Positions 1 to 64,000 of a stretch of 64,000 nt of DNA are shown one piece after another. Below the pieces are notes generated by a model. The model was not told the DNA's origin, ran no database searches, and saw nothing but the letters and a program-made list of their open reading frames with translations. Source of the DNA: Pelosinus fermentans JBW45 (lineage in GTDB: Bacteria; Bacillota; Negativicutes; DSM-13327); NCBI RefSeq assembly GCF_000271665.2, contig NZ_CP010978.1, forward strand, positions 714,501 through 778,500, read 5' to 3'. Each line of letters begins with the position of its first letter. Positions within the stretch are counted from its first letter, which is position 1. The translations under genes and the position numbers were made by a program.

Positions 1-2239
<2,239 letters not shown>

Positions 2240-2242
2240 TAA

Positions 2243-2653
2243 ATGGCGAAAACAATTCGGCTGGATATTGTTACCCCAGAGAAAATGGCTTTTTCTGCTG
2301 AGGTTAGTATGGTGATTGCTCGGACGACAGCTGGGGATGTTGGTATTCTTCCAGGGCATGCTCCCCTGATTGCTGCATTGGCGATCTGGCCTCTTCGCAT
2401 CATTACAGATGGTGAAGAGATACCAATATCCATGTGTGGTGGCTTTATTGAGGTGCAGCCTGAAAAAATTACGATATTAGCAAATTGTGCGGAGCTTCCA
2501 GAGGAAATTGATGTTGAGCGGGCCGAAACGGCCAAAGCACGTGCACAGAGTCGTTTGCGTGATAGTAACTCAGACGTTGCTAGAGCGGAAGTCGCCCTCA
2601 AAAGAGCTATGGTTCGCTTGCGGGTTGCAGAGCATAATAAACATAAAATGTAA
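2243..2653 (+). CDS. atpC: ATP synthase F1 subunit epsilon
   Basis: Epsilon subunit of the F1 rotor, 136 aa, which couples gamma to the c-ring and damps ATP hydrolysis. The N-terminal beta-sandwich is recognisable (IRLDIVTPEKMAFSAEV, then GDVGILPGHAPLIAAL), followed by the two-helix C-terminal domain rich in Arg and Ala (ERAETAKARAQSRL). The AAAGGGG ribosome site overlaps the end of atpD and the start codon is 3 bp after the atpD stop, suggesting translational coupling. A clear terminator follows, so this is the last gene of the atp operon. Confidence 0.97.
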   Translation: MAKTIRLDIVTPEKMAFSAEVSMVIARTTAGDVGILPGHAPLIAALAIWPLRIITDGEEIPISMCGGFIEVQPEKITILANCAELPEEIDVERAETAKARAQSRLRDSNSDVARAEVALKRAMVRLRVAEHNKHKM

Positions 2654-2657
2654 ATCA

Positions 2658-2708
2658 AATACAAAAAGCAGACTGGGTAGTAAATGATACTCAGTCTGCT
2701 TTTTGTAT
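2658..2708 (+). terminator. Rho-independent terminator of the atp operon
   Basis: An inverted repeat pairs ACAAAAAGCAGACTG with CAGTCTGCTTTTTGT around a short loop. It has A-rich and T-rich flanks, so it could act in both directions. It lies 5 bp after the atpC stop. Confidence 0.85.
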
Positions 2709-2778
2709 ATCCCATCGAACAAGTGGCAAGAATAGGCATATAGAGTAAAAGATAACCTGCTTTTAAAGGATGGGAAGA

Positions 2779-3534
2779 ATGAATACTATTTTTAGATTGG
2801 GAGTAATAATCGGATGTTTATTGTTAGTCTTATTTGCTGCCGTAGGATATGCGCCTGCTGCCTCGTCAGAACCATTACCTGCCGCCATGAAAGCAACTGG
2901 CGCACAATTGGAGGAATACAGCATAAATGCATGGGTGAAATTGCCGCAAGACCATTACAGCGATGAGGAATTGCAAACGGTAGTAGTGCAAGTTATGGAG
3001 CAATTAGCAATGGACTCTAAAAGCGATGAGATAATTCATCAGCAAAGAAATAAAAATCGGATTGTAAAGGCGGAGCGCATTAGATCCGGCGATCATGTTG
3101 TTGTAATGGCTCAAGTTGTTCCCAACCAGAAAAATAGCGCAAGAGAAGAAGCATATCTAGTGATTAATATGGAGTCATTGACCAAAGAATATACCTCTAT
3201 TATCCTCTTACAAGAAAAAATAAATAGGATTGTTAAAAAAATTGGTGATTCACCAAGGATTAGCACTTGCTTGATTGGCTGGCTTGATGGTAAACTAATG
3301 GATGGAGAGTCAGAGAGTATGTTAAAAAGTGCTTTCTTGGCAATCGATGGTGCCATTGTTGATCAACTCCAGCAAGAACAGTATGTAAGTGTTACTGGTT
3401 TTTCTTCTGCAATTCAGGAGTATCTGCAAGTTGGCGGCAAAAAAATCAATATAAATATTGCAATTCGCTATAGTCAGTATGATAATCGTACCTATGTGAT
3501 TGTCGGGTCACCGATTATTACTCGGGAATACTAA
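2779..3534 (+). CDS. ywmB: YwmB-like secreted protein
   Basis: About 251 aa with an N-terminal signal or anchor sequence (IFRLGVIIGCLLLVLFAAVGYA). The remainder is hydrophilic and rich in Gln, Glu and Lys. I assign it to the YwmB family (named for a TATA-box-binding-protein-like fold; molecular function unknown) mainly by position: Bacillus ywmB also lies between the atp operon and murAA-spoIID. The sequence shows no catalytic motif. I chose ATG 2779 over the in-frame ATG 2770 because AAAGGA (2765-2770) is correctly spaced only for 2779. It has its own gap after the atp terminator, so it probably starts a new transcript with murA. Confidence 0.65.
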   Translation: MNTIFRLGVIIGCLLLVLFAAVGYAPAASSEPLPAAMKATGAQLEEYSINAWVKLPQDHYSDEELQTVVVQVMEQLAMDSKSDEIIHQQRNKNRIVKAERIRSGDHVVVMAQVVPNQKNSAREEAYLVINMESLTKEYTSIILLQEKINRIVKKIGDSPRISTCLIGWLDGKLMDGESESMLKSAFLAIDGAIVDQLQQEQYVSVTGFSSAIQEYLQVGGKKININIAIRYSQYDNRTYVIVGSPIITREY

Positions 3535-3597
3535 TTTGTAAAATTGAACTTTTTCTACAATCTATTTTTAGTAGTGTTTTTGGGAGGATATAACCTT

Positions 3598-4875
3598 ATG
3601 GAGAAATTAGTTATCCGCGGAGGTAACAAATTATACGGAACCATTAAAATTAGTGGAGCAAAGAATGCAGTGCTGCCTCTTATCGCGGCAACATTACTTG
3701 GTACATCACAAAGCACTCTTGAAGGCATACCTGATTTGGAAGATGTACGTACCTTTAGCCAAGTTCTTAAGCATTTAGGAGTAGCAGTAGAGTATAATAA
3801 AGAAGAGCAGATGATGTTTGTTGATAGCACGGTAATCAGCAGTTGCGAAGCACCTTATGAATTGGTGCGCAAAATGCGTGCTTCTTTTTTGATTATGGGT
3901 CCCTTGCTGGCTCGTTATGGGCATTCTAAGATATCCCTGCCAGGTGGCTGCGCCATTGGCACTCGTCCAATTGATTTGCATTTAAAAGGTTTTGAAGCAT
4001 TAGGTGCTAAAATTGATATCGGTCATGGATATATTGAAGCTACAGCGCCGAATGGCTTAATTGGAGCACGAATTTACTTGGATTTTCCTAGTGTAGGTGC
4101 TACAGAAAATATTATGATGGCAGCTAGTATGGCCAAAGGGCAGACAATTTTGGAAAATCCGGCTCATGAACCGGAAATTGTAGATTTAGCCAATTACTTA
4201 AATACCATGGGAGCAAATGTTCGGGGAGCAGGTACAAATGTAATCAAAATTGAAGGTGTACCTGAATTAAAAGGTAAAGTGTATGAAGTGATTCCTGATC
4301 GTATAGAAGCTGGAACTTATATGGTAGCAGCGGCTATGACAGGCGGCGACTTATATGTGGAAAATGCCTTGCCTGAGCATCTAAAGCCAGTGATTGCAAA
4401 ACTAAAAGAAGCGGGTGCGACCATTGAAGAGGATATAAATGGTATACGCGTTAAAAGTGATGGCAAGTTGCGAGCCATTGATATCAAAACCTTGCCGTAT
4501 CCTGGTTTTCCTACAGATATGCAAGCTCAATTTATGGCAATGACGACAGTATCTCAAGGGACAAGCGTAGTGAGTGAAACTGTATTTGAGAATCGTTTTA
4601 TGCATGTAGATGAACTAAAACGCATGGGGGCCAATATCAAAATTGATGGGCGAAGTGCAGTAGTCGAGGGAGTAGCGGCATTAACTGGCTGTCCAGTGAA
4701 AGCGACAGACCTTAGAGCCGGAGCTGCTTTAGTATTAGCAGGTTTAGTGGCTGAGGGGGAAACAGAAGTGGGATATCTTCATCACATTGACCGTGGCTAC
4801 GATGGTCTAGTAGAAAAATTATGCGGTGTTGGCGCCGATATCAAACGTGTTGGTACAGCAGAACCTAAAAAATAA
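3598..4875 (+). CDS. murA: UDP-N-acetylglucosamine 1-carboxyvinyltransferase
   Basis: MurA transfers enolpyruvate from PEP to UDP-GlcNAc, the first committed step of peptidoglycan synthesis, in the cytoplasm. It is about 425 aa. The active-site loop [15 protein letters not shown] is intact, with the PEP-binding, fosfomycin-sensitive cysteine at residue 118. The N-terminal [11 protein letters not shown] and the C-terminal [11 protein letters not shown] motifs are typical. I chose ATG 3598, preceded by GGGAGG at a 10-base spacing; the frame can be extended upstream to a TTG at 3544, but that has no ribosome site. Neighbours (ywmB, spoIID) match the murAA locus of Bacillus. Confidence 0.96.
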
Positions 4876-4887
4876 ATAAACAAATTT

Positions 4888-4922
4888 AAAACTGGTGAGA
4901 CATTGTCTTGCCAGTTTTTTTT
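4888..4922 (+). terminator. Terminator after murA
   Basis: Stem AAAACTGG pairs with CCAGTTTT, with an inner AGAC/GTCT pairing, and ends in a run of eight T. It separates murA from the sporulation genes. Confidence 0.85.
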
Positions 4923-5011
4923 AGAAAAAACTTTTAATTCTCCATATTCTTTGCGCTTCAAAATGTTTTTTATTTATGTTCCCAAGGATGCGTTAATGAT
5001 TTGGTTCCCAG

Positions 5012-5040
5012 TCATACTTACCCCAGGCTTGGCATAGAAT
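5012..5040 (+). promoter_or_regulatory. Candidate sigma-E-type promoter for spoIID
   Basis: TCATACT at 5012-5018 and CATAGAAT at 5033-5040 are separated by 14 bases. They resemble the mother-cell sigma-E elements (about KMATATT and CATACANT). Bacillus spoIID is known to be sigma-E dependent. The match is by eye only. Confidence 0.5.
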
Positions 5041-5074
5041 GTAGTACTTATGTAGAGCAGGAGGAGGGGCATGT

Positions 5075-6067
5075 GTGAAGAAAGTACTAGCATGGACGGT
5101 TTTGTTGGTGCTGGTGTTGGTGATTGTTATTCCGATTCTAGTGATAGGCGGTTTTCACGGAGAGCCAAGGCAGGGTGGGAGTGCTAAAATGGCAAAAGGC
5201 GATCATATCATCATCAAAGTTTATTTTCATGAACAGCAGAAAATCGTTGAAATAAAGTTAGAAGAGTATTTAAAAGGTGTAGTAGCGGCAGAAATGCCTG
5301 CTGAATTTGAACTGGAAGCTTTGAAAGCCCAGGCAGTAGCAGCGCGGACTTATGCTGTGAAAAATATGACAGCCTTTGGCGGCAGTGGCCTGGCAGAACA
5401 GCCTGGTGCTGATGTGAGTACCGATTACAAGCAAGGTCAGGCATGGATAAATGAAGAGGCGCTAAAGAAACGCTGGGGGAGTAACTATGCGAAATTCTGG
5501 GATAAAATTAGCCAGGCAGTTGAGGAAACAAGTGGTGAAGTAGCTACTTATAATGGGGAATTCATTCAGGCGGTATATCATTCTACCAGTGGGGAAAAGA
5601 CAGCAAGTGCAAAAGAGGTATGGGGGTTTGATTATCCTTACTTACAAAGTGTACCCTGTACATGGGATCATAAATCTCCCCGATATTATGATAAAAAAGA
5701 ATTTTCTTTTGCTCAGGTGGAACAACTATTAGGTCCAGAAACGCAAGTCGTAGCTGCTATGCAAAATAATAGCAGTGGAGCTATGGCTATTTTGAATACC
5801 ACTGAATCTGGGCGAGTAGGCCAAATTCGCATTGGCAGCAAAGTATTCTCTGGGGCAGAGGTAAGGGAAAAACTGGATTTGCGCTCTAATAATTTTAATG
5901 TAGAGCTAAAAGACAATAAGATCGTTGTCAATACAATCGGTTATGGGCATGGTGTGGGTTTATGCCAATATGGAGCCAATGGTATGGCGAAAGAAGGCAT
6001 GGATTATCGGCAAATTATTACGAAATACTATACTGGCGTGGCTCTTAAGAATATAAACGCCTACTAA
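5075..6067 (+). CDS. spoIID: Stage II sporulation protein D (peptidoglycan lytic transglycosylase)
   Basis: SpoIID degrades peptidoglycan glycan strands ahead of the engulfing mother-cell membrane and works with SpoIIP and SpoIIM. The protein is 330 aa: one N-terminal membrane anchor (residues about 3-26, very Val/Leu rich) and an extracytoplasmic SpoIID domain. The stretch VVAAEMPAEFELEALKAQAV contains the probable catalytic Glu at residue 73. SSGEKTASAKEVWG and the C-terminal GYGHGVGLCQYGANGMA are further family signatures. It starts at a GTG behind GGAGGAGGGG; the ATG at 5071 is in another frame. A putative sigma-E promoter lies just upstream. Confidence 0.95.
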   Translation: MKKVLAWTVLLVLVLVIVIPILVIGGFHGEPRQGGSAKMAKGDHIIIKVYFHEQQKIVEIKLEEYLKGVVAAEMPAEFELEALKAQAVAARTYAVKNMTAFGGSGLAEQPGADVSTDYKQGQAWINEEALKKRWGSNYAKFWDKISQAVEETSGEVATYNGEFIQAVYHSTSGEKTASAKEVWGFDYPYLQSVPCTWDHKSPRYYDKKEFSFAQVEQLLGPETQVVAAMQNNSSGAMAILNTTESGRVGQIRIGSKVFSGAEVREKLDLRSNNFNVELKDNKIVVNTIGYGHGVGLCQYGANGMAKEGMDYRQIITKYYTGVALKNINAY

Positions 6068-6076
6068 TAGGAGACT

Positions 6077-6105
6077 GTTTAAAAAGAATTTTTATCGGAC
6101 ATACT
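6077..6105 (+). promoter_or_regulatory. Weak candidate forespore (sigma-F/G) promoter for the spoIIQ-like gene
   Basis: GTTTA at 6077-6081 and GGACATACT at 6097-6105 are 15 bases apart, similar to forespore promoter elements. The implied transcript start would be only about 10 bases before the start codon at 6123, so the leader would be very short. The assignment is tentative. Confidence 0.25.
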
Positions 6106-6122
6106 GAGTATGAGGTGATAGT

Positions 6123-6848
6123 ATGTCAAAATTAAAAATTCCTGCTTTCTCTTTTATCACGCTGCATTTAAAAAAAATAAATACAAGTTTATACAGACGA
6201 CGTTTTTATCGAGAGCAGATCCCCTTTAAAAGCCTGTATACTGGTGCATGCTTATTAATGCTGGCAAGTGTATTAGTAGCAGCTGTGTTTATAACGATAC
6301 ATAAGAAAGAGCTAAATATTGTTGTCATTCCCCAGCAGGATCAGGAAGAGCAAGTCTCTGCTCCTACTGGGGTATTGATCGTAGACGAGAAAGCGGCTTT
6401 ACCTCAAGAAGCAGCTTCGGCATCCGCGCCAGTGGCAAAAGGCCAGCTATCTACAGGGGATTCAGAACGTTTTCTAGGAGTAAAAGGTGAGATAAAAGTA
6501 AAGTTCGGCTGGTATTTACATCCATTGTATAACGATTGGCGTTATCATACAGGAATTGATGTAATAGGACGTAAGGGACAGAGCGTATCGGCCATACATA
6601 ATGGGCAGGTAACTGAAATATTCCAGGATGTAAATAGTGGATTGACCGTAGTGGTAAAACATAATAATTATCAAGTATACTATGGATCTCTTTTGAAGGT
6701 TGCCGTTGAAAAAGGAGACTTTATTCAAGCAGAACAAGAGATTGGCAAAATGGGCAGCTGTGATGCCGAACCATATGATCATTTACACTTAGCAATCAAA
6801 GAAAATGATGACTATGTAGATCCTTTACTGATAATAAACAAAGACTAA
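6123..6848 (+). CDS. spoIIQ: SpoIIQ-like M23 (LytM) peptidase-domain protein
   Basis: 241 aa: a basic cytoplasmic N-terminus, one membrane segment (about residues 39-60), a linker, then a LytM/M23 domain facing the intermembrane space. SpoIIQ spans the forespore membrane and joins SpoIIIAH in the engulfment channel. The metal ligands appear complete: HxxxD (H142, D146) and the final HLH (H220, H222). Bacillus SpoIIQ is known to have lost a ligand, whereas several clostridial versions keep all of them. The order spoIID-spoIIQ matches Bacillus. GAGGTG precedes ATG 6123. A general M23 endopeptidase is the alternative, but context favours SpoIIQ. Confidence 0.8.
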   Translation: MSKLKIPAFSFITLHLKKINTSLYRRRFYREQIPFKSLYTGACLLMLASVLVAAVFITIHKKELNIVVIPQQDQEEQVSAPTGVLIVDEKAALPQEAASASAPVAKGQLSTGDSERFLGVKGEIKVKFGWYLHPLYNDWRYHTGIDVIGRKGQSVSAIHNGQVTEIFQDVNSGLTVVVKHNNYQVYYGSLLKVAVEKGDFIQAEQEIGKMGSCDAEPYDHLHLAIKENDDYVDPLLIINKD

Positions 6849-6919
6849 GATTCTTATGGGCGTAATGTGACGCCAGTAGTATCAGTTCGTAAATGACAAG
6901 CGAATAAAAAAGTAGCCTT

Positions 6920-6946
6920 TAAAAAGCACAGTAGTGCTTTTTTTTA
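6920..6946 (+). terminator. Terminator after the spoIIQ-like gene
   Basis: AAAAAGCAC pairs with GTGCTTTTT around AGTA and continues into a T run. Confidence 0.85.
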
Positions 6947-7000
6947 TTTTGTCCGCATATATATATGTTAGCAAAGCAAGGGTGAGGGGGCAGAAAGGTT

Positions 7001-7267
7001 ATGAAGGATTATATCCGTAAAAGGGTATTGGACATTTGTCAGCACATTTTGGAGAGTAAGCATACGGTGCGGCAATCAGCCATAGTGTTTGGGGTAAGTA
7101 AAAGTACGGTGCATAAGGATATGATAGAAAGATTGCCGCTTGTGAATAAAAAAATGGCAAACCGTGTAAGGGTGATATTGGAGCAAAATAAGGCGGAACG
7201 TCATATTCGCGGTGGAGAAGCCACACGAAAAAAATATAAGGAAGCGGGAGAAAATAGCAAAAAATAA
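7001..7267 (+). CDS. spoIIID: Sporulation transcription factor SpoIIID
   Basis: 88-aa DNA-binding protein, the family's usual size. SpoIIID is a mother-cell regulator that switches genes of the sigma-E regulon on or off. The helix-turn-helix is at about residues 24-46 (RQSAIVFGVSKSTVHKDM), followed by RLPLVNKKMANRVRVILEQN and a very basic tail (HIRGGEATRKKYKEA) characteristic of the family. AAAGG lies 7 bases before the ATG. As in Bacillus, it is followed by mbl. Confidence 0.96.
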   Translation: MKDYIRKRVLDICQHILESKHTVRQSAIVFGVSKSTVHKDMIERLPLVNKKMANRVRVILEQNKAERHIRGGEATRKKYKEAGENSKK

Positions 7268-7327
7268 AGGATTTTTTTTATTCATGTAGAATGGAAACAA
7301 GTGAAACTATTTTTTAAGGCGTTAATT

Positions 7328-7368
7328 AACCACAAAGGCATAGTTGTATTTTCTTAGTCTTTGTGGTT
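7328..7368 (+). repeat. Short inverted copy of the CTTTG-type intergenic repeat
   Basis: AACCACAAAG (7328-7337) pairs perfectly with CTTTGTGGTT (7359-7368). These ends match the longer CTTTG-type repeats elsewhere in the window, so this looks like a shortened copy. It may also end the spoIIID transcript. Confidence 0.6.
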
Positions 7369-7418
7369 TAAATAAAAACTAAAGAATGGACAAGTAGGAG
7401 TAGGAGAGGGGATTATTC

Positions 7419-8447
7419 ATGTTTGGAATGTCAATGGACATTGGTGTAGATCTAGGGACTGCCAACGTTTTGGTGTACATAAAAGGTAAAGGGATTGTAT
7501 TGCGAGAGCCATCAGTAGTGGCGATCGATCGTGATTCCAATACAGTATTGGCCGTAGGAGAAGAGGCGCGTCGAATGCTTGGACGAACTCCCGGCAACAT
7601 TATTGCTATTCGGCCACTACGAGAAGGCGTCATTGCAGATTATGATACTACGGAAAGCATGCTGCGTCATTTTATTAGCAAAGTCGTTCCCAAGAACTTC
7701 TTTTTTAAACCTCGCATCATGGTTTGTATACCTTCCGGTGTCACAACAGTTGAAAAACGGGCAGTACTAGAGGCTGCAGTGCAGGCTGGTGCTAAAAAGA
7801 CCTATTTGATTGAAGAACCCTTAGCTGCAGCTCTTGGTGCAGGATTAGATATTTCAGAACCATTTGGTTCTATGGTGGTTGATATTGGCGGCGGCACGAC
7901 GGATGTAGCAGTATTAAGTTTGGGCGGTATTGTAGTGAGTGAATCATTGCGAATTGGCGGAGATAAGTTCGATGAGGCTTTAGTGCGTTATGTGAAACGA
8001 GAATATAACGTGATGATTGGTGAGCGCACTGCGGAACAGATCAAAGTTACCATTGGTACAGCATTGGTCTCAGGACGTAATGAAAGTATGGAAATTCGCG
8101 GACGGGATTTAGTCTCTGGCTTGCCGAAAACATTACGTATTACATCAGCTGAAACCTTCGATGCATTAAATGAGTCTGTGTCCTTGATTGTTCAACGGGT
8201 GAAAACGGTACTGGAAATCACTCCTCCTGAATTGTCATCTGACATTATGGATCGGGGCATTGTCATGACTGGCGGTGGTTCGATGCTTTATGGTTTGGAC
8301 AAGTTGATTCAGCAAGAGACTGGTATTCCTACCTATTTAGCAGAAGATCCCCTTTCTTGCGTGGCATTAGGTACAGGAAAAGCCTTGGATTCATTAGGCA
8401 CGTTAGAAGATAGTCTGACAACATTAAAAAGAGGCAGTATCGCCTAA
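7419..8447 (+). CDS. mbl: MreB-family actin-like cell-shape protein (Mbl)
   Basis: 342-aa bacterial actin that forms membrane-bound filaments and guides the elongation peptidoglycan machinery. ATP-binding motifs are clear: GVDLGTANVLVYIKGKGIV near the N-terminus, VVDIGGGTTDVAVLSLGG in the middle and MTGGGSMLYGLDKL near the end. I name it mbl rather than mreB because it lies directly after spoIIID and before flagellar basal-body genes, as mbl does in Bacillus, and not in an mreBCD operon. ATG 7419 follows GGAGAGGGG and gives the expected short N-terminus. Confidence 0.9.
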   Translation: MFGMSMDIGVDLGTANVLVYIKGKGIVLREPSVVAIDRDSNTVLAVGEEARRMLGRTPGNIIAIRPLREGVIADYDTTESMLRHFISKVVPKNFFFKPRIMVCIPSGVTTVEKRAVLEAAVQAGAKKTYLIEEPLAAALGAGLDISEPFGSMVVDIGGGTTDVAVLSLGGIVVSESLRIGGDKFDEALVRYVKREYNVMIGERTAEQIKVTIGTALVSGRNESMEIRGRDLVSGLPKTLRITSAETFDALNESVSLIVQRVKTVLEITPPELSSDIMDRGIVMTGGGSMLYGLDKLIQQETGIPTYLAEDPLSCVALGTGKALDSLGTLEDSLTTLKRGSIA

Positions 8448-8495
8448 TGAAGCGGTGCTCGTAAAATTTTTGAGAATGAAAAAGGGAGTGATTAC

Positions 8496-9239
8496 ATGAT
8501 TCGCGGTTTATATACAGCTGCTTCTGGTATGCTTGCAGAGGCAGAACGTATTGATGTTACCTCCAATAATTTAGCAAATGCTAATACTGCTGGATTTAAA
8601 AAGGATGTGGCTGTTACTAAAGATTTTGCTAACATTTTAATTTCTCGCGTTAATGATGGCGGGGAAGCTCCTGTTATTGGTGGTATGGGAACTGGGGTGT
8701 TAGTGGATGAAGTGGCAACGATGCATACTGGCGGTTCTATAAGAACTACGGGGAATGCCTTTGACTTAGCAATTGAAGGAAGAGGTTTTTTTGCCGTGCA
8801 AACTCCTCAGGGATTGCGATATACACGTAATGGTACTTTTGCAAAAAGCACACGAAACCAATTAGTTACAAGTGATGGATATCAGGTATTAGGAGAAAAT
8901 GGTCCGATTACGATCGATGGCAATAAAATGTCGGTTGACGAAAATGGACGCGTAATTGTTGATAATGAGGTAGTAGGACAGCTGAGAATGGAAGAATTTT
9001 CCGATGAAAAACAGCTTTCCAAGGAAGGATCGAGTCTGTTTGCTGCAGCCCAAGGTGCACAAGCGCAGCCAGCGACTGGTAGTGTAATACAAGGAGCCTT
9101 AGAAATGTCTAACGTGAACGTTGTTGGGGAAATGGTGAATTTGATTACTAATTATCGTTCCTATGAAATAAATGCTAAAGTAGTACGTTCTCATGATGAT
9201 TTATTGGGAAAGGCTGCCAATGATATCGCAAAACTATAA
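8496..9239 (+). CDS. flgF: Flagellar basal-body rod protein (FlgF/FlhO type)
   Basis: 247-aa axial rod protein, exported by the flagellar type III system without a cleaved signal. The N-terminus (MIRGLYTAASGMLAEAERID, then SNNLANANTAGFKK) and the C-terminus (EMVNLITNYRSYEINAKVV) are the paired helices that form the rod coiled coil. FAVQTPQGLRYTRNGTF is the standard middle motif. It corresponds in position to flhO, which follows mbl in Bacillus. flgG follows after 184 bp. Confidence 0.93.
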   Translation: MIRGLYTAASGMLAEAERIDVTSNNLANANTAGFKKDVAVTKDFANILISRVNDGGEAPVIGGMGTGVLVDEVATMHTGGSIRTTGNAFDLAIEGRGFFAVQTPQGLRYTRNGTFAKSTRNQLVTSDGYQVLGENGPITIDGNKMSVDENGRVIVDNEVVGQLRMEEFSDEKQLSKEGSSLFAAAQGAQAQPATGSVIQGALEMSNVNVVGEMVNLITNYRSYEINAKVVRSHDDLLGKAANDIAKL

Positions 9240-9423
9240 AACTTTATTTTTTATTTAAGATTTTGCTCTATTGTGGCGATATTATAAGTAGGATTAGTTA
9301 AGGTCCTACTGTTATAATTTAGTATACATATGTGGAGTTAATGTTTATGTTTTACAATTAAGTTTGATATCGGGTAAGGTTTTTAGCAATATATTTCATG
9401 TGATTAGGGAGGATTTTTAGACT

Positions 9424-10212
9424 ATGATGAGATCATTATGGACTGCTGCGTCAGGAATGGTTGCCCAACAGGCGAACATTGATGTGGTTTCCAATAACTT
9501 GGCAAATGTTAATACGACAGGATTTAAAAAGAGTCGCTCAGATTTTGAAGATTTAATGTATCAAACCATGAGACAATCGGGGAGCGCCACTGGTGCAGAT
9601 ACTCAATTACCTACTGGAATCCAATTGGGTAGCGGGGTACGCCAAGTAGCTACTCAAAAAATTTATACTCAAGGTCCGACTCAATCAACTGGTAATGATC
9701 TTGACATGACGATAGAAGGAGATGGCTTCTTTCAAATAACTATGGCTGATGGAACAATTAATTACACGCGTGATGGTGCATTTAAACGAGACGATCAGGG
9801 AAGAATTGTCACTTCGGAAGGATATCCTCTAGAACCAGCCATTACCATTCCGGAAGGTTCTTCTAAGATTGAAATATCGTCTGATGGTCGCGTTTCAGCT
9901 CAGTTAGCAGGTCAGAATGCATCGCAAGAATTAGGACAAATACAGCTTGTTAAATTTGTAAATCCTGCAGGTCTGGATAGCACCGGACATAACCTGCTAA
10001 AAGAGACTGCAGCTTCAGGAACTCCGGTTGCCAGTGATCCCGGGGTGGATGGAACAGGAACAATTATGCAAAAATATTTAGAAATGTCTAATGTTCAAGT
10101 TGTAGAAGAAATGGTGAATATGATTGTAGCGCAGAGGGCTTATGAAATTAATTCAAAGGCCATTACTACATCAGATAATATGCTGGAACAAGCTGCTAAC
10201 TTGAAACGCTAG
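9424..10212 (+). CDS. flgG: Flagellar distal rod protein FlgG
   Basis: 262 aa, the standard FlgG length. FlgG builds the distal rod that crosses the periplasm. The N-terminal MMRSLWTAASGMVAQQANID, SNNLANVNTTGFKKSR, and the FlgG-type DFEDLMYQTMRQ insertion separate it from FlgF. The C-terminal EMVNMIVAQRAYEINSKAI is typical. GGGAGG precedes two adjacent ATG codons (9424, 9427). It corresponds in position to Bacillus flhP, but here flgA and the ring genes follow, which fits a rod that must pass an outer membrane. Confidence 0.95.
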   Translation: MMRSLWTAASGMVAQQANIDVVSNNLANVNTTGFKKSRSDFEDLMYQTMRQSGSATGADTQLPTGIQLGSGVRQVATQKIYTQGPTQSTGNDLDMTIEGDGFFQITMADGTINYTRDGAFKRDDQGRIVTSEGYPLEPAITIPEGSSKIEISSDGRVSAQLAGQNASQELGQIQLVKFVNPAGLDSTGHNLLKETAASGTPVASDPGVDGTGTIMQKYLEMSNVQVVEEMVNMIVAQRAYEINSKAITTSDNMLEQAANLKR

Positions 10213-10221
10213 GTGAAAGCA

Positions 10222-11217
10222 ATGAGTAAGAGAGTGTGTTTGCTTATCTTATTCCAAATTTGCTTATTGATACGTTCGGTTTTTGCTGAGAGTACAGTAG
10301 TCGTCTTTGATGAGCAGGTCAGAGTGAGTGGCGCCGCAGTCATCAACCTTGGACAATTAGCTAAGATCAGCGGGGATGACGAGGAAAACAATCAAAAACT
10401 GCGTCAGCTGAAGATTGGTGATGCACCTGTTCCAGGCAGCAGTTTTGTGTTAACCAAAGAAGTCATCAATATGCGATTGGCGGCAGCGGGGATTGATTTA
10501 GCAAGTGCTATGTGGATTATTCCTGATCGTGTGACTGTGATTGGTGACTCGCAGGTTATAAGTGCGCAAACATTGCTTGATAAAGGAACAAACACTATTC
10601 GGGATCAAGTGGGACCTAATGTGAAATATGATGATTTACATATATTTTATGTTGGACGTGAACAAGATGTAACAGTACCTGTGGGGAATGTTGCTCTATC
10701 CGCGTCTTTACCTTATGGGATTCGTTATAATACTCCCACTACGGTAATGATTTCTATAAGTGTGGATGGACAAGCTGTTACCAAAGTGGGTCTGAGATTT
10801 AAGGTGAATTTATATCGTCTGGTAACGGTGGCAGCCCGTCAAGTGAATGCCCGTGAGATCTTTACTGAAGATGATTTGCGGTATGAGCGGATGGATACGG
10901 GACAAATTGCAGCGGGTTTTATTACCGATAAGAACAAGTTACTCGGATTAATGGCCAGACGCTTAATAACTCCAGGTATGGTGATAAGCGATTCCATGGT
11001 AAATAAGCCTGTAATCGTTAAACGGGGCAATATGGTAACTCTAACTGCTTTTATTGGCAATATAGAAGTAATAGCCTCGGGGCAGGCTATGCAGGACGGC
11101 TATGAAAATCAATTGATCCGCATTAAAAATGTCAGCTCTAATAAAATTGTTTTGGGTAAGGTTATTGATGAAGACAAGGTGCAAGTAGTAACATATAAGA
11201 GTGCTTCTGCCTCTTAA
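10222..11217 (+). CDS. flgA: Flagellar P-ring assembly chaperone FlgA
   Basis: About 331 aa with a signal peptide (KRVCLLILFQICLLIRSVFA). FlgA is a periplasmic chaperone that helps FlgI polymerise into the P ring. The C-terminal half contains a SAF-like domain (AREIFTEDDLRYERMDTGQI, LGLMARRLITPGMVI, VKRGNMVTL), the FlgA signature. I start at ATG 10222 because AGGTGA at 10211-10216 serves as its ribosome site; the in-frame GTG at 10213 lies inside that site. The ribosome site overlaps the flgG stop codon, so the two genes are probably co-translated. Confidence 0.92.
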   Translation: MSKRVCLLILFQICLLIRSVFAESTVVVFDEQVRVSGAAVINLGQLAKISGDDEENNQKLRQLKIGDAPVPGSSFVLTKEVINMRLAAAGIDLASAMWIIPDRVTVIGDSQVISAQTLLDKGTNTIRDQVGPNVKYDDLHIFYVGREQDVTVPVGNVALSASLPYGIRYNTPTTVMISISVDGQAVTKVGLRFKVNLYRLVTVAARQVNAREIFTEDDLRYERMDTGQIAAGFITDKNKLLGLMARRLITPGMVISDSMVNKPVIVKRGNMVTLTAFIGNIEVIASGQAMQDGYENQLIRIKNVSSNKIVLGKVIDEDKVQVVTYKSASAS

Positions 11218-11278
11218 AAAATAGTTGCTTTGGATGAATAAAATTTCGTAGAGTGAGTAGAAAGTGAAGGTGTAGAAT

Positions 11279-11878
11279 ATGTTTAACCTAACAAAAAAAA
11301 ATATTGGTTTGCTGTTAGGTTTCCTGTGCCTAATGTTCTTGGTAGCAACTCCGGTCTCTGCGATGTCCTTGTGGAGTGATAGTGGAGCTAGTAGCAGCTT
11401 GTATGGTGATTATAAGGCTCGTGCCGTTGGCGATACTCTTACTATCATCATCAGCGAAAATTCTAGTGCGAATCGTGCTGGTAACGCTGCAAATTCTAAG
11501 TCGACCAGCTTAAATATGAATGCTGGAACGGGAATCTTTCATGGAATTGCATCTGCTACAGCAGGTAATTCTGACAGCTTTCAGGCTAAGGGTTCCCTTG
11601 TCAATACCAATAACGTTACGGCAAGAATGACGGCTCAGGTGCTTGAGGTGAAGCCTAACGGGGACTTAATTGTCTCTGGAACACAAAGTATCAAACAAAA
11701 TGGTGAAGAACAAAAGATTACGATTTCCGGAATTGTACGTCAAGCGGACATTTCAGCTGATAATACCATATTGTCTACTTACATAGGTAACGCTCAAATA
11801 AAAATAGATGGCAATGGTCCGATTGCTAGAAAGCAGCGTCAAGGGATTATTAGCCAATTACTGAACTTCTTGTTTTAA
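11279..11878 (+). CDS. flgH: Flagellar L-ring protein FlgH
   Basis: 199 aa. FlgH forms the L ring in the outer membrane around the rod. SLYGDYKARAVGDTLTIII is the FlgH core motif, followed by GNLIVSGTQSI-like sequence (NGDLIVSGTQSIKQNGE) and SGIVRQADISADNTI. The signal peptide ends at VSA with no lipobox cysteine, whereas proteobacterial FlgH is a lipoprotein; this version appears to be cut by signal peptidase I. It lies directly upstream of flgI. Confidence 0.94.
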   Translation: MFNLTKKNIGLLLGFLCLMFLVATPVSAMSLWSDSGASSSLYGDYKARAVGDTLTIIISENSSANRAGNAANSKSTSLNMNAGTGIFHGIASATAGNSDSFQAKGSLVNTNNVTARMTAQVLEVKPNGDLIVSGTQSIKQNGEEQKITISGIVRQADISADNTILSTYIGNAQIKIDGNGPIARKQRQGIISQLLNFLF

Positions 11879-11891
11879 AACGGAGGATATT

Positions 11892-13004
11892 ATGCGCAGG
11901 TTAATCATCATGATAACGATTTTATCTTGTGCTATGGCGATTGTGCCAACAGCACTAGCAGCCAGCTCAATAACACGGATAAAAGATGTAGCAAAAGTAC
12001 AAGGTGTTAGAGCCAATCAACTGGTGGGATATGGGTTGGTAACCGGGCTGGCTGGTACAGGTGATTCAAATACACTTGTCCAAACGAGACAGTCCATTGC
12101 CAATATGCTAAAAAGTTTTGGCTTAACAGTAACTGATTCCCAGCTTAAATCGAAAAATGTAGCAGCGGTTATGGTCACTGCTCAATTACCAGCTTTTGTA
12201 AAGCCCGGTGATACCATTGATATGACAGTATCTTCCATGGGAGATGCGAAAAGTCTTCAAGGCGGTATTTTGCTGCAAACGCCCTTGAAGGCAGCGAATG
12301 GACAAGTGTATGCCGTAGGACAGGGGCCTGTTTCTACAGGTGGTTTTAGTGCAAGTGGTGGTGGCAGCAGTCTACAAAAGAACTTTCCAACTACTGGCAC
12401 TACCCCCAATGGTGCAATTGTAGAACGTGAGGTACCTACCCAATTGATATCGCCCAGTGGTTCGATTACACTGGCTTTGAGTCAGCCTGACTTTACTACT
12501 GCTGCTCGGATTGGTGACGCTATTAACAATCGGTTTGGTAATATTTCCACGACTCGTGATCCAGGTACTGTGGTGGTTTCAGTTCCTAGTACTTACGACA
12601 ACGACGTGGTGGGATTCGTCGCTTCCATAGAAGAACTCTATATTAATCCTGATACTATTGCCAAGATTATAATTAATGAACGCACAGGTACCATTGTAAT
12701 GGGTTCCAATGTTACGATTGATGAAGTAGCTGTAGCGCAAGGTGGACTCAGTATTCGTATTGACAGAACCACAGATGTATCTCAGCCACCGCCTTTTTCT
12801 GGTGGATCTACAGTGGTTACAAATAATACTTCTGTTGATGTGAAAGAAGATAAAGCAAATGTTATGGTATTGCCTTCTACGGCGAGTGTAGGTGATGTTG
12901 TAAATGCATTAAATGCCATTGGTGCAACACCAAGGGATATTATCTCTATATTGCAGGCTATGAAGGCTGCTGGAGCCTTACATGCTGACTTGCAGATTAT
13001 TTAG
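11892..13004 (+). CDS. flgI: Flagellar P-ring protein FlgI
   Basis: 370 aa with a signal peptide ending near ALA. FlgI forms the P ring at the peptidoglycan layer. Conserved motifs include RIKDVAKVQGVRANQLVGYG, VTGLAGTGDS, KNVAAVMVTAQLPAFVKPGD and the C-terminal DVVNALNAIGATPRDIISIL. CGGAGG is 13 bp after the flgH stop. Together with flgH and flgA it shows that the flagellum crosses a peptidoglycan layer and an outer membrane. Confidence 0.96.
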   Translation: MRRLIIMITILSCAMAIVPTALAASSITRIKDVAKVQGVRANQLVGYGLVTGLAGTGDSNTLVQTRQSIANMLKSFGLTVTDSQLKSKNVAAVMVTAQLPAFVKPGDTIDMTVSSMGDAKSLQGGILLQTPLKAANGQVYAVGQGPVSTGGFSASGGGSSLQKNFPTTGTTPNGAIVEREVPTQLISPSGSITLALSQPDFTTAARIGDAINNRFGNISTTRDPGTVVVSVPSTYDNDVVGFVASIEELYINPDTIAKIIINERTGTIVMGSNVTIDEVAVAQGGLSIRIDRTTDVSQPPPFSGGSTVVTNNTSVDVKEDKANVMVLPSTASVGDVVNALNAIGATPRDIISILQAMKAAGALHADLQII

Positions 13005-13018
13005 GTAGGTGGATACGA

Positions 13019-13396
13019 GTGCAGATAGCAGGAATTAGTTCATCAAGTATGATAAGTAATTTGGATTCTGTGCAAACTAAGGCTAAAGGTGATTTTGCTG
13101 AGCATTTAGCACAGGAAACAGAAAAAGCGCAGCAGGTAAAAGATAATGCTAAGTTAAAAAAGACTTGTCAGGACTTAGAGGCTGTATTTCTAAATATTAT
13201 GATGACGAATATGCGTAAGACGGTGGATAAGTCCAAATTAGTAGATAGTTCTAAGGAAGAGACGATGACATCTATGTTGGACGCAGAAATGACAAAAGAT
13301 ATGGCAAAGGCTGGAGGTATTGGATTGGCGGATATGCTTTACCGTCAATTACGTACTCCGGATCCTGTCAGCAATAAGTCCCAGGCACCGAAATAG
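13019..13396 (+). CDS. flgJ: FlgJ-like rod-binding protein (no muramidase domain)
   Basis: 125 aa with GTG start. It contains the rod-binding domain typical of the FlgJ N-terminus (LKKTCQDLEAVFLNIMMTNM, MTSMLDAEMTKDMAKAGGIG LAD). FlgJ caps the growing rod. The C-terminal peptidoglycan hydrolase domain of enterobacterial FlgJ is absent, as in many Firmicutes and alphaproteobacteria, so another enzyme must open the wall. It is the last gene of this flagellar block; a terminator overlaps its stop codon. Confidence 0.88.
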   Translation: MQIAGISSSSMISNLDSVQTKAKGDFAEHLAQETEKAQQVKDNAKLKKTCQDLEAVFLNIMMTNMRKTVDKSKLVDSSKEETMTSMLDAEMTKDMAKAGGIGLADMLYRQLRTPDPVSNKSQAPK

Positions 13397-13410
13397 TGCC
13401 TGGGTTTTTC
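13380..13410 (+). terminator. Terminator overlapping the flgJ stop codon
   Basis: CCCAGGCAC (13380-13388) pairs with GTGCCTGGG (13396-13404), followed by TTTTTC. The last flgJ codons are part of the stem. Confidence 0.9.
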
Positions 13411-13450
13411 TCATCAGTAAGGAAAGTGTAAGTTTTATTAGGGGGATATT

Positions 13451-13536
13451 GAACCGCAGAGAACACAGAGAGCGCAGAGGGTGTACGCTGAGGCGATGTT
13501 GTTATATCTCTGTGTTCTCTGCGCCTCTGTGGTTCG
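13451..13536 (+). repeat. CTCTG-type inverted intergenic repeat
   Basis: The left arm starts GAACCGCAGAGAACACAGAG and the right arm ends with units CTCTGTGTT, CTCTGCGC and CTCTGTGGTTC, so the whole can fold into a long hairpin. It belongs to the dispersed family found at many gaps in this window. Confidence 0.8.
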
Positions 13537-13603
13537 TAAAGAACGTGTTAGAGTCTTTCGTATTTTAAAATGTGCTAGTGGTTTTCTTAGGGGGAATATA
13601 ACA

Positions 13604-15010
13604 ATGAAAATTTTTAAACGTGTGTACATATTGATGATGCTGATCATTTTTTGTTCGCAGATCGTGTGGGCAGCTCCAGCTAAGCCTGTGCTGCAAAAAG
13701 TTCGTTACAGCCAAAGCGCAGAGCAAGTACGTATTGTATTTGATGTAAATGAACTGCCTGAATATACCGCTCAGCTTTCTGCCAATCAGGATCAGATTAT
13801 TATTGATTTTACGAATACAGATAGTAGTAAAATACCAATATTGCAATTAAACGATCCGATTGTTAGTAACGTGCAAATTATCCAGGTACAGCCAGGCAAA
13901 CAGCGAGTAGTCATTAATCTCAAAAAACCGATTGTGTCTTATAAATTGTTTACACTATCGAATCCCAAGCGGATTGTAATTGATATTGTAAAAGAATTTG
14001 ACCGTAAGTATGAGGAACAAATTGGAACTGGTTTAAAGTATATCTCTTTATATCGCAGTATTAAGGCAGGACCTATTTCTGCATATGTGGTGGATCTAGC
14101 TCCAGGCAGCGATTATGTCATAAAGCCAGTATTGTCCAATAATGCGATTGTGGATTTAGAAAAAGTACAAGCGATGGCAGAACGTAATAAAGGCATCGCT
14201 GCCGTTAACGCTTCTTATTTTGCTCTTAATGGCGAAATCATAGGGCTGCTGAAAATGAATGGTGAAATTGTGAGTTCTCCTACAATTGGACGAACTGCCT
14301 TAGGAATCTTGCCTGATGGTAAGATATTGTTTGACCAGATTGACTATAAGGGTACGGTTACCTTACCAGATGGAGCTACAATTGCTATTACGGGGGTGAA
14401 TCATGAGCGGGGACAGGATGATTTAATTCTGTATAATAATTATTATGACAATATGACCGGTGCAAATGAATATGGTACGGATTATATTGTGAGTCAAGAT
14501 GTTATTACTGCAGTCGTACATGGTAATGCTGTTATTCCACCGGGAGCAGTTGTGCTTTCAGCTCATGGCAGCAACGAAAAAGCATTATCCAGTTTGAAAG
14601 TGGGTGATGCAATAAAAATTAACCAGACACTTGGTTCCGTTTGGGATAAGACAATATATGTCATTGGGGCAGGTCCCCGCTTGATTAAAAATAACAGTGT
14701 ATTCTTAACCAGTAAAATAGAAGAATTTCCTCCAGATATAGCAGTCGGAAGAGCGCCTCGTACCGCAGTCGGCGTAACGAAAGATGGACATGTTCTGCTT
14801 GTTGTAGTGGATGGAAGGCAGCAGCATAGTATGGGAGTGACGCTGTTAGAATTAGCCTTATTGATGCAAGAGTTTGGAGCTGTGGATGCGATGAATTTGG
14901 ATGGCGGAGGCTCTAGTGAGATGGTCGTTAAAGGTAAAATTATGAATAAACCCTCCGATGGGCGCGAGAGATCAGTAGGAGATGCATTAATTATTGTTCC
15001 TAAGGATTGA
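13604..15010 (+). CDS. AMIN-domain plus phosphodiester glycosidase (NAGPA-like) family protein
   Basis: 468 aa, secreted (signal peptide ending at VWA). Residues about 25-130 resemble an AMIN domain (repeated beta strands such as SAEQVRIVFDVNELP and NPKRIVIDIVKE), which binds peptidoglycan or localises envelope proteins. The C-terminal part matches the NAGPA/phosphodiester glycosidase family: GRAPRTAVGVTKDGHVLLVV, QEFGAVDAMNLDGGGSSEM and GRERSVGDALIIVP. The probable substrate is a sugar phosphodiester in the envelope, but it is not known. ATG 13604 follows a GGGGGAATATAACA leader; the open frame extends upstream through the repeat but has no ribosome site there. Confidence 0.8.
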   Translation: MKIFKRVYILMMLIIFCSQIVWAAPAKPVLQKVRYSQSAEQVRIVFDVNELPEYTAQLSANQDQIIIDFTNTDSSKIPILQLNDPIVSNVQIIQVQPGKQRVVINLKKPIVSYKLFTLSNPKRIVIDIVKEFDRKYEEQIGTGLKYISLYRSIKAGPISAYVVDLAPGSDYVIKPVLSNNAIVDLEKVQAMAERNKGIAAVNASYFALNGEIIGLLKMNGEIVSSPTIGRTALGILPDGKILFDQIDYKGTVTLPDGATIAITGVNHERGQDDLILYNNYYDNMTGANEYGTDYIVSQDVITAVVHGNAVIPPGAVVLSAHGSNEKALSSLKVGDAIKINQTLGSVWDKTIYVIGAGPRLIKNNSVFLTSKIEEFPPDIAVGRAPRTAVGVTKDGHVLLVVVDGRQQHSMGVTLLELALLMQEFGAVDAMNLDGGGSSEMVVKGKIMNKPSDGRERSVGDALIIVPKD

Positions 15011-15060
15011 TAATTCATGCTAATGCTGTATAATGAAACTAAGTAAGGAGGTGGCTTACC

Positions 15061-15369
15061 ATGCTTCATAGAAAAAGCATAGCAGTTTTGGTAATCGGTT
15101 TTGTGCTAATCGTTGGCAGCTTATTAGTTACTGCAAATAGTGTTGTAGAACAAAAGGCCTCTCTGGCTGGAACCATTACAAGTAATGGCTTGGTTAAACC
15201 GGGGACTACTGTCCGTGAAGGTGACGTGTTGGTGAAGATCGACACAATAACGGGGGCGATACCAGCATCAAGGGCCACAGCTAATGGCGTTGTAAAAGAA
15301 GTTTTAGTTTCACCGGGAGTTTCAGTTGCTGTTGGTGATGTAGTTGCTCGTATTGAAATCGGTAAATAA
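15061..15369 (+). CDS. Small membrane-anchored barrel-sandwich (HlyD/lipoyl-like) protein
   Basis: 102 aa: one N-terminal membrane segment (residues about 7-27) and an extracytoplasmic domain with two half-motifs of a barrel-sandwich hybrid (SLAGTITSNGLVKPGTTVRE, and ATANGVVKEVLVSPGVSVAV). This is the fold of biotinyl/lipoyl and HlyD domains, but there is no modifiable lysine in a MKM-type turn; SRATANG stands there instead. AAGGAGGTGG precedes the ATG. It lies between the NAGPA-like gene and the S55 peptidase gene, 16 bp before the latter, so they probably form an operon. Function unknown. Confidence 0.7.
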   Translation: MLHRKSIAVLVIGFVLIVGSLLVTANSVVEQKASLAGTITSNGLVKPGTTVREGDVLVKIDTITGAIPASRATANGVVKEVLVSPGVSVAVGDVVARIEIGK

Positions 15370-15385
15370 AGAAAGGATGATATAT

Positions 15386-17191
15386 TTGGTAAAACTATGC
15401 AGGCAGTGTCGTCTGGCACTGCTTATTTTTTTATTAATGCTGCCGATGTCCTTAGTATGGGCTGCACCCGAGATCATGCCAGTAGAGAATATAAAGGTAG
15501 GTATGCAGGGAATTGGCAAAACTGTAGTTTCTGGTACTAAGTTAGAAGAATTTGGTGTAGAAGTATTAGGAATTATGAAAAACAAAGGGCCAGCAGGGGA
15601 TTTGATTTTGGTGCGAACCTCTGGAGACGTTATTGACCGAACGGGAGGAATTGCACAAGGAATGAGCGGCAGTCCCGTCTATATTGATGGCAAGCTGGTA
15701 GGAGCGGTGGCCTATGGCTGGTCATTGACCGACCATAAAGTTGGCATGGTCACTCCTATTGGGGATATGCTGAAATTATGGGATATGCCTGACAATTATA
15801 ACGATACGATGCAGTTTATGAAGGAAATACCAGATTTTGAGCCAATGACCACACCATTGATGGTATCTGGTTTTAGTGAACACGCTTTAACAATGTTGCA
15901 AGACAAACTTAAACCTTTTAATTTGGTACCTCAAGAAGTAGGAGAAGCTCCTTCAGATGTTGTGTTTGCTCCTCTAGAACCAGGGAGTGCTGTAGGAGTT
16001 GAGTTAGTTCGCGGCGATGTGAGTGTGGGAGCTTTGGGTACTGTTACTTACGTGGAAGATAATAAAGTCTTAGCATTTGGTCATCCATTTTTGAAGAAGG
16101 GGAATATTGGATACTTCATGACCAATGCCTACGTGTTTTCCACTGTTAATGGCTTAGAAAACTCATTTAAAGTCGGTACGATGGGAGAACCTGTCGGTAT
16201 TATCAACCAGGATCGAGGAGCAGGAATTGCTGGATACCTTAGCAGGTATCCCACCATTATCCCGATACGCATCATCGTGAAAGATAATGATACTGGACAA
16301 ACCCAGGATGCAGCAGTACAAGTGGTAAAAGATGAGCAGCTCTCATCCATTTTGTCGGCTACCACTATGTTCAATGTCATTGACAAGACCATGGATCGGG
16401 TAGGGCCGGGAACAGCTAAAGTTAGTTTTGAAATTTCTGGTCAAAATATGCCTGGAGGGATTATTACTCGAGAAAATATGTTTTACAGCCCTGCCAGTAT
16501 CGGTGAAGCGGCTGTGGGTGAGTTTTTGGAAGCCATGGCAATGCTAACGGGGAATCCATACAATCCAGTTAATCTGATGGATGTTAAGGTCCATGTTTCT
16601 GTTAGCGAAGAGCGTCGTACCGCTACTATTGTGGAAGCCCAGACAAAAACTCCTAGTGTAAAGCCTGGGGAAAATGTTGAAATTGGCGTAAAAATAAAGC
16701 CGTTTCGCGGCGAGCCGATTCAGCACAGCGTTTCCTTTGCTGTTCCTAAAGATCAGCCGGAAGGGCCTCTTACCCTAGAAGTGCGTGGAGGCGGCATGGT
16801 CCCTTTAATCCAGCTGTTAGCTAAAAATCAGGGAGTGGATGAAGGGTTACTAATGCTCAGCAATCCAAAGCCAAAAAACCAGAGCTTCGCTGATGTGGTT
16901 AAAGAATTTATGGAACGTGACCGCAACAATGAAATTGTTGTAGAAGTGCTGGATATGGGAATGAATGATCTATTCGGCAATGCTACTTTAGGTAAAGATA
17001 AAACCAATAACAAGAAGCAAGAGAAAGGTATAGTAGAAAATACAGTTTCTCTGAAAACTGATATTAAAGCTGTAAATGCTAAGGATAAGATAAAGCAAGG
17101 AAAAGTAAAAAACAGCATTACCACAGATTATATCATTGACGGTGATACACAAGTCGTAGTCAACGTAGTAAAAGCCCCAGCGAAAAAATAG
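15386..17191 (+). CDS. SpoIVB-type (S55) serine peptidase domain protein
   Basis: About 602 aa. A signal peptide (residues 1-27, ending at VWA) is followed by an S55 domain: GMQGIGKTVVSGTKLEEFGV, GGIAQGMSGSPVYIDGKLVG with the probable catalytic Ser, and DHKVGMVTPIGDML. SpoIVB itself is about 425 aa with a PDZ domain; this protein is longer, with a beta-rich C-terminal half and a Lys-rich tail. It is therefore probably an envelope protease or scaffold rather than SpoIVB. The start is uncertain: TTG 15386 has GAAAGGATGA at good spacing, whereas the in-frame ATG at 15377 lies inside that site. A terminator follows. Confidence 0.78.
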   Translation: MVKLCRQCRLALLIFLLMLPMSLVWAAPEIMPVENIKVGMQGIGKTVVSGTKLEEFGVEVLGIMKNKGPAGDLILVRTSGDVIDRTGGIAQGMSGSPVYIDGKLVGAVAYGWSLTDHKVGMVTPIGDMLKLWDMPDNYNDTMQFMKEIPDFEPMTTPLMVSGFSEHALTMLQDKLKPFNLVPQEVGEAPSDVVFAPLEPGSAVGVELVRGDVSVGALGTVTYVEDNKVLAFGHPFLKKGNIGYFMTNAYVFSTVNGLENSFKVGTMGEPVGIINQDRGAGIAGYLSRYPTIIPIRIIVKDNDTGQTQDAAVQVVKDEQLSSILSATTMFNVIDKTMDRVGPGTAKVSFEISGQNMPGGIITRENMFYSPASIGEAAVGEFLEAMAMLTGNPYNPVNLMDVKVHVSVSEERRTATIVEAQTKTPSVKPGENVEIGVKIKPFRGEPIQHSVSFAVPKDQPEGPLTLEVRGGGMVPLIQLLAKNQGVDEGLLMLSNPKPKNQSFADVVKEFMERDRNNEIVVEVLDMGMNDLFGNATLGKDKTNNKKQEKGIVENTVSLKTDIKAVNAKDKIKQGKVKNSITTDYIIDGDTQVVVNVVKAPAKK

Positions 17192-17194
17192 ATA

Positions 17195-17258
17195 AAGAAG
17201 ACTTTGATTGCAGAGGGGACTCAAACCTCCTCTGAATCAGAGTCTTCTTTATTTTTTG
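17195..17258 (+). terminator. Terminator after the S55 peptidase gene
   Basis: AAAGAAGACTTTGATT pairs with AATCAGAGTCTTCTTT, with an inner GAGG/CCTC stem, and is followed by ATTTTTTG. Confidence 0.88.
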
Positions 17259-17327
17259 TCTATGAAGATGGAATATATAAGGTCGCGCCATCGTCCTGGT
17301 TTAAAAGTTTTATTTAAAGAGAATGTT

Positions 17328-17430
17328 GAACCGCAGAGCGCACAGAGGTTGCAGAGGACACAGAGTGAACTGAGGGGGATTTTTTAATTTTATCAATCTT
17401 TTCTCTGTGTTCTCTGTGCCTCTGCGGTTC
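17328..17430 (+). repeat. CTCTG-type inverted intergenic repeat
   Basis: The left arm is GAACCGCAGAGCGCACAGAG and the right arm ends in CTCTGTGTT, CTCTGTGC and CTCTGCGGTTC units. Same family as 13451-13536. Confidence 0.8.
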
Positions 17431-17475
17431 ATTTTTTCTTTATTTTTTCGATCCATGTTTTACTATTCCATCAAT

Positions 17476-17499
17476 TTCCCCTGCACGGGGTGCAGGGAA
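17476..17499 (+). other. GC-rich hairpin upstream of mlaE
   Basis: TTCCCCTGCA and TGCAGGGAA pair around CGGGG in an otherwise AT-rich gap. It has no T run, so it is not an obvious terminator. It may be a 5' leader element or operator for the mla operon. Confidence 0.4.
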
Positions 17500-17588
17500 C
17501 TTGCGTTTTTTATGGAATACTTCATAATAAGACAATTTTTTAATATAATTGTAATAGTAAAGTTTAAATGTCAATGTGAGGGATTATA

Positions 17589-18362
17589 ATGTTGCTAGCT
17601 ATAGTAGAAAGCATTGGACGGCAAGTGATTCTTTGGATGGAAAATAGCGGTCGGATTGTTATCCTGTTAGGCAATACCTTATTTCATTTGCGGGAAAAGC
17701 CTAGAATGAAACATGTACTGCATCAAATGGCGCATCTAGGTGTAGATTCTTTGCCAATCGTATTGCTGACGATTTTATTTACAGGTATGGTAATTACACT
17801 GCAAACTGCCACTGAATTTATTAAATATGGTGCTCAGTCGTCTGTGGGAGGCGTTGTGGCAATTGCCATGGCAAGGGAACTAGCCCCTGTTTTAACAGGA
17901 GTGGTAGTTGCAGGACGTGTAGGAGCAGCCATTACGGCAGAGATTGGTTCTATGAAGGTTACAGAACAAATTGATGCGCTGCGGGTGATGGCCATTAACC
18001 CTATCAAATATTTAGTAGTACCCAGGTTATTAGCTTGTGTTATTATGGTACCTATATTAGTCATCTTTGCTGATATCATTGGTACAGTAGGTGGTTACTT
18101 GGTAGCCACCTTATACGCTGATATCAGCTCTTTTACCTATATTCATTCTATTACACTTTTTACTGTAGTTAATGATATAATAGGCGGTTTGGTTAAGGCC
18201 ATGTTCTTTGGCGGTATTATTGCGATTATCGGCTGTTATAAAGGCTTAACAACAGGTGAGGGCGCTGAAGGTGTGGGGCGGGCTACAACCGCATCCGTAG
18301 TTAGCTCGATTATTCTGATTTTCATTAGCAATTATTTTTTGTCTTTAGTGCTGTATCGGTAA
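17589..18362 (+). CDS. mlaE: MlaE-type ABC permease (phospholipid transport)
   Basis: 257-aa inner-membrane permease of the MCE/Mla phospholipid transporter. About five hydrophobic segments are visible. Family motifs include MARELAPVLTGVVVAGRVGA, AAITAEIGSMKVTEQIDALR and the C-terminal TTGEGAEGVGRATTASVVSS. It lies 19 bp before mlaF, which overlaps mlaD. The MlaE2F2D6-type complex moves lipids between the inner and outer membrane. Confidence 0.95.
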   Translation: MLLAIVESIGRQVILWMENSGRIVILLGNTLFHLREKPRMKHVLHQMAHLGVDSLPIVLLTILFTGMVITLQTATEFIKYGAQSSVGGVVAIAMARELAPVLTGVVVAGRVGAAITAEIGSMKVTEQIDALRVMAINPIKYLVVPRLLACVIMVPILVIFADIIGTVGGYLVATLYADISSFTYIHSITLFTVVNDIIGGLVKAMFFGGIIAIIGCYKGLTTGEGAEGVGRATTASVVSSIILIFISNYFLSLVLYR

Positions 18363-18381
18363 GCGAGAGGATGGTGAATGA

Positions 18382-19146
18382 ATGATAAAATTGGAAAAGA
18401 TTAGCATGAGTTTTCATGGAAAATATATATTGCAAGGCATTGATCTGGAAGTAAAGAAAGGGGAGACCTTAGTCGTAATCGGCCCCAGCGGTTCGGGAAA
18501 AAGTACGCTGCTGCGTTTAATGGTGGGGCTCTTAAAGCCTACCCAGGGAGAGGTGTGGATTAAAGGACAAGAAATCTCTCATTTATCAGAGGATAATTTA
18601 AACAAAGTTCGTATTGGTATGGGGATGGTTTTTCAGTACTCTGCCTTATTTGATTCCATGACAGTAGGAGACAATGTGGCCTTTGGACTTCGCGAACATA
18701 CCACGATGACCGAGGCTGAGATTCATAAAATTGTCACTCGTAATCTTCGCATGGTGGGACTAGCAGGGCAGCAGGATGTCATGCCCAATGAGTTATCAGG
18801 AGGCATGAAGAAACGGGTAAGCTTAGCCAGAGCTATTGCAATCAGACCGGAAATCATGTTATATGATGAACCGACAGCAGGTTTAGACCCGATTATGTCA
18901 GGAACCATTGATCGGCTGATTATGAATGCCAAGCGTGTGTTAGGTGTTACCTCTGTAGTCGTCACCCATCATATGTCCAGTGCTTTTAAAATAGCTGATC
19001 GTGTTGCCATGATTCATGGAGGACGCATTATTGAGGTGGGGACGGTAGAGCAAATCAAACAGTCTGAAAACCCTGTGGTACAGCAATTCATTCTTGGGCT
19101 AAAGTCACCTAGCGCATATGTAAGAAGGAGGTCGGAAATGAGATGA
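18382..19146 (+). CDS. mlaF: MlaF-type ABC ATPase
   Basis: 254-aa ATPase of the Mla complex. Walker A GPSGSGKSTLLRLMVGLL, the Q-loop FQYSALFDSMTV, the signature LSGGMKKRVSLARAI (the GGMKKR form typical of Mla ATPases) and Walker B IMLYDEPTAGLDPI are all present. The stop overlaps the mlaD start by four bases (ATGA), implying translational coupling. Confidence 0.96.
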   Translation: MIKLEKISMSFHGKYILQGIDLEVKKGETLVVIGPSGSGKSTLLRLMVGLLKPTQGEVWIKGQEISHLSEDNLNKVRIGMGMVFQYSALFDSMTVGDNVAFGLREHTTMTEAEIHKIVTRNLRMVGLAGQQDVMPNELSGGMKKRVSLARAIAIRPEIMLYDEPTAGLDPIMSGTIDRLIMNAKRVLGVTSVVVTHHMSSAFKIADRVAMIHGGRIIEVGTVEQIKQSENPVVQQFILGLKSPSAYVRRRSEMR

Positions 19147-20417
19147 ATATAAGTACGGAAGCGAAAGTCGGTTCGATGAGTCTGATCGCCTGTATGTTAT
19201 TGGTATATATTGTTATTCATTTGAGTGGCTTTACCTTTGGCGATAAAGGGTATCCGGTGCAGGCTGTATTTAGGCAAGTAAATGGAATTAAAGAAGGAAA
19301 CATAGTACGATATGCCGGTGTGGATGTTGGACGAATAAAAGAAGTACGTGTCTTGCCACAAGAGGGAGTGCAAGTGACGATGCTAATGGATCCGGGAGTT
19401 AAAATTCCAGAAGGATCAAAATTTCTCATTGGTGCTGATGGGTTAATGGGAGAAAAATATATTAACATTATCCCGACAGATCACAGCTCTAGTTATTTAT
19501 TACCGAATGCCAAGGTAAAAGGGGAAGAGATCCAAGGCTTGGATGAGCTCATTGCCTCATCAGATCGAGTATTAGCAGAGGTTCATGATTTAGTAAAATC
19601 CCTAAATGAGATTGTAGGGGATGACAAAGTCAAAGCTGCCATGAAAAATACCATTCTGAATGCGCAGGAAATCACGGATAATATGAATATCATGATGGGG
19701 AATCTTGCACGTATGACCCAAGAAAATGGTGACATTGATGTCACAGTAAAAAATTTAAGTGCGATGTCGCGCAGCTTGCGGGAAGCTGCGGCAAGAGCAG
19801 AAATCATGATGCAGGCAGTAGACAATGATGGGCAGACGGCAAGAGATCTGCAGGTAACCCTTGTTAATATTAAAAATACCAGCATCCGTGTAGAAAAAAT
19901 GGCAGCAGCTTTAGAAGGGGTAGTAACAGACCCTGCGACTGCGCAAAATATCAAAGAAACATTAAAAAATGCTCGTATGGCAAGTGAGAGAGCGAATAAG
20001 ATGTTAACAAAGGTATCTTCCATCGATACGAAAGTGGGATTTGAGACATTATATAATCGGGATACTGGGAAATATAGCAGCAATGCAGATTTGAAAATTA
20101 ATACCTCACCTACGGATTTTGCTATTATTGGAGTAAGTCATATAGGTGACGGCAGTAAAGGAAATTTTCAGGTTGGCAAAGGTAATGAGGAGTTTGCAGG
20201 CAGAGCTGGCGTGATTGACAGTAAAGTGGGGGTGGGGGTAGATACAAAAATTGGCAAACAGATGTCATTGTCATTAGATGTCTATGATCCCCAAGATGTA
20301 CGGGTGAAATTGCGCTCTTTATATCAAGTCGCTCCAGACACATTTATTGTAGGACAGAGTGACGGGATCAATAAGCAGGATGAGCAGACGTATTTTGGAG
20401 TACGAAGAAATTTTTAA
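19143..20417 (+). CDS. mlaD: MlaD-like MCE protein with long helix and C-terminal barrel-like domain
   Basis: 424 aa, much longer than the roughly 180 aa of Escherichia coli MlaD. It has an N-terminal membrane anchor, one MCE domain (about residues 37-115; VRYAGVDVGRIKEVRV and GADGLMGEKYINI are MCE motifs), a long helical region (about 125-300, heptad-like, Ala/Met/Asn rich) and a beta-rich C-terminus of about 110 residues ending in GVRRNF with a terminal Phe, like an outer-membrane barrel strand. Such a transenvelope MlaD with its own barrel has been described in Veillonella. Here it means no separate MlaC/MlaA is needed, and none is present in the cluster. Confidence 0.9.
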   Translation: MNISTEAKVGSMSLIACMLLVYIVIHLSGFTFGDKGYPVQAVFRQVNGIKEGNIVRYAGVDVGRIKEVRVLPQEGVQVTMLMDPGVKIPEGSKFLIGADGLMGEKYINIIPTDHSSSYLLPNAKVKGEEIQGLDELIASSDRVLAEVHDLVKSLNEIVGDDKVKAAMKNTILNAQEITDNMNIMMGNLARMTQENGDIDVTVKNLSAMSRSLREAAARAEIMMQAVDNDGQTARDLQVTLVNIKNTSIRVEKMAAALEGVVTDPATAQNIKETLKNARMASERANKMLTKVSSIDTKVGFETLYNRDTGKYSSNADLKINTSPTDFAIIGVSHIGDGSKGNFQVGKGNEEFAGRAGVIDSKVGVGVDTKIGKQMSLSLDVYDPQDVRVKLRSLYQVAPDTFIVGQSDGINKQDEQTYFGVRRNF

Positions 20418-20453
20418 AGAAAAAAATGAATGATATTTGCAGTGATCATTTGA

Positions 20454-20482
20454 TTGACAATAACTGGACTTCATCCTATAAT
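20454..20482 (+). promoter_or_regulatory. Consensus sigma-A promoter of the tolC-like gene
   Basis: TTGACA (20454-20459), exactly 17 bases, then TATAAT (20477-20482): a perfect match to the housekeeping consensus. Confidence 0.85.
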
Positions 20483-20501
20483 TAATACAGATTGATGATA
20501 T

Positions 20502-20515
20502 TGACTAACTAGTCA
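20502..20515 (+). promoter_or_regulatory. Palindromic operator candidate TGACT-N4-AGTCA
   Basis: TGACTAACTAGTCA lies about 15-27 bases after the predicted transcript start of tolC, a position suited to a repressor. The same GACT-N4-AGTC half-sites occur at 41113, 57975 and 63849. Confidence 0.55.
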
Positions 20516-20549
20516 TAGCTCTTTGATGAATTGAGGAGGATTTTTTTAC

Positions 20550-21854
20550 ATGATGAAACAAACTCATTGGAAAAAGCAATTGATGGCAGCACTGACAGGT
20601 GGATTTCTGGTGTTACACTCGGTAAGTGCATTCGCAGCACCGATAGAACTATCTTTGGAAGAGAGTATTGCAAGAGCTTTGCAGAACAATCCTGCAATTA
20701 AGATAGCAGATGCAGATAGACAGGGAGCCGAGTATGATATACGTGTAGCAAAAGGTGGAAAATTACCTACGTTGAAGTTAGAGCACTCTGATGGCCGTTC
20801 GAAAACATATGTAAAAGACATTGCAAGTATCGGGAATGAATTTGGCAGTTCTGTTACTTTGGGAATGAATCTATATACGGGTGGAGAAGTCGAGGGGGCT
20901 ATAGAAAAAGCCAAGATTGGCTTAAAAGTGGCTGATTTGGATGTTGAGAAAAGTAAACAGCAAATAAAATTAGATGCTACGAATGGCTATTTTACGATTC
21001 TGCAAACGAGAAATACCGTAAAGGTTGATCAAGAATCCGTGGATCAAATGGCAGCTCATTTAAAAAATGTAGAAGCGCAATACAATGTGGGAACCGTAGC
21101 AAAATCTGACGTACTACGCTCTCAGGTAGAACTTGCAAATAATCAGCAAACACTAACTAAAGCGCAAAATGCTTATGAAATAGCAGTTTCCAATTTGAAT
21201 AATGTAATGGGACTGCCATTAGATACAGAAATACAAATCAAAAATGAACTGGTTCATGAGCCTTATAACTTATCATTAGAGGATAGTATTAATTATGCTA
21301 TGAGCAATCGTCCAGAAGCAATCCAAGCAGATCACAATATAGAGATCGCAAAACAATCCGTCAAAATCGCAAAAGCTGGTAATTTACCTACTGTGGCTGC
21401 TAGTGCCAGCCAAAGGTGGGCTGATGATGATTTTCCAGGAACGGATGACAATGGTTGGTCCATTGGTTTGAAAGCTACCTGGACTCCTTTTGATTCTGGT
21501 GTAACCAATGCCCAAATTAAGAAGTCAAAATCTGAGGTAGAAAAATCATTGCAAACAGCAAAACAAACAAAAGACGCAGTTCAACTCGAAGTACGTCAGG
21601 CGTACTTAAATATGATAGAAGCGGAAAAGCGTATTAGTACCTCTCAAGTGACAGTTGAGCAAGCCGATGAAGATTTCAAAATTGCTCAAGTCCGTTACAG
21701 TGCTGGGGTGGGAACGAATACAGATGTAATCGATGCACAAGTAGCCTTAACACAAGCGAAGAATAATTACATTCAAGCAATGTATGATTTCAATACAAGT
21801 AAAGCGAACTTAACAAAGGCTATGGGAGTACCTGTAGAAACTGTAAAAGAATAG
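20550..21854 (+). CDS. tolC: TolC-family outer-membrane efflux protein
   Basis: 434 aa with a signal peptide ending at AFA. TolC proteins form trimeric outer-membrane channels with a periplasmic alpha-barrel. The two internally repeated OEP units are seen as LEESIARALQNNPAIKIADA and LEDSINYAMSNRPEAIQADH, each followed by long Gln/Ala-rich helices (YNVGTVAKSDVLRSQVELA and YSAGVGTNTDVIDAQVALTQ). It lies between mlaD and tamB but has its own consensus promoter and operator-like palindrome, so it is probably regulated separately. GAGGAGG precedes the ATG. Confidence 0.95.
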   Translation: MMKQTHWKKQLMAALTGGFLVLHSVSAFAAPIELSLEESIARALQNNPAIKIADADRQGAEYDIRVAKGGKLPTLKLEHSDGRSKTYVKDIASIGNEFGSSVTLGMNLYTGGEVEGAIEKAKIGLKVADLDVEKSKQQIKLDATNGYFTILQTRNTVKVDQESVDQMAAHLKNVEAQYNVGTVAKSDVLRSQVELANNQQTLTKAQNAYEIAVSNLNNVMGLPLDTEIQIKNELVHEPYNLSLEDSINYAMSNRPEAIQADHNIEIAKQSVKIAKAGNLPTVAASASQRWADDDFPGTDDNGWSIGLKATWTPFDSGVTNAQIKKSKSEVEKSLQTAKQTKDAVQLEVRQAYLNMIEAEKRISTSQVTVEQADEDFKIAQVRYSAGVGTNTDVIDAQVALTQAKNNYIQAMYDFNTSKANLTKAMGVPVETVKE

Positions 21855-21859
21855 ATTGT

Positions 21860-21892
21860 AAAAAGAGCTGGGAATATCTCAGCTCTTTTTGG
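21860..21892 (+). terminator. Terminator after tolC
   Basis: AAAAAGAGCTG pairs with CAGCTCTTTTT. Confidence 0.88.
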
Positions 21893-21918
21893 TAAGCACC
21901 AGAAAATATAAAAATCCT

Positions 21919-22010
21919 CCCTTTGTGTCCTTTGCGTCTTTGTGGTTGCTTTCGTTTATATATTTTAAAAGATGGTTCATATCGACCTATTTTCGCGTCT
22001 TCGCGGCTTA
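21919..22010 (+). repeat. Two single-arm intergenic repeats (CTTTG type and CTTCG type)
   Basis: A CTTTG-type arm (21919-21947; units CTTTGTGTC, CTTTGCGT, CTTTGTGGTT) is followed by a short CTTCG-type arm at 21992-22010 (TTCGCGTCTTCGCGGCTTA). Neither has its inverted partner here. Nothing else is seen in the gap from 21893 to the tamB leader. Confidence 0.65.
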
Positions 22011-22157
22011 AGGTTTGTAACCATCATTATTCTATTGGAATAAATTACTGTACCAGGGATAAAATAATTTCAGCTAAAAGATAGAGGAAGCTGGCAGTGC
22101 TGTGTAGAAGTATATGCTGTTATGAACGCCTTATGAGGTGGAATCAGGAGGCTGAGA

Positions 22158-25100
22158 ATGAAAGAAAGAGTCATTGCAGTATTGGCAGTATGTATGATCC
22201 TTTTAATTGGCAGTGCCTACTGGCTAACTAAAAGCCAAACCGTTATGACGGGGGCACAAAATGCGTTAAGCATAGAATTGGCTAATGTAATAGGCAGTTT
22301 AGTCACTTTGGGGGACATTGAGGTTACCTCTTATAATCAAGTAACCATACACAATGTGACTATTTATGATAAACAGTCGGAAATTCTAGCTGCTAGTGAC
22401 AAAATTATTGTTTCCTATAGCCCTTGGAGTATTTTGACTGGATGGAATGTGGTAAAATCCATTTCTGAGCTAAGGGTAGAAGAACCTACTCTTTGGTTGG
22501 CGCAGCGAGATAATGGGCAGTGGAATATTCAAGATATTGTTATTAAAGATGATTCATCTGAGTCATCTTTATCAGCTAAAGTAAAAGTAGTGAATGGCAG
22601 GGCCGTTGTGAATGCCTATCATTCTCAATGGACTTTAGAGGAATTAAATGGAATATTGGATCTTGCCAATGCTCCTAGAATAAAGATGGATCTAGAAGGA
22701 TTGCACAATGGAGCAGCAGTGAAAGCAAAGGGGACGATTCATAGTAAAGGACGCAGCACGCTCTCTCTTCATGCAGATCAACTCATGTTAGCCGATTTTC
22801 AGAGGTTAATACCAGAAGACGGATCGATTCAGTTGGTGGGAGGCAGCGCGAAGCAGATAGAAGCAACCATTGCCTATGAAAAAGGCGCTGTGGAGTGGGC
22901 TGGTGAAGCGCGTCTGGAAAAAACCGATATAAATCTTGATGAGATCCCTTTACGTCAAATTGATGGAGGTATCGCTTTTACCAATAAGAAGATATATATG
23001 TTTGTGGCAGGCAAAGTATTTGAGCAGCCTATTGATGTACGAGGCAGTGTGGACACGGATGCCAGTGAAATGATTGTGGATCTAACGGTGGCTTCTGCTG
23101 CTTTTGATCCTAGCGCAACAAACTATGATATTCCTGTTAAAGGTATAGCAGCATTTAAGGCTGGTATTACAGGCGTTATCTCAAATCCTGTTGTTACAGG
23201 GGAAATCCAAATGCCAGCGGCAGAAGTAGCTGGCTACCAGGCAGCCAATGTACAGACGAAAATCAATCTGGTAGATAAAATAATTACAATTCAGCAATTT
23301 GAAGCGGACATATTTGATGGGCATGTTTCTGCTTCAGGACAATTCCAGCATGAGATAGGCAGTTATCAACTTTCCCTTAGTGGTCAGCATCTTAATATTC
23401 AAAATTTCCCTGATCTAGTGCCGGATATGAGCGGTTATATGGATGCTGCTGTGGCGATAAAGGGGACAGGAGATTTAGCGGGGGCTGAGATTCAAGGAAC
23501 CGCGTCAATGGGGCCTGGTGAAATCAGCAATATTCCCTTTACTTTTGTGACCAGTGGATTTTACTACCATAAAGGAAATGCTGCCGTAGACTATTTGAAT
23601 ATTGGTATCGGTCAAGGCATGGTAACGGCCCAGGGCACGGTGAAAGAACAAGAGCTTGCCTTGCAAATATATGGTCAAGGCATACCATTAGAACTGCTAG
23701 GTAGAGGGATAGAGGGCAAGACTGCAGGCGTCGGTCAATTTAATGGAGAAGTTCGTGGAACCTTATCTGCCCCTGAAATAACAGCTGATTTTATGGCCTT
23801 CAATGGGGAGCTTTTATACCAGCCTTTTACCCAAGCAGCAGGTACGATTCATATGACACCTCAGCAAATTACGCTGCAGGATGCTGAAATGATTCATGGT
23901 GCAACCAGGCACAAAGCCCAGGGAAGGATTGGATTATCTGGTGGGCATGAAATGAGTATCTCCGTTGTTTCCAAAGGGGCCAGAGCAGAAACATTAGTAC
24001 CTTTATTAGTGCCGGGAGAGAAGCTAACAGGTAATGTAGACAATGAGATGATCATTACGGGTTCTTTAGAGAATCCTACGATCGCTGGTAAGATTACTTT
24101 GACGGATGGCAGTTTCCGTGGTCAGCTATTGGCAAAAGCGGCTGGATCTTATAAAAGAGAGCAAGGCATAACCACCATCCATAATGTTGTTATCCAGTCG
24201 CTCAATACCCAAGTGCAGCTCTCAGGCACGATCTCACCCAATAATGACTTGGATTTTGATGTTGCAGCTCAAAATATTGATTTGGAAAAATTAAATATGA
24301 ACACTAGTGATTATACCGCTGCAGGTAAGGCCCAATTTGTAGGTAAGCTGACAGGCACACCTTCATTTCCTATTTTTAAAGGTCAGCTGTCAGCGGATAC
24401 TCTCAGCCTTAATCAGCAGGAAGTTACAGGTGTAACCGGAACCCTTGCTGTCACAGGTGATGAAATTGAGATTCCTGTCCTTTCTTTTGCCCAAGGAAAG
24501 GGGAAATTTACTTTTTTTGGCGGTCTTAACCGAGGGACGAATGAAATCTATGGTACTTTAAATGTAGAAAACGGGGAATTACAGCCTATACTGGCAGCCA
24601 GTAAGTTGGGGCACAAAGAAATTATGGGTACGTTAAATGGCCAGATAAAAATAAGTGGAACTCTTGATAAACCCAATGTGCGGCTGATCGGGGATTTAAA
24701 AGCGGGCAGTGTGAAGAAATATCCAGTAGAGTCCATCGTCGTGGATGCTGCATTAGAAAATAATGTTCTGACCATTTCCGAGTTTTCTGTTAAACAAGGC
24801 ACAGGAGTCATGCTGGCACGGGGGAGAGCGGATTTAAATACCAATGGACCTCTGAACCTGGAAGTAGGGGGCAGAGGCATAGATGCTGGTTTAGTCGCCG
24901 CCTTCTTTAATACTTCCATTCAGCCTACAGGCAAACTGGATTTCGCCGCTCAAGTCTCAGGGGTGTCGGATAATCCTCATACCGCTTTATCGTTGGAGCT
25001 TGTTAATGGAGGAATCGGTGATACAATCTTTGATTCTTTATATGGGTTATTGATCCTGGATAAGAATGTAATACATGTGGATCAAGTCTTACTGAAAAAA

Positions 25101-26471
25101 GGTCCCTATCAAGCCAGTGCCTATGGTATTATTCCTGTAGCAGCCCTTAGCTCTGAAGGCAGACAGCAGGCAAATGCTGCAGAGCAAATGAATCTGAATG
25201 TGAAATTGGATAAAGCAAATTTAAGTATTTTGCCACTGTTGACAAAACAGGTTGCATGGGCTGAGGGAGCGACACAAGGTGAAATCACCATAGCGGGTAC
25301 CTTAGAACAGCCAGTCCTTAAGGGGACGATTACTGTTAATAATGGTACGCTGAAACTGTCAGCTTTAAAAGATCCCATCCAAAAAGTGGGGGTTGCTATT
25401 GATTTTGAAGGTGATACAATTAATGTAAAGCAATTTGATGGATATATGGGAACTGGTTCTTACCGTGCAACAGGTACTGCAAAGCTAGATGGGTTGCGTT
25501 TGACCAATTATAATATGTCGTTAATTTTGGATAAACCTATGATTCGCAGCAAATATTTTACTGGCGCTGTTGATGGGAATTTGACAATTAGCCAAGAGAA
25601 TGTGCGACCGAAATTAACAGGTAAATTACTTTTTGAAAATAATATCATCGACATTCCTGCCCTTCCTGATATGGAACCATCCAATCTGGACATGGATTTA
25701 GACGTTGATATACGAGTCGGGAAGAAAGTACGCTTTTACAATCCTTACCTATATGACATTTTAGCTGTTGGCAGAGTAAAAGTAGGCGGTAGTATTGCGC
25801 AGCCGGATGTTTCAGGACGTATTGTTGCGATTCGCGGCACGGTAAGTTATCTGAGGACGCAATTTAAGGTGGAAGAAGGAAGTGTGGAGTTTCGGCAGTT
25901 TTCTTCTTTTGAACCAATTATTAAGCTTAACGCTAAAGCAACCCTGCAGCAAACTGTGGTATATTTAAATGTTAATGGTCCTATGGGGGAAATGGAATTT
26001 AAATTAACGTCAGAACCAGCCATGAATCAGCAGGAGATTCTATCCCTTTTGACTCTGCGCAGTCGCTATTTCGAAAAACAAAACAGCGGAGACTCTGGGC
26101 TCGGGCGTGACGAACTCATGAGTGCCCTTGACGCTGGTCTGCAAATGCGATTTATTAGTGAAATAGAAGGGAATATGCGTAGTGCATTGGGCTTGGATGA
26201 ATTCCGTTTTGTTCGGGATACTAGTTCTAGTATTGTGAAAAAGAATAATACTAACAATGATGAGAGCTCTACGATTAATGAAGAAGTGTACAATCTGGAA
26301 ATGAGTAAGTATTTGACAGATAAATTACTAGTGAGCTATGTTATGGGTGTTGATCATAGTAAAAATGAAGTATCATTTCGTTATAGCTTAAATCGAAATA
26401 TTAGTTTAACGGGTTCTATTGATGATGAAAACGAGACATGGCTTGGCGCAGAGGCTAGGTTTAGGTTTTAA
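22158..26471 (+). CDS. tamB: TamB-like translocation/assembly or lipid-transport protein
   Basis: 1437 aa, the largest gene here. One N-terminal membrane anchor (residues about 5-25) is followed by a very long repetitive beta-strand region (repeated patterns such as GTLSAPEITADF, GSLENPTIAGKITLTDGSFRG and GTLEQPVLKGTITVNNGTLK), as in the AsmA/TamB bridge proteins. The C-terminal DUF490-type domain (about 1080-1437) includes PDVSGRIVAIRGTVSYLRTQ and EPAMNQQEILSLLTLRSRYF. It should span the periplasm from inner membrane to outer membrane and act with the Omp85 protein encoded downstream, or carry phospholipid. CAGGAGG precedes the ATG. Confidence 0.94.
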   Translation: MKERVIAVLAVCMILLIGSAYWLTKSQTVMTGAQNALSIELANVIGSLVTLGDIEVTSYNQVTIHNVTIYDKQSEILAASDKIIVSYSPWSILTGWNVVKSISELRVEEPTLWLAQRDNGQWNIQDIVIKDDSSESSLSAKVKVVNGRAVVNAYHSQWTLEELNGILDLANAPRIKMDLEGLHNGAAVKAKGTIHSKGRSTLSLHADQLMLADFQRLIPEDGSIQLVGGSAKQIEATIAYEKGAVEWAGEARLEKTDINLDEIPLRQIDGGIAFTNKKIYMFVAGKVFEQPIDVRGSVDTDASEMIVDLTVASAAFDPSATNYDIPVKGIAAFKAGITGVISNPVVTGEIQMPAAEVAGYQAANVQTKINLVDKIITIQQFEADIFDGHVSASGQFQHEIGSYQLSLSGQHLNIQNFPDLVPDMSGYMDAAVAIKGTGDLAGAEIQGTASMGPGEISNIPFTFVTSGFYYHKGNAAVDYLNIGIGQGMVTAQGTVKEQELALQIYGQGIPLELLGRGIEGKTAGVGQFNGEVRGTLSAPEITADFMAFNGELLYQPFTQAAGTIHMTPQQITLQDAEMIHGATRHKAQGRIGLSGGHEMSISVVSKGARAETLVPLLVPGEKLTGNVDNEMIITGSLENPTIAGKITLTDGSFRGQLLAKAAGSYKREQGITTIHNVVIQSLNTQVQLSGTISPNNDLDFDVAAQNIDLEKLNMNTSDYTAAGKAQFVGKLTGTPSFPIFKGQLSADTLSLNQQEVTGVTGTLAVTGDEIEIPVLSFAQGKGKFTFFGGLNRGTNEIYGTLNVENGELQPILAASKLGHKEIMGTLNGQIKISGTLDKPNVRLIGDLKAGSVKKYPVESIVVDAALENNVLTISEFSVKQGTGVMLARGRADLNTNGPLNLEVGGRGIDAGLVAAFFNTSIQPTGKLDFAAQVSGVSDNPHTALSLELVNGGIGDTIFDSLYGLLILDKNVIHVDQVLLKKGPYQASAYGIIPVAALSSEGRQQANAAEQMNLNVKLDKANLSILPLLTKQVAWAEGATQGEITIAGTLEQPVLKGTITVNNGTLKLSALKDPIQKVGVAIDFEGDTINVKQFDGYMGTGSYRATGTAKLDGLRLTNYNMSLILDKPMIRSKYFTGAVDGNLTISQENVRPKLTGKLLFENNIIDIPALPDMEPSNLDMDLDVDIRVGKKVRFYNPYLYDILAVGRVKVGGSIAQPDVSGRIVAIRGTVSYLRTQFKVEEGSVEFRQFSSFEPIIKLNAKATLQQTVVYLNVNGPMGEMEFKLTSEPAMNQQEILSLLTLRSRYFEKQNSGDSGLGRDELMSALDAGLQMRFISEIEGNMRSALGLDEFRFVRDTSSSIVKKNNTNNDESSTINEEVYNLEMSKYLTDKLLVSYVMGVDHSKNEVSFRYSLNRNISLTGSIDDENETWLGAEARFRF

Positions 26472-26488
26472 GAAGAAGGATGATCCAC

Positions 26489-27127
26489 ATGATATTAAGT
26501 CAATATGTAAAAGAACTTAAAAAAATACACATGCTGTCACGGGAAGAAGAAGAAGCTCTGTGGCTCCAGTATAAAGAATATGATGATATGGACTGCCGCA
26601 GCAAGATTATCGAGCACTATCAACCTTTGGTATTTAAGATCGCTACTGGCTGGCGCCTGAATGAAACGGTGATCATGGATATGATTCAAGAAGGGACAGT
26701 GGGACTAATTGAGGCGGTAGAGAGATTTGATCATCAAAGAGGCGTGGCTTTTAGCCTATATGCTTCCCAACGAATACGAGGACGTATTCTCAATTATATG
26801 GAAAAAGAGGGCAAGTTTGGTATTGCCTCTATGGATAGTCCTTTATCAGTTGGGGAAGACATTACTCTAAGAGACTTGTTAGTCGATGGGAAAGCAGGTG
26901 TCTCCAGCCAGGCCGAGCATAACTATCTCGTAGCCCAGGTTAAAAATGCCATGGATCGCTTACCTCTTAACGAACAAGCGGTGTTAAGCGGCGTATTCTT
27001 AGAAGATTGTGAACCAAAACAATTGGCGGAAAGCTTAGATCTGAGCATATCTCATATCTATAAATTACAAAAACAGGGTATCAGGCGTATTCGCGGTATG
27101 CTATCCAAATTTATGCAGCACTGGTAA
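26489..27127 (+). CDS. Small sigma-70 family RNA polymerase sigma factor
   Basis: About 212 aa with sigma region 2 (IEHYQPLVFKIATGW, MIQEGTVGLIEAVERFDHQR, GVAFSLYASQRIRGRILNYM) and region 4 (LPLNEQAVLSGVFLEDCEPK then a helix-turn-helix SLDLSISHIYKLQKQGIRRI). Region 1.1 is missing. The region 2 pattern resembles group 3 factors such as FliA/SigD, but I cannot assign a regulon. It is 17 bp after tamB and precedes bamA, an unusual position. I use ATG 26489, 9 bases after AAGG, rather than the in-frame ATG at 26480, which touches that site. Confidence 0.88.
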   Translation: MILSQYVKELKKIHMLSREEEEALWLQYKEYDDMDCRSKIIEHYQPLVFKIATGWRLNETVIMDMIQEGTVGLIEAVERFDHQRGVAFSLYASQRIRGRILNYMEKEGKFGIASMDSPLSVGEDITLRDLLVDGKAGVSSQAEHNYLVAQVKNAMDRLPLNEQAVLSGVFLEDCEPKQLAESLDLSISHIYKLQKQGIRRIRGMLSKFMQHW

Positions 27128-27282
27128 CCGCAAAAAAGAGAGAAAAAAGGCACATATAGCACGGATTGTTATAGAAAACACAATTAATCACCAAAAAACA
27201 AAGATTTTTCAAAGGAAATCAATGACCATAATCTGGCCTCTTTTCAGGATTGTATATATTGTTTATAATAGGGGTGTTGTAT

Positions 27283-27840
27283 ATGGCTCATTTTAGAAAA
27301 AATGTATACCAGCATTTGTCTTCTGCAAAAAAATGGTTGACAAGAGCAGAGGAAGCTTTTGACAAAGAGCGAGATATTCGCGGTGAGCTTGATCTAATGT
27401 TAGCCCAAGCTGAACTTCAGCATGTAAAAGAAGTCAGCCGCTCTAAACATTGGCGTCACAAATATACGATGATTCGTCATGGAGTCGCTTTGACCTGCGC
27501 TGTAGTAATGGCAGTAGGATTAGGGGGAGTCTATTGGTGGACGTCTAAGCCAGATATCGTTGTACCTGTTCCATTGGCGCAAAAAGTAAGTGTGCCAGTG
27601 GAATCTCAGATACAAAGCAGCAGTAATGGTGGACAATTGCCAGCTGTCTCTACGGAGGCAAAGAAAGTAGTCGTAATAACAGAAGCTGCTCCGCCAGTAC
27701 AACGTGTTGCTGCACCAAATCCAATGAGTCAGGAAAAAAAAGCTGAATCTTCTCAGCAGGTGGAACCAGCGGCGGCCATCTCGCCTGATGAAATGCAAAA
27801 ATTGGTGCGGGCCGCCGGAAAAACATTACGCGGCCAGTAA
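27283..27840 (+). CDS. Single-pass membrane protein, unknown function
   Basis: 185 aa. A charged helical cytoplasmic N-terminus (about 1-60) is followed by one membrane segment (about 66-86, GVALTCAVVMAVGLGGVYWW) and a Pro/Ala/Ser/Gln-rich extracytoplasmic tail with no recognisable domain. I start at ATG 27283, which GGGGTG precedes by 6 bases; an upstream in-frame start at 27250 lacks a site. It ends 18 bp before bamA, which suggests cotranscription. It resembles no family I know; its place suggests a role near the Bam/Tam machinery. Confidence 0.65.
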   Translation: MAHFRKNVYQHLSSAKKWLTRAEEAFDKERDIRGELDLMLAQAELQHVKEVSRSKHWRHKYTMIRHGVALTCAVVMAVGLGGVYWWTSKPDIVVPVPLAQKVSVPVESQIQSSSNGGQLPAVSTEAKKVVVITEAAPPVQRVAAPNPMSQEKKAESSQQVEPAAAISPDEMQKLVRAAGKTLRGQ

Positions 27841-27858
27841 GACAAAAGGAGGTAATGC

Positions 27859-29589
27859 ATGAAAATTCAAAAAAACTATAAGCATATACTGCTTGCAGCT
27901 ATCTTTAGTATCAGTCTTATATTTTCTGTTTCAGCTCCAGCCTATGCTGCTGATCCTACAGGTAAAACTGTAACTTCCATAACTGTCACTGGCAATACAA
28001 CAGTACCAGAAGCGACGATCATGGGTGCAGTAAAGTTGAAGCCTGGTGAAGCGCTGACAGCAGACAAAGTAAAACAAGACATGCAAGCGATCTATGAATT
28101 GGGTACTTTTTTTGATGTAGTATCCAACTTCAATGAAGTTCCTGAAGGGGTACAAGTAGTCTATACCGTGATGGAAAACCCAGTATTGCAGGAAATTATT
28201 ATAAAAGGCAATACCAAGGTATCATCCGATAAGCTAAGCAGTATGCTGACAGTTAAAACAGGCAGTATTTTAAATTCGAAAGCGTTAAATGAAAATGTAA
28301 GATCCATTGAAACATATTATCATGATCAAGGTTATATCTTGACCAAAGTCAGTGATGTTGCAATGGGAACTGGCGGTGTACTGACAATTACCATTAATGA
28401 AGGTATGTTGGAAGGCATCGAAGTGAAAGGCAACGAGAAGACAAAGACCCATGTTATTACTCGTGAAATGAAATTAAAGCCAAATCAGCCATTTAACGTA
28501 AAAGATGCGAAACGTAGTATGCAAAAAGTGTACAACCTAGGCTATTTTGAAGACGTAAATATGAAACTGAACCCAGGCAAAGAGCCCAATGCCATTGTTC
28601 TTGAAACCACAGTTGTAGAACAAAAGACAGGTCGGTTCTCCATTGGGGGCGGCTACAGTAAAAGTGATGGTATGATTGGGATTATTGAGCTTGGGGATGA
28701 CAACTTCCGTGGTACGGGAGATAAAGTGAAGCTTCATTGGGAGTTTGGCGGCAGTGCCAGCAACAAGAACTATGAAATAAGCTACACTCGCCCATGGCTG
28801 GACGACAAGCAAACATCCCTTGGTTTTAGCTTTTATGACATGACCAACGAATATAATGATTATTATGATGATGATGGAGATACGAAAGCCACTTATGACA
28901 AAAGGCGTAAAGGCTTTGATATTACCCTTGGTCGTCCGCAAGGTGAATATGTACAAAACTATATTACGTTAAAACAACGAAAAGATGAGTATGTGGAATG
29001 GGTATCAGGAGAAGATTATTCAAAAGATCCGACATATCTAAAAGATAATTTTGGCACAACTCGCAGTATTAGCTTAATGCGCGTATATGATTCTCGGGAT
29101 AATGTATTTAGTCCTACAGAAGGAAATCGTGTGGCTTTAACAGCAGAATTCGCCGGAAAAGCCTTAGGCGGTGATTTTAACTATAATAAATACACTGCTG
29201 AGACTCGGAACTATCTAAAGGTAGGTCATGCACAAGTTGTAGCGCTGCGGGGAACTGTCGGTTATGCAGATGGCAAAATGCCAGACAGCGGACGTTTTGC
29301 CGTAGGTGGCTCTGATACACTCCGTGGTTACCGTGATGATCAGTTTAAAGGTAATAAAATGCTGGCCGCTACAGCAGAATATCGCTTCCCAATTGCTAAA
29401 AAAGTAGAAGGCGTAGCCTTTACTGATGTTGGTAAAGCATGGTCAGAGGAAGGATACAAGCTGAATGATCTAGAGGCTAGTGTGGGTGTGGGGATTCGTG
29501 TTTCTACACCAATCGGTCCGATTCGTCTTGATTATGCGCAAGGCAGTCAAGGCGGTAGAAGTCACTTTAGCTTTGGCGGACAATTCTAA
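27859..29589 (+). CDS. bamA: Outer-membrane protein assembly factor BamA (Omp85)
   Basis: 576 aa with a signal peptide ending AYA. Three POTRA domains can be traced (about 35-110, 111-185 and 186-260; each opens with SITVTGNTTVPEATI, EIIIKGNTKVSSDKL and GIEVKGNEKTKTHVI). This is fewer than the five of E. coli BamA. A 16-strand-type barrel follows, with the Omp85 motif LRGYRDDQFKGN and the closing GPIRLDYAQ...FSFGGQF ending in Phe. It inserts beta-barrel proteins into the outer membrane. AGGAGG precedes the ATG. Neighbours are tamB upstream and Skp/OmpH genes downstream. Confidence 0.95.
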   Translation: MKIQKNYKHILLAAIFSISLIFSVSAPAYAADPTGKTVTSITVTGNTTVPEATIMGAVKLKPGEALTADKVKQDMQAIYELGTFFDVVSNFNEVPEGVQVVYTVMENPVLQEIIIKGNTKVSSDKLSSMLTVKTGSILNSKALNENVRSIETYYHDQGYILTKVSDVAMGTGGVLTITINEGMLEGIEVKGNEKTKTHVITREMKLKPNQPFNVKDAKRSMQKVYNLGYFEDVNMKLNPGKEPNAIVLETTVVEQKTGRFSIGGGYSKSDGMIGIIELGDDNFRGTGDKVKLHWEFGGSASNKNYEISYTRPWLDDKQTSLGFSFYDMTNEYNDYYDDDGDTKATYDKRRKGFDITLGRPQGEYVQNYITLKQRKDEYVEWVSGEDYSKDPTYLKDNFGTTRSISLMRVYDSRDNVFSPTEGNRVALTAEFAGKALGGDFNYNKYTAETRNYLKVGHAQVVALRGTVGYADGKMPDSGRFAVGGSDTLRGYRDDQFKGNKMLAATAEYRFPIAKKVEGVAFTDVGKAWSEEGYKLNDLEASVGVGIRVSTPIGPIRLDYAQGSQGGRSHFSFGGQF

Positions 29590-29599
29590 TCCAATGTTT

Positions 29600-29630
29600 A
29601 TCAGAGTCAGGTCATTGACCTGACTCTGAT
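29600..29630 (+). other. Perfect hairpin after bamA
   Basis: ATCAGAGTCAGGTCA and TGACCTGACTCTGAT pair over 15 bases around a single T. No T run follows, so it may protect or process the mRNA end rather than terminate it. Confidence 0.6.
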
Positions 29631-29694
29631 ATCTATATAATATGGCTAAAGTCTTACTTACAGGACATGGAGCATTTTCGCCAGGAGGTGCATT

Positions 29695-30972
29695 ATTATT
29701 CCTCGATACAGTTTCCGTCTTATCTTCACAAGCACATTGCTCAGTTTATTATTACTGTCAGGAGTGGCTTATGCTTCTGATGAACTAGTGGAAAAAATCG
29801 ATGTAACAATTGTTTCCAGTCAGATGCCTCCTTCTAAAATTGCAAAACGCATGACGGCTAGTGTGAGTACCGTAGGCGAGCAAATGATTGTAGGACGTAA
29901 GGTGAGTGAAGTACAAGAGAATCAGATTTCCTATGAAAAACTGATCAAGGAAATATTTGACCGCGTATTAGTAGGATATTCTGTCCAGTCCGTTGATCTT
30001 AGACCTGGCCCCAGCACTGCTCTTACCATCGAGATTACTCCCTGGGGAGATGTAGTGCATGAGGTCGCTATCGTTTATGACTTCGGTACTCTTTCCCAGG
30101 ATATCGTAAATCTGATAAAAAAAGATATGGGGAATGTAGATGAAAAATTAAATGATGTATTAATCGGACTGCCCATTGATGCTGTAGATTGGGCGGGAGG
30201 ATTATCGAAAGTCGCAATACGTGAATTACTGGCAAATCAGCTGCCTGAATTTCACGCTAATATCGATATCATTCCAGGAGAACGCACATTAGTAAAGCTT
30301 TCCTTATCACCATTGGGGACGACTGTGCAGGATGTTCATGTCTCACTTCGCTCTACCACCATTCCGAATGTCGTGTTAACCGCTGTGCGCCCGACGATGA
30401 ATGAGACCAGTAAAACCCTTATTGGTCTGCCTGTAGCTTTTGTGGAAAGACACCGTGACTATTTTACAGCGAAGCTGATTGCAGAACAACCTTTAACAAA
30501 AAAATATGGAATTACAGCAACTCCCCTGCTCAATGCTGGGGCAGATACTGAAATTGCGCTGGATGTGGAAACCGATAAATATAACATAACTCTGGAAGCG
30601 TATTTGGATATGGGGCGCGATGAAGACAATGCTTCTGCCAGATTACATGCCGGAAAGAATATCAGTAAACGGGACGAAGTCTTTTTAGAAGTGAACTTTA
30701 TCCCCAGCTCTGTTTCCTGGGAGTTTGTGCCAGGATGGGGCCATAAAATTGGCTCTAGCATGATAGCGGGAATCAAATATAATACATCCAGCTCACAAAA
30801 TATGCTGTGGCTGCACAAGGAACTTAGCCCAAGCTGGACAATGCGACTGGAGAGGAATCCCAAGAATCGTAATAATGAACTAGGACTTCGCTATAAACTT
30901 CATGATTTTTTGAGTGCCGAATACATTATTACAAAAGATGATCAATGGCTGCGACTGGTTGGTCATTTGTAA
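29695..30972 (+). CDS. Secreted barrel-like outer-membrane protein, unknown family; probable ATT start
   Basis: About 425 aa. The frame has no ATG, GTG or TTG until a TTG at 29737, which lacks a ribosome site and would give a signal peptide with no positive charge. AGGAGG at 29683-29688 instead points to in-frame ATT codons at 29695/29698. That gives a complete signal peptide: basic PRYSFR, then a hydrophobic stretch ending VAYA. The N-terminal half has two alternating strand/helix units, slightly POTRA-like (DVVHEVAIVYDFG). The last 150 residues alternate polar and hydrophobic residues as in a small barrel. It lies between bamA and the Skp genes. Function unknown; the start codon is an inference. 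Confidence 0.65.
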   Translation: MIPRYSFRLIFTSTLLSLLLLSGVAYASDELVEKIDVTIVSSQMPPSKIAKRMTASVSTVGEQMIVGRKVSEVQENQISYEKLIKEIFDRVLVGYSVQSVDLRPGPSTALTIEITPWGDVVHEVAIVYDFGTLSQDIVNLIKKDMGNVDEKLNDVLIGLPIDAVDWAGGLSKVAIRELLANQLPEFHANIDIIPGERTLVKLSLSPLGTTVQDVHVSLRSTTIPNVVLTAVRPTMNETSKTLIGLPVAFVERHRDYFTAKLIAEQPLTKKYGITATPLLNAGADTEIALDVETDKYNITLEAYLDMGRDEDNASARLHAGKNISKRDEVFLEVNFIPSSVSWEFVPGWGHKIGSSMIAGIKYNTSSSQNMLWLHKELSPSWTMRLERNPKNRNNELGLRYKLHDFLSAEYIITKDDQWLRLVGHL

Positions 30973-31002
30973 AATTCAGGGACACCTTTTAACAGCAATA
31001 TC

Positions 31003-31031
31003 TTGAATATGTGGGTATACCCTGTTATAAT
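31003..31031 (+). promoter_or_regulatory. Promoter of the Skp gene cluster with palindrome in its spacer
   Basis: TTGAAT (31003-31008), 17 bases, TATAAT (31026-31031). The spacer contains the perfect palindrome GGGTATACCC (31013-31022), a possible operator between -35 and -10. Confidence 0.7.
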
Positions 31032-31075
31032 AAAGAGGTAAAATTTGATGCCAATAGGCAGAGAGAAGGTTTTTT

Positions 31076-31549
31076 ATGCTGAAATTACAAAAGAAGCAAG
31101 TGAAATTTGTATCCCTAGCAATAGCAGTGATGTTTCTGTTAGGTATAGTTGGATTGGCTGTATCACAAAGTAGTACATCCTATGCAGCGGAGGCCAATAA
31201 TTCCTCTAAGATTGGTGTCGTGAATCATCAGCTGTTAATTTCTCAGCACCCAGATATGGCGAACGCACAGAAAACAATGCAGGCTGAAGTAGAACAGGCA
31301 AAAAAAGACTTTGAAGAAAAATCAGCGACAATGAACGACAAAGAAAAGCAAGATTACTATGCACAAGTTCAACAGCGCTTGACCTTAAAAGAACAAGAAT
31401 TAATTAATCCAGTATTTGAAAAAGTAGATGCGGCTATCAAAGCAGTTGCAGATGCTAAAGGCTTATCTGTAGTTATGGATAAAGGCAATGTCGTTTATGG
31501 CGGCCAGGACATTACGGCTGAAGTTGGCAAAAAAATTAGCGGCAAGTAA
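31076..31549 (+). CDS. skp: Skp/OmpH-family periplasmic chaperone (copy 1)
   Basis: 157 aa. A membrane-targeting N-terminus of about 37 residues ends in SYAAEA, so it is probably cleaved and soluble. The Skp fold is seen as KIGVVNHQLLISQHPDMANA, a long Lys/Glu/Gln coiled coil (the tentacle arms), and a closing strand GLSVVMDKGNVVYGGQDITA. It should hold unfolded outer-membrane proteins on their way to BamA. It is the first of three Skp-like genes and has its own promoter. Confidence 0.88.
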   Translation: MLKLQKKQVKFVSLAIAVMFLLGIVGLAVSQSSTSYAAEANNSSKIGVVNHQLLISQHPDMANAQKTMQAEVEQAKKDFEEKSATMNDKEKQDYYAQVQQRLTLKEQELINPVFEKVDAAIKAVADAKGLSVVMDKGNVVYGGQDITAEVGKKISGK

Positions 31550-31564
31550 TTAAAAATGCAGTAT

Positions 31565-31597
31565 GGCCGAGCAGGTTTCACCAGCTCGGCCCTTTAT
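31565..31597 (+). terminator. Hairpin/weak terminator between Skp copies 1 and 2
   Basis: GGCCGAGC (31565-31572) pairs with GCTCGGCC (31584-31591), followed by CTTTATT. The T run is short, so readthrough into the next gene is likely. Confidence 0.65.
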
Positions 31598-31615
31598 TAG
31601 AAAGAGGGTGATGGG

Positions 31616-32557
31616 GTGTCAAATCATAAGTTTCTTATCATGATACTGGCTTTAATGATGCTTGTTGCCGGATGTAGTACCAAAAAAGTGCAAGACACTA
31701 AGGAACCTCAGCCCCTAGTAGGTATTGTTGATATGAAAAAGGCAGCACAGTCACATCCTAAATATAAACAAGTGCTGGCTTTAGAAGAAGAAGTAAGAAG
31801 CATCTCAGCTCAGGCTCAGGCCCAGCAGGCTGCTATGGCGCAAAGCGCCCAGAAAACATTGAATCTGTCAGAAACATCCCAAGGGGATTTGGCGGAATTA
31901 AACAAGACTTTTCAACAAGAATTTACGGAAAAGATGTCCTTAAAAGAACAAGAAGTCAACACGAGGCTTGCAGCAAAAGAAAATAGCATTCATCAGACTC
32001 TGTCGGATGAATTTAAAGTTTATACTGATGAAATTGATAAAGAATATCAGCCGCAAATCTTTAATTTACAGCTTAAATTAAAAACTGTGCAGCTAGAGAA
32101 GGAAGAAGCTGCTTCACTGCAAGAACAATTAGAAACATTGCAAACGAAGCGTGCCGAAAAAATCGCTGAGAAGCAAAAACAGCTGGCTGGGCAAATGACG
32201 GAAAAGATGGCCCCTGACAAGGCTGCTGCGCAGCAGGAATTAGAAGCCTATAGTAAGCAGGTTAACCAAGAGATTTCTCAAAAAGCTGCTGCTAAGCAAG
32301 AAGAAATAGCGGCACGGAATATGCAAACCCTGTCCCTGCCGGGGAATACGGCACAAGAGTCTGGTAATGGTCAGCAGCAGGCAATGATGAAGCAGCAAGA
32401 ACTGAAAGCATTGCAGGACTGGATCGTTCAAGATATCAGCGATAAAACAGGTAAAGTTGCAATTGAGTCAGGTCTTGAAGCAGTGTTGACCAATGTAACT
32501 GTGAATGTGAGTGGTGTGGATATAACCGCTGCTGTTATTGCAGAGTGTAATAAATAG
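31616..32557 (+). CDS. Skp/OmpH-like lipoprotein with extended coiled coil (copy 2)
   Basis: 313 aa, GTG start. The signal peptide ends in the lipobox LVAGC, so it should be a lipoprotein. PLVGIVDMKKAAQSHPKYKQ is the Skp opening strand and VAIESGLEAVLTNVTVNVSG-VDIT the closing strand. Between them lies a coiled coil of about 220 residues, roughly three times that of Skp, rich in Gln, Ala, Lys and Glu. Such long arms could enclose a larger client or reach across the periplasm. GAAAGAGGGTG precedes the start. Confidence 0.82.
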   Translation: MSNHKFLIMILALMMLVAGCSTKKVQDTKEPQPLVGIVDMKKAAQSHPKYKQVLALEEEVRSISAQAQAQQAAMAQSAQKTLNLSETSQGDLAELNKTFQQEFTEKMSLKEQEVNTRLAAKENSIHQTLSDEFKVYTDEIDKEYQPQIFNLQLKLKTVQLEKEEAASLQEQLETLQTKRAEKIAEKQKQLAGQMTEKMAPDKAAAQQELEAYSKQVNQEISQKAAAKQEEIAARNMQTLSLPGNTAQESGNGQQQAMMKQQELKALQDWIVQDISDKTGKVAIESGLEAVLTNVTVNVSGVDITAAVIAECNK

Positions 32558-32572
32558 TAAAGTTGTATATAA

Positions 32573-32616
32573 TAATACTGTTTCAAGAAATAGTAAAGTA
32601 TTTCTTGAACAGTATT
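32573..32616 (+). other. Long AT-rich hairpin between Skp copies 2 and 3
   Basis: AATACTGTTTCAAGAAATA pairs with TATTTCTTGAACAGTATT over 18 bases with one bulged T. No T run follows. It may be an mRNA processing or stability element that sets the ratio of the paralogs. Confidence 0.6.
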
Positions 32617-32659
32617 AACTTCGCAAAAAAAATGAAGCAAAGGAATGGGAGGACTTACA

Positions 32660-33076
32660 ATGAAACAAGGAAAAAAAATAGCATTATTGTTCTTATTAGT
32701 ATTTACAGCTGCTCTTTTAGGCGGTTGTAATTCAAGCGGTAATGTGGGTGTAATTGATGTAAATAAGGTAATGACAGAAAGCCCTAAGGTAAAGCAATTT
32801 CAGGAACAATTGAATGTGAAAGGCAAAGAACTTAGTGATCAATTGGAAAAAGATAAAGCATCCTTAAGTGCAGCTGATTTTCAAAAGAAACAAGAGACAC
32901 TTTATGCAGAGTTCATGAAAGTGAAGCAAGAAATGGAAGGACAAATTGACAGCAGTATTAAAGAAACCTTAGATGGTATTGCTAAAGAGAAAAAACTAGG
33001 TGTGATTCTATATAAGAATGGCGTAGCTCAAGGCGGTACAGATATTACAGATGACGTGATTAAAAAGCTGCAATAA
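32660..33076 (+). CDS. Skp/OmpH-like lipoprotein (copy 3)
   Basis: 138 aa. Lipobox LLGGC at the end of the signal peptide makes it a predicted lipoprotein. It then has GNVGVIDVNKVMTESPKVKQ, a coiled coil of about 70 residues, and KKLGVILYKNGVAQGGTDIT, the standard Skp layout. ATG 32660 follows GGGAGG; an ATG at 32645 is upstream of that site. lpxD follows 31 bp later, the order (bamA-skp-lpxD) also known from proteobacteria. Confidence 0.85.
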   Translation: MKQGKKIALLFLLVFTAALLGGCNSSGNVGVIDVNKVMTESPKVKQFQEQLNVKGKELSDQLEKDKASLSAADFQKKQETLYAEFMKVKQEMEGQIDSSIKETLDGIAKEKKLGVILYKNGVAQGGTDITDDVIKKLQ

Positions 33077-33107
33077 GAATTAGATAGCAATTCAGGAGGA
33101 TTTCTCA

Positions 33108-34130
33108 TTGAAGAAGACATTAAGAGAAATTGCTGACTTGGTAAATGGTGTGTTACTAGGTGATGGTGACATTGAAATAACGGGGGTAACAAATCTGGAA
33201 GATGCAGGTACAGCAGATATTTCCTTTGCTGTACCGCCTCATTTGGAAAAAGCGGCACGGTCTAGTGCCGCTGCCGTTATTATCCCTATGACTGTCACAG
33301 AATTTAGTAAGCCTGCCATTCAGGTGGAAAATCCAAGAACGGCATTTACAGAATTATTAAAAGTATATGCGCCGAAAGTCATGATTGAACCCGGCGTTCA
33401 TCCTACAGCGGTGCTGGGGAAGAATGTTACTATTGGAGAAAATGTAGCGATTATGGCCTATGCGGTAATTGATGATCATGTAAAAATCGGGAATCATACA
33501 ATTATTTATCCCCATACTTATATTGGAAAAGAAGCTGTTCTTGGCAGTGACTGCATCCTATATCCCAATGTGACAGTGCGGGAACGGTGCCATATTGGCA
33601 GTCGATCCATACTTCATAGCGGTGCAGTAGTAGGCAGTGATGGTTTTGGTTTTGTTACTGTAAGTGGTCGTCATCAAAAAGTTCCTCAAGTGGGCAATGT
33701 GATCATTGAAGATGATGTAGAAATAGGGGCAAATGCTACAATTGATCGGGCGACTACAGGCAGTACCCTTGTGAAACAAGGGACTAAAATTGATAATTTG
33801 GTGCATTTGGCTCATAATGTTGTCGTCGGCGAAAATTGCTTTTTTGTTGCTCTAACTGGTATTGCAGGCAGCACTAAAATTGGCAATAACGTTACCTTTG
33901 CCGGACAGGCAGGCTGCGCTGGTCATATAACGATTGGCGACAATTCCGTGTTTGCAGCTAAAGCGGGAGTGATTGGTAATGTACCTGCTGGTTCCTTCTA
34001 TTCCGGATTCCCAGCCAGACCCCACAAGGAATGGTTACGAGGAGAAGCCAGCTCTAATAAAGTCCCCGATTTACTTAAAAAGGTCAAAGACCTAGAAAAG
34101 CGTTTAGCTGCTATAGAAAGTAAATCATAA
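33108..34130 (+). CDS. lpxD: UDP-3-O-acylglucosamine N-acyltransferase
   Basis: 340 aa, TTG start behind CAGGAGGA. LpxD adds the second, N-linked hydroxyacyl chain to UDP-3-O-acyl-GlcN, the third step of lipid A synthesis, using acyl-ACP. The N-terminal uridine-binding domain (residues about 1-100) is followed by a left-handed beta-helix of hexapeptide repeats (from about 105, for example [20 protein letters not shown]) and a C-terminal helix. The probable catalytic His is in [13 protein letters not shown] (H236). Confidence 0.96.
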
Positions 34131-34139
34131 AAAGTATCA

Positions 34140-34300
34140 AACCCAAAGAGAACGCAGAGAACACCCTACAGTGTACTCTGCGTTTTCTTTGGTTCCAAGA
34201 TCCGAAGCCCACCTTGCACTGTGTGCTACCGAGAAAATTCTAGCTATGTGAGAATTTTACTAATTATCTTTTCTCAGCGTTCTCTGCGCCTCTGCGGTTA
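34140..34300 (+). repeat. Degenerate CTCTG-type repeats after lpxD
   Basis: 34140-34195 forms a hairpin (AACCCAAAGAGAACGCAGAG against CTCTGCGTTTTCTTTGGTT). 34271-34300 is a second, single arm (TTCTCAGCG, TTCTCTGCGC, CTCTGCGGTTA). The 333-base gap to the next gene otherwise holds only AT-rich sequence and the next gene's ribosome site. Confidence 0.65.
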
Positions 34301-34463
34301 GGTTCACTTTATATGTTTTAAGAACGAGGAGCGTTTTTCTTACTATGTTCCCTCATCTTTAAAAGGGCAATTATTACCTAAGTAGCTTTGGCAGGATTGT
34401 AGGCAGTTATGAAGAATATATGCATATTGGACTATAAAGTAATTGATCTTAAGGAGGATCCTC

Positions 34464-35090
34464 GTGAAAAAAGTTTTATTTGGAATTGGTTGTGCATTAG
34501 TATTAGCATCTGGACCTGTTTCTGCAGCACCATCCGTGAATGGATCGACAGGTTTAATTAACAATCCATCTGCAGATGTACTGCGGGAAGGTGAATTTTC
34601 CTTAGGTTATTATCACCTAAAAGATGGTGGTGTAGGTGTATTTAATACGAATATATTGCCTAAGTTAGAAATTGGTGTGGCAGGATTTCGTTATGATCAT
34701 CAAGATAATGAAAATTATGTAAATGCCAAGTTTAGTATCCTATCAGAAAGTGTACTGAACCCAGGGCTGGCAGTGGGGATAGAAGACATAGGAAATACTC
34801 GTGAGCGTTCGGCATATGCTGTAGCAAGCAAGGCACTGCCTTTTGGGTTTCGGATGCATGTAGGCGCAGGTAGTGGAAGATTTGACGGCGTGTTTGCTGG
34901 TATTGAAAAAACCCTCAATCCTATTAGCGTCTTAACAGGCAATAATGTTTTCCCCGCGACAACATTGATTGCTGAATATGATGGTAAGCATATGAATTAT
35001 GGCGCGCGTATGGCCATTGTACCGGGGCTTAAGCTGGATGCAGGCTGGCGTGATCATGACGGATATGTTGGTGTGAGTTATACCTATTAA
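34464..35090 (+). CDS. YjbH-like outer-membrane beta-barrel domain protein
   Basis: 208 aa. GTG 34464 follows AAGGAGG and starts a clean signal peptide (KKVLFGIGCALVLASGPVSA). The mature part, SVNGSTGLINNPSADVLREG onward, matches the opening of the YjbH/YbjH family barrels linked to exopolysaccharide export. GEFSLGYYHLKDGG, LEIGVAGFRYD and the terminal GYVGVSYTY are alternating strands that end in Tyr. It is short for a YjbH protein (about 700 aa in E. coli) and may be a stand-alone 8- to 10-strand barrel. Function unknown; set among LPS genes. Confidence 0.7.
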   Translation: MKKVLFGIGCALVLASGPVSAAPSVNGSTGLINNPSADVLREGEFSLGYYHLKDGGVGVFNTNILPKLEIGVAGFRYDHQDNENYVNAKFSILSESVLNPGLAVGIEDIGNTRERSAYAVASKALPFGFRMHVGAGSGRFDGVFAGIEKTLNPISVLTGNNVFPATTLIAEYDGKHMNYGARMAIVPGLKLDAGWRDHDGYVGVSYTY

Positions 35091-35126
35091 TCTTTGTTAG
35101 GATAATTCAGGTGAGGAGGAGCATAC

Positions 35127-35996
35127 ATGCTATATAAATTTGTGAAAATGATGAGTAGTATTATCAGTATGCTGCCTCGGGCTGTATGGCAAAGTATTGG
35201 AAATGTACTAGGAGAAGTATGCTGGGCATTAGTGCCTCGTAAACGTAAAAGCATGGCAATTGAAAACATTATGTGCAGTTTATCTCTTGATCGAAAACAG
35301 GCTTATCAGATCGCAAAACAAAGTACGACACGATTTGGTAAGATGTTTATGGAAGTGTTGCGTATGCCCACGGTTAATAAAGATAACATTAAACAATATG
35401 TAGCAATTGATCATCCTGAATATTTGACAGAGGCATTGTCACATGGAAAAGGCGCAGTATTAGCAACAGCACACAGCGGAAACTGGGAGATGCTGGGGGC
35501 TTCCTTAGCGATGTATGGTTTTCCTTTGGTAGCTGTAGTACAAAAGCAGACCAATGGGGATATGGATAAGTTCATAAATGAGAATCGTACGAGAGCCGGT
35601 ATGCATGTAACCTATAAAACTGGTGTGCGTGAAATGGTTAGAATGCTAGAAGAAGGCCAGATTATTGGTCTCTTAATGGATCAGGATGCTCATCGTGATG
35701 GTGTTCTCGTTGAATTCTTTGGGCGTTTAGCCTCAACGCCTCCTGGGGCTGCAGCCTTAGCTCGCATGAAAGGCGCTCCCATTATTCCGGCATTCATTAC
35801 AGCAAACGCTGATGGTACTCATAAAGTAATATTACATCCTCCCGAGTGGGTAGAAAAAACAAATAACCGGGAAGAAGACCTTCTTCTCATGACGCAAAAA
35901 TTGACAAACATTATTGAACAGCATGTGCGAAATATCTCCCATGAATGGTTCTGGCTGCACAATCGTTGGAAAAACACACCGAAAATAAGTAAATAG
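35127..35996 (+). CDS. lpxL: Lipid A late acyltransferase, LpxL/HtrB family (copy 1)
   Basis: 289 aa. LpxL-type enzymes add secondary acyl chains to Kdo2-lipid IVA at the inner membrane. ATAHSGNWEMLGASLAMYGF contains the HX4-5(E/D) catalytic pair of this family (HSGNWE). GLLMDQDAHRDGVLVEFFGR and STPPGAAALARMKGAPIIPA are further motifs. The N-terminus has a membrane-binding helix and KRKSMAIENI. GAGGAGG precedes the ATG. A second copy is at 52120; the two probably differ in acyl position or chain length. Confidence 0.92.
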   Translation: MLYKFVKMMSSIISMLPRAVWQSIGNVLGEVCWALVPRKRKSMAIENIMCSLSLDRKQAYQIAKQSTTRFGKMFMEVLRMPTVNKDNIKQYVAIDHPEYLTEALSHGKGAVLATAHSGNWEMLGASLAMYGFPLVAVVQKQTNGDMDKFINENRTRAGMHVTYKTGVREMVRMLEEGQIIGLLMDQDAHRDGVLVEFFGRLASTPPGAAALARMKGAPIIPAFITANADGTHKVILHPPEWVEKTNNREEDLLLMTQKLTNIIEQHVRNISHEWFWLHNRWKNTPKISK

Positions 35997-36005
35997 ATAC
36001 AAAGC

Positions 36006-36067
36006 AAACTTTGCTTCGTTCCTGGTAATCGACATCCGTGTCACCAGAAACATAGCAAAGTTTTTTT
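36006..36067 (+). terminator. Branched terminator after lpxL copy 1
   Basis: AAACTTTGCT (36006-36015) pairs with AGCAAAGTTT (36054-36063), with an inner CTGGT/ACCAG stem, and the right arm runs into seven T. Confidence 0.75.
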
Positions 36068-36134
36068 ATAATCCGTCATTGCGAACATAGCGAAACTGCT
36101 TTCTTTTGTGTGACTAGTTTGGATAGAAGCACGT

Positions 36135-36258
36135 TGAACCGCGAAGATGCGAAGAAATACCAAGGACACGAAGAAACATATGGTCACTTCGTGATCTTTG
36201 CATTCTTCGCGTCTTCGCGGTTAAAAACGTTTTTTTTCTCTGTGCTCTCTGCGGTTCA
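36135..36258 (+). repeat. CTTCG-type inverted repeat followed by a CTCTG-type arm
   Basis: GAACCGCGAAG at 36136 pairs with CTTCGCGGTT at its right end (to about 36223), with CTTCG/CGAAG units inside. A CTCTG arm follows at 36238-36258 (CTCTGTGCTCTCTGCGGTTC). This shows two flavours of the repeat side by side. Confidence 0.7.
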
Positions 36259-36283
36259 AAAAAGACTCTTTTTTTCACTTCCA

Positions 36284-36313
36284 GTATATACATTGTTGCA
36301 AAATAGTATATAC
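36284..36313 (+). promoter_or_regulatory. Paired GTATATAC palindromes upstream of the permease gene
   Basis: The self-complementary octamer GTATATAC occurs at 36284-36291 and 36306-36313, 22 bases apart (two helical turns). A -10-like TATAAT follows at about 36339-36344. It is a possible operator. Confidence 0.4.
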
Positions 36314-36375
36314 GTATTTAGTTTTTTTGATATACGTGATATAATTAACCCTTGAAGGAAAGGGGTGAATAAGTC

Positions 36376-38727
36376 ATGTCTATTAGTCTAGCCAAAAGAA
36401 AAATCATGAATCTAAGAAAGGATTCATTTTATCTTGATGTCATCACCCTCATGGTAGTTAGTATCGTGATTGGTTCGCTGCTTGCTACTTCTATATCTAT
36501 GGCAGCCAATTCCTATTTTTCCAAAACTTTAGCGAGTTTAGTAGGTGACTATGGTGAATATGATGTTCTCATTCAATCCCGGGAGGAAATGAAAGGAGAT
36601 ACTGCAACCCATATTCAAAAAATTATTGAAGAAGTTTTTCCGGGAGCAAGAATGAAAGAAGGACCAACTATTACAGGTAAAACTTCTTTCTTTATTGCTA
36701 TACCTGAAGAATATAGAACCAAGCAAACCTATGAAGAATTAGGAAAGACTTTTGGTGGTATCCCTGGTGGTGCAGGAGTTGGTGTTCTAACAGAACCAAG
36801 ACTAACCATTCGTGGTGTGCCAGAAGGAGCAAGAACCATGATGATGGATGTTATCACACAAATTGATGGTGTACGCTTTACTTTCCGTGATGGTTCATCC
36901 ATTGGTGTTGTGTTATCATCTCTTGATAAAGCTACCGTGGTAACAGAGGAAATTAAAAAGGTTTTAAAACAATACCAAGTAATTGAAATCAGCTTCCCCG
37001 TAGGTAGTGAACCCCAAAATCCGATTCGTATGGGAGAGTCTATCGGAGATGCTATGAAAAGTCAATTGAAGTTGGAATATGCCAAAAATGTGTCCATTGA
37101 CGGCAAAAATGATGATATGACCTATATGGTTAGTACGATGATGGAACTAAAGCGATTTTTAGTAGCCTATGCTTCTCAAGTGACGATCACGCCAAATGGA
37201 AGTGGAAAGTTAGTAAAAGGAGATACCATTGCATTTACAGGTACTGGGCCGGCTTTGGCGCCTGGTAATCCTGTAGATAAAGGAAATGTAATGGTGCAAA
37301 TTACAGCTGTGCACACGGATGGCAAAGGGGAAGGGACGATTACCCAAGGAGATGCGGCTCTTCTTACGAATAATCAAGGATATCGGGTAAGCAATGGTGT
37401 AATTAGTGATTATGTTGGTACAGCTGCATATCAGAATCCAAGACAGCAGCTGGGGACAGCCTTAACAGAAACCACCAAGATCGTAGATCAGATTCCAGGA
37501 TTTGCTCAGGATAGTCAAAATTTAAACAAAATTGCTACCCTTACCCTGGACAATTACAGCAATAGCATTACTGCCATGGAGCAAACACTAACTAGTTTGA
37601 AAGCAGCAGGTACGACCATTCAAACAGCTACCAGCGGTCTTGCCAATATTGATACTAAATCCGTACAAAATCAAATCGATAGTTCTTCCAGATCTATGGG
37701 AGGGCTAATTAATACCTTACAGGTGCTAAAATTAGTAGATAGCAGCGTTGGTGGAACGGTGGACAACCTAGTTGCCTCTCAGAGAAACTTAAGTACTTTG
37801 AAATCAGGATTAGCAGCATTGGATACCGTTGCTGCTGATGCGCGTCAGGCTAAAGGATCGATTGACAATATTGTAGCCAATGGAAACAATACCATTGGAA
37901 CCTTACGTGCATTTGACGTAGAAGGTACTAAAAAAAATATGAATAGCATCAATACCCGCTTAAATCAGCTGGGACAGCTAGATACACCTCTAGTGAGCGG
38001 GCAATTGCAATATCTGGCAGCTGCTGTGCCGAACCTTAAGGATGAAGAAATTACTCGTTCCGTATCTGTGTTGGATAAGTTTATTGCTGGGCAAGCGATT
38101 CCAGGAGAACGGATTCAAATCCTCACCACCAGCAATATCAGCACAGATGCAGTAGCACCTATTGTATATAGTCAGGTGGGTCATCAAAATGTCTCTTTAT
38201 ATTCTACTGATCTTGGGATTATTGAACCCAATGTACGTGGTGAGCTGTATAGTGTATTAAATGAAGTGAGAGCGGTTCTGTCTGGAATGACCGCAATTAT
38301 TGTCACGATACTCTTTTTGGCTCTGGATCATACAGCGATTATGACGGTTATACGTTGCAGTAGAATCAATAAAAGAAAACCAGTCGAAGGCTGGCGTGGG
38401 TTACTGCGCTCAGCGGCAGCTATTTTCACGGGTGCTGAACGAATCTATGGCATGGTAATCGGCGCTATATTAATAACCAGTATATTTGTCTTAGGGAGAA
38501 GCGGAATTCCTTATTTACCGTGGATCGCTGTACCTTTAGTAGGTGCGCTCATTGGACTGATCGTTGCTTGTTATACGGAAAAAATTAGTCCAATGTCAAA
38601 TGATGAAATGATGGCAGGTCAATCATTAGGATTGTCTGTTGATGAAATCATGCGAGAGATTGTCATCCCCAGCGGCCGCCCCGGTCTACTGCAAAAGCTA
38701 AACCAGCGTAAAATGAAATTTAAGTAA
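36376..38727 (+). CDS. Large ABC-type permease with MacB/FtsX-like topology, unknown substrate
   Basis: 783 aa. One membrane segment near the N-terminus (about residues 22-44), then an extracytoplasmic region of nearly 590 residues, then three membrane segments (about 632-656, 689-708 and 712-734) and a short cytoplasmic tail. This 1+3 layout is that of type VII (MacB, LolC/E, FtsX) permeases, but the outside domain is unusually big; about 385-560 is helical and Ser/Thr/Asn/Gln rich. I see no diagnostic family motif. An ATPase gene follows after 80 bp, so I infer an ABC transporter or mechanotransmission pair. It sits between lpxL and lpxC, pointing to an envelope-lipid or lipoprotein role. 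Confidence 0.6.
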   Translation: MSISLAKRKIMNLRKDSFYLDVITLMVVSIVIGSLLATSISMAANSYFSKTLASLVGDYGEYDVLIQSREEMKGDTATHIQKIIEEVFPGARMKEGPTITGKTSFFIAIPEEYRTKQTYEELGKTFGGIPGGAGVGVLTEPRLTIRGVPEGARTMMMDVITQIDGVRFTFRDGSSIGVVLSSLDKATVVTEEIKKVLKQYQVIEISFPVGSEPQNPIRMGESIGDAMKSQLKLEYAKNVSIDGKNDDMTYMVSTMMELKRFLVAYASQVTITPNGSGKLVKGDTIAFTGTGPALAPGNPVDKGNVMVQITAVHTDGKGEGTITQGDAALLTNNQGYRVSNGVISDYVGTAAYQNPRQQLGTALTETTKIVDQIPGFAQDSQNLNKIATLTLDNYSNSITAMEQTLTSLKAAGTTIQTATSGLANIDTKSVQNQIDSSSRSMGGLINTLQVLKLVDSSVGGTVDNLVASQRNLSTLKSGLAALDTVAADARQAKGSIDNIVANGNNTIGTLRAFDVEGTKKNMNSINTRLNQLGQLDTPLVSGQLQYLAAAVPNLKDEEITRSVSVLDKFIAGQAIPGERIQILTTSNISTDAVAPIVYSQVGHQNVSLYSTDLGIIEPNVRGELYSVLNEVRAVLSGMTAIIVTILFLALDHTAIMTVIRCSRINKRKPVEGWRGLLRSAAAIFTGAERIYGMVIGAILITSIFVLGRSGIPYLPWIAVPLVGALIGLIVACYTEKISPMSNDEMMAGQSLGLSVDEIMREIVIPSGRPGLLQKLNQRKMKFK

Positions 38728-38738
38728 AAACACACTCT

Positions 38739-38767
38739 CCTTTGTGTCCTTTGCGCCTTTGTGGTTC
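38739..38767 (+). repeat. CTTTG-type single-arm repeat
   Basis: Units CCTTTGTGT, CCTTTGCGC and CTTTGTGGTT lie between the permease gene and its ATPase gene. Confidence 0.75.
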
Positions 38768-38807
38768 GATTCATTTTATATATTTTAAACTGAAAGGGGG
38801 TGATTCG

Positions 38808-39581
38808 ATGCTTACGATTGAAAATCTGTATAAAAGCTTTGGAAAGCTGGTGGCCGTGAATGATTTCAACTTACATGTGAAAGAAGGGGAAACAGCAGTT
38901 CTTATGGGACCATCTGGCTGTGGAAAATCAACAATGATTCGTATGATCAATCGCCTAATTGAGCCCGATAGTGGGAGAATCTGTGTTTCCGGTACGGAAA
39001 TAACGAAACTCGACCTGGAAGAATTACGCCGGGTTCGTAAACGCATCGGTTTTGTCTTTCAGCAATTTAATTTAATTGGACGTTTAACCGCAGTAGAAAA
39101 TGTTATGCTAGGATTAGTAATGGATGGCATACCACGGGATGCGGCATATGATAAAGCGATGGAGGCATTAGAAAAGGTTGGACTGGAAAAGCGTGCCCAG
39201 CACAAATCTGCTGAAATGTCAGGGGGACAGCAGCAGCGGGTAGGTATAGCAAGAGCGCTGGCTTTTGAACCTGAACTCATGCTATGGGATGAACCCACAG
39301 CTTCTCTCGATCCTATTTTAGTTAGGGAAGTTCTAGTTATCATGGAAGAACTGGCAAAATACCGAGCGAGCAGCATGTTGGTTGTAACTCATGAAATATC
39401 CTTTGCCATACACGTTGCTGATCGTATTATATTGATGGATAAGGGCAGTATTGTAGAAGAGGGAATGCCGGAAGACGTATTTGGCAACCCCGCATCCCAT
39501 ATCGGCCAGCAGTACAAAGAACTCATTGAGTATCAGCAAATCACCAATGCCCGCACCCTAAACAGCAAAAATATTGCTTAA
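38808..39581 (+). CDS. ABC transporter ATPase (GlnQ-like) paired with the large permease
   Basis: 257 aa. Walker A GPSGCGKSTMIRMINRLIEP, Q-loop VFQQFNLIGRLTAVENV, signature MSGGQQQRVGIARALAF and Walker B LMLWDEPTASLD are complete. The best family resemblance is to polar-amino-acid importers (GlnQ) and LolD/MacB-like ATPases; there is no binding-protein gene nearby. I start at ATG 38808 with AAAGGGGGTG in front; the frame runs back through the repeat to 38742, which is not translated signal. Its partner is probably the upstream 783-aa permease. Confidence 0.85.
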   Translation: MLTIENLYKSFGKLVAVNDFNLHVKEGETAVLMGPSGCGKSTMIRMINRLIEPDSGRICVSGTEITKLDLEELRRVRKRIGFVFQQFNLIGRLTAVENVMLGLVMDGIPRDAAYDKAMEALEKVGLEKRAQHKSAEMSGGQQQRVGIARALAFEPELMLWDEPTASLDPILVREVLVIMEELAKYRASSMLVVTHEISFAIHVADRIILMDKGSIVEEGMPEDVFGNPASHIGQQYKELIEYQQITNARTLNSKNIA

Positions 39582-39607
39582 GAATTTCTGGAACTCATGA
39601 TCCTATT

Positions 39608-39637
39608 CCCTTTGTGTCCTTTGCGCCTTTGTGGTTC
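39608..39637 (+). repeat. CTTTG-type single-arm repeat
   Basis: A nearly identical copy of 38739-38767, located after the ATPase gene, so the gene is flanked by two direct copies. Confidence 0.75.
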
Positions 39638-39742
39638 CGATTCGTTTTATTCGCCAAATACAAAACAATTTTAAAAATACTTCTTGCAGGGAGAAGAAAT
39701 ATTCTATAGAATGTATAAAGGTCATTATATCAGGAGGACATT

Positions 39743-40573
39743 ATGCAGCAAACAACAATAGCAAAAGCTATAACATACACGGGCATCGGATTACACTCAG
39801 GTCAAGACGTGACGATTACGATCAAACCGGCACCTCCTGATACGGGAATTGTATTTGCAAGGATCGATTTGCCAGGAGCACCACAAGTAGCGGCGACGGC
39901 TAACAATGTTACGAATGCCATGCGAGCTACTACATTAGAGAAAGGCTTGGCAAAAGTTTTTACGGTGGAACATCTGCTAGCAGCTTTTTTTGCCATGGAA
40001 GTAGATAACTGTCTGGTAGAAATTAATGCGGTAGAGCCTCCCGTAGCAGATGGCAGCTCTCTGCCTTTTGTTCAGATGATTCAAGAGGCTGGTGTGGTGG
40101 AGCAAAATACTTCTCGTCAGTTCGTATCCGTTACAGAAGCCCAAACAGTGAGAGTGAATGACAAGTTTATTGCGATATTGCCTTATGATGGATTTAGAGT
40201 CACTTTTACCTCAATTAATTCTCATCCCATGTTAGGTGTGCAATTTGGTGATTATGAAATTACAAGAGATAGTTTTATTTCTGAAATTGCATCCGCGCGG
40301 ACGATTGGTTTTATGCATGAGGTAGAGCAGCTTAAGTCCCAAGGCCTCGCTTTAGGCGGCAGCTTGGAAAATGCAGTGGTATACGATGATGTAAAGGCTC
40401 TCACACCTCTGCGGTTCCAAGACGAGCTGGTTCGTCATAAGATTTTAGATATTATTGGCGATTTGGCATTAGCAGGTCGTATTAGAGGTCATGTTATTGC
40501 CGTAAAGTCAAGCCATGCATTAAATACCGCATTGGCAAAAAAAATAGTGGACCATATTTTGGTAAGGAGCTGA
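39743..40573 (+). CDS. lpxC: UDP-3-O-acyl-N-acetylglucosamine deacetylase
   Basis: 276 aa. LpxC is a zinc hydrolase and the committed step of lipid A synthesis. AITYTGIGLHSG opens the protein. The zinc ligands appear as H77 (in VEHLLAAFFAMEVDN), H232 and D236 (in ELVRHKILDIIGDLAL), and VKSSHALN holds the general-base His. CAGGAGG precedes the ATG. The gene is shorter than E. coli LpxC (305 aa) because it lacks a C-terminal extension. fabZ follows after 6 bp. Confidence 0.96.
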   Translation: MQQTTIAKAITYTGIGLHSGQDVTITIKPAPPDTGIVFARIDLPGAPQVAATANNVTNAMRATTLEKGLAKVFTVEHLLAAFFAMEVDNCLVEINAVEPPVADGSSLPFVQMIQEAGVVEQNTSRQFVSVTEAQTVRVNDKFIAILPYDGFRVTFTSINSHPMLGVQFGDYEITRDSFISEIASARTIGFMHEVEQLKSQGLALGGSLENAVVYDDVKALTPLRFQDELVRHKILDIIGDLALAGRIRGHVIAVKSSHALNTALAKKIVDHILVRS

Positions 40574-40579
40574 ATACAC

Positions 40580-41008
40580 ATGTTGTCTGCAATTGAAATA
40601 CAAGAAATTATTCCTCATCGGTATCCATTTTTATTAGTGGACCGTATTCTTGAACTTGATCCTCTGAAACGGGCTGTTGGCATTAAGAATGTCACTATGA
40701 ATGAAGAATTCTTCCAAGGGCATTTTCCAGGGAAACCCATTATGCCTGGTGTATTACTATTAGAGGCTATGGCACAAGTTGGTGGCGTGGCAATGTTATA
40801 CGCCGAGGAATATCGTGGAAATCTGGCATATTTTGTTGGCATGGACCGCGTTAAATTCAGAAAACCCGTAGTTCCTGGTGATCAAGTACGAATGGTCGCA
40901 GAAATTATCAAAGTACGCAGCAGCATGGGGAAAATATGGGCCCAAGCTTTTGTTGATGATCAATTGGTGGCAGAAGGAGAATTTTTATTCGCATTATCTG
41001 CCAGATAA
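40580..41008 (+). CDS. fabZ: (3R)-hydroxyacyl-ACP dehydratase FabZ
   Basis: 142 aa. FabZ dehydrates hydroxyacyl-ACP in fatty-acid elongation and competes with LpxA/LpxD for hydroxyacyl-ACP. [11 protein letters not shown] and [20 protein letters not shown] carry the catalytic His48 and Glu62. It is 6 bp after lpxC and upstream of lpxA, the common lpxC-fabZ-lpxA order, which balances membrane phospholipid and LPS supply. Confidence 0.96.
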
Positions 41009-41112
41009 TGAAAAAAGAAGTAAAATAGTGTTAATCAGAATTATCAGTGAGATAATACCGAGAAAAGGGCTATAAACGGTAAAAATTGGCGTAAAATTGT
41101 CTGCCATGTTTA

Positions 41113-41124
41113 GACTGGTCAGTC
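41113..41124 (+). promoter_or_regulatory. Palindrome GACT-GGTC-AGTC upstream of lpxA
   Basis: It has the same GACT-N4-AGTC half-sites as the elements near tolC and ompM1. It lies 64 bases before the lpxA start. No clear promoter can be placed. Confidence 0.4.
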
Positions 41125-41187
41125 GGATTATAAATGTAGTAGCATGTAACAAAAATGTATTTAGTCTAGTAAGGAGTTGATGAGCAG

Positions 41188-42006
41188 ATGAAGCCGGAAA
41201 AGGTTGTCGTACCTCTGCGTAAAATACATGAGACAGCAGTCGTTCATCCCAATGCTCGTATCGGCAAGGATGTTGAAATTGGCCCATATGCAGTGGTTGG
41301 TGAGAATGTAGTAATTGGTGATGGGACTAAAATTAGTGCCCATGCTATTATAGATGGCTGGACCAGTATTGGAAAAAATTGCGTAATATTCCCGAGTGCA
41401 TCCATTGGTTCAGATCCTCAAGATTTAAAATTTGCTGGTGAGAAAAGCTATGTTTTTATTGGCGATAACACCAAAATTAGAGAATTTGCTACGGTAAATC
41501 GAGCTACTGGTGAAGGCGAGGAAACCCGAATTGGTCATGATTGCTTACTGATGGCTTATACCCACGTAGCTCATAACTGTATTGTTGGGAATCATGTGAT
41601 TATGTCTAATGCAGCGACATTGGCTGGTCATGTGATTGTAGAAGACCGAGCTGTTATTGGTGGTTTAACTGGAGTTCACCAATTTGTAAAGATTGGCATG
41701 AATGCAATGGTAGGCGGCGCATCCAAAGTGGTACAGGATATCCCTCCTTTTGTGATTGCAGATGGACATCCAGCCCGCGTATCAGGACTCAATAATGTGG
41801 GGATGGCTCGTTCTGGTATAAGCCGCGAAGCCCGCAACAATATCAAAAAAGCATATAAAACGTTGTATCGTTCCGGACTGCCTTTAGCTCAAGCGATTGA
41901 AGTCATGGAACAAGAATTAGAATCCTATCCTGAAGTGGAACATTTCCTGCGTTTTCTACGTAATGTAGAGCGGGGTGTCTGCCGCGGTCGTCGGGACGGA
42001 GAATAG
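41188..42006 (+). CDS. lpxA: UDP-N-acetylglucosamine O-acyltransferase
   Basis: 272 aa. LpxA transfers a 3-hydroxyacyl chain to the 3-OH of UDP-GlcNAc, the first step of lipid A synthesis. It has a left-handed beta-helix of hexapeptide repeats from residue about 12, the active-site loop LMAYTHVAHNCIVGN with catalytic His129, then a C-terminal helical domain (SREARNNIKKAYKTLYRSGL). AAGGAG precedes the ATG. lpxI follows after 11 bp. Confidence 0.97.
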   Translation: MKPEKVVVPLRKIHETAVVHPNARIGKDVEIGPYAVVGENVVIGDGTKISAHAIIDGWTSIGKNCVIFPSASIGSDPQDLKFAGEKSYVFIGDNTKIREFATVNRATGEGEETRIGHDCLLMAYTHVAHNCIVGNHVIMSNAATLAGHVIVEDRAVIGGLTGVHQFVKIGMNAMVGGASKVVQDIPPFVIADGHPARVSGLNNVGMARSGISREARNNIKKAYKTLYRSGLPLAQAIEVMEQELESYPEVEHFLRFLRNVERGVCRGRRDGE

Positions 42007-42017
42007 GAGTTTAACAA

Positions 42018-42821
42018 ATGAAAATAATAGGTTTATTAGCTGGTATTGGAAGATTGCCAGTAGAATTTGCCCGTGCCGCTCGCGGCATGGGCTTTACCGT
42101 GATTGCTATCAGTGTGGTGCCTGGTACAGATGAAGAGTTAGATCGGGTGGCAAATAAAACCTACCATATTAGCGTTGGTCAATTACAAGCCATTATTACT
42201 ACCCTTAAAGAAGAAGGCGTTACGGAAGTTACTATGATTGGCAAAGTCACTAAAGAATTAATGTTCGCAGGTGCAGTTGCCCTTGACAGTCGGATACAAA
42301 AGCTGTTGGCAGGTCTTACTGATAATAGTGATGATACCATTATGTTAGCTTTTGTTCGTGAATTGGCAATGGAAGGACTGGGCATCTTAGATCAAACAGC
42401 TTTGATTCGTTCATTGATGCCTGGACCTGGTGTGCTGACGGAACGGAAACCGACACAAGAAGAACAGGCGGATCTGGATTTTGGCTTTACGATGGCCAAA
42501 GAGATTGGCAGATTGGACATTGGCCAGACGGTGGTGGTGAAGAACTGTGCCGTCATAGCTGTAGAAGCCATTGAAGGTACAGATGCATGTATTCGCCGCG
42601 GCGGTGAATTAGGACGAGGCGGAGTGCGAGTAGTAAAAGTCGCCAAACCGAATCAGGACATGCGTTTTGATGTACCAACTGTGGGACCGAATACCATAGA
42701 ATCCATGCTTGCGGCAGGAGCAACAGCTCTCGCTATGGAAGCAGGCAAAACTCTGCTGGTAGATCGCCAAACCGTTCTAAAAATAGCCAACAATCATGGC
42801 ATAACAATTCTGGTAATGTGA
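42018..42821 (+). CDS. lpxI: UDP-2,3-diacylglucosamine diphosphatase LpxI
   Basis: 267 aa. LpxI cleaves UDP-2,3-diacyl-GlcN to lipid X and replaces LpxH in many bacteria; no lpxH is seen here. The opening IGLLAGIGRLPVEFARAARG and the C-terminal part (TVVVKNCAVIAVEAIEGTDA, RRGGELGRGGVRVVKVAKPN, FDVPTVGPNTIESM) are characteristic. The AGGAG ribosome site directly follows lpxA. Confidence 0.95.
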   Translation: MKIIGLLAGIGRLPVEFARAARGMGFTVIAISVVPGTDEELDRVANKTYHISVGQLQAIITTLKEEGVTEVTMIGKVTKELMFAGAVALDSRIQKLLAGLTDNSDDTIMLAFVRELAMEGLGILDQTALIRSLMPGPGVLTERKPTQEEQADLDFGFTMAKEIGRLDIGQTVVVKNCAVIAVEAIEGTDACIRRGGELGRGGVRVVKVAKPNQDMRFDVPTVGPNTIESMLAAGATALAMEAGKTLLVDRQTVLKIANNHGITILVM

Positions 42822-42876
42822 TAAAATAAGAAAGAATAAAAAGACGGCTTAAATACCGAGAATGGAAAGACGGTTT

Positions 42877-43058
42877 AACCACAGAGAACACAGAGTACCG
42901 CAGAGCGCACAGAGGAGAGAGTAGAATTATGGTATATATAACTACAAACCCCTCTCTGTGTCCTCTGCGCCTCTGCGGTTCAAAAATTTCTTCATCCCCT
43001 TAGTGTCTTCGCGTTTAAACGTTTTTCTCTTAGTGCCCTTTGTGCCTTTGTGGTTCAG
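42877..43058 (+). repeat. Cluster of CTCTG, CTTCG and CTTTG repeats before lpxB
   Basis: 42877-42980 is a CTCTG-type hairpin (AACCACAGAGAACACAGAG against CTCTGTGTC, CTCTGCGC, CTCTGCGGTT). A CTTCG arm (42998-43020) and a CTTTG arm (43029-43058) follow. All three flavours are in one gap. Confidence 0.75.
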
Positions 43059-43102
43059 AAGGCTTTAATATTCATTGATCTACTATTTGTTGGAGGCTTT
43101 GT

Positions 43103-44260
43103 ATGTGTAAAATCATGATTTCAGTAGGAGAAGCATCAGGTGATTTGCATGGGGCTAGTGTTGCTCATGCGTTAAAAGCCATACAACCTAACATCAAAAT
43201 GTTTGGCATGGGCGGCAAGGCGATGGCAGAGGCTGGTGTGGATATTGTCTATGACATTGCCGATTTAGGTGTTATCGGCTTTGTGGAAGTCATAAAAAAC
43301 CTGCCGAGATTATTTAAACTGCGCGATGACCTAGCCGAACTCATGGAACAGGAGAGACCTGATGCCCTGGTCATTATTGATTATGCTGACTTTAATATGC
43401 GATTGGCTAAAATTGCCAAAGAAAAAGGTATTCCTGTAATATCTTATATTAGTCCTTCCGTCTGGGCATGGAGAAAAGGCAGAGCAAAAGAAGTCGCCAA
43501 AATCGTAGAAAAAGTGGCGGCTATTTTTCCTTTTGAAGCGGAGGTTTATAAAGAAGCTGGAGCGAATGTTACTTTTGTAGGACATCCATTGCTCGATATT
43601 GTAAAACCAACCATGTCAAAGCCAGAGGCTTATCAATACTTTGAGGCTGATTCCGGGAAGCCAATTGTACTGTTGTTGCCAGGCAGCCGCCAACAGGAAA
43701 TCAGCAGTTTATTACCTGTCATGCTTGCGGCTGGAGAGAAAATAGCAGAAAAACTACCAGAATGTCAATTTTTTCTGCCAGTGGCCTCGACAATTTCCCG
43801 GGAAATGCTACATAGTATGATCGAAAAATATAAAATTAAGGTTGTTTTAACGGAAAAGAACACGTATGATTTGATGAATATTGGAAATGTAGCGATTGCG
43901 GCTTCCGGTACCGTTACCCTGGAGGCAGCTTTATTGAATCTACCTACCGTAATTATTTACAAAGTAGCAACCTTTACCTACCTTTTGGGTAAACTGTTAG
44001 TAAAAATTCCGTATATTAGCCTGCCGAACATCATTGCGGGGCGTAAGGTAGTACCGGAATTGTTGCAATATGCAGTAACAGCAGATAATATTGCTAATGA
44101 AACAATACCCATACTACTGGATTCCCGTTTGCATGAGAACATGCTGCAAGACTTAGCTGAGGTAAAACGCAAGCTGGGCGATGTTGGTGCTGTTGAACGT
44201 GTTGCAAGGGCGATCTTAACCGTAGCTAAGGAACAAGGTTTAAGTGGAGGACAGAGATGA
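43103..44260 (+). CDS. lpxB: Lipid-A-disaccharide synthase
   Basis: 385 aa, GT19 family. LpxB joins lipid X to UDP-diacyl-GlcN to make the lipid A disaccharide at the inner membrane face. ISVGEASGDLHGASVAHALK, FGMGGKAMAEAGVDIVYD, YISPSVWAWRKGRAKEVAKI and LLPGSRQQEISSLLPVMLAA are diagnostic, and AASGTVTLEAALLNLPTVII lies in the donor-binding domain. GGAGG precedes the ATG. The stop overlaps msbA by 4 bases. Confidence 0.97.
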   Translation: MCKIMISVGEASGDLHGASVAHALKAIQPNIKMFGMGGKAMAEAGVDIVYDIADLGVIGFVEVIKNLPRLFKLRDDLAELMEQERPDALVIIDYADFNMRLAKIAKEKGIPVISYISPSVWAWRKGRAKEVAKIVEKVAAIFPFEAEVYKEAGANVTFVGHPLLDIVKPTMSKPEAYQYFEADSGKPIVLLLPGSRQQEISSLLPVMLAAGEKIAEKLPECQFFLPVASTISREMLHSMIEKYKIKVVLTEKNTYDLMNIGNVAIAASGTVTLEAALLNLPTVIIYKVATFTYLLGKLLVKIPYISLPNIIAGRKVVPELLQYAVTADNIANETIPILLDSRLHENMLQDLAEVKRKLGDVGAVERVARAILTVAKEQGLSGGQR

Positions 44261-45981
44261 CAACCTATACGCGTCTGTTACAATATATAAAACCCTACTT
44301 ACCGCGAATGGTCGTAGCAGTTTTTTGTATCATCCTAGCGGCAAGTGCCACTTTATATGTGCCTTGGATCTTGCGAGAAGTGATTGATGAGGTGCTGACA
44401 ACCAAAAACATGTCAATGCTTAATACGATTACGATTGGTATTGTGATTGTATATTTTCTGCGAGGTATCTTTTTCTTCGGACAAACCTATCTCATGTCCT
44501 ATATTGGACAGAAGGTCATTATTGACATTCGTGGAGAAATATACAGGCATATGCAGCGTCTGTCGTTATCGTATTTTGAAAAACGCCAGACAGGTAAAAT
44601 TATGAGTTATATTACCAATGATGTAGCTGCAGTACAAGGGGCTTTGGTGGAGAGTATGATTGAACTGGTCACCGAAGGAATGACCTTAATTGGTTCACTG
44701 GGAGCCATGTTCTATCTTCATTGGAAGTTATCTTTATTAACATTGGTGACTTTACCTTTGGTGGCTCAAGCTATGAAAATTTTTGGCAAAAAATTACGCA
44801 CATCAAGTATGGCGGTGCAGGAACGGACGGCTGATATTACCTCTGTTCTGCAGGAAAGCATCTCTTCTGTGCGAATCATAAAATCCTTTGCCAGAGAAGA
44901 TTATGAAATAGAACGTTTTCAAAAGGAAAATAACCAGAATTTTAGAGTTCAGATGAAAAATTCTCAAATTATGGCTACTTTAACTCCCGTCATTGAATTT
45001 TTGGCTGCCATTGGCGTTACTATGATTATATGGTATGGAGGAAAAGAAGTTATTGATAATAACTTGACGGCTGGTTCGCTGATTGCTTTTTTATTATATG
45101 CAGTTAATTTATCCAATCCGATTAAACGTTTGAGTCGTGTATATGGCAATATTCAAAAGGCGTTATCTGCCGCAGATCGAGTATTTGAAGTGCTTGATAC
45201 CAAACCGGAAATCGAAGATATGCCAGGTGCCATTGCATTGCCAACCATAGAAGGATATGTGGCATTAAATAATGTAACTTTTGAATATAAAAAAGGTGAA
45301 CCTGCCTTGCAGCAGCTGAACCTCAAAATCAATCCAGGCCAGGTAGTGGCAATTGTAGGACCAAGCGGTGCAGGCAAAACCACCATTGCTAATCTGATAC
45401 CACGGTTTTATGATACGACAGATGGCAATATTACCATTGATGGTATTGATATAAAGACAGTTACCTTACAATCCTTGCGAGAACAAATTGGCATTGTTCC
45501 CCAAGAGACGATTTTGTTTAATGGCAGTGTATACGATAACATTTTATATGGAAAATTGGATGCTGATTATGACCAAGTCATAAATGCAGCCAAAGCGGCC
45601 AACGCTCATAAGTTTATTATCGATATGCCTGACGGCTATGATACGCAAATTGGCGAGCGAGGCTCAAAGTTATCCGGTGGTCAAAGACAGCGCATTTCCA
45701 TTGCCAGAGCGATTTTGAAAAACCCCCGCGTGCTGATCTTGGATGAAGCCACATCAGCATTAGATACAGAAAGTGAGAAATTAGTACAGGAAGCGGTGGA
45801 TAAATTAATGATAGGGCGGACATCTTTTGTGATTGCCCATCGTTTGTCTACTGTACAGCGTGCCGATTTAATTGTAGTAATGGAAAAGGGAAGAATTGCA
45901 GAGCAGGGGACTCATGCAGAACTTTTGGCAGCGGATGGCTTATACAGCAAGTTATATCAAGTTCAGTTTGAGAAACGGTAA
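44257..45981 (+). CDS. msbA: Lipid A flippase MsbA (ABC exporter)
   Basis: 574-aa half-transporter: six membrane segments in the first 310 residues, then an ATPase with Walker A GPSGAGKTTIANLIPRFYD, signature LSGGQRQRISIARAILKNPR and Walker B VLILDEATSALD. MsbA flips core-lipid A to the periplasmic leaflet. The name is set by context: it overlaps lpxB (ATGA) and precedes waaA-lpxK, as in many Gram-negative genomes. Confidence 0.93.
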   Translation: MTTYTRLLQYIKPYLPRMVVAVFCIILAASATLYVPWILREVIDEVLTTKNMSMLNTITIGIVIVYFLRGIFFFGQTYLMSYIGQKVIIDIRGEIYRHMQRLSLSYFEKRQTGKIMSYITNDVAAVQGALVESMIELVTEGMTLIGSLGAMFYLHWKLSLLTLVTLPLVAQAMKIFGKKLRTSSMAVQERTADITSVLQESISSVRIIKSFAREDYEIERFQKENNQNFRVQMKNSQIMATLTPVIEFLAAIGVTMIIWYGGKEVIDNNLTAGSLIAFLLYAVNLSNPIKRLSRVYGNIQKALSAADRVFEVLDTKPEIEDMPGAIALPTIEGYVALNNVTFEYKKGEPALQQLNLKINPGQVVAIVGPSGAGKTTIANLIPRFYDTTDGNITIDGIDIKTVTLQSLREQIGIVPQETILFNGSVYDNILYGKLDADYDQVINAAKAANAHKFIIDMPDGYDTQIGERGSKLSGGQRQRISIARAILKNPRVLILDEATSALDTESEKLVQEAVDKLMIGRTSFVIAHRLSTVQRADLIVVMEKGRIAEQGTHAELLAADGLYSKLYQVQFEKR

Positions 45982-46009
45982 AGAGGAACGATGAAAAAGA
46001 GGTATTAAC

Positions 46010-47305
46010 ATGCATTTTCTTTACAATTTATTAGTCACATTGCTTGTTGTGCTGGCTGCTCCAGTGTTCCTCTTCCGTTTTATTAGGGAAGAAGGATTTG
46101 GTCGGCGATTACGGCAAAGTTTTGGTTTTATACCAGAGGAAGAGTTGGCACCGGTGCTGCAAAAAGATTGTATTTGGCTGCATGCAGCATCAGTAGGTGA
46201 GATTGTTGCAGCAAGCCCTATTATAAAAGAAATTAGTAATGAACTTCCTGATAAGCCCATATTAATATCTGTAGTGACTTCCAGTGGGTATGACATGGCC
46301 AAAAGAATTATTAAAGATGCAGATAGTATTATCTTCTTCCCTCTGGATCTGCCCTATCTTAGCCATAGCGTGGTGAAACGGGTTCGTCCCAGTGTGTTCT
46401 TATTGGTGGAAACCGAATTGTGGCCTAACTTTTTAAAGGCCGCAAGACATTTTTCTATCCCCGTTATGATGGTGAATGGCAGAATCAGCGATAAAAGTGT
46501 GGAACGATATCATTATATGCGCAGCATACTAAAAAGTATGTTGAATACCGTAGAGAAATTCTGCATGCAATCTACCATTGATGCCCAGTATATTATTCGT
46601 TTGGGAGCAGATGTACAGCGAGTTGTTGTTACGGGTAACACCAAATTTGATCAAACCTATACCAATGTTACGCTAAAAGAACAGCAAACCCTGCGCCAGG
46701 GAATGGGGATTGAAGAATCAGTTCCTGTTTTGGTAGCGGGAAGTACCCATCCCGGAGAAGAAGAGATGTTACTTACTGCTTTCCAAAAGGTACGGGAATC
46801 TTATCCCAGCGCGAAGCTTTTAATCGCACCAAGGGATATTATACGCAGCGAAGAAATTGTTAACTTAGCGGCAACCTATGGTTTTAAAGGAATACTCAGG
46901 ACTAAATTTTCTCAGCAGTCTCGTGAGCAGCATGATATTATTGTGCTGGATACCATTGGAGAGTTAGGGAAAGTATATAGCATTGGTGTCATTATTTACG
47001 TAGGAGGCAGTCTTGTGCCGCGAGGGGGTCACAACATTCTGGAACCTGCAGCGCATGGCAAATCGATTCTGGTTGGTCCTCATATGTTTAATTTTAAAGA
47101 GACCTATGCATTATTTTCTGGCAGGCAGGCATGTGTGACAGTATATGATGCGGAAACGTTGGGGACAACGTTTTTAGAGCTTTTAAATAATGAAGAATTA
47201 CGGTTAAAGATGTCCCAAGAAACATTGACGATTATTGAAGAAAATCGTGGAGCTTCGCGTAAAAGTGTGATGTATCTAAAAGAGTTATTGGGACGAATAA
47301 ATTGA
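46010..47305 (+). CDS. waaA: 3-deoxy-D-manno-octulosonic acid transferase
   Basis: 431 aa, GT30 family (KdtA/WaaA). It transfers KDO from CMP-KDO to lipid IVA. An N-terminal membrane helix is followed by FGRRLRQSFG, WLHAASVGEIVAASPIIKEI, LLVETELWPNFLKAARHFSI and the C-terminal YVGGSLVPRGGHNILEPAAH motif. GAGG precedes the ATG. Whether it adds one or two KDO cannot be told from sequence. Confidence 0.95.
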   Translation: MHFLYNLLVTLLVVLAAPVFLFRFIREEGFGRRLRQSFGFIPEEELAPVLQKDCIWLHAASVGEIVAASPIIKEISNELPDKPILISVVTSSGYDMAKRIIKDADSIIFFPLDLPYLSHSVVKRVRPSVFLLVETELWPNFLKAARHFSIPVMMVNGRISDKSVERYHYMRSILKSMLNTVEKFCMQSTIDAQYIIRLGADVQRVVVTGNTKFDQTYTNVTLKEQQTLRQGMGIEESVPVLVAGSTHPGEEEMLLTAFQKVRESYPSAKLLIAPRDIIRSEEIVNLAATYGFKGILRTKFSQQSREQHDIIVLDTIGELGKVYSIGVIIYVGGSLVPRGGHNILEPAAHGKSILVGPHMFNFKETYALFSGRQACVTVYDAETLGTTFLELLNNEELRLKMSQETLTIIEENRGASRKSVMYLKELLGRIN

Positions 47306-47322
47306 ACAAAGGCGGAACAAGT

Positions 47323-48489
47323 ATGCGCCAACGTGAAGAAATACAACTTTATTTATATCGATTAATACATGGTGAAGAACCAGGCATTCTTACAGATTTC
47401 CTGCTGGGTGTACTGCATATTTTCTCTGTTATTTATGGCTGGGCAGTGCTTTGTAAGCTAGCCTTATATAAGTATGGAATTTTAACGCAGCACAAGCTGG
47501 CTTGCCATGTTATTAGTCTAGGGAATATTACAGTAGGCGGAACTGGTAAAACTCCTACTGCTCAGCGATTGGCTACGATCATTCGGGACATGGGGTATCG
47601 AGTAGTCATTTTAAACCGTGGCTATCGGGCTGGGTGGAGAGGCCAGATTGGTTTAGTTTCAGATGGGGAAAAAATCTATATGTCTGCAGCGGAAGCTGGC
47701 GATGAAGCCTATTTATTAGCGAAAAGCTTACCGAAGGTTTCAGTAGTAATTGGGAGTAATCGCATTATTACAGGCGAATATGCTGTCAATGAGCTAAAGG
47801 CAGATGTTATTATTTTAGATGATGGATTTCAGCATTGGCAATTGGCACGTGATTTAGACATTGTATTAATTGATTCTCTAAACATGTTTGGCAATCAATT
47901 TATGCTGCCAAGAGGAACTTTGCGAGAACCTTTATCCAATTTATCCCGGGCACAAATCTTTTTACTGACAAAAATTGATCAGTCAAGCCTTGAGGCTAAG
48001 GAAATGATTTATAGCACCTTGAATCAATACAATAAAAAGGCCTTAGTTGTGGAAAGTATTCATAAGCCTCGGTGTTTTGTGGAAATTGAAGAATGGTATA
48101 AAGGGACAATAGGACGTAAGAACGTAGCATTAGAAAGTGTCCGCGGTCATAAAGTGCTGGCTTTTTCGGCTATCGGCAACCCCTCTTCCTTTGAACAGAC
48201 CATTTTGGATCTTGGCGTATCAGATGTATGCGGCGTAAGATATGTTGATCATCATGACTATACTATGGCAGAAATGCAGTATATTATGCAAAAAGCCGTA
48301 GATGAAAAGGTATATGCCTTGGTTACTACAGAAAAAGATGCAGTAAAAATTCCTGCAGAATTTATTCACTCTGATCGCCCATTGCCTTTATATGTCCTGA
48401 GCATTGCTGTATTCTTTACAGAAGGCTATGAAGATCTAATGGATTTAATTAAGAAAGTAGAAAATAAGCAGGATGCTGCTGCTGATTAA
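47323..48489 (+). CDS. lpxK: Tetraacyldisaccharide 4'-kinase
   Basis: About 388 aa. LpxK phosphorylates the 4' position of the lipid A disaccharide. The P-loop VGGTGKTPTAQRLATIIRDM and Walker B-like DVIILDDGFQHWQLARDLDI are diagnostic, as are NRGYRAG and VTTEKDAVKIP. I use ATG 47323 with AAAGGCGG in front. The in-frame TTG at 47302 overlaps the waaA stop and has no ribosome site. Confidence 0.94.
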   Translation: MRQREEIQLYLYRLIHGEEPGILTDFLLGVLHIFSVIYGWAVLCKLALYKYGILTQHKLACHVISLGNITVGGTGKTPTAQRLATIIRDMGYRVVILNRGYRAGWRGQIGLVSDGEKIYMSAAEAGDEAYLLAKSLPKVSVVIGSNRIITGEYAVNELKADVIILDDGFQHWQLARDLDIVLIDSLNMFGNQFMLPRGTLREPLSNLSRAQIFLLTKIDQSSLEAKEMIYSTLNQYNKKALVVESIHKPRCFVEIEEWYKGTIGRKNVALESVRGHKVLAFSAIGNPSSFEQTILDLGVSDVCGVRYVDHHDYTMAEMQYIMQKAVDEKVYALVTTEKDAVKIPAEFIHSDRPLPLYVLSIAVFFTEGYEDLMDLIKKVENKQDAAAD

Positions 48490-48532
48490 TCTAATTGCCT
48501 TTTTCTCTGTGTCTTCTACCGTAAAAAATTAC

Positions 48533-48592
48533 GAACCACAAAGGCACAAAAAATATATATAACCCTTTGTGTCCTTTGCGTCTTTGTGGTTC
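48533..48592 (+). repeat. CTTTG-type inverted repeat
   Basis: GAACCACAAAGGCACAAA pairs with the right arm made of CTTTGTGTC, CTTTGCGT and CTTTGTGGTTC across a short AT loop. Confidence 0.8.
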
Positions 48593-48653
48593 GATCCTAT
48601 TTTTATGTTTTCAGGTATTTTCTTTGATACTGCTAGATAAGGGGAGGTTTTCT

Positions 48654-49376
48654 ATGAATATAGTATGTGTCATTCCAGCACGGTATTCATCTACTCGGCT
48701 TCCAGGTAAGCCTTTAGCGGATATAGCGGGTAAGCCAATGATACAACATGTATATGAAAGGGCTGCTCTGGCAAAGCGCCCCCAGCGTGTGATTGTAGCA
48801 ACTGACCATCCGTTAGTACTGGAAGCAGTTAAGAAATTTGGCGGTGAGGTACTATTAACATCTGCGGATCATCCTACGGGTACCGATCGGCTTGCCGAAG
48901 TTGCAGAACAATGCCCCGATATGGATTTAATTATTAATGTCCAAGGGGACGAGCCTATGATCGAGCCAGAGGTGATTGATCAATTAGCCAGTGCTTTTGA
49001 TAACCATCCTGATCTCAATATGGCTACGTTAATGACCAAAATGGATACGAGTGAGTATCAGGTTCCTGGTGCTGTAAAAGTAATCACGGATTTACAAGGT
49101 TATGCCTTATATTTCTCTCGTTCCTTGATTCCTTTTCCTCGCATTGAGATTGGTTTACCAGTCTTTAAGCATATTGGAATATATGCGTATCGGCGGGAAT
49201 TTCTGCTAAAATATGCAAAATTAGCTCCAACCCCTTTAGAAAAGACGGAATCATTAGAACAATTACGAGCCCTAGAACATGGCTATCGCATAAAAGTAAT
49301 CGAAACCAATTTCAAATCCATTGGCGTAGATACCATAGAAGATTTGGAAAAAGTAAATTTGCTATTGAAAAATTAA
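48654..49376 (+). CDS. kdsB: 3-deoxy-manno-octulosonate cytidylyltransferase
   Basis: 240 aa. KdsB activates KDO as CMP-KDO. VIPARYSSTRLPGKPLADIA is the nucleotide-binding signature. VQGDEPMIEPEVIDQLASAF, HIGIYAYRREFLLKY and the final SIGVDTIEDLEKV are typical. I use ATG 48654 with GGGGAGG in front; the frame extends back through the repeat without a ribosome site. Confidence 0.96.
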   Translation: MNIVCVIPARYSSTRLPGKPLADIAGKPMIQHVYERAALAKRPQRVIVATDHPLVLEAVKKFGGEVLLTSADHPTGTDRLAEVAEQCPDMDLIINVQGDEPMIEPEVIDQLASAFDNHPDLNMATLMTKMDTSEYQVPGAVKVITDLQGYALYFSRSLIPFPRIEIGLPVFKHIGIYAYRREFLLKYAKLAPTPLEKTESLEQLRALEHGYRIKVIETNFKSIGVDTIEDLEKVNLLLKN

Positions 49377-49383
49377 GGAGACT

Positions 49384-49447
49384 AACCACAAAGGATTTTA
49401 TAAAAACCCTTGCGTAACCCTTTGTGTCCTTTGCGCCTTTGTGGTTC
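49384..49447 (+). repeat. CTTTG-type inverted repeat
   Basis: AACCACAAAGG on the left and CTTTGTGTC, CTTTGCGC, CTTTGTGGTTC on the right. The left arm is shortened. Confidence 0.75.
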
Positions 49448-49493
49448 AAAGTAACCTACACTCTTCGTTAAAAATATTTAGGAGGTTTTTTCT

Positions 49494-50318
49494 ATGAATA
49501 CAGTTAATATTGGTTCGATTACAGTAGGGGCAAAGAATCCTATTGTATTGATTGCCGGACCTTGCGTGATTGAGGGAGTGGAACGTACATTAAAAATTGG
49601 TAAAGCGATTAAGGAGATCACGGATAGACTGGGTATTCCATATATCTTTAAAGCATCCTTTGATAAAGCCAATCGCTCTTCTTATTCCTCTTTTCGCGGA
49701 CCAGGCCTTACAGAAGGGTTAGCAATACTTAGTCACATCAAAAAAGAGCTGGGTGTTCCTGTCGTAAGTGATATTCATTCCAGTGAGCAAGTAGGTCCAG
49801 CAGCAGAAGTATTGGATATCTTACAAATTCCAGCTTTCTTATGCCGTCAGACGGATTTACTAAATGATGCAGCAAAGACAGGTAAAGTCATTAATGTGAA
49901 AAAAGGGCAATTCTTAGCACCAAATGATATGAAAAATGTAGTTGCCAAAATTCGTGAGGCAGGCAATGAAAATATTCTTCTTACAGAACGAGGTGCAAGC
50001 TTCGGCTATAATAACCTGGTTGCCGATATGCGCTCCTTGCCCATCATGCGTTCCTTTGGCTATCCGATTGTTTTTGATGCGACTCATAGCGTACAATTAC
50101 CCGGGGGAGCAGGAACGACCTCAAGCGGACAGCGGGAATTTGTGCCTTATCTGACTCGGGCAGCTGTGGCAGTAGGCGTTGATGCTTTATTTATGGAAGT
50201 TCATGATAATCCCGCCGAAGCGTTATCCGATGGACCTAACATGCTATATATTGAACAATTAGAAGACTTATTAAAAGATGTACAAGCTCTTGATCATGTA
50301 GTTAGGAAGCATAAGTAA
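49494..50318 (+). CDS. kdsA: 3-deoxy-8-phosphooctulonate synthase
   Basis: 274 aa. KdsA condenses arabinose 5-phosphate with PEP to KDO 8-phosphate. [10 protein letters not shown] carries the Cys of metal-dependent enzymes; [52 protein letters not shown] and [12 protein letters not shown] are further motifs. AGGAGG precedes the ATG. It belongs to the kdsB-kdsA-kdsD-kdsC set. Confidence 0.97.
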
Positions 50319-50340
50319 TCTAGATTCACAAAAAAAAATG

Positions 50341-50417
50341 AACCACAAAGACGCAATGCCGCTATCGCAGCACACAAAGGGGAATAACTCTTAGTGTCCT
50401 TTGTGCCTTTGTGGTTT
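50341..50417 (+). repeat. CTTTG-type inverted repeat with inner GCCGC stem
   Basis: AACCACAAAGACGCAATGCC at the left; the right arm is CTTAGTGTC, CTTTGTGC, CTTTGTGGTTT. The inner ATGCCGCTATCGCAGCAC stem recurs in a related form at 54360. Confidence 0.75.
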
Positions 50418-50443
50418 AATAATTTTATTGGGGAGGTAATACT

Positions 50444-51412
50444 ATGATTATTGAACAAGCAAAAGAAGTATTGGCAATTGAGGCTGCAGCTATTGAGAGT
50501 TTGATTCCTCGAATCAATGGTCAATTTACAGCAGCGGTGACAATGATTTTAGAATGTTCGGGAAGAGTGATTGTTACGGGTATGGGAAAATCCGGTCATA
50601 TTGGCAGAAAGATTGCTGCAACCTTTGCCAGTACTGGAACCCCTGCTTATTTTCTTCATCCTGCAGAAGGAATTCATGGAGATTTGGGGATGGTCACACC
50701 GAATGATATTGTACTGGCTTTATCAAATAGTGGTGAAACTGCGGAAGTAGTCAGCATCTTTCCTGCTATTAAGCGAATCGGTGCCAGTATTATTGTCATG
50801 TGTGGCTGCGAAGATTCTACAATGGGCAAAAATGCGGATATATTCTTAGATACAGCTGTGGAAAGAGAAGCGTGTCCTCTTGGGCTAGCGCCAACAGCCA
50901 GTGCCATTGCAACATTGGCCATGGGGGATGCCTTGGCTATCGCGTTATTATCGGAACGTAAATTTACTCCAGAAGACTTTGCGGTCTTTCATCCAGGAGG
51001 ATCATTAGGTCGTAAATTACTCTTAACAGTCGAAAATGTAATGCATGCAGGAGAAGACAACCCTGTTGTTACGCTAGATAAAACAGTGAAGGAAGCCTTG
51101 TTTGTTATTACCGGCAAGGGGCTTGGTGCGACAAATGTTGTAGATCAGCAAGGTCATTTAGTGGGGATTATTACCGATGGCGATATTCGCAGAGGATTGG
51201 AACATGGTCACGAATTCTTAGATAAGAAGGTAGATAATATCATGACTAAAAATCCTCGTACCATTACAGCTAATAAGTTAGCGGCCCAAGCTCTTTCCGT
51301 TATGGAAAAAAATCATCCTCGCCCCATTACAGTGCTGCCAGTCGTGGATGAAAATAATAAAACGATTGGTATTATTCACCTTACTGACTTATTACGTCAA
51401 GGAGTGGTATAA
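50444..51412 (+). CDS. kdsD: Arabinose-5-phosphate isomerase
   Basis: 322 aa, KpsF/GutQ family. It converts ribulose 5-phosphate to arabinose 5-phosphate, the KDO precursor. An N-terminal SIS domain (VTGMGKSGHIGRKIAATFAS, LSNSGETAEVVSIFPAIKRI) is followed by two CBS domains (VENVMHAGEDNPVVTLDKTV and VDNIMTKNPRTITANKLAAQ). Its stop shares one base with the kdsC start (TAATG). Confidence 0.95.
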   Translation: MIIEQAKEVLAIEAAAIESLIPRINGQFTAAVTMILECSGRVIVTGMGKSGHIGRKIAATFASTGTPAYFLHPAEGIHGDLGMVTPNDIVLALSNSGETAEVVSIFPAIKRIGASIIVMCGCEDSTMGKNADIFLDTAVEREACPLGLAPTASAIATLAMGDALAIALLSERKFTPEDFAVFHPGGSLGRKLLLTVENVMHAGEDNPVVTLDKTVKEALFVITGKGLGATNVVDQQGHLVGIITDGDIRRGLEHGHEFLDKKVDNIMTKNPRTITANKLAAQALSVMEKNHPRPITVLPVVDENNKTIGIIHLTDLLRQGVV

Positions 51413-51957
51413 TGGGTATAGAAGCCCGTGCTAAAAATACTAAGCTTCTGGTGCTAGACGTAGATGGTGTACTGACAGATGGACATATTATCTTTGGCAG
51501 GGATGGCGAATTGATGAAGAATTTTCATTCCCATGATGGATTAGGCATTGCACTTGCACATCAAGCAGGCATAAAAACGGCTATCATCACGGGACGCGAA
51601 AGTCAAATCGTTCATTTGCGCAGCATTGAACTAAAAATTATGGATGTACACCAGGGAGCTAAGGATAAGGTAGAAGCGCTTTCTGTTTTGTTAACCAAAT
51701 ATAGCTTGCGCGCGGAGGAAGTAGCCTATGTGGGAGATGATTTGCTGGATCTGTCCATCATGAGACAAGTTGGCTTAGCCTGCGCGGTAGCCAATGCTGT
51801 ACCGGAAGTCAAACAACATGCTCACTTCATAACCACCAAACAAGGCGGCCAAGGAGCCGTGAGAGAAGTGGTGGAATTCATTCTAAAAACCCAAGGCAAA
51901 TGGGACGAAATCATCAACACCTACTTGCAAGGCGGCAGAATAGAAACAAAACAATAA
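51412..51957 (+). CDS. kdsC: 3-deoxy-D-manno-octulosonate 8-phosphate phosphatase
   Basis: 181-aa HAD-family phosphatase. The catalytic motif LVLDVDGVLTDG (DxD) is near the N-terminus, TGRES is motif II, and YVGDDLLDLSIMRQVGLACA is motif IV. KdsC removes phosphate from KDO 8-phosphate. It is coupled to kdsD by overlap. Confidence 0.95.
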   Translation: MGIEARAKNTKLLVLDVDGVLTDGHIIFGRDGELMKNFHSHDGLGIALAHQAGIKTAIITGRESQIVHLRSIELKIMDVHQGAKDKVEALSVLLTKYSLRAEEVAYVGDDLLDLSIMRQVGLACAVANAVPEVKQHAHFITTKQGGQGAVREVVEFILKTQGKWDEIINTYLQGGRIETKQ

Positions 51958-51959
51958 AT

Positions 51960-52035
51960 CTTTGCGTCTTCGCGATTCAAAATGCTTTATCTTTACCCTA
52001 TCTTTTCTCTGTGTTCTCTGCGCCTCTGTGGTTCC
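51960..52035 (+). repeat. CTTCG and CTCTG single-arm repeats
   Basis: A mixed CTTTGCGTCTTCGCGATTC arm at 51960-51979 is followed by a CTCTG arm at 52003-52035 (CTCTGTGTT, CTCTGCGC, CTCTGTGGTTCC). Confidence 0.7.
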
Positions 52036-52052
52036 TTATATTTTACTATAAA

Positions 52053-52100
52053 TTCCCCTCTTTTGAGAGGGGGGCCGTAGGGCGGGATGTGTTCATCCCC
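52053..52100 (+). repeat. CCCCTC-type repeat (second family), copy 1
   Basis: TTCCCCTCTTTTGAGAGGGG followed by GGCGGGATGTGTTC. The same layout occurs at 56425 and 61781. It ends 20 bases before the lpxL copy 2 start. Confidence 0.7.
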
Positions 52101-52119
52101 TACAGAAAGGAGGTCGCCA

Positions 52120-53052
52120 ATGTCTAATGCTTGGCAGTACTATTTACTAAAAGTGTTGAGTTTTTTAATCTGTTTATTACCGTATAAAGGTGTTTTATTG
52201 TTAGGGAAGATTCTGGGCAAACTATATTATCGTATTGCTGCACGGCAGAGGCGGCGAGCTTTACTGCAGATACAAGAATCGCTGGGAATTTCGTTAGAAG
52301 TTGCCCAAAAGCATATTGACAGTTTGTTTATTAAATTGGGGCAAACGTTTGTAGAGATGCTGTATATGCCTGCTCTCACGTTAGATAGATTGCATCAATA
52401 TATTACGATAGAAAATCGTCATTTTCTTGCTGAAGCAGTAGAGCAAGGACGAGGTGTGGTTCTGCTTACAGCTCATGTGGGCAATTGGGAATGGCTGGGA
52501 GCTTCTTTGGCAATGGATGGTTTTCCACTGGCGGCTGTGATTAAGCGTCAGCCCAATGACCAGCATACTAGAATCCTAAATGAATACCGCGAAATGGCGG
52601 GGATTGAAATTTTTGCCCGAGGTACTACCGAATTAGTCAGTGCGGCAAGGGCTCTGAAAAAAGGTAAAATTCTTGGATTTTTAGCGGATCAGGATGCAGG
52701 CACTACGGGCTTATTCATTGAATTTCTAGGTAAAATGTCTTCTACTCCAATCGGACCGACAGTGTTTGCCAAAAAATTTAAGGCTCCTGTTGTACCGGTT
52801 TTTATGGTTCGTAAACCCGAAGGCGGGCATCGAATTATCATTCATGAACCTTTTTATTATGAAGATACAGGTAATGAAGTAGAAGATAACTATAAAATTA
52901 CAGTTAAGATGACGCATATTATTGAAAACACCATTCGAGAATATCCCGATGAATGGCTATGGTTTCAAAAACGCTGGAATACAGCTTATTCTGAAGATAA
53001 TGTGAAGTATGAGCAAAGTATATCCCCGGAAAGGATAGGTAAACAGGCATGA
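52120..53052 (+). CDS. lpxL: Lipid A late acyltransferase, LpxL/HtrB family (copy 2)
   Basis: 310 aa. TAHVGNWEWLGASLAMDGFP holds the HX4E catalytic pair (HVGNWE), and GFLADQDAGTTGLFIEFLGK and STPIGPTVFAKKFKAPVVPV the other conserved blocks. The N-terminal membrane helix (SFLICLLPYKGVLLLGKILG) and basic RIAARQRRRALLQI are typical. I use ATG 52120 behind AAAGGAGG. The stop overlaps the lptC start by four bases, tying late acylation to LPS export. It differs from copy 1 (35127) throughout, so this is not a recent duplication. Confidence 0.92.
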   Translation: MSNAWQYYLLKVLSFLICLLPYKGVLLLGKILGKLYYRIAARQRRRALLQIQESLGISLEVAQKHIDSLFIKLGQTFVEMLYMPALTLDRLHQYITIENRHFLAEAVEQGRGVVLLTAHVGNWEWLGASLAMDGFPLAAVIKRQPNDQHTRILNEYREMAGIEIFARGTTELVSAARALKKGKILGFLADQDAGTTGLFIEFLGKMSSTPIGPTVFAKKFKAPVVPVFMVRKPEGGHRIIIHEPFYYEDTGNEVEDNYKITVKMTHIIENTIREYPDEWLWFQKRWNTAYSEDNVKYEQSISPERIGKQA

Positions 53053-53603
53053 AAAAGAAAGCAGGAATGATTCTTGCCTGTATTATAATACTAGTAAGTG
53101 GTTTGTATTACTTTTTAAAAGATGAACCCCTTACCCAAACTCCTCCGGAAGAGCCAAAGGATCAACAAACCTCGAAACTCGCTTATGTGGGAAATTCGAT
53201 TGTGGAACAAAAGGATGGAAAACCCCTGTGGGAATTAAAGGCTGAGTTCATTGAAATTGATGTGGATACAAAGAATGTACTACTAAAAAATCTGGTAGGA
53301 ACCTTTTATCAGGAAAAAGGTGGTAAAATTGAAATCACAGCCCCAAAGGCATTTGTGGACAGCAAAACAAAAGACATTACCATGTCTGTAAAAGTGCAGG
53401 CTACAGCAAGTGACGGCACAACTTTTACAGCCAATGAGGCTCGTTGGTCGAGTACGGACCAAAAAGTATATGGTTCTGGCAATGTCATTTTTACTAAAGA
53501 TGATACGGTGCTTACAGGGGATAAAATAGAGAGTGATTCCAATATGGAGAAAATAAAAGTATTTGGCAATGCTAAGGTCGTAAAAGGAGGAGTGTCCAAA
53601 TGA
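53049..53603 (+). CDS. lptC: LPS export protein LptC
   Basis: 184 aa. A single N-terminal membrane anchor (residues 6-23) is followed by a periplasmic OstA-like beta-jellyroll (KPLWELKAEFIEIDVDTKNV, LTGDKIESDSNMEKIKVFGN). LptC receives LPS from the LptBFG transporter and passes it to LptA. It overlaps lpxL upstream and lptA downstream, each by four bases. Confidence 0.9.
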   Translation: MKKKAGMILACIIILVSGLYYFLKDEPLTQTPPEEPKDQQTSKLAYVGNSIVEQKDGKPLWELKAEFIEIDVDTKNVLLKNLVGTFYQEKGGKIEITAPKAFVDSKTKDITMSVKVQATASDGTTFTANEARWSSTDQKVYGSGNVIFTKDDTVLTGDKIESDSNMEKIKVFGNAKVVKGGVSK

Positions 53604-54313
53604 AGTCTAAAATAGTGAATATAACTCTTGGGTTAGTACTCTCCCTTAGCGTAATTTCCTATAGTTATGCGGATTCTAATAAACCAGTAGAACTGGCGGC
53701 AGATACCATTGAATATGATTCAGTAAAAGGTATTATGACAGCCCAGGGCAATGTCCGCATCGTGCAGGAGAATGCTGTCATGACGGGCACTAATGCAGAA
53801 TATAACAGCAAAACAAAAGAAGCTCATATATATGGTGGTGTCCAGGTTGTACAAGAAGATGCCACATTGTTAGCTGAAGAAGTGAATTCCTATGATAATA
53901 ATCACATCGTTGCCATCGGTAACCCGATATTAACCAAAGGGAACAGTCGATTGGACGGTCCTCAAATTGATTATTATTCAGACAGGCAGTATGCCGTCGT
54001 TAACGGCTGGGCACGCTTAGAAACAGAAGACAGCACCCTGACAGCCAACCAAATCGAATCCTTCTTTAGTGAAGATCGTGCCGTGGCTCAGGGAGATGTG
54101 CATATTGTTAGTGATGCACGTAAGCTAGATGCCGTAGCAGATCATGCCGTATATTATGGCAGTAAAGATCAGCAGGGGAAAACCGTCTTAACCGGTAATG
54201 CCAGAGCAGTACAAGAGGGGAATGTACTAACCGGAAACACTTTAACTCTATACATGGACAATAAAGTCATAGATGTCCAAGGCCGCAGCAAGTTAGTTAT
54301 AACTCCGCAGTAA
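53600..54313 (+). CDS. lptA: LPS transport periplasmic protein LptA (OstA)
   Basis: 237 aa with signal peptide ending SYA. The OstA beta-jellyroll repeats are clear: VELAADTIEYDSVKGIMTAQ, GNVRIVQENAVMTGTNAEYN, YDNNHIVAIGNPIL, LTGNTLTLYMDNKVIDVQG. LptA polymerises into the bridge that carries LPS across the periplasm. It is somewhat longer than E. coli LptA (185 aa), with extra strands. The neighbour lptB follows after a repeat-filled gap. Confidence 0.92.
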   Translation: MKSKIVNITLGLVLSLSVISYSYADSNKPVELAADTIEYDSVKGIMTAQGNVRIVQENAVMTGTNAEYNSKTKEAHIYGGVQVVQEDATLLAEEVNSYDNNHIVAIGNPILTKGNSRLDGPQIDYYSDRQYAVVNGWARLETEDSTLTANQIESFFSEDRAVAQGDVHIVSDARKLDAVADHAVYYGSKDQQGKTVLTGNARAVQEGNVLTGNTLTLYMDNKVIDVQGRSKLVITPQ

Positions 54314-54344
54314 AACACTATGGGTAGTGTCCGTTTCTCTTTTT

Positions 54345-54500
54345 GAACCACAAAGGCACAATGCCGCTGATGCGGCACACTATGGAGAGTCCCAAACAAT
54401 AATTTATTAATAAAAACCCCTTTGTGTCCTTTGCGTCTTTGTGGTTCAAAATAATTAATTTATCTTTTCTCTGCGTTCTCTGTGTCTCTGCGGTTCAAAC
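54345..54500 (+). repeat. CTTTG-type inverted repeat plus CTCTG arm between lptA and lptB
   Basis: 54345-54450: GAACCACAAAGGCACAATGC, an inner GCCGCTGATGCGGC stem, then right-arm units CTTTGTGTC, CTTTGCGT, CTTTGTGGTTC. A CTCTG arm follows at 54466-54500 (CTCTGCGTT, CTCTGTGT, CTCTGCGGTTC). It is the longest gap inside the lpt operon (227 bases). Confidence 0.8.
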
Positions 54501-54540
54501 TCTCAAGAAATATCTCAGCTTTAGAGCAAGGAGTTTTCAT

Positions 54541-55263
54541 ATGTATATTGAAACATTTAACTTAGTAAAAACCTATAAAGATCGTAATGTGGTAGATGGT
54601 GTCAGTCTTAGAGTCAATCAGGGCGAGGTTGTTGGTTTATTGGGACCAAATGGTGCTGGTAAAACCACTACATTTTATATGATTGTTGGTCTAGAACGCC
54701 CCAATGATGGGATGATTGTCATTAATGATCAAGATGTAACTGATATGCCCATGTACCGTCGTTCGAACTTTGGTGTAGGATATCTCCCTCAAGAAGCATC
54801 TGTATTTCGAAAACTTACAGTAGAAGATAATATTATGGCAATACTAGAAACGACTAAACTTACTGCTTCTGAGCGTAAGGAAAAGGCAGAAAGTTTGCTA
54901 GATGAATTTAATATCAATCATGTTGCAAAACGAAAGGGTTCCCAGCTGTCTGGAGGGGAGCGTCGCCGTGTAGAGATTGCTCGCTGCTTGACTACGGATC
55001 CAGCCTTCATCTTACTCGATGAGCCTTTTGCTGGGGTTGACCCCATCGCTGTAGCCGATATCCAGCAGATTATCGGATATTTAAAACAACGAGGAATTGG
55101 TGTGCTTATTACGGATCACAATGTGCGGGAAACATTAAGCATTGTCGATCGTGCATATATTTTAAACGAGGGACAGATTTTGATTCACGGTGATGCCATA
55201 ACCATTGCAAATAGTGAAATTGCTAGGAAATTCTACCTTGGAGAGAATTTCAGCTTAAAATAG
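54541..55263 (+). CDS. lptB: LPS export ABC ATPase LptB
   Basis: 240 aa. LptB powers LPS extraction by LptFG. Walker [41 protein letters not shown] (the LptB-type Q-loop), signature [20 protein letters not shown] and Walker [17 protein letters not shown] identify it well. I use ATG 54541 with AAGGAG in front; the frame reads back through the repeat to 54424 with no site. Confidence 0.97.
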
Positions 55264-55276
55264 TAGGGAGAATTGT

Positions 55277-56365
55277 ATGCGTATACTTGATAAATATATA
55301 GTCAAAGAACTACTAGGTCCTTTTATATTTGGTATTGCTTCCTTTTCCAGTGTTTTTATTGGCACAAGTACTTTGATGAGAATTGCCCAATATGTAACTC
55401 AATACGGAGCATCCTTGAATTCGGTAGTCAAATTATTCATTTACAGCCTGCCAGCGATTGTTGTTTTAACTTTCCCCATGTCGATGCTGCTGGCAGCATT
55501 GCTAGCTTTTGGCCGACTATCCGGTTCTAGTGAAATCACCGCGATGCGTTCCGGGGGCATTAGCTTTTATCGTTTATCTGCTCCAGTGTTTGTTATTGCT
55601 TTTTTCGTCAGTATTTTTGCTGTCTTCTTCTCTGAAATGGTAGTTCCTCAATCCAATTCAGCATATAATTATGTAGTGCGCTATGAAATTCAAAAAAATA
55701 CGGCACCCAAGTCCCAGGAACATATTATCATTAAAGATGTCAAAGGCGATATATTAGAAAGACTAACTTACGCTCGTAAATTTGAAGAAGAGACCAATAC
55801 CATGTATGCGGTATCGATGCAGGAATTTGATAATGGCACTTTAGTACGGGTAGAAAATGCAGAAAAAGCTGTGTGGCAGGATAATCGTTGGACCATGATC
55901 AATGGGGTCATTCATGATTTGACAGCGGAGGGTAACCTTGAGCGTACCATGCACTTTGAACAGCAGATTATGCCAATGGCAAAAGCGCCAACTGCCATTT
56001 CTCGGGAACAGAAAAAACCAGATGAAATGACAATTAAAGAATTAAAGCAGCATATTAAAATATTAGACAGAGAGTATGTCAACGCCAAAAAATATGAGAT
56101 GGAATTGCAGCAGCGATTAGCGATTCCCGTAGCCAGTTTTGTTTTTGCATTGATTGGCACCCCATTAGGGTTACAGCCCAACCGCTCTAGTTCCTCCATA
56201 GGTCTTGGAATTAGTATTATTATCATCTTTGTATATTATGCGATTATGACAGTTTTCACAGCATTGGGACAAGGCGGTGCCCTTCCTGTGGTTCTCGCTG
56301 CTTGGATACCCAATATCATCGGCATCATCGCAGGTGCCCTCCTAGTACGCAAAGCCTCACGGTGA
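55277..56365 (+). CDS. lptF: LptF/LptG-family LPS export permease
   Basis: 362 aa. YjgP/YjgQ family: six membrane segments in two groups of three (three N-terminal, three C-terminal) with a periplasmic jellyroll between. RILDKYIVKELLGPFIFGIA, ALLAFGRLSGSSEITAMRSG and RLAIPVASFVFALIGTPLGL are signatures. Proteobacteria encode two different subunits; only one gene is found here, so the complex may be a homodimer or the second gene lies elsewhere. GGGAG precedes the ATG, 13 bp after lptB. Confidence 0.93.
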   Translation: MRILDKYIVKELLGPFIFGIASFSSVFIGTSTLMRIAQYVTQYGASLNSVVKLFIYSLPAIVVLTFPMSMLLAALLAFGRLSGSSEITAMRSGGISFYRLSAPVFVIAFFVSIFAVFFSEMVVPQSNSAYNYVVRYEIQKNTAPKSQEHIIIKDVKGDILERLTYARKFEEETNTMYAVSMQEFDNGTLVRVENAEKAVWQDNRWTMINGVIHDLTAEGNLERTMHFEQQIMPMAKAPTAISREQKKPDEMTIKELKQHIKILDREYVNAKKYEMELQQRLAIPVASFVFALIGTPLGLQPNRSSSSIGLGISIIIIFVYYAIMTVFTALGQGGALPVVLAAWIPNIIGIIAGALLVRKASR

Positions 56366-56373
56366 GGATTTAA

Positions 56374-56520
56374 CGAACCGCAGAGACGCAGAGAACACAG
56401 AGAAAAGATGTGAGGGATAATATAATCCCCTCTTGAGAGGGGTGGCACGTAGTGACGGGGTGTGTTCCTGAAATTTTCTAACCCAATATCCCTCAGCGCT
56501 CTCTGCGCCTCTGTGGTTCA
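56374..56520 (+). repeat. CTCTG-type inverted repeat containing a nested CCCCTC repeat
   Basis: The left arm GAACCGCAGAGACGCAGAG and the right arm CTCAGCGCT, CTCTGCGC, CTCTGTGGTTC enclose the second repeat family at 56425-56467. Confidence 0.75.
56425..56467 (+). repeat. CCCCTC-type repeat, copy 2 (nested)
   Basis: TCCCCTCTTGAGAGGGGTGG, then a CACGTAGTG stem and CGGGGTGTGTTC. It lies in the loop of a CTCTG hairpin. Confidence 0.7.
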
Positions 56521-56523
56521 AAA

Positions 56524-56572
56524 CCCCTTCGTGCTCTTCGCCCTTCTTGGCACTTCGCATCTTCGCGTTTCA
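56524..56572 (+). repeat. CTTCG-type arm before the DUF3084 gene
   Basis: Units CCTTCGTGC, TCTTCGCCC, CTTCGCAT and CTTCGCGTTTC follow the nested repeat. Confidence 0.6.
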
Positions 56573-56614
56573 AAACATTTTTTTCAGTAGATATAGAAAG
56601 GAGGTACACACATC

Positions 56615-57847
56615 ATGTATGGTTTTACACTCATTGCCGTTTTAGCCATTACAGGCGGAGCGATTGCCTATATTGGTGATAAATTGGGTACAAAAGTTGG
56701 CAAGAAGAAATTGAGTATTTTTGGTCTGCGCCCCAAGCATACCTCTATTATCGTTACCATTATTACCGGCATTCTGATTACTGGGTCTACCATTGGTGTA
56801 TTATCATTAGTATCTAAGGATGTGCGTACCGCTCTTTTTGGTATGGAAGCCTTAGCACAAAAGCTGTCTACTTTATCCCAGGAAGTAGCCAGTAAAAATG
56901 TTGAATTGGATACCAGTCGTGTTGCCCTTGAATCTAAGAATGCAGAATACGCCGCCCTGACTCTGAAAGTAAAAGATACGGCAGAGCGTTTGCGGGCCAT
57001 TAGCAGTGAACTAACAGCGGTAATGCTAGAGCGTGACCGCACTGCTTTAGAATTAGAGCAAGCAAAAGGAGATTTAGAAACTTCTAAGCAAGCTTTAACG
57101 AGCTTGCAGGAGACTAAAAATCAGTTGGATCTGCGTGTCCAATCACTGAATCAATCTAAGGATACCTTAGAAAAAGACGTGGATCGCTTAAATCAATTAA
57201 CAACCAAGCTAGGAGAAGGCATCCAGGTTGTTCGGGAAGGCTCTATTATCTATCGTGCAGGTGAAATTCTATCTACCTTTACCCTTCCCGGTGGTAAAAG
57301 TAAAGAGGATACAGAGCTAGCATTAAAAGAAGCCATTTATACAACGAACCAAGGTATTATTGAGAAATTGGGGATTGAAAATAAAAACCTGGGAGTCTTG
57401 TGGATTGCCCAGGAAGATTTTGATAAGATTGTTGCCACCTTAGTGAATCATCCAGAGGATGTGATTGTCCGTATCTCAGCAGGGGGCAACACGGTATATG
57501 GTGAGCCTGTTGTTGGTCATATTGGGATTTTCCCAAATCGACTGATTTATGCCCAGAATGAGAATATTTACATGTCTATTATAGAAGGCGGCTCTAAAGC
57601 GAAGCATCCAGAAGAAAGTGTCATGGCTTTTTTACAGAAGGTGAATGCTTCAGCGGTAGAAAAGGGAATATTACCAGATCCAATTCAGGGAACAGTAGGC
57701 GCGATTAATGGTGCAGATTTTTATGATGCGGTCAATAAAGTAAAACGGTATAGTGGTAAGGTTACGATTACGGCTACGGCCAAAAATGATATATATACGG
57801 CTGGACCTTTAAAAATCGAGTTGCATATTCAAGAGGTCTCTAAGTAG
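56615..57847 (+). CDS. DUF3084-family membrane protein with coiled coil
   Basis: 410 aa. Two membrane segments near the N-terminus (about 2-20 and 46-67, with the basic GTKVGKKKLSIFGLRPKHTS loop between), a coiled coil of about 130 residues (75-205) and a C-terminal alpha/beta domain (GEILSTFTLPGGKSKEDTEL, GNTVYGEPVVGHIGIFPNRL). This matches DUF3084, a family known from cyanobacteria and diderm Firmicutes. Its place at the end of the lpt cluster suggests an envelope role. AAGGAGG precedes the ATG and a terminator follows the gene. Confidence 0.75.
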   Translation: MYGFTLIAVLAITGGAIAYIGDKLGTKVGKKKLSIFGLRPKHTSIIVTIITGILITGSTIGVLSLVSKDVRTALFGMEALAQKLSTLSQEVASKNVELDTSRVALESKNAEYAALTLKVKDTAERLRAISSELTAVMLERDRTALELEQAKGDLETSKQALTSLQETKNQLDLRVQSLNQSKDTLEKDVDRLNQLTTKLGEGIQVVREGSIIYRAGEILSTFTLPGGKSKEDTELALKEAIYTTNQGIIEKLGIENKNLGVLWIAQEDFDKIVATLVNHPEDVIVRISAGGNTVYGEPVVGHIGIFPNRLIYAQNENIYMSIIEGGSKAKHPEESVMAFLQKVNASAVEKGILPDPIQGTVGAINGADFYDAVNKVKRYSGKVTITATAKNDIYTAGPLKIELHIQEVSK

Positions 57848-57880
57848 AGTTAAAGCCATTTAACAGAAAGTACCAGAGGG

Positions 57881-57912
57881 GAATCCTGCTTTTAAAGCAG
57901 GATTCTTTTTTC
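57881..57912 (+). terminator. Terminator after the DUF3084 gene
   Basis: GAATCCTGCT pairs with AGCAGGATTC around TTTAA and is followed by TTTTTTCTTTT. Confidence 0.9.
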
Positions 57913-57972
57913 TTTTGGCGAAATAGATAGTTATAAAGTTTATGTAAACAATATATATTTTTTTAACATTCA

Positions 57973-57988
57973 ATGACTAAATAGTCAT
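57973..57988 (+). promoter_or_regulatory. Palindromic operator candidate upstream of ompM1
   Basis: ATGACTAAATAGTCAT, with the same GACT-N4-AGTC half-sites as 20502, 41113 and 63847. It lies 83 bases before the structured leader. No confident -35/-10 pair was found beside it. Confidence 0.5.
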
Positions 57989-58070
57989 GCGTTGTAGAGA
58001 AAGGAAATTACCAATATTTACACATGGGTATTAAGCAGGAATAAAAAAAGATATATAGAATTATGTAAAC

Positions 58071-58154
58071 TAGAACCTGTAAAAAGCGACAGGGGCATGA
58101 AAGGGATAGATGATGCAAGGATGAACGTTCTAATGAGGAAACGTGGAAACTCAT
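58071..58154 (+). ncRNA. Structured 5' leader of ompM1 (unnamed motif)
   Basis: TAGAAC (58071) pairs with GTTCTA (58127-58132) and encloses a CCTGT/ACAGG hairpin and a GCAT/ATGC hairpin, a three-way junction. Next comes the hairpin ATGAG, loop GAAACGTGGAAA, CTCAT (58133-58154). The loop and stem recur before ompM2 and ompM3. Confidence 0.6.
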
Positions 58155-58237
58155 GAAACACTCCTTGATTCAATAGCTCTTATCATGTTGGTGATAGCAC
58201 CCGCGAAAAAACAACATTTTAAGGGGGATCTTTCCAA

Positions 58238-59356
58238 ATGAACAAGAAACTTTTAAAAGTAGCAGTGACTACTGCACTGGCTGCCAGCATGGCAGTACCA
58301 GCATTCGCAAACCCATTTTCCGATGTACCTGCAAAACACTGGTCATACGATGCAGTAAACAAATTGGCTCAAGCTGGTGTGGTTGAAGGTTATGGCGATG
58401 GCACTTTCAGAGGCGACAAAACCGTTACTCGTTATGAAATGGCACAAATCGTAGCAAATGCTATGACTAAATCCTTGAATGCAGACCAAAAAGCAACTGT
58501 AGATCAATTGTCCAAAGAATTTGCTACTGAATTAAACACATTGGGTGTAAAAGTAGAAGGAATGCAAGATCAAATTGACAAAATGGTAAAAATTTCTGGT
58601 GATGCTCGTGTACGTTATACAAATGTAGAAGATGAAGGCGACAAAACAGATCTTCGTACTCGTGTTTCCTTTGATGGTAACATCAATGAAGACGTTAAGT
58701 ACAACGCTCGCTTAAGTGGAACTTTCCAACCTAACGAAAACAACCAAACAGTTGGAATTAAATTAGACACTGCTAACGTATCTTTCAATGCTCTTGGTGC
58801 TGATGCTACTGTAGGTCGTCAAGATGTTCTTTTAGGATCAGGTATTATGTTTGATGACAAATTGACTGGTCTTGGATTGCAAGCTGGTGGTTTGAAATTG
58901 TATGCAGGTAATAATACTGGTACTAATGATGCAGATTCAGAACGCATGTATGCTGCTGAATACGGTGTTAATATTTTTGGTGCAAAAATAACTGCTGATT
59001 ACCTAAAAAATGGCGATAACAAAGCATATGGAATTAATGGTTCAGCTCCAATTACAAGCGGCGTAACTGCTCTTGCAGACTATGTTAAAAACGATTCCAA
59101 TGACGCTGACGCTACTGCTTTTGGTGTGAAACTTAACAAACTTGGATTGACTGTACTTCACAGAGATGCAGATGCCGGTGTTTACAACGCTTACTCTAGT
59201 GCAGATGTAATTGCTCTTCCTACTGATCAAGCAATTAAAGGTATGGAATATCAATTCGATAAATCTCTTACTAAGAACGCTGACTTAAAAGTTAAATACC
59301 AAGATTTCGATAACATGAATGCACGTACTTCTGCAGCTGTTAACGTAAAATTCTAA
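58238..59356 (+). CDS. ompM1: OmpM-type SLH-domain outer-membrane porin (copy 1)
   Basis: 372 aa. The signal peptide ends AFA. One SLH domain follows (about residues 25-80; FSDVPAKHWSYDAVNKLAQA, EGYGDGTFRGDKTVTRYEMA), then a helical stalk (SLNADQKATVDQLSKEF to about 120) and a beta-barrel ending in VNVKF. In Negativicutes, OmpM proteins span the outer membrane and bind peptidoglycan (often polyamine-modified) through SLH, tethering the two layers. It is shorter than copies 2 and 3, and its barrel differs most. AAGGGGG precedes the ATG; a long structured leader and a palindrome lie upstream. Confidence 0.92.
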   Translation: MNKKLLKVAVTTALAASMAVPAFANPFSDVPAKHWSYDAVNKLAQAGVVEGYGDGTFRGDKTVTRYEMAQIVANAMTKSLNADQKATVDQLSKEFATELNTLGVKVEGMQDQIDKMVKISGDARVRYTNVEDEGDKTDLRTRVSFDGNINEDVKYNARLSGTFQPNENNQTVGIKLDTANVSFNALGADATVGRQDVLLGSGIMFDDKLTGLGLQAGGLKLYAGNNTGTNDADSERMYAAEYGVNIFGAKITADYLKNGDNKAYGINGSAPITSGVTALADYVKNDSNDADATAFGVKLNKLGLTVLHRDADAGVYNAYSSADVIALPTDQAIKGMEYQFDKSLTKNADLKVKYQDFDNMNARTSAAVNVKF

Positions 59357-59368
59357 AACTACTCTTTA

Positions 59369-59395
59369 CAAAAGCACCCTCCGGGGTGCTTTTGC
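59369..59395 (+). terminator. Terminator after ompM1
   Basis: CAAAAGCACCC pairs with GGGTGCTTTTG; a short T-rich tail follows. Confidence 0.85.
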
Positions 59396-59408
59396 TTGTC
59401 TTATGATA

Positions 59409-59440
59409 TCCCTTTGTGTCCTTTGCGCCTTTGTGGTTCC
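59409..59440 (+). repeat. CTTTG-type single-arm repeat
   Basis: Units CCTTTGTGT, CCTTTGCGC, CTTTGTGGTTCC, after the ompM1 terminator. Confidence 0.75.
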
Positions 59441-59569
59441 TTTATTTTATATGTTTTAAAGGACGCGTAACGTTTTTCTAATAAAAATTAATTTCAAAAT
59501 TAGCAGGATAATTCAATTAAACATAGAATGATTATCAATATCAAATAAAATACCTAGTAAAGTATTAGT

Positions 59570-59606
59570 TTGAGAAGACTGATTTACTACATGTATTGTA
59601 GTAAAT
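59570..59606 (+). promoter_or_regulatory. Candidate promoter with TACA/TGTA dyad for ompM2
   Basis: TTGAGA (59570-59575), 18 bases, TATTGT (59594-59599). The dyad ATTTACTACA (59582-59591) / TGTAGTAAAT (59597-59606) covers the spacer and -10 region, an arrangement suited to a repressor. Confidence 0.4.
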
Positions 59607-59612
59607 GCACAA

Positions 59613-59686
59613 GAGTGAGCATTTTTCTAAAAAGTGTGGAGTTGAGGAAACTTGGAAACTCAAGATCAGCTTTTTAGATTTCACTC
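59613..59686 (+). ncRNA. Structured 5' leader of ompM2 (unnamed motif)
   Basis: Nested stems GAGTGA/TCACTC, CTAAAAAG/CTTTTTAG and TTGAG/CTCAA form one long hairpin closed by the loop GAAACTTGGAAA (59647-59658). The apical part matches the ompM1 and ompM3 leaders. Confidence 0.65.
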
Positions 59687-59719
59687 AGGGAAAAAATTAA
59701 CCTTAAGGAGAAATCGAAC

Positions 59720-60961
59720 ATGAACAAGAAAATGGTAGCAACTCTTGCAGCTGCAATGGTACTTGGCATAGCCGGTACATCATTCGCTGCAACCAATCCT
59801 TTCACAGACGTCCCTGCAAAACACTGGTCCTATGATGCGGTAACAAAACTAGCTAAAGCTGGTATTGTTGACGGTTATGGCGATGGCACTTTCAGAGGGG
59901 ACAAAACCATCAGCCGTTATGAAATGGCTCAAATCGTTGCAAAAGCACTAGCTCATTCTGACAGAGCAACTGCCCAGCAAAAAGCTTCTATCGACAAATT
60001 ATCCGTAGAATTTGCGGAAGAATTAGAAGGACTTAATGTTCGGGTAACGAAATTGGAGAAAAATTCTTCGACCATTAAAGTGAGCGGAGAAGCTCGTCTA
60101 AAATTTGAAGATACGGATAAAACGGATAGTGGGTTTAACTTACGGTCTCGCATAAACCTTGATGGTGCGATTAATGATGAATGGTCCTACTATGGCCGCC
60201 TACAAGCTGAGAATAACTTAAAAGGTGAAGGCGATACGAAAGTCACAATGGATAACGCTTTCGTTAAAGGACCAATTTTAGGAACGACCGCTACGATTGG
60301 ACGCTTTGATTACTTCCTGAATAATGGCTTAATGATTGATAGTACACTGAATGGTGTCAATGTTGAAGTTGGTAATGTAGTAAAAGCAAATCTATTCTAT
60401 GGTAAAGATAATAATAATGATGTGTTTGGTCTTGAAGACGATGTACACTTAACGGTAGCTGGTGTAGGCTTGGATTATGCAGCTTCTAAAGCAACTAGTC
60501 TGAATGGCGGTTATTATCAATTCGAAAATAAAGATGATTCCAGCTATTTTGATACTGATGGAGATAAACGTAAAATCTGGGAAGCTGGCTTTAAAACTCA
60601 ATTAACAAATAACTTCTCATTAACTGGTTCATATGGTAAGTCTGATGCAAATACAGGCGATACCGCTTATTATGGGGAAATTGGTTATAAAGGTGCTGAT
60701 CAAGCTGAAGTTGGTTCCTATGGCGCATGGGTGAACTACCGCCACTTAGAAGCCAATGCCGCTCCTTATACTACTTTCGATGGTCCTTATGCATTTGATT
60801 CCCAAGCTGACGGCGGCAAAGGGTACGAGATCGGATTGAGCTATACTCCGATTTTGAATACCGTTCTTACCGTTAAATATGCTGATTTGAAAGCAACAAC
60901 CGATGGTAGTTCTTCCGATAAGACAAAATACTACCTAGCACAAGCAGAGTTCTTTTTCTAA
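59720..60961 (+). CDS. ompM2: OmpM-type SLH-domain outer-membrane porin (copy 2)
   Basis: 413 aa. Signal peptide ending SFA; SLH domain (about 25-80; FTDVPAKHWSYDAVTKLAKA, DGYGDGTFRGDKTISRYEMA); helical stalk with ATAQQKASIDKLSVEFAEEL; and a barrel with alternating strands such as YYGRLQAENNLKG, ATIGRFDYFLNNGLMID and AGVGLDYAASKATSLNGGYY, ending in AQAEFFF. The terminal aromatic run is an outer-membrane insertion signal for BamA. It is closely similar to copy 3 over its whole length, so these two are the more recent paralogs. AAGGAG precedes the ATG. Confidence 0.93.
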   Translation: MNKKMVATLAAAMVLGIAGTSFAATNPFTDVPAKHWSYDAVTKLAKAGIVDGYGDGTFRGDKTISRYEMAQIVAKALAHSDRATAQQKASIDKLSVEFAEELEGLNVRVTKLEKNSSTIKVSGEARLKFEDTDKTDSGFNLRSRINLDGAINDEWSYYGRLQAENNLKGEGDTKVTMDNAFVKGPILGTTATIGRFDYFLNNGLMIDSTLNGVNVEVGNVVKANLFYGKDNNNDVFGLEDDVHLTVAGVGLDYAASKATSLNGGYYQFENKDDSSYFDTDGDKRKIWEAGFKTQLTNNFSLTGSYGKSDANTGDTAYYGEIGYKGADQAEVGSYGAWVNYRHLEANAAPYTTFDGPYAFDSQADGGKGYEIGLSYTPILNTVLTVKYADLKATTDGSSSDKTKYYLAQAEFFF

Positions 60962-60974
60962 AACATCATCCCAG

Positions 60975-61006
60975 AAACCGTTGGCTTTATGCCAGCGGTT
61001 TTTTTA
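60975..61006 (+). terminator. Terminator after ompM2
   Basis: AAACCGTTGGC pairs with GCCAGCGGTTT (one G-T pair) around TTTAT, followed by TTTTT. Confidence 0.88.
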
Positions 61007-61232
61007 TATGTAAGTTGTATAATCATATAATCGTTTTTGATCGTTTACCGATGAATACAAATACAATTCAAATGGTATTTTATTATGATATAAAAATGTA
61101 CTTTAAATCAATATTCGACGAGATTATTTAAAAGTTTTAAAAATTTTAGGGATGCTGCAATAAGATATAGATGGTAAGAGATGGAGCAAATAATGATCTT
61201 TATAAGTTAAAACAAAAGAAGGAGAATTCTTT

Positions 61233-61529
61233 ATGCGAATTGTTATATTATGCATCGTTGTTATTATACTGATGATACCAGTTTGTAGTGCAGAAAATAC
61301 AGTGCATCAAGTTGAGGACTCTATGGCGATGGATAAATGGGCTCATTTAGGTTTGGGGTACATCATGAATGATCAGTTAAAGAAGCAAACGAAATTAACA
61401 GCTGTTGAGCGATTTTTAGCAGTATGGACAGTCGCATATGCTAAAGAAAAATGGGCAGATTCAAAATTTGATCGGAACGACATGATCGCCACTATGGCAG
61501 GCGGTTTAGTTTATGAAGCTAAATTCTAA
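61233..61529 (+). CDS. Small secreted protein, unknown function
   Basis: 98 aa with a signal sequence (RIVILCIVVIILMIPVCSA). The mature part has MDKWAHLGLGYIMNDQL and an ending RNDMIATMAGGLVYEAKF. DKWAH...GYI followed by a D-x-x-A-T-x-A-G-G tract is reminiscent of small YfiM-like envelope proteins, but I cannot place it firmly. GGAG precedes the ATG and a terminator follows, so it is a single-gene unit between two ompM genes. The gap before it (60962-61232) contains only the ompM2 terminator and AT-rich sequence. Confidence 0.65.
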   Translation: MRIVILCIVVIILMIPVCSAENTVHQVEDSMAMDKWAHLGLGYIMNDQLKKQTKLTAVERFLAVWTVAYAKEKWADSKFDRNDMIATMAGGLVYEAKF

Positions 61530-61565
61530 TTGGCATAAATCAATTCCCGCAGTAAATTGTTCTGT

Positions 61566-61603
61566 AGTCATCCAACCTTTGATTAGGTGGATGACTTTTT
61601 TTG
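61566..61603 (+). terminator. Terminator after the small secreted protein gene
   Basis: AGTCATCCAACC pairs with GGTGGATGACT and is followed by seven T. Confidence 0.88.
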
Positions 61604-61780
61604 TACAGGTGCCACACTCAATAAGTATATAAAGTAGAAGCTTGTAATCACTAGAGTTATATAACTATGTCGTCAAATCGAAAAATGCAAAAAGCTTCAA
61701 AGGAATCTAACAAAAGAAATAGAACAGTAACCTTATTATAGAAAATTCCTTCTAGAGGGGTGACTGACTATAATAGATAT

Positions 61781-61819
61781 TCCCCTCTAGAGAGGGGTGC
61801 CTGAAAGGCGGGGTGTGTC
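61781..61819 (+). repeat. CCCCTC-type repeat, copy 3, abutting a start codon
   Basis: TCCCCTCTAGAGAGGGGTGC, then CTGAAAGGCGGGGTGTGTC. Its GGGGTG end is the only ribosome site for the GTG at 61820. An inverted partial copy (TTCTAGAGGGGTG) lies at 61750-61762. Confidence 0.65.
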
Positions 61820-62242
61820 GTGACCACTAACCAAACCATTATCAGCATCGACCCAGGACGAGAAAAATGCGGTATTGCTGCAGTCCATCAAGAAAAGGGT
61901 GTACTGCAGAAGAATATCATACCAACCCAAGACTTACCTTCTATTATTAAAGAGTGGCTTAGCACGTACCATACGAAAACTGTGATTATGGGAAATGGCA
62001 CTTCAAGCAAAGATGCCAAAAATCTATTAGAAAAAATCCTGATAAATGGACAATTCCTTGAAGTGACTTTAGTAGATGAATACCGAACGACCGACGATGG
62101 CCGCCGCCGCTACTGGCAGGAAAATCCCCCTCAGGGCTTTTGGCGTCTGATACCTGTGACTATGCAAACACCGCCTCAGCCAGTTGATGACTATGTTGCT
62201 GTAATACTGGCAGAACGTTATCTGGGAAAAGTTAACAAATAG
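61820..62242 (+). CDS. YqgF/RuvX-like RNase H-fold protein
   Basis: 140 aa, GTG start. IISIDPGREKCGIAAVHQEK has the DxG...G opening of the YqgF/RuvC RNase H fold. TVIMGNGTSSKDAKNLLEKI and VTLVDEYRTTDDGRRRYW fit the second and third catalytic regions, and PVDDYVAVILAERYL supplies a final acidic residue. YqgF proteins process pre-16S rRNA, but this divergent version carries an extra Arg-rich insertion, and its role is uncertain. Its ribosome site comes from the upstream repeat. The last codons overlap the GTTAACAAA repeats. Confidence 0.7.
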   Translation: MTTNQTIISIDPGREKCGIAAVHQEKGVLQKNIIPTQDLPSIIKEWLSTYHTKTVIMGNGTSSKDAKNLLEKILINGQFLEVTLVDEYRTTDDGRRRYWQENPPQGFWRLIPVTMQTPPQPVDDYVAVILAERYLGKVNK

Positions 62243-62261
62243 TTAACAAAAAGTTAACAAA
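62231..62261 (+). repeat. Three GTTAACAAA direct repeats with an 11-base period
   Basis: GTTAACAAA at 62231, 62242 and 62253. The first overlaps the end of the YqgF-like gene. The spacing keeps them on one face of the helix. Confidence 0.6.
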
Positions 62262-62263
62262 TT

Positions 62264-62283
62264 TTTTGTATAAATATACAAAA
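62264..62283 (+). promoter_or_regulatory. Perfect 20-base palindrome upstream of ompM3
   Basis: TTTTGTATAAATATACAAAA is perfectly self-complementary. It directly follows the GTTAACAAA repeats and lies 70 bases before the ompM3 leader hairpin; it may be an operator. Confidence 0.5.
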
Positions 62284-62353
62284 TGTAAGAAGGAAAATAA
62301 TATATTATGGAGAATATACTAGAAAGTGAGGTAAGATCTGACAGCATTAAGAT

Positions 62354-62407
62354 ACTAATAAGGAGAGATTGAGGAAACATGGACACTCAATTAGGAACCC
62401 TTCTTAG
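62354..62407 (+). ncRNA. Structured 5' leader of ompM3 (unnamed motif)
   Basis: An outer stem CTAATAAGG/CCTTCTTAG (one mismatch) holds the apical hairpin TTGAG, loop GAAACATGGACA (62374-62385), CTCAA. It has the same loop pattern as the ompM1 and ompM2 leaders. Confidence 0.6.
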
Positions 62408-62464
62408 GCTTATCATGGTAAGATCACCGAACAAAAATAAAAAAACCTAAGGAGAGATTCTAAC

Positions 62465-63709
62465 ATGAAAAAGAAATTAGTAGCTTCCTTGGCAGCTGCA
62501 ATGGTACTTGGCGTAGCTGGTACATCATTCGCTGCATCCAACCCTTTCGTAGACGTTCCTGCAAAACATTGGTCCTATGACGCGGTAACCAAACTAGCTA
62601 GCGCTGGTATCGTTGACGGTTATGGCGATGGCACTTTCAAAGGTGACAAAACCATCAGCCGTTATGAAATGGCTCAAATCGTCGCAAAAGCAATGGCTCA
62701 TTCTGACAAAGCAACTGCTGAGCAAAAAGCTTCTATCGACAAATTGTCCGTAGAATTTGCTGACGAATTAGAAGGCTTGAATGTTCGTGTAACGAAATTG
62801 GAAAAAAATTCTTCCACTATCAAAGTAACTGGTGAAGCTCGTTTGAGATATGAAGATTATAGTGATGATACTGGAGCAACATGGAAATTACGTAATCGAA
62901 TACACCTCAATGGTAATATCAACGATCAATGGAGTTATTATGGTCGCTTACAGGCTGAAAATAATTTAAAAGGTGACACTGATACCAGTGTGACTATGCA
63001 TAATGCATATGTAAAAGGGAATATCGCAGGCACTACTACTACTATCGGACGCTTTGACTATTTCTTGAATCATGGTATGCTGATTGATAGTCAATTAAAC
63101 GGTGCGAATGTAGCATTTGGTAATGTAGTAAAAGCAAATGTATTCTATGGTAAAGACAATAGCAATAAACTTTTTGGTAATAAAGCTAGTGATAATGGCT
63201 ATTTAACTGTAGCTGGTGTGGGCTTAAACTATGCAGCATCGAAAGCTACTAGTCTTAATGGTGGTTATTATCAATATGAAAGTAAAGATAATGCAAACTA
63301 TTTTGGTGATGGGGATAAACGTAAAATCTGGGAAGCTGGATTCAAAACCCAATTTGCAACTAATTTCAATCTATTAGGTTCATATGCAAAATCAGATGCT
63401 GATGCTGAAGATACAGCATACTTTGCTCAAATTGGCTATAAGGGTGCTAACAAAAGTAAAGTTGGATCTTATGGCGCATGGGTTCAATACCGTAATATTG
63501 AAGGTACTGTAGCGCCTGCTACTACGTTTAATGGCGTATTCACTAAAGAACATGGCCAAGCTAATGGTGGTAAAGGCTTTGAAGTAGGGTTTAACTATAC
63601 TCCTGTATTAAATACTGTACTTCGTGTGAAATATGCTAAAATTGAACCAACTGCTATTTCTTCTGAAAAGGTTGATTTCTACCAAGCACAAGCTGAATTC
63701 TTTTTCTAA
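62465..63709 (+). CDS. ompM3: OmpM-type SLH-domain outer-membrane porin (copy 3)
   Basis: 414 aa. Signal peptide ending SFA; SLH domain (FVDVPAKHWSYDAVTKLASA, DGYGDGTFKGDKTISRYEMA); helical stalk (ATAEQKASIDKLSVEFADEL); barrel with TTIGRFDYFLNHGMLIDSQL and AGVGLNYAASKATSLNGGYY; end AQAEFFF. It is near-identical to copy 2 in the first 120 residues and diverges mainly in the predicted outer loops. It should serve as another porin and outer-membrane tether. AAGGAG precedes the ATG and a strong terminator follows. Confidence 0.93.
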   Translation: MKKKLVASLAAAMVLGVAGTSFAASNPFVDVPAKHWSYDAVTKLASAGIVDGYGDGTFKGDKTISRYEMAQIVAKAMAHSDKATAEQKASIDKLSVEFADELEGLNVRVTKLEKNSSTIKVTGEARLRYEDYSDDTGATWKLRNRIHLNGNINDQWSYYGRLQAENNLKGDTDTSVTMHNAYVKGNIAGTTTTIGRFDYFLNHGMLIDSQLNGANVAFGNVVKANVFYGKDNSNKLFGNKASDNGYLTVAGVGLNYAASKATSLNGGYYQYESKDNANYFGDGDKRKIWEAGFKTQFATNFNLLGSYAKSDADAEDTAYFAQIGYKGANKSKVGSYGAWVQYRNIEGTVAPATTFNGVFTKEHGQANGGKGFEVGFNYTPVLNTVLRVKYAKIEPTAISSEKVDFYQAQAEFFF

Positions 63710-63717
63710 GAAAAGTT

Positions 63718-63757
63718 AAAAAAGAGATCGCTGCCATCTAGCAGCGATCTCTTTTTT
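63718..63757 (+). terminator. Terminator after ompM3
   Basis: AAAAAAGAGATCGCTGC pairs with GCAGCGATCTCTTTTTT around CATCTA. Confidence 0.92.
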
Positions 63758-63844
63758 ATTAAAAATAGATGCCTTTAATGCTATATATGTTCCTGGCATC
63801 TCAGAGCGCGGTTAGTGAAAATTATCCTAAATAATTGAAATTTC

Positions 63845-63875
63845 ACTTGACTTATTAGTCAAGTCGATGTATTAT
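63845..63875 (+). promoter_or_regulatory. Promoter with ACTTGACT/AGTCAAGT palindrome at the right edge
   Basis: TTGACT (63847-63852), 17 bases, TATTAT (63870-63875). The palindrome ACTTGACT-TATT-AGTCAAGT (63845-63864) overlaps the -35. The gene it serves is beyond the window; no open frame starts before 64000. Confidence 0.6.
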
Positions 63876-64000
63876 TGAGATTGTAAAGATTTTGTTAAAA
63901 TTTTCATCAATAGTTAATAAATTCTTAATAAATAGTAATAAAATATCAACGAAATAATTACATACTTATTTATAGAGATTCTGTTTTTTTATGGTCTTTC

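Follow-up and report, generated by a model that had tools for sequence, protein, structure and literature searches.

The three ompM genes in the window (the whole 64-kb stretch of DNA analyzed here) carry in their 5' leaders a stem-loop whose 18-nt tip is nearly invariant and recurs upstream of porin genes in three phyla. An earlier note on this DNA had read the hairpin as a candidate RNA element whose loop is under selection; recurrence, a covarying stem and the gene context strongly support a conserved, selected regulatory RNA. On balance, we consider it likely that the element is a near-5'-terminal, cis-regulatory stem-loop that sets the lifetime or the translation of porin mRNAs, with a putative factor docking at its tip.

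A pattern search of the window places the 12-nt loops of the three leaders at 58138-58149, 59647-59658 and 62374-62385, where they had been reported, and finds the tip stems as described (ATGAG/CTCAT in ompM1, TTGAG/CTCAA in ompM2 and ompM3). The reported hairpin is thus present in all three leaders, but RNA folding indicates that its five base pairs and loop are only the tip of stem-loops 74-99 nt long. The core of the element spans 18 nt and reads [G/A]AGGNAACNNGGNNACU[C/U]. With up to three mismatches, TGAGGAAACNTGGAMACTCA has exactly three matches in the 64 kb, all of them ompM leader loops; 0.01 are expected by chance, and three were reached in 0 of 100 shuffles. Specifically, on the + strand, the ompM1 leader folds into a stem-loop at 58095..58188 with its core, GAGGAAACGTGGAAACTC, at 58135..58152, ahead of an open reading frame of 372 aa with a signal peptide and an SLH domain (58238..59356; Pfam SLH E 1.5e-16). 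The ompM2 stem-loop (59613..59686, +) holds the core with its closing pair, TGAGGAAACTTGGAAACTCA, at 59643..59662 and precedes a frame of 413 aa (59720..60961, +; SLH at G000:774298), while the ompM3 stem-loop (62330..62428, +) holds TGAGGAAACATGGACACTCA, likewise the core with its closing pair, at 62370..62389 and precedes a frame of 414 aa (62465..63709, +; SLH at G000:777043). Model R1, whose training set included all three leaders (L001, L002 and L003), matches them at 58111-58180 (37.8 bits, E 2.6e-8), 59620-59689 (36.3 bits) and 62347-62416 (46.7 bits, E 4.3e-11). Only ompM2 folds clearly better than its own shuffles, as its fold z is -3.05, compared with -1.87 for ompM1 and -1.31 for ompM3.

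Two further copies belong to this ompM cluster but lie just outside the window, and the genome also has one diverged copy 5' of another SLH gene and a possible copy with an inserted base 5' of one more. Five of the 12 SLH genes of the genome lack a copy at up to three mismatches, and R1 at E <= 1 finds no match before the seven SLH genes outside the ompM cluster. A tip-like hairpin at G000:4943018 (E 0.07) lies in a terminator-like structure and was treated as a chance match.

The long outer stem preserves its pairing through sequence turnover, and a compensatory change from G-C to A-U is seen at the terminal base pair of the core. Outer stems average 18.8 pairs and -20.9 kcal/mol, compared with 10.05 pairs and -12.4 kcal/mol when 3' flanks are exchanged among loci, and core copies in other settings (n=15) have 8.6 outer pairs. 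Core pair 1-18 is G-C in 226, A-U in 9, G-U in 1 and A-C in 1 of 237 tips, tallied under a search pattern that admitted only G/A and C/T at those positions; the tip of L092, from the 179 OmpM-like starts below, has a T-C mismatch at this pair and lies outside the 237. In the fixed-register alignment A2, 62.8% of cells are paired, compared with 55.5% after shuffling (0/500), although sliding A2 by -1 gives a covariation score of 0.303, above the 0.266 of the true register, because bulges shift the register. The loop is conserved more strongly than the stem. Over the three phyla, 11 of the 18 core positions, which the search patterns themselves demanded, barely vary. These patterns prescribed most core letters, with T or R-T for positions 9-10, and so bias the base frequencies; at position 13, where the set was partly selected for A, the weighted share of A is 93%. 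For the core-conservation counts, 13 loci were dropped beforehand, reducing the set from 211 to 198 rows: L073, in a genome of the class of the window, with no porin after its copy; L098, on a Selenomonadaceae contig, probably a real element; and L085, L112, L115, L119, L128, L144, L148, L152, L157, L185 and L189, copies in other organisms with no porin-like gene downstream. The core lies within three mismatches at 176 of 179 OmpM-like starts, mostly at loci picked for containing the motif, versus 2 of 179 shuffled.

The earlier note had suggested looking for the hairpin before homologous genes elsewhere. Within the class to which the window belongs, 226 of 300 genomes contain the core pattern versus 18 of 300 for a reversed control. 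This count allows one mismatch and includes matches that are not before porins (for instance the repeated GCGGTAACCTGGAAACTC, inside another gene in L072), so some of the 226 are chance matches. At E <= 0.001, the covariance model finds the element in 27 of 50 genomes in the phylum of an Atribacteria MAG, in 5 of 7 genomes of a third phylum and in at least 45 of 299 Bacillota genomes, the last being a lower bound because 16 candidates per genome were scored under strict filters; G052 was missed despite two pattern matches. R1 training included the Atribacteria MAG locus L111 and the third-phylum loci L118 and L153, which match by construction, and the other genomes of these two phyla lay outside it. 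Within this Bacillota sample, the element is almost confined to genomes with Omp85, which is encoded in 44 of the 45 model-positive genomes versus 33 of the 254 others (Fisher p 2e-30); these 33 of 77 Omp85-bearing genomes have no model match. One match, L237 (E 0.007), lies within an open frame with no porin downstream and was rejected as false.

The genes that follow the element encode porins, either with SLH domains (OmpM) or of other kinds, and in one case a TonB receptor. Among 175 distinct complete downstream proteins, 168 end in a C-terminal Phe, like outer-membrane barrels, compared with 11.7% of 538 other long ORFs, and 151 have an SLH-like start, as judged by a short pattern in a Negativicutes-rich sample. 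Because the element keeps the sense orientation and has covarying flanks, an RNA is favored over a DNA-level operator.

A comparison with Rfam, also proposed in the earlier note, found no Rfam 15 family above its gathering cut-off in the window or in 17 loci, and an E-value scan of 57900-62470 returned nine matches, the best at E 1.5 and none near the cut-off. The description of the element as uncharacterized calls for some qualification, as the accessible text of Stav et al. 2019 (PMC6429828) describes an 'SLH motif' that overlaps with it in taxa and genes. According to that text, this riboswitch candidate has no known ligand (c-di-GMP is guessed), was found from Thermovirga lienii, comprises 80 examples in Synergistaceae, Clostridia and Negativicutes, and lies upstream of SLH-domain genes in ~60% of cases (PMC6429828). 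Our element likewise precedes SLH-domain genes and is carried by Negativicutes, both in the class-wide count and in many named genomes, and Synergistota are not named among the at least 120 element matches listed. It may therefore have been partly reported before as the SLH motif, a comparison made by taxa and genes. In the accessible literature searched, PMC8632094 and PMC7509114 included, no other report of it was seen.

This published candidate with its overlapping taxa and gene context, together with a loop conserved more than its stem, would suit a metabolite riboswitch whose 12-nt tip, as an aptamer, binds an envelope-related signal, the kind of role put forward for the SLH motif. We regard this as unlikely: the three window leaders contain no terminator-like hairpin on the + strand, and the core ends 54-136 nt (5-95%) from the start codon, so that the Shine-Dalgarno sequence is not directly covered. 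Furthermore, aptamers are generally much larger than the 12-nt loop of a single hairpin.

In part of the loci, the stem would begin at or near the predicted 5' end of the transcript. Where a promoter could be clearly predicted, the base of the stem lies no more than 3 nt from the predicted start site at 56 of 77 loci, whereas permuting the offsets gives 89 of 185 (p 4e-4); the pairing probability is 0.1-0.3 upstream of that site and climbs to 0.4-0.55 from it onward (n=81). These start sites are predictions from an approximate sigma-70 matrix; 81 of 191 scored loci, partly interrelated, passed the promoter filter, and four without outer pairs were set aside to give the 77. The suggestion that the hairpin is an mRNA-stability element fits this placement, which is not seen in the three leaders of the window; their best-scoring predicted promoters lie away from the stem base.

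The hairpin of the E. coli ompA mRNA acts by its position. If the placement holds, our element would resemble this 5'-terminal stem-loop, as a 5' hairpin on the mRNA of an abundant outer-membrane protein; unlike the ompA hairpin, it has a tip conserved over three phyla. It could accordingly be a passive 5' stabilizer of the ompA type that works without a trans-acting partner, its tip being a well-folded cap. The near-5'-terminal placement in the scored subset is compatible with this, as is the abundance of OmpM1 and OmpM2, which the accessible text of PMC10628300 ranks first and third among the outer-membrane proteins of V. parvula. Still, any stable loop would serve such a cap, yet most of the core barely varies across the three phyla, and we hold this to be a less probable reading, though the most serious of the alternatives.

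We instead prefer a cis-regulatory stem-loop with a docking tip. In this view, a long stem-loop with imperfect pairing, located at the 5' end of the mRNA or close to it, would shield that end against 5'-end-dependent decay (RppH, RNase J or RNase E type). Its nearly invariant tip would be the docking site for a putative factor, neither CsrA nor Hfq, that may tune porin mRNA lifetime or translation to envelope need. In the accessible text of PMC3997798, RppH of B. subtilis requires at least two unpaired 5' nucleotides. Counted against this explanation are that a purely protective hairpin would need no invariant tip and that no partner was found. By analogy only, its architecture may be likened to that of the animal iron-responsive element, in which a conserved apical loop sits on a pairing stem of changing sequence in the 5' leaders of a regulon.

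As to the factor, the earlier note had raised CsrA. The loop contains GGA, like hairpin sites of CsrA/RsmA, and CsrA was detected in 163 of the 300 class genomes, G000 included. However, the GGA is not invariant, as a minority of tips have C, T or G for its third base, and none of 28 genomes of carrier family f25 is CsrA-positive, although 26 of them carry the pattern. A CsrA site is thus highly improbable and was rejected. Enterobacterial porin mRNAs are classic sRNA targets, and the tip could in principle be bound by a small RNA, Hfq-dependent or not. We consider this improbable: Hfq was not found in V. parvula SKV38 or the five other f25 genomes tested, in three of three f35 genomes, or in any of the 19 element-bearing genomes tested in the phylum of the Atribacteria MAG (some incomplete), and loop positions 9 and 14 differ between paralogues within one genome. 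With Hfq present in only 37 of 79 carriers, it was rejected as a universal partner; since CsrA and Hfq are each absent from many carriers, neither is likely to be a general one.

Alternatively, the tip might open a short upstream ORF (GAGG-NAAC-[A/G/T]TG). A start-like codon is present in 190 of 240 tips, most of them collected by searches favoring T there, and reading from the tip in frame 0 meets somewhat fewer early stops than in the other two frames: in 124 of 240 cases a stop falls well ahead of the main start, compared with 142 and 173, and 28 stops overlap that start as ATGA, compared with 20 and 15. Nonetheless, frame-0 stops are scattered, distances to the main start are spread modulo 3 (71/90/79) and AAG, CAG, AGG and TAG occur at the codon position; given this spread and these non-start variants, the upstream ORF was rejected as having very little chance of being right.

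The literature searched contains no account of how outer-membrane protein supply is controlled in diderm Firmicutes and related phyla. The element looks like an ancient control of this supply in two-membraned relatives of Gram-positive bacteria. More tentatively, and with less confidence than we place in a regulatory stem-loop as such, it may define an outer-membrane-protein RNA regulon, in which a homologous stem-loop on porin mRNAs binds, through its tip, a conserved putative factor that senses the envelope state. Such a regulon would be the counterpart to what the sigma-E/sRNA system is in Proteobacteria, and it could date back to an ancestor shared by diderm Bacillota and Atribacterota. 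OmpM itself is proposed, in the accessible text of PMC10628300, as a possible ancestral tether in Terrabacteria. An RNA element that is homologous across three phyla and sits on mRNAs for porins and tethers offers a direct handle on outer-membrane control; its tip is usable as bait for the factor, its presence flags outer-membrane genes of unknown families, and its distribution bears on the age of outer-membrane control in Terrabacteria.

The three 12-nt hairpin loops that the earlier note had placed in the leaders of the SLH porin genes ompM1, ompM2 and ompM3 are indeed there; across the whole window, a 20-base pattern built around them matches just these three sites (0.01 expected). Folding of these leaders indicates that the 5-bp hairpins are only the tips of longer stem-loops, located at 58095-58188 (ompM1), 59613-59686 (ompM2) and 62330-62428 (ompM3), with an SLH porin encoded directly downstream of each. 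Upstream of ompM1, at 52087-56365, are genes that read from their sequence as lipid A acyltransferase-, LptC-, LptA-, LptB- and LptF/G-like, and an Omp85 family match lies at 28702-29577; because of these Lpt-like genes and the Omp85 match, the window reads as one section of a large gene cluster for outer-membrane biogenesis. Between ompM2 and ompM3, a 140-aa ORF (61820-62242, beginning MTTNQTIISIDPGREKCGIAAV) is reminiscent of RuvC/YqgF-type nucleases.

The element extends well beyond Pelosinus. A search pattern for its core, the near-invariant 18-nt tip, matches 10/10 genomes of the window's order and 226 of 300 sampled across its class, the Negativicutes; the same pattern reversed matches 18 of 300. 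One family in the class sample, f4, has the pattern in only 2 of 17 genomes, has Omp85 in the two genomes tested for it (G012, G042), and may be a lineage in which the element was lost or changed. A scan of named genomes returned at least 120 stretches, from Veillonella, Selenomonas, Mitsuokella, Sporomusa, Pectinatus, Schwartzia, Propionispira, Dialister and others, and, among the matches listed, also from MAGs titled Limnochordia, Bacillota and Atribacteria. Fourteen of the 120 matches listed were judged on reading to be lone copies in other organisms, lacking a downstream porin and of the kind that chance would produce; an estimated ~45 such chance copies would occur in the whole 257 Gb collection. 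With R1, a covariance model trained on 110 copies, the element is recovered from 27 of 50 genomes in the phylum of the Atribacteria MAG, from 5 of 7 genomes in a third phylum, and from 45 of 299 sampled over the window's own phylum (7 of them from its class), the last being a lower bound under the strict filters of that scan. Omp85 is present in 77 of the same 299 genomes, specifically in 44 of the 45 carriers versus 33 of the 254 others (p 2e-30); within this sample, the element therefore tracks the outer membrane. In V. parvula SKV38, three R1 matches cluster at 1517-1521 kb; four OmpM paralogues are described for this species (PMC10628300).

The core reads (G/A)AGGNAACNNGGNNACU(C/U), and its outermost pair, 1-18, is G-C in 226, A-U in 9, G-U in 1 and A-C in 1 of 237 copies found with a pattern that permitted only G/A and C/T; in the third phylum, G-C and A-U each occur four times. 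The near-invariant positions would fit either non-Watson-Crick pairs stacked within the loop (G4-A15, A7-G12) or a tandem of two G-GNNA-C units. The flanks beyond the core are nearly without sequence conservation, yet fold into ~19 additional pairs, versus 10.3 when shuffled and 10.05 when swapped between loci, and at 135 of 198 loci a core's own 3' flank outperforms at least 95% of the sampled flanks of other loci. This difference recurs in the phylum of the Atribacteria MAG (18.2 own versus 9.4 control pairs, n=16), the Bacillota sample (18.2 versus 10.5, n=25) and the third phylum (13.8 versus 7.6, n=5), whereas 15 core copies in other settings form just 8.6 pairs. Core and stem thus constitute one unit, acting as RNA.

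The R1 scans of V. parvula SKV38, the two phyla outside Bacillota and the Bacillota sample gave 83 loci, 79 of them with a core recognized by the pattern. In all 79 except L240, at a contig end, the same-strand downstream gene has a signal-peptide-like start, mostly at a distance of 33-184 nt (265 nt in L284). Three loci of the Atribacteria MAG's phylum (L249, L252, L255) carry one extra loop base (GAGGAAACATTGGATACTC) ahead of SLH porins; L237 (R1 E 0.007) was rejected as a false match. Of ten proteins encoded downstream at a range of loci, five exceed a Pfam cut-off (SLH and Porin_4 twice each, a TonB-dependent receptor once), two show weak barrel matches only and three show no match. A C-terminal phenylalanine, the usual end of the barrel signal, closes 168 of 175 distinct complete downstream proteins, selected by signal peptide and not by last residue; these 168 include 22 of the 24 proteins without an SLH-like start. 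Among 538 other long ORFs of these loci the share is 11.7%.

Within the 5.38-Mb Pelosinus genome (G000), the ompM cluster at 772-780 kb holds five strong copies, of which three are inside the window and two just past it; they precede all five SLH genes of that cluster. The genome has 12 SLH genes in all. Among those outside the cluster, one is preceded by a diverged copy (2 mismatches), another by a possible copy that has gained a base (3 mismatches), and five have no copy within 3 mismatches. A terminator-like hairpin 3' of an SLH gene (L045 519-588; G000:4943018-4943087) has a core-like tip, GAGGAAATATAGACACTC (R1 E 0.07). Elsewhere, a single SLH porin gene is preceded by a tandem element pair 262 nt apart (L017, G001:C87:88839 and 89101).

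Scored with an approximate sigma-70 matrix, the top predicted promoters exceed the shuffled 90% level at 103 of 191 loci, and their -10 boxes end mainly 31-40 and 51-60 nt upstream of the core. Where a good promoter lies at 28-75 nt (81 loci), cross-hairpin pairing probability is 0.1-0.3 upstream and 0.4-0.55 from the predicted start site onward, and the stem begins within 3 nt of that site in 56 of 77 cases versus 89 of 185 with permuted offsets. Many copies are therefore likely to be 5'-terminal hairpins; those of the three window leaders may be, though the best-scoring promoters there are located elsewhere than at the stem base. For ompM2, a weaker predicted promoter (59570-59599) would place the start ~7 nt before the stem.

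A paired 5' end slows 5'-end-dependent decay, B. subtilis RppH requiring a minimum of two unpaired nucleotides, and strong protection by 5' hairpins is described for Bacilli (PMC3997798). The stem's most likely role would be to shield the mRNA 5' end from such decay. This would leave the conserved tip unexplained, for which a putative bound factor is the simplest reason. CsrA, one of the options raised in the earlier note, is excluded as a general partner because it is absent from family f25 and GGC, GGT and GGG tips occur. Hfq is found in 37 of 79 carriers tested, and not in V. parvula SKV38 or in any of the 19 element-bearing genomes tested from the phylum of the Atribacteria MAG. An upstream ORF reading was also tested and rejected.

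A comparison with Rfam 15 gave no match to the element. Its closest published counterpart is the SLH motif, a riboswitch candidate described with 80 examples in Synergistaceae, Clostridia and Negativicutes, ~60% of them before SLH genes (Stav et al. 2019, PMC6429828). Whether it is this element, captured by a narrower model, is about evenly balanced: 80 examples are few for an element that most of the sampled class genomes carry, and no Synergistota are named among the 120 matches listed, both of which count against identity. If the two are identical, the present findings would extend the range of carrier taxa and associated genes, add the long covarying stem and its position near the 5' end, and exclude CsrA and Hfq as general partners.
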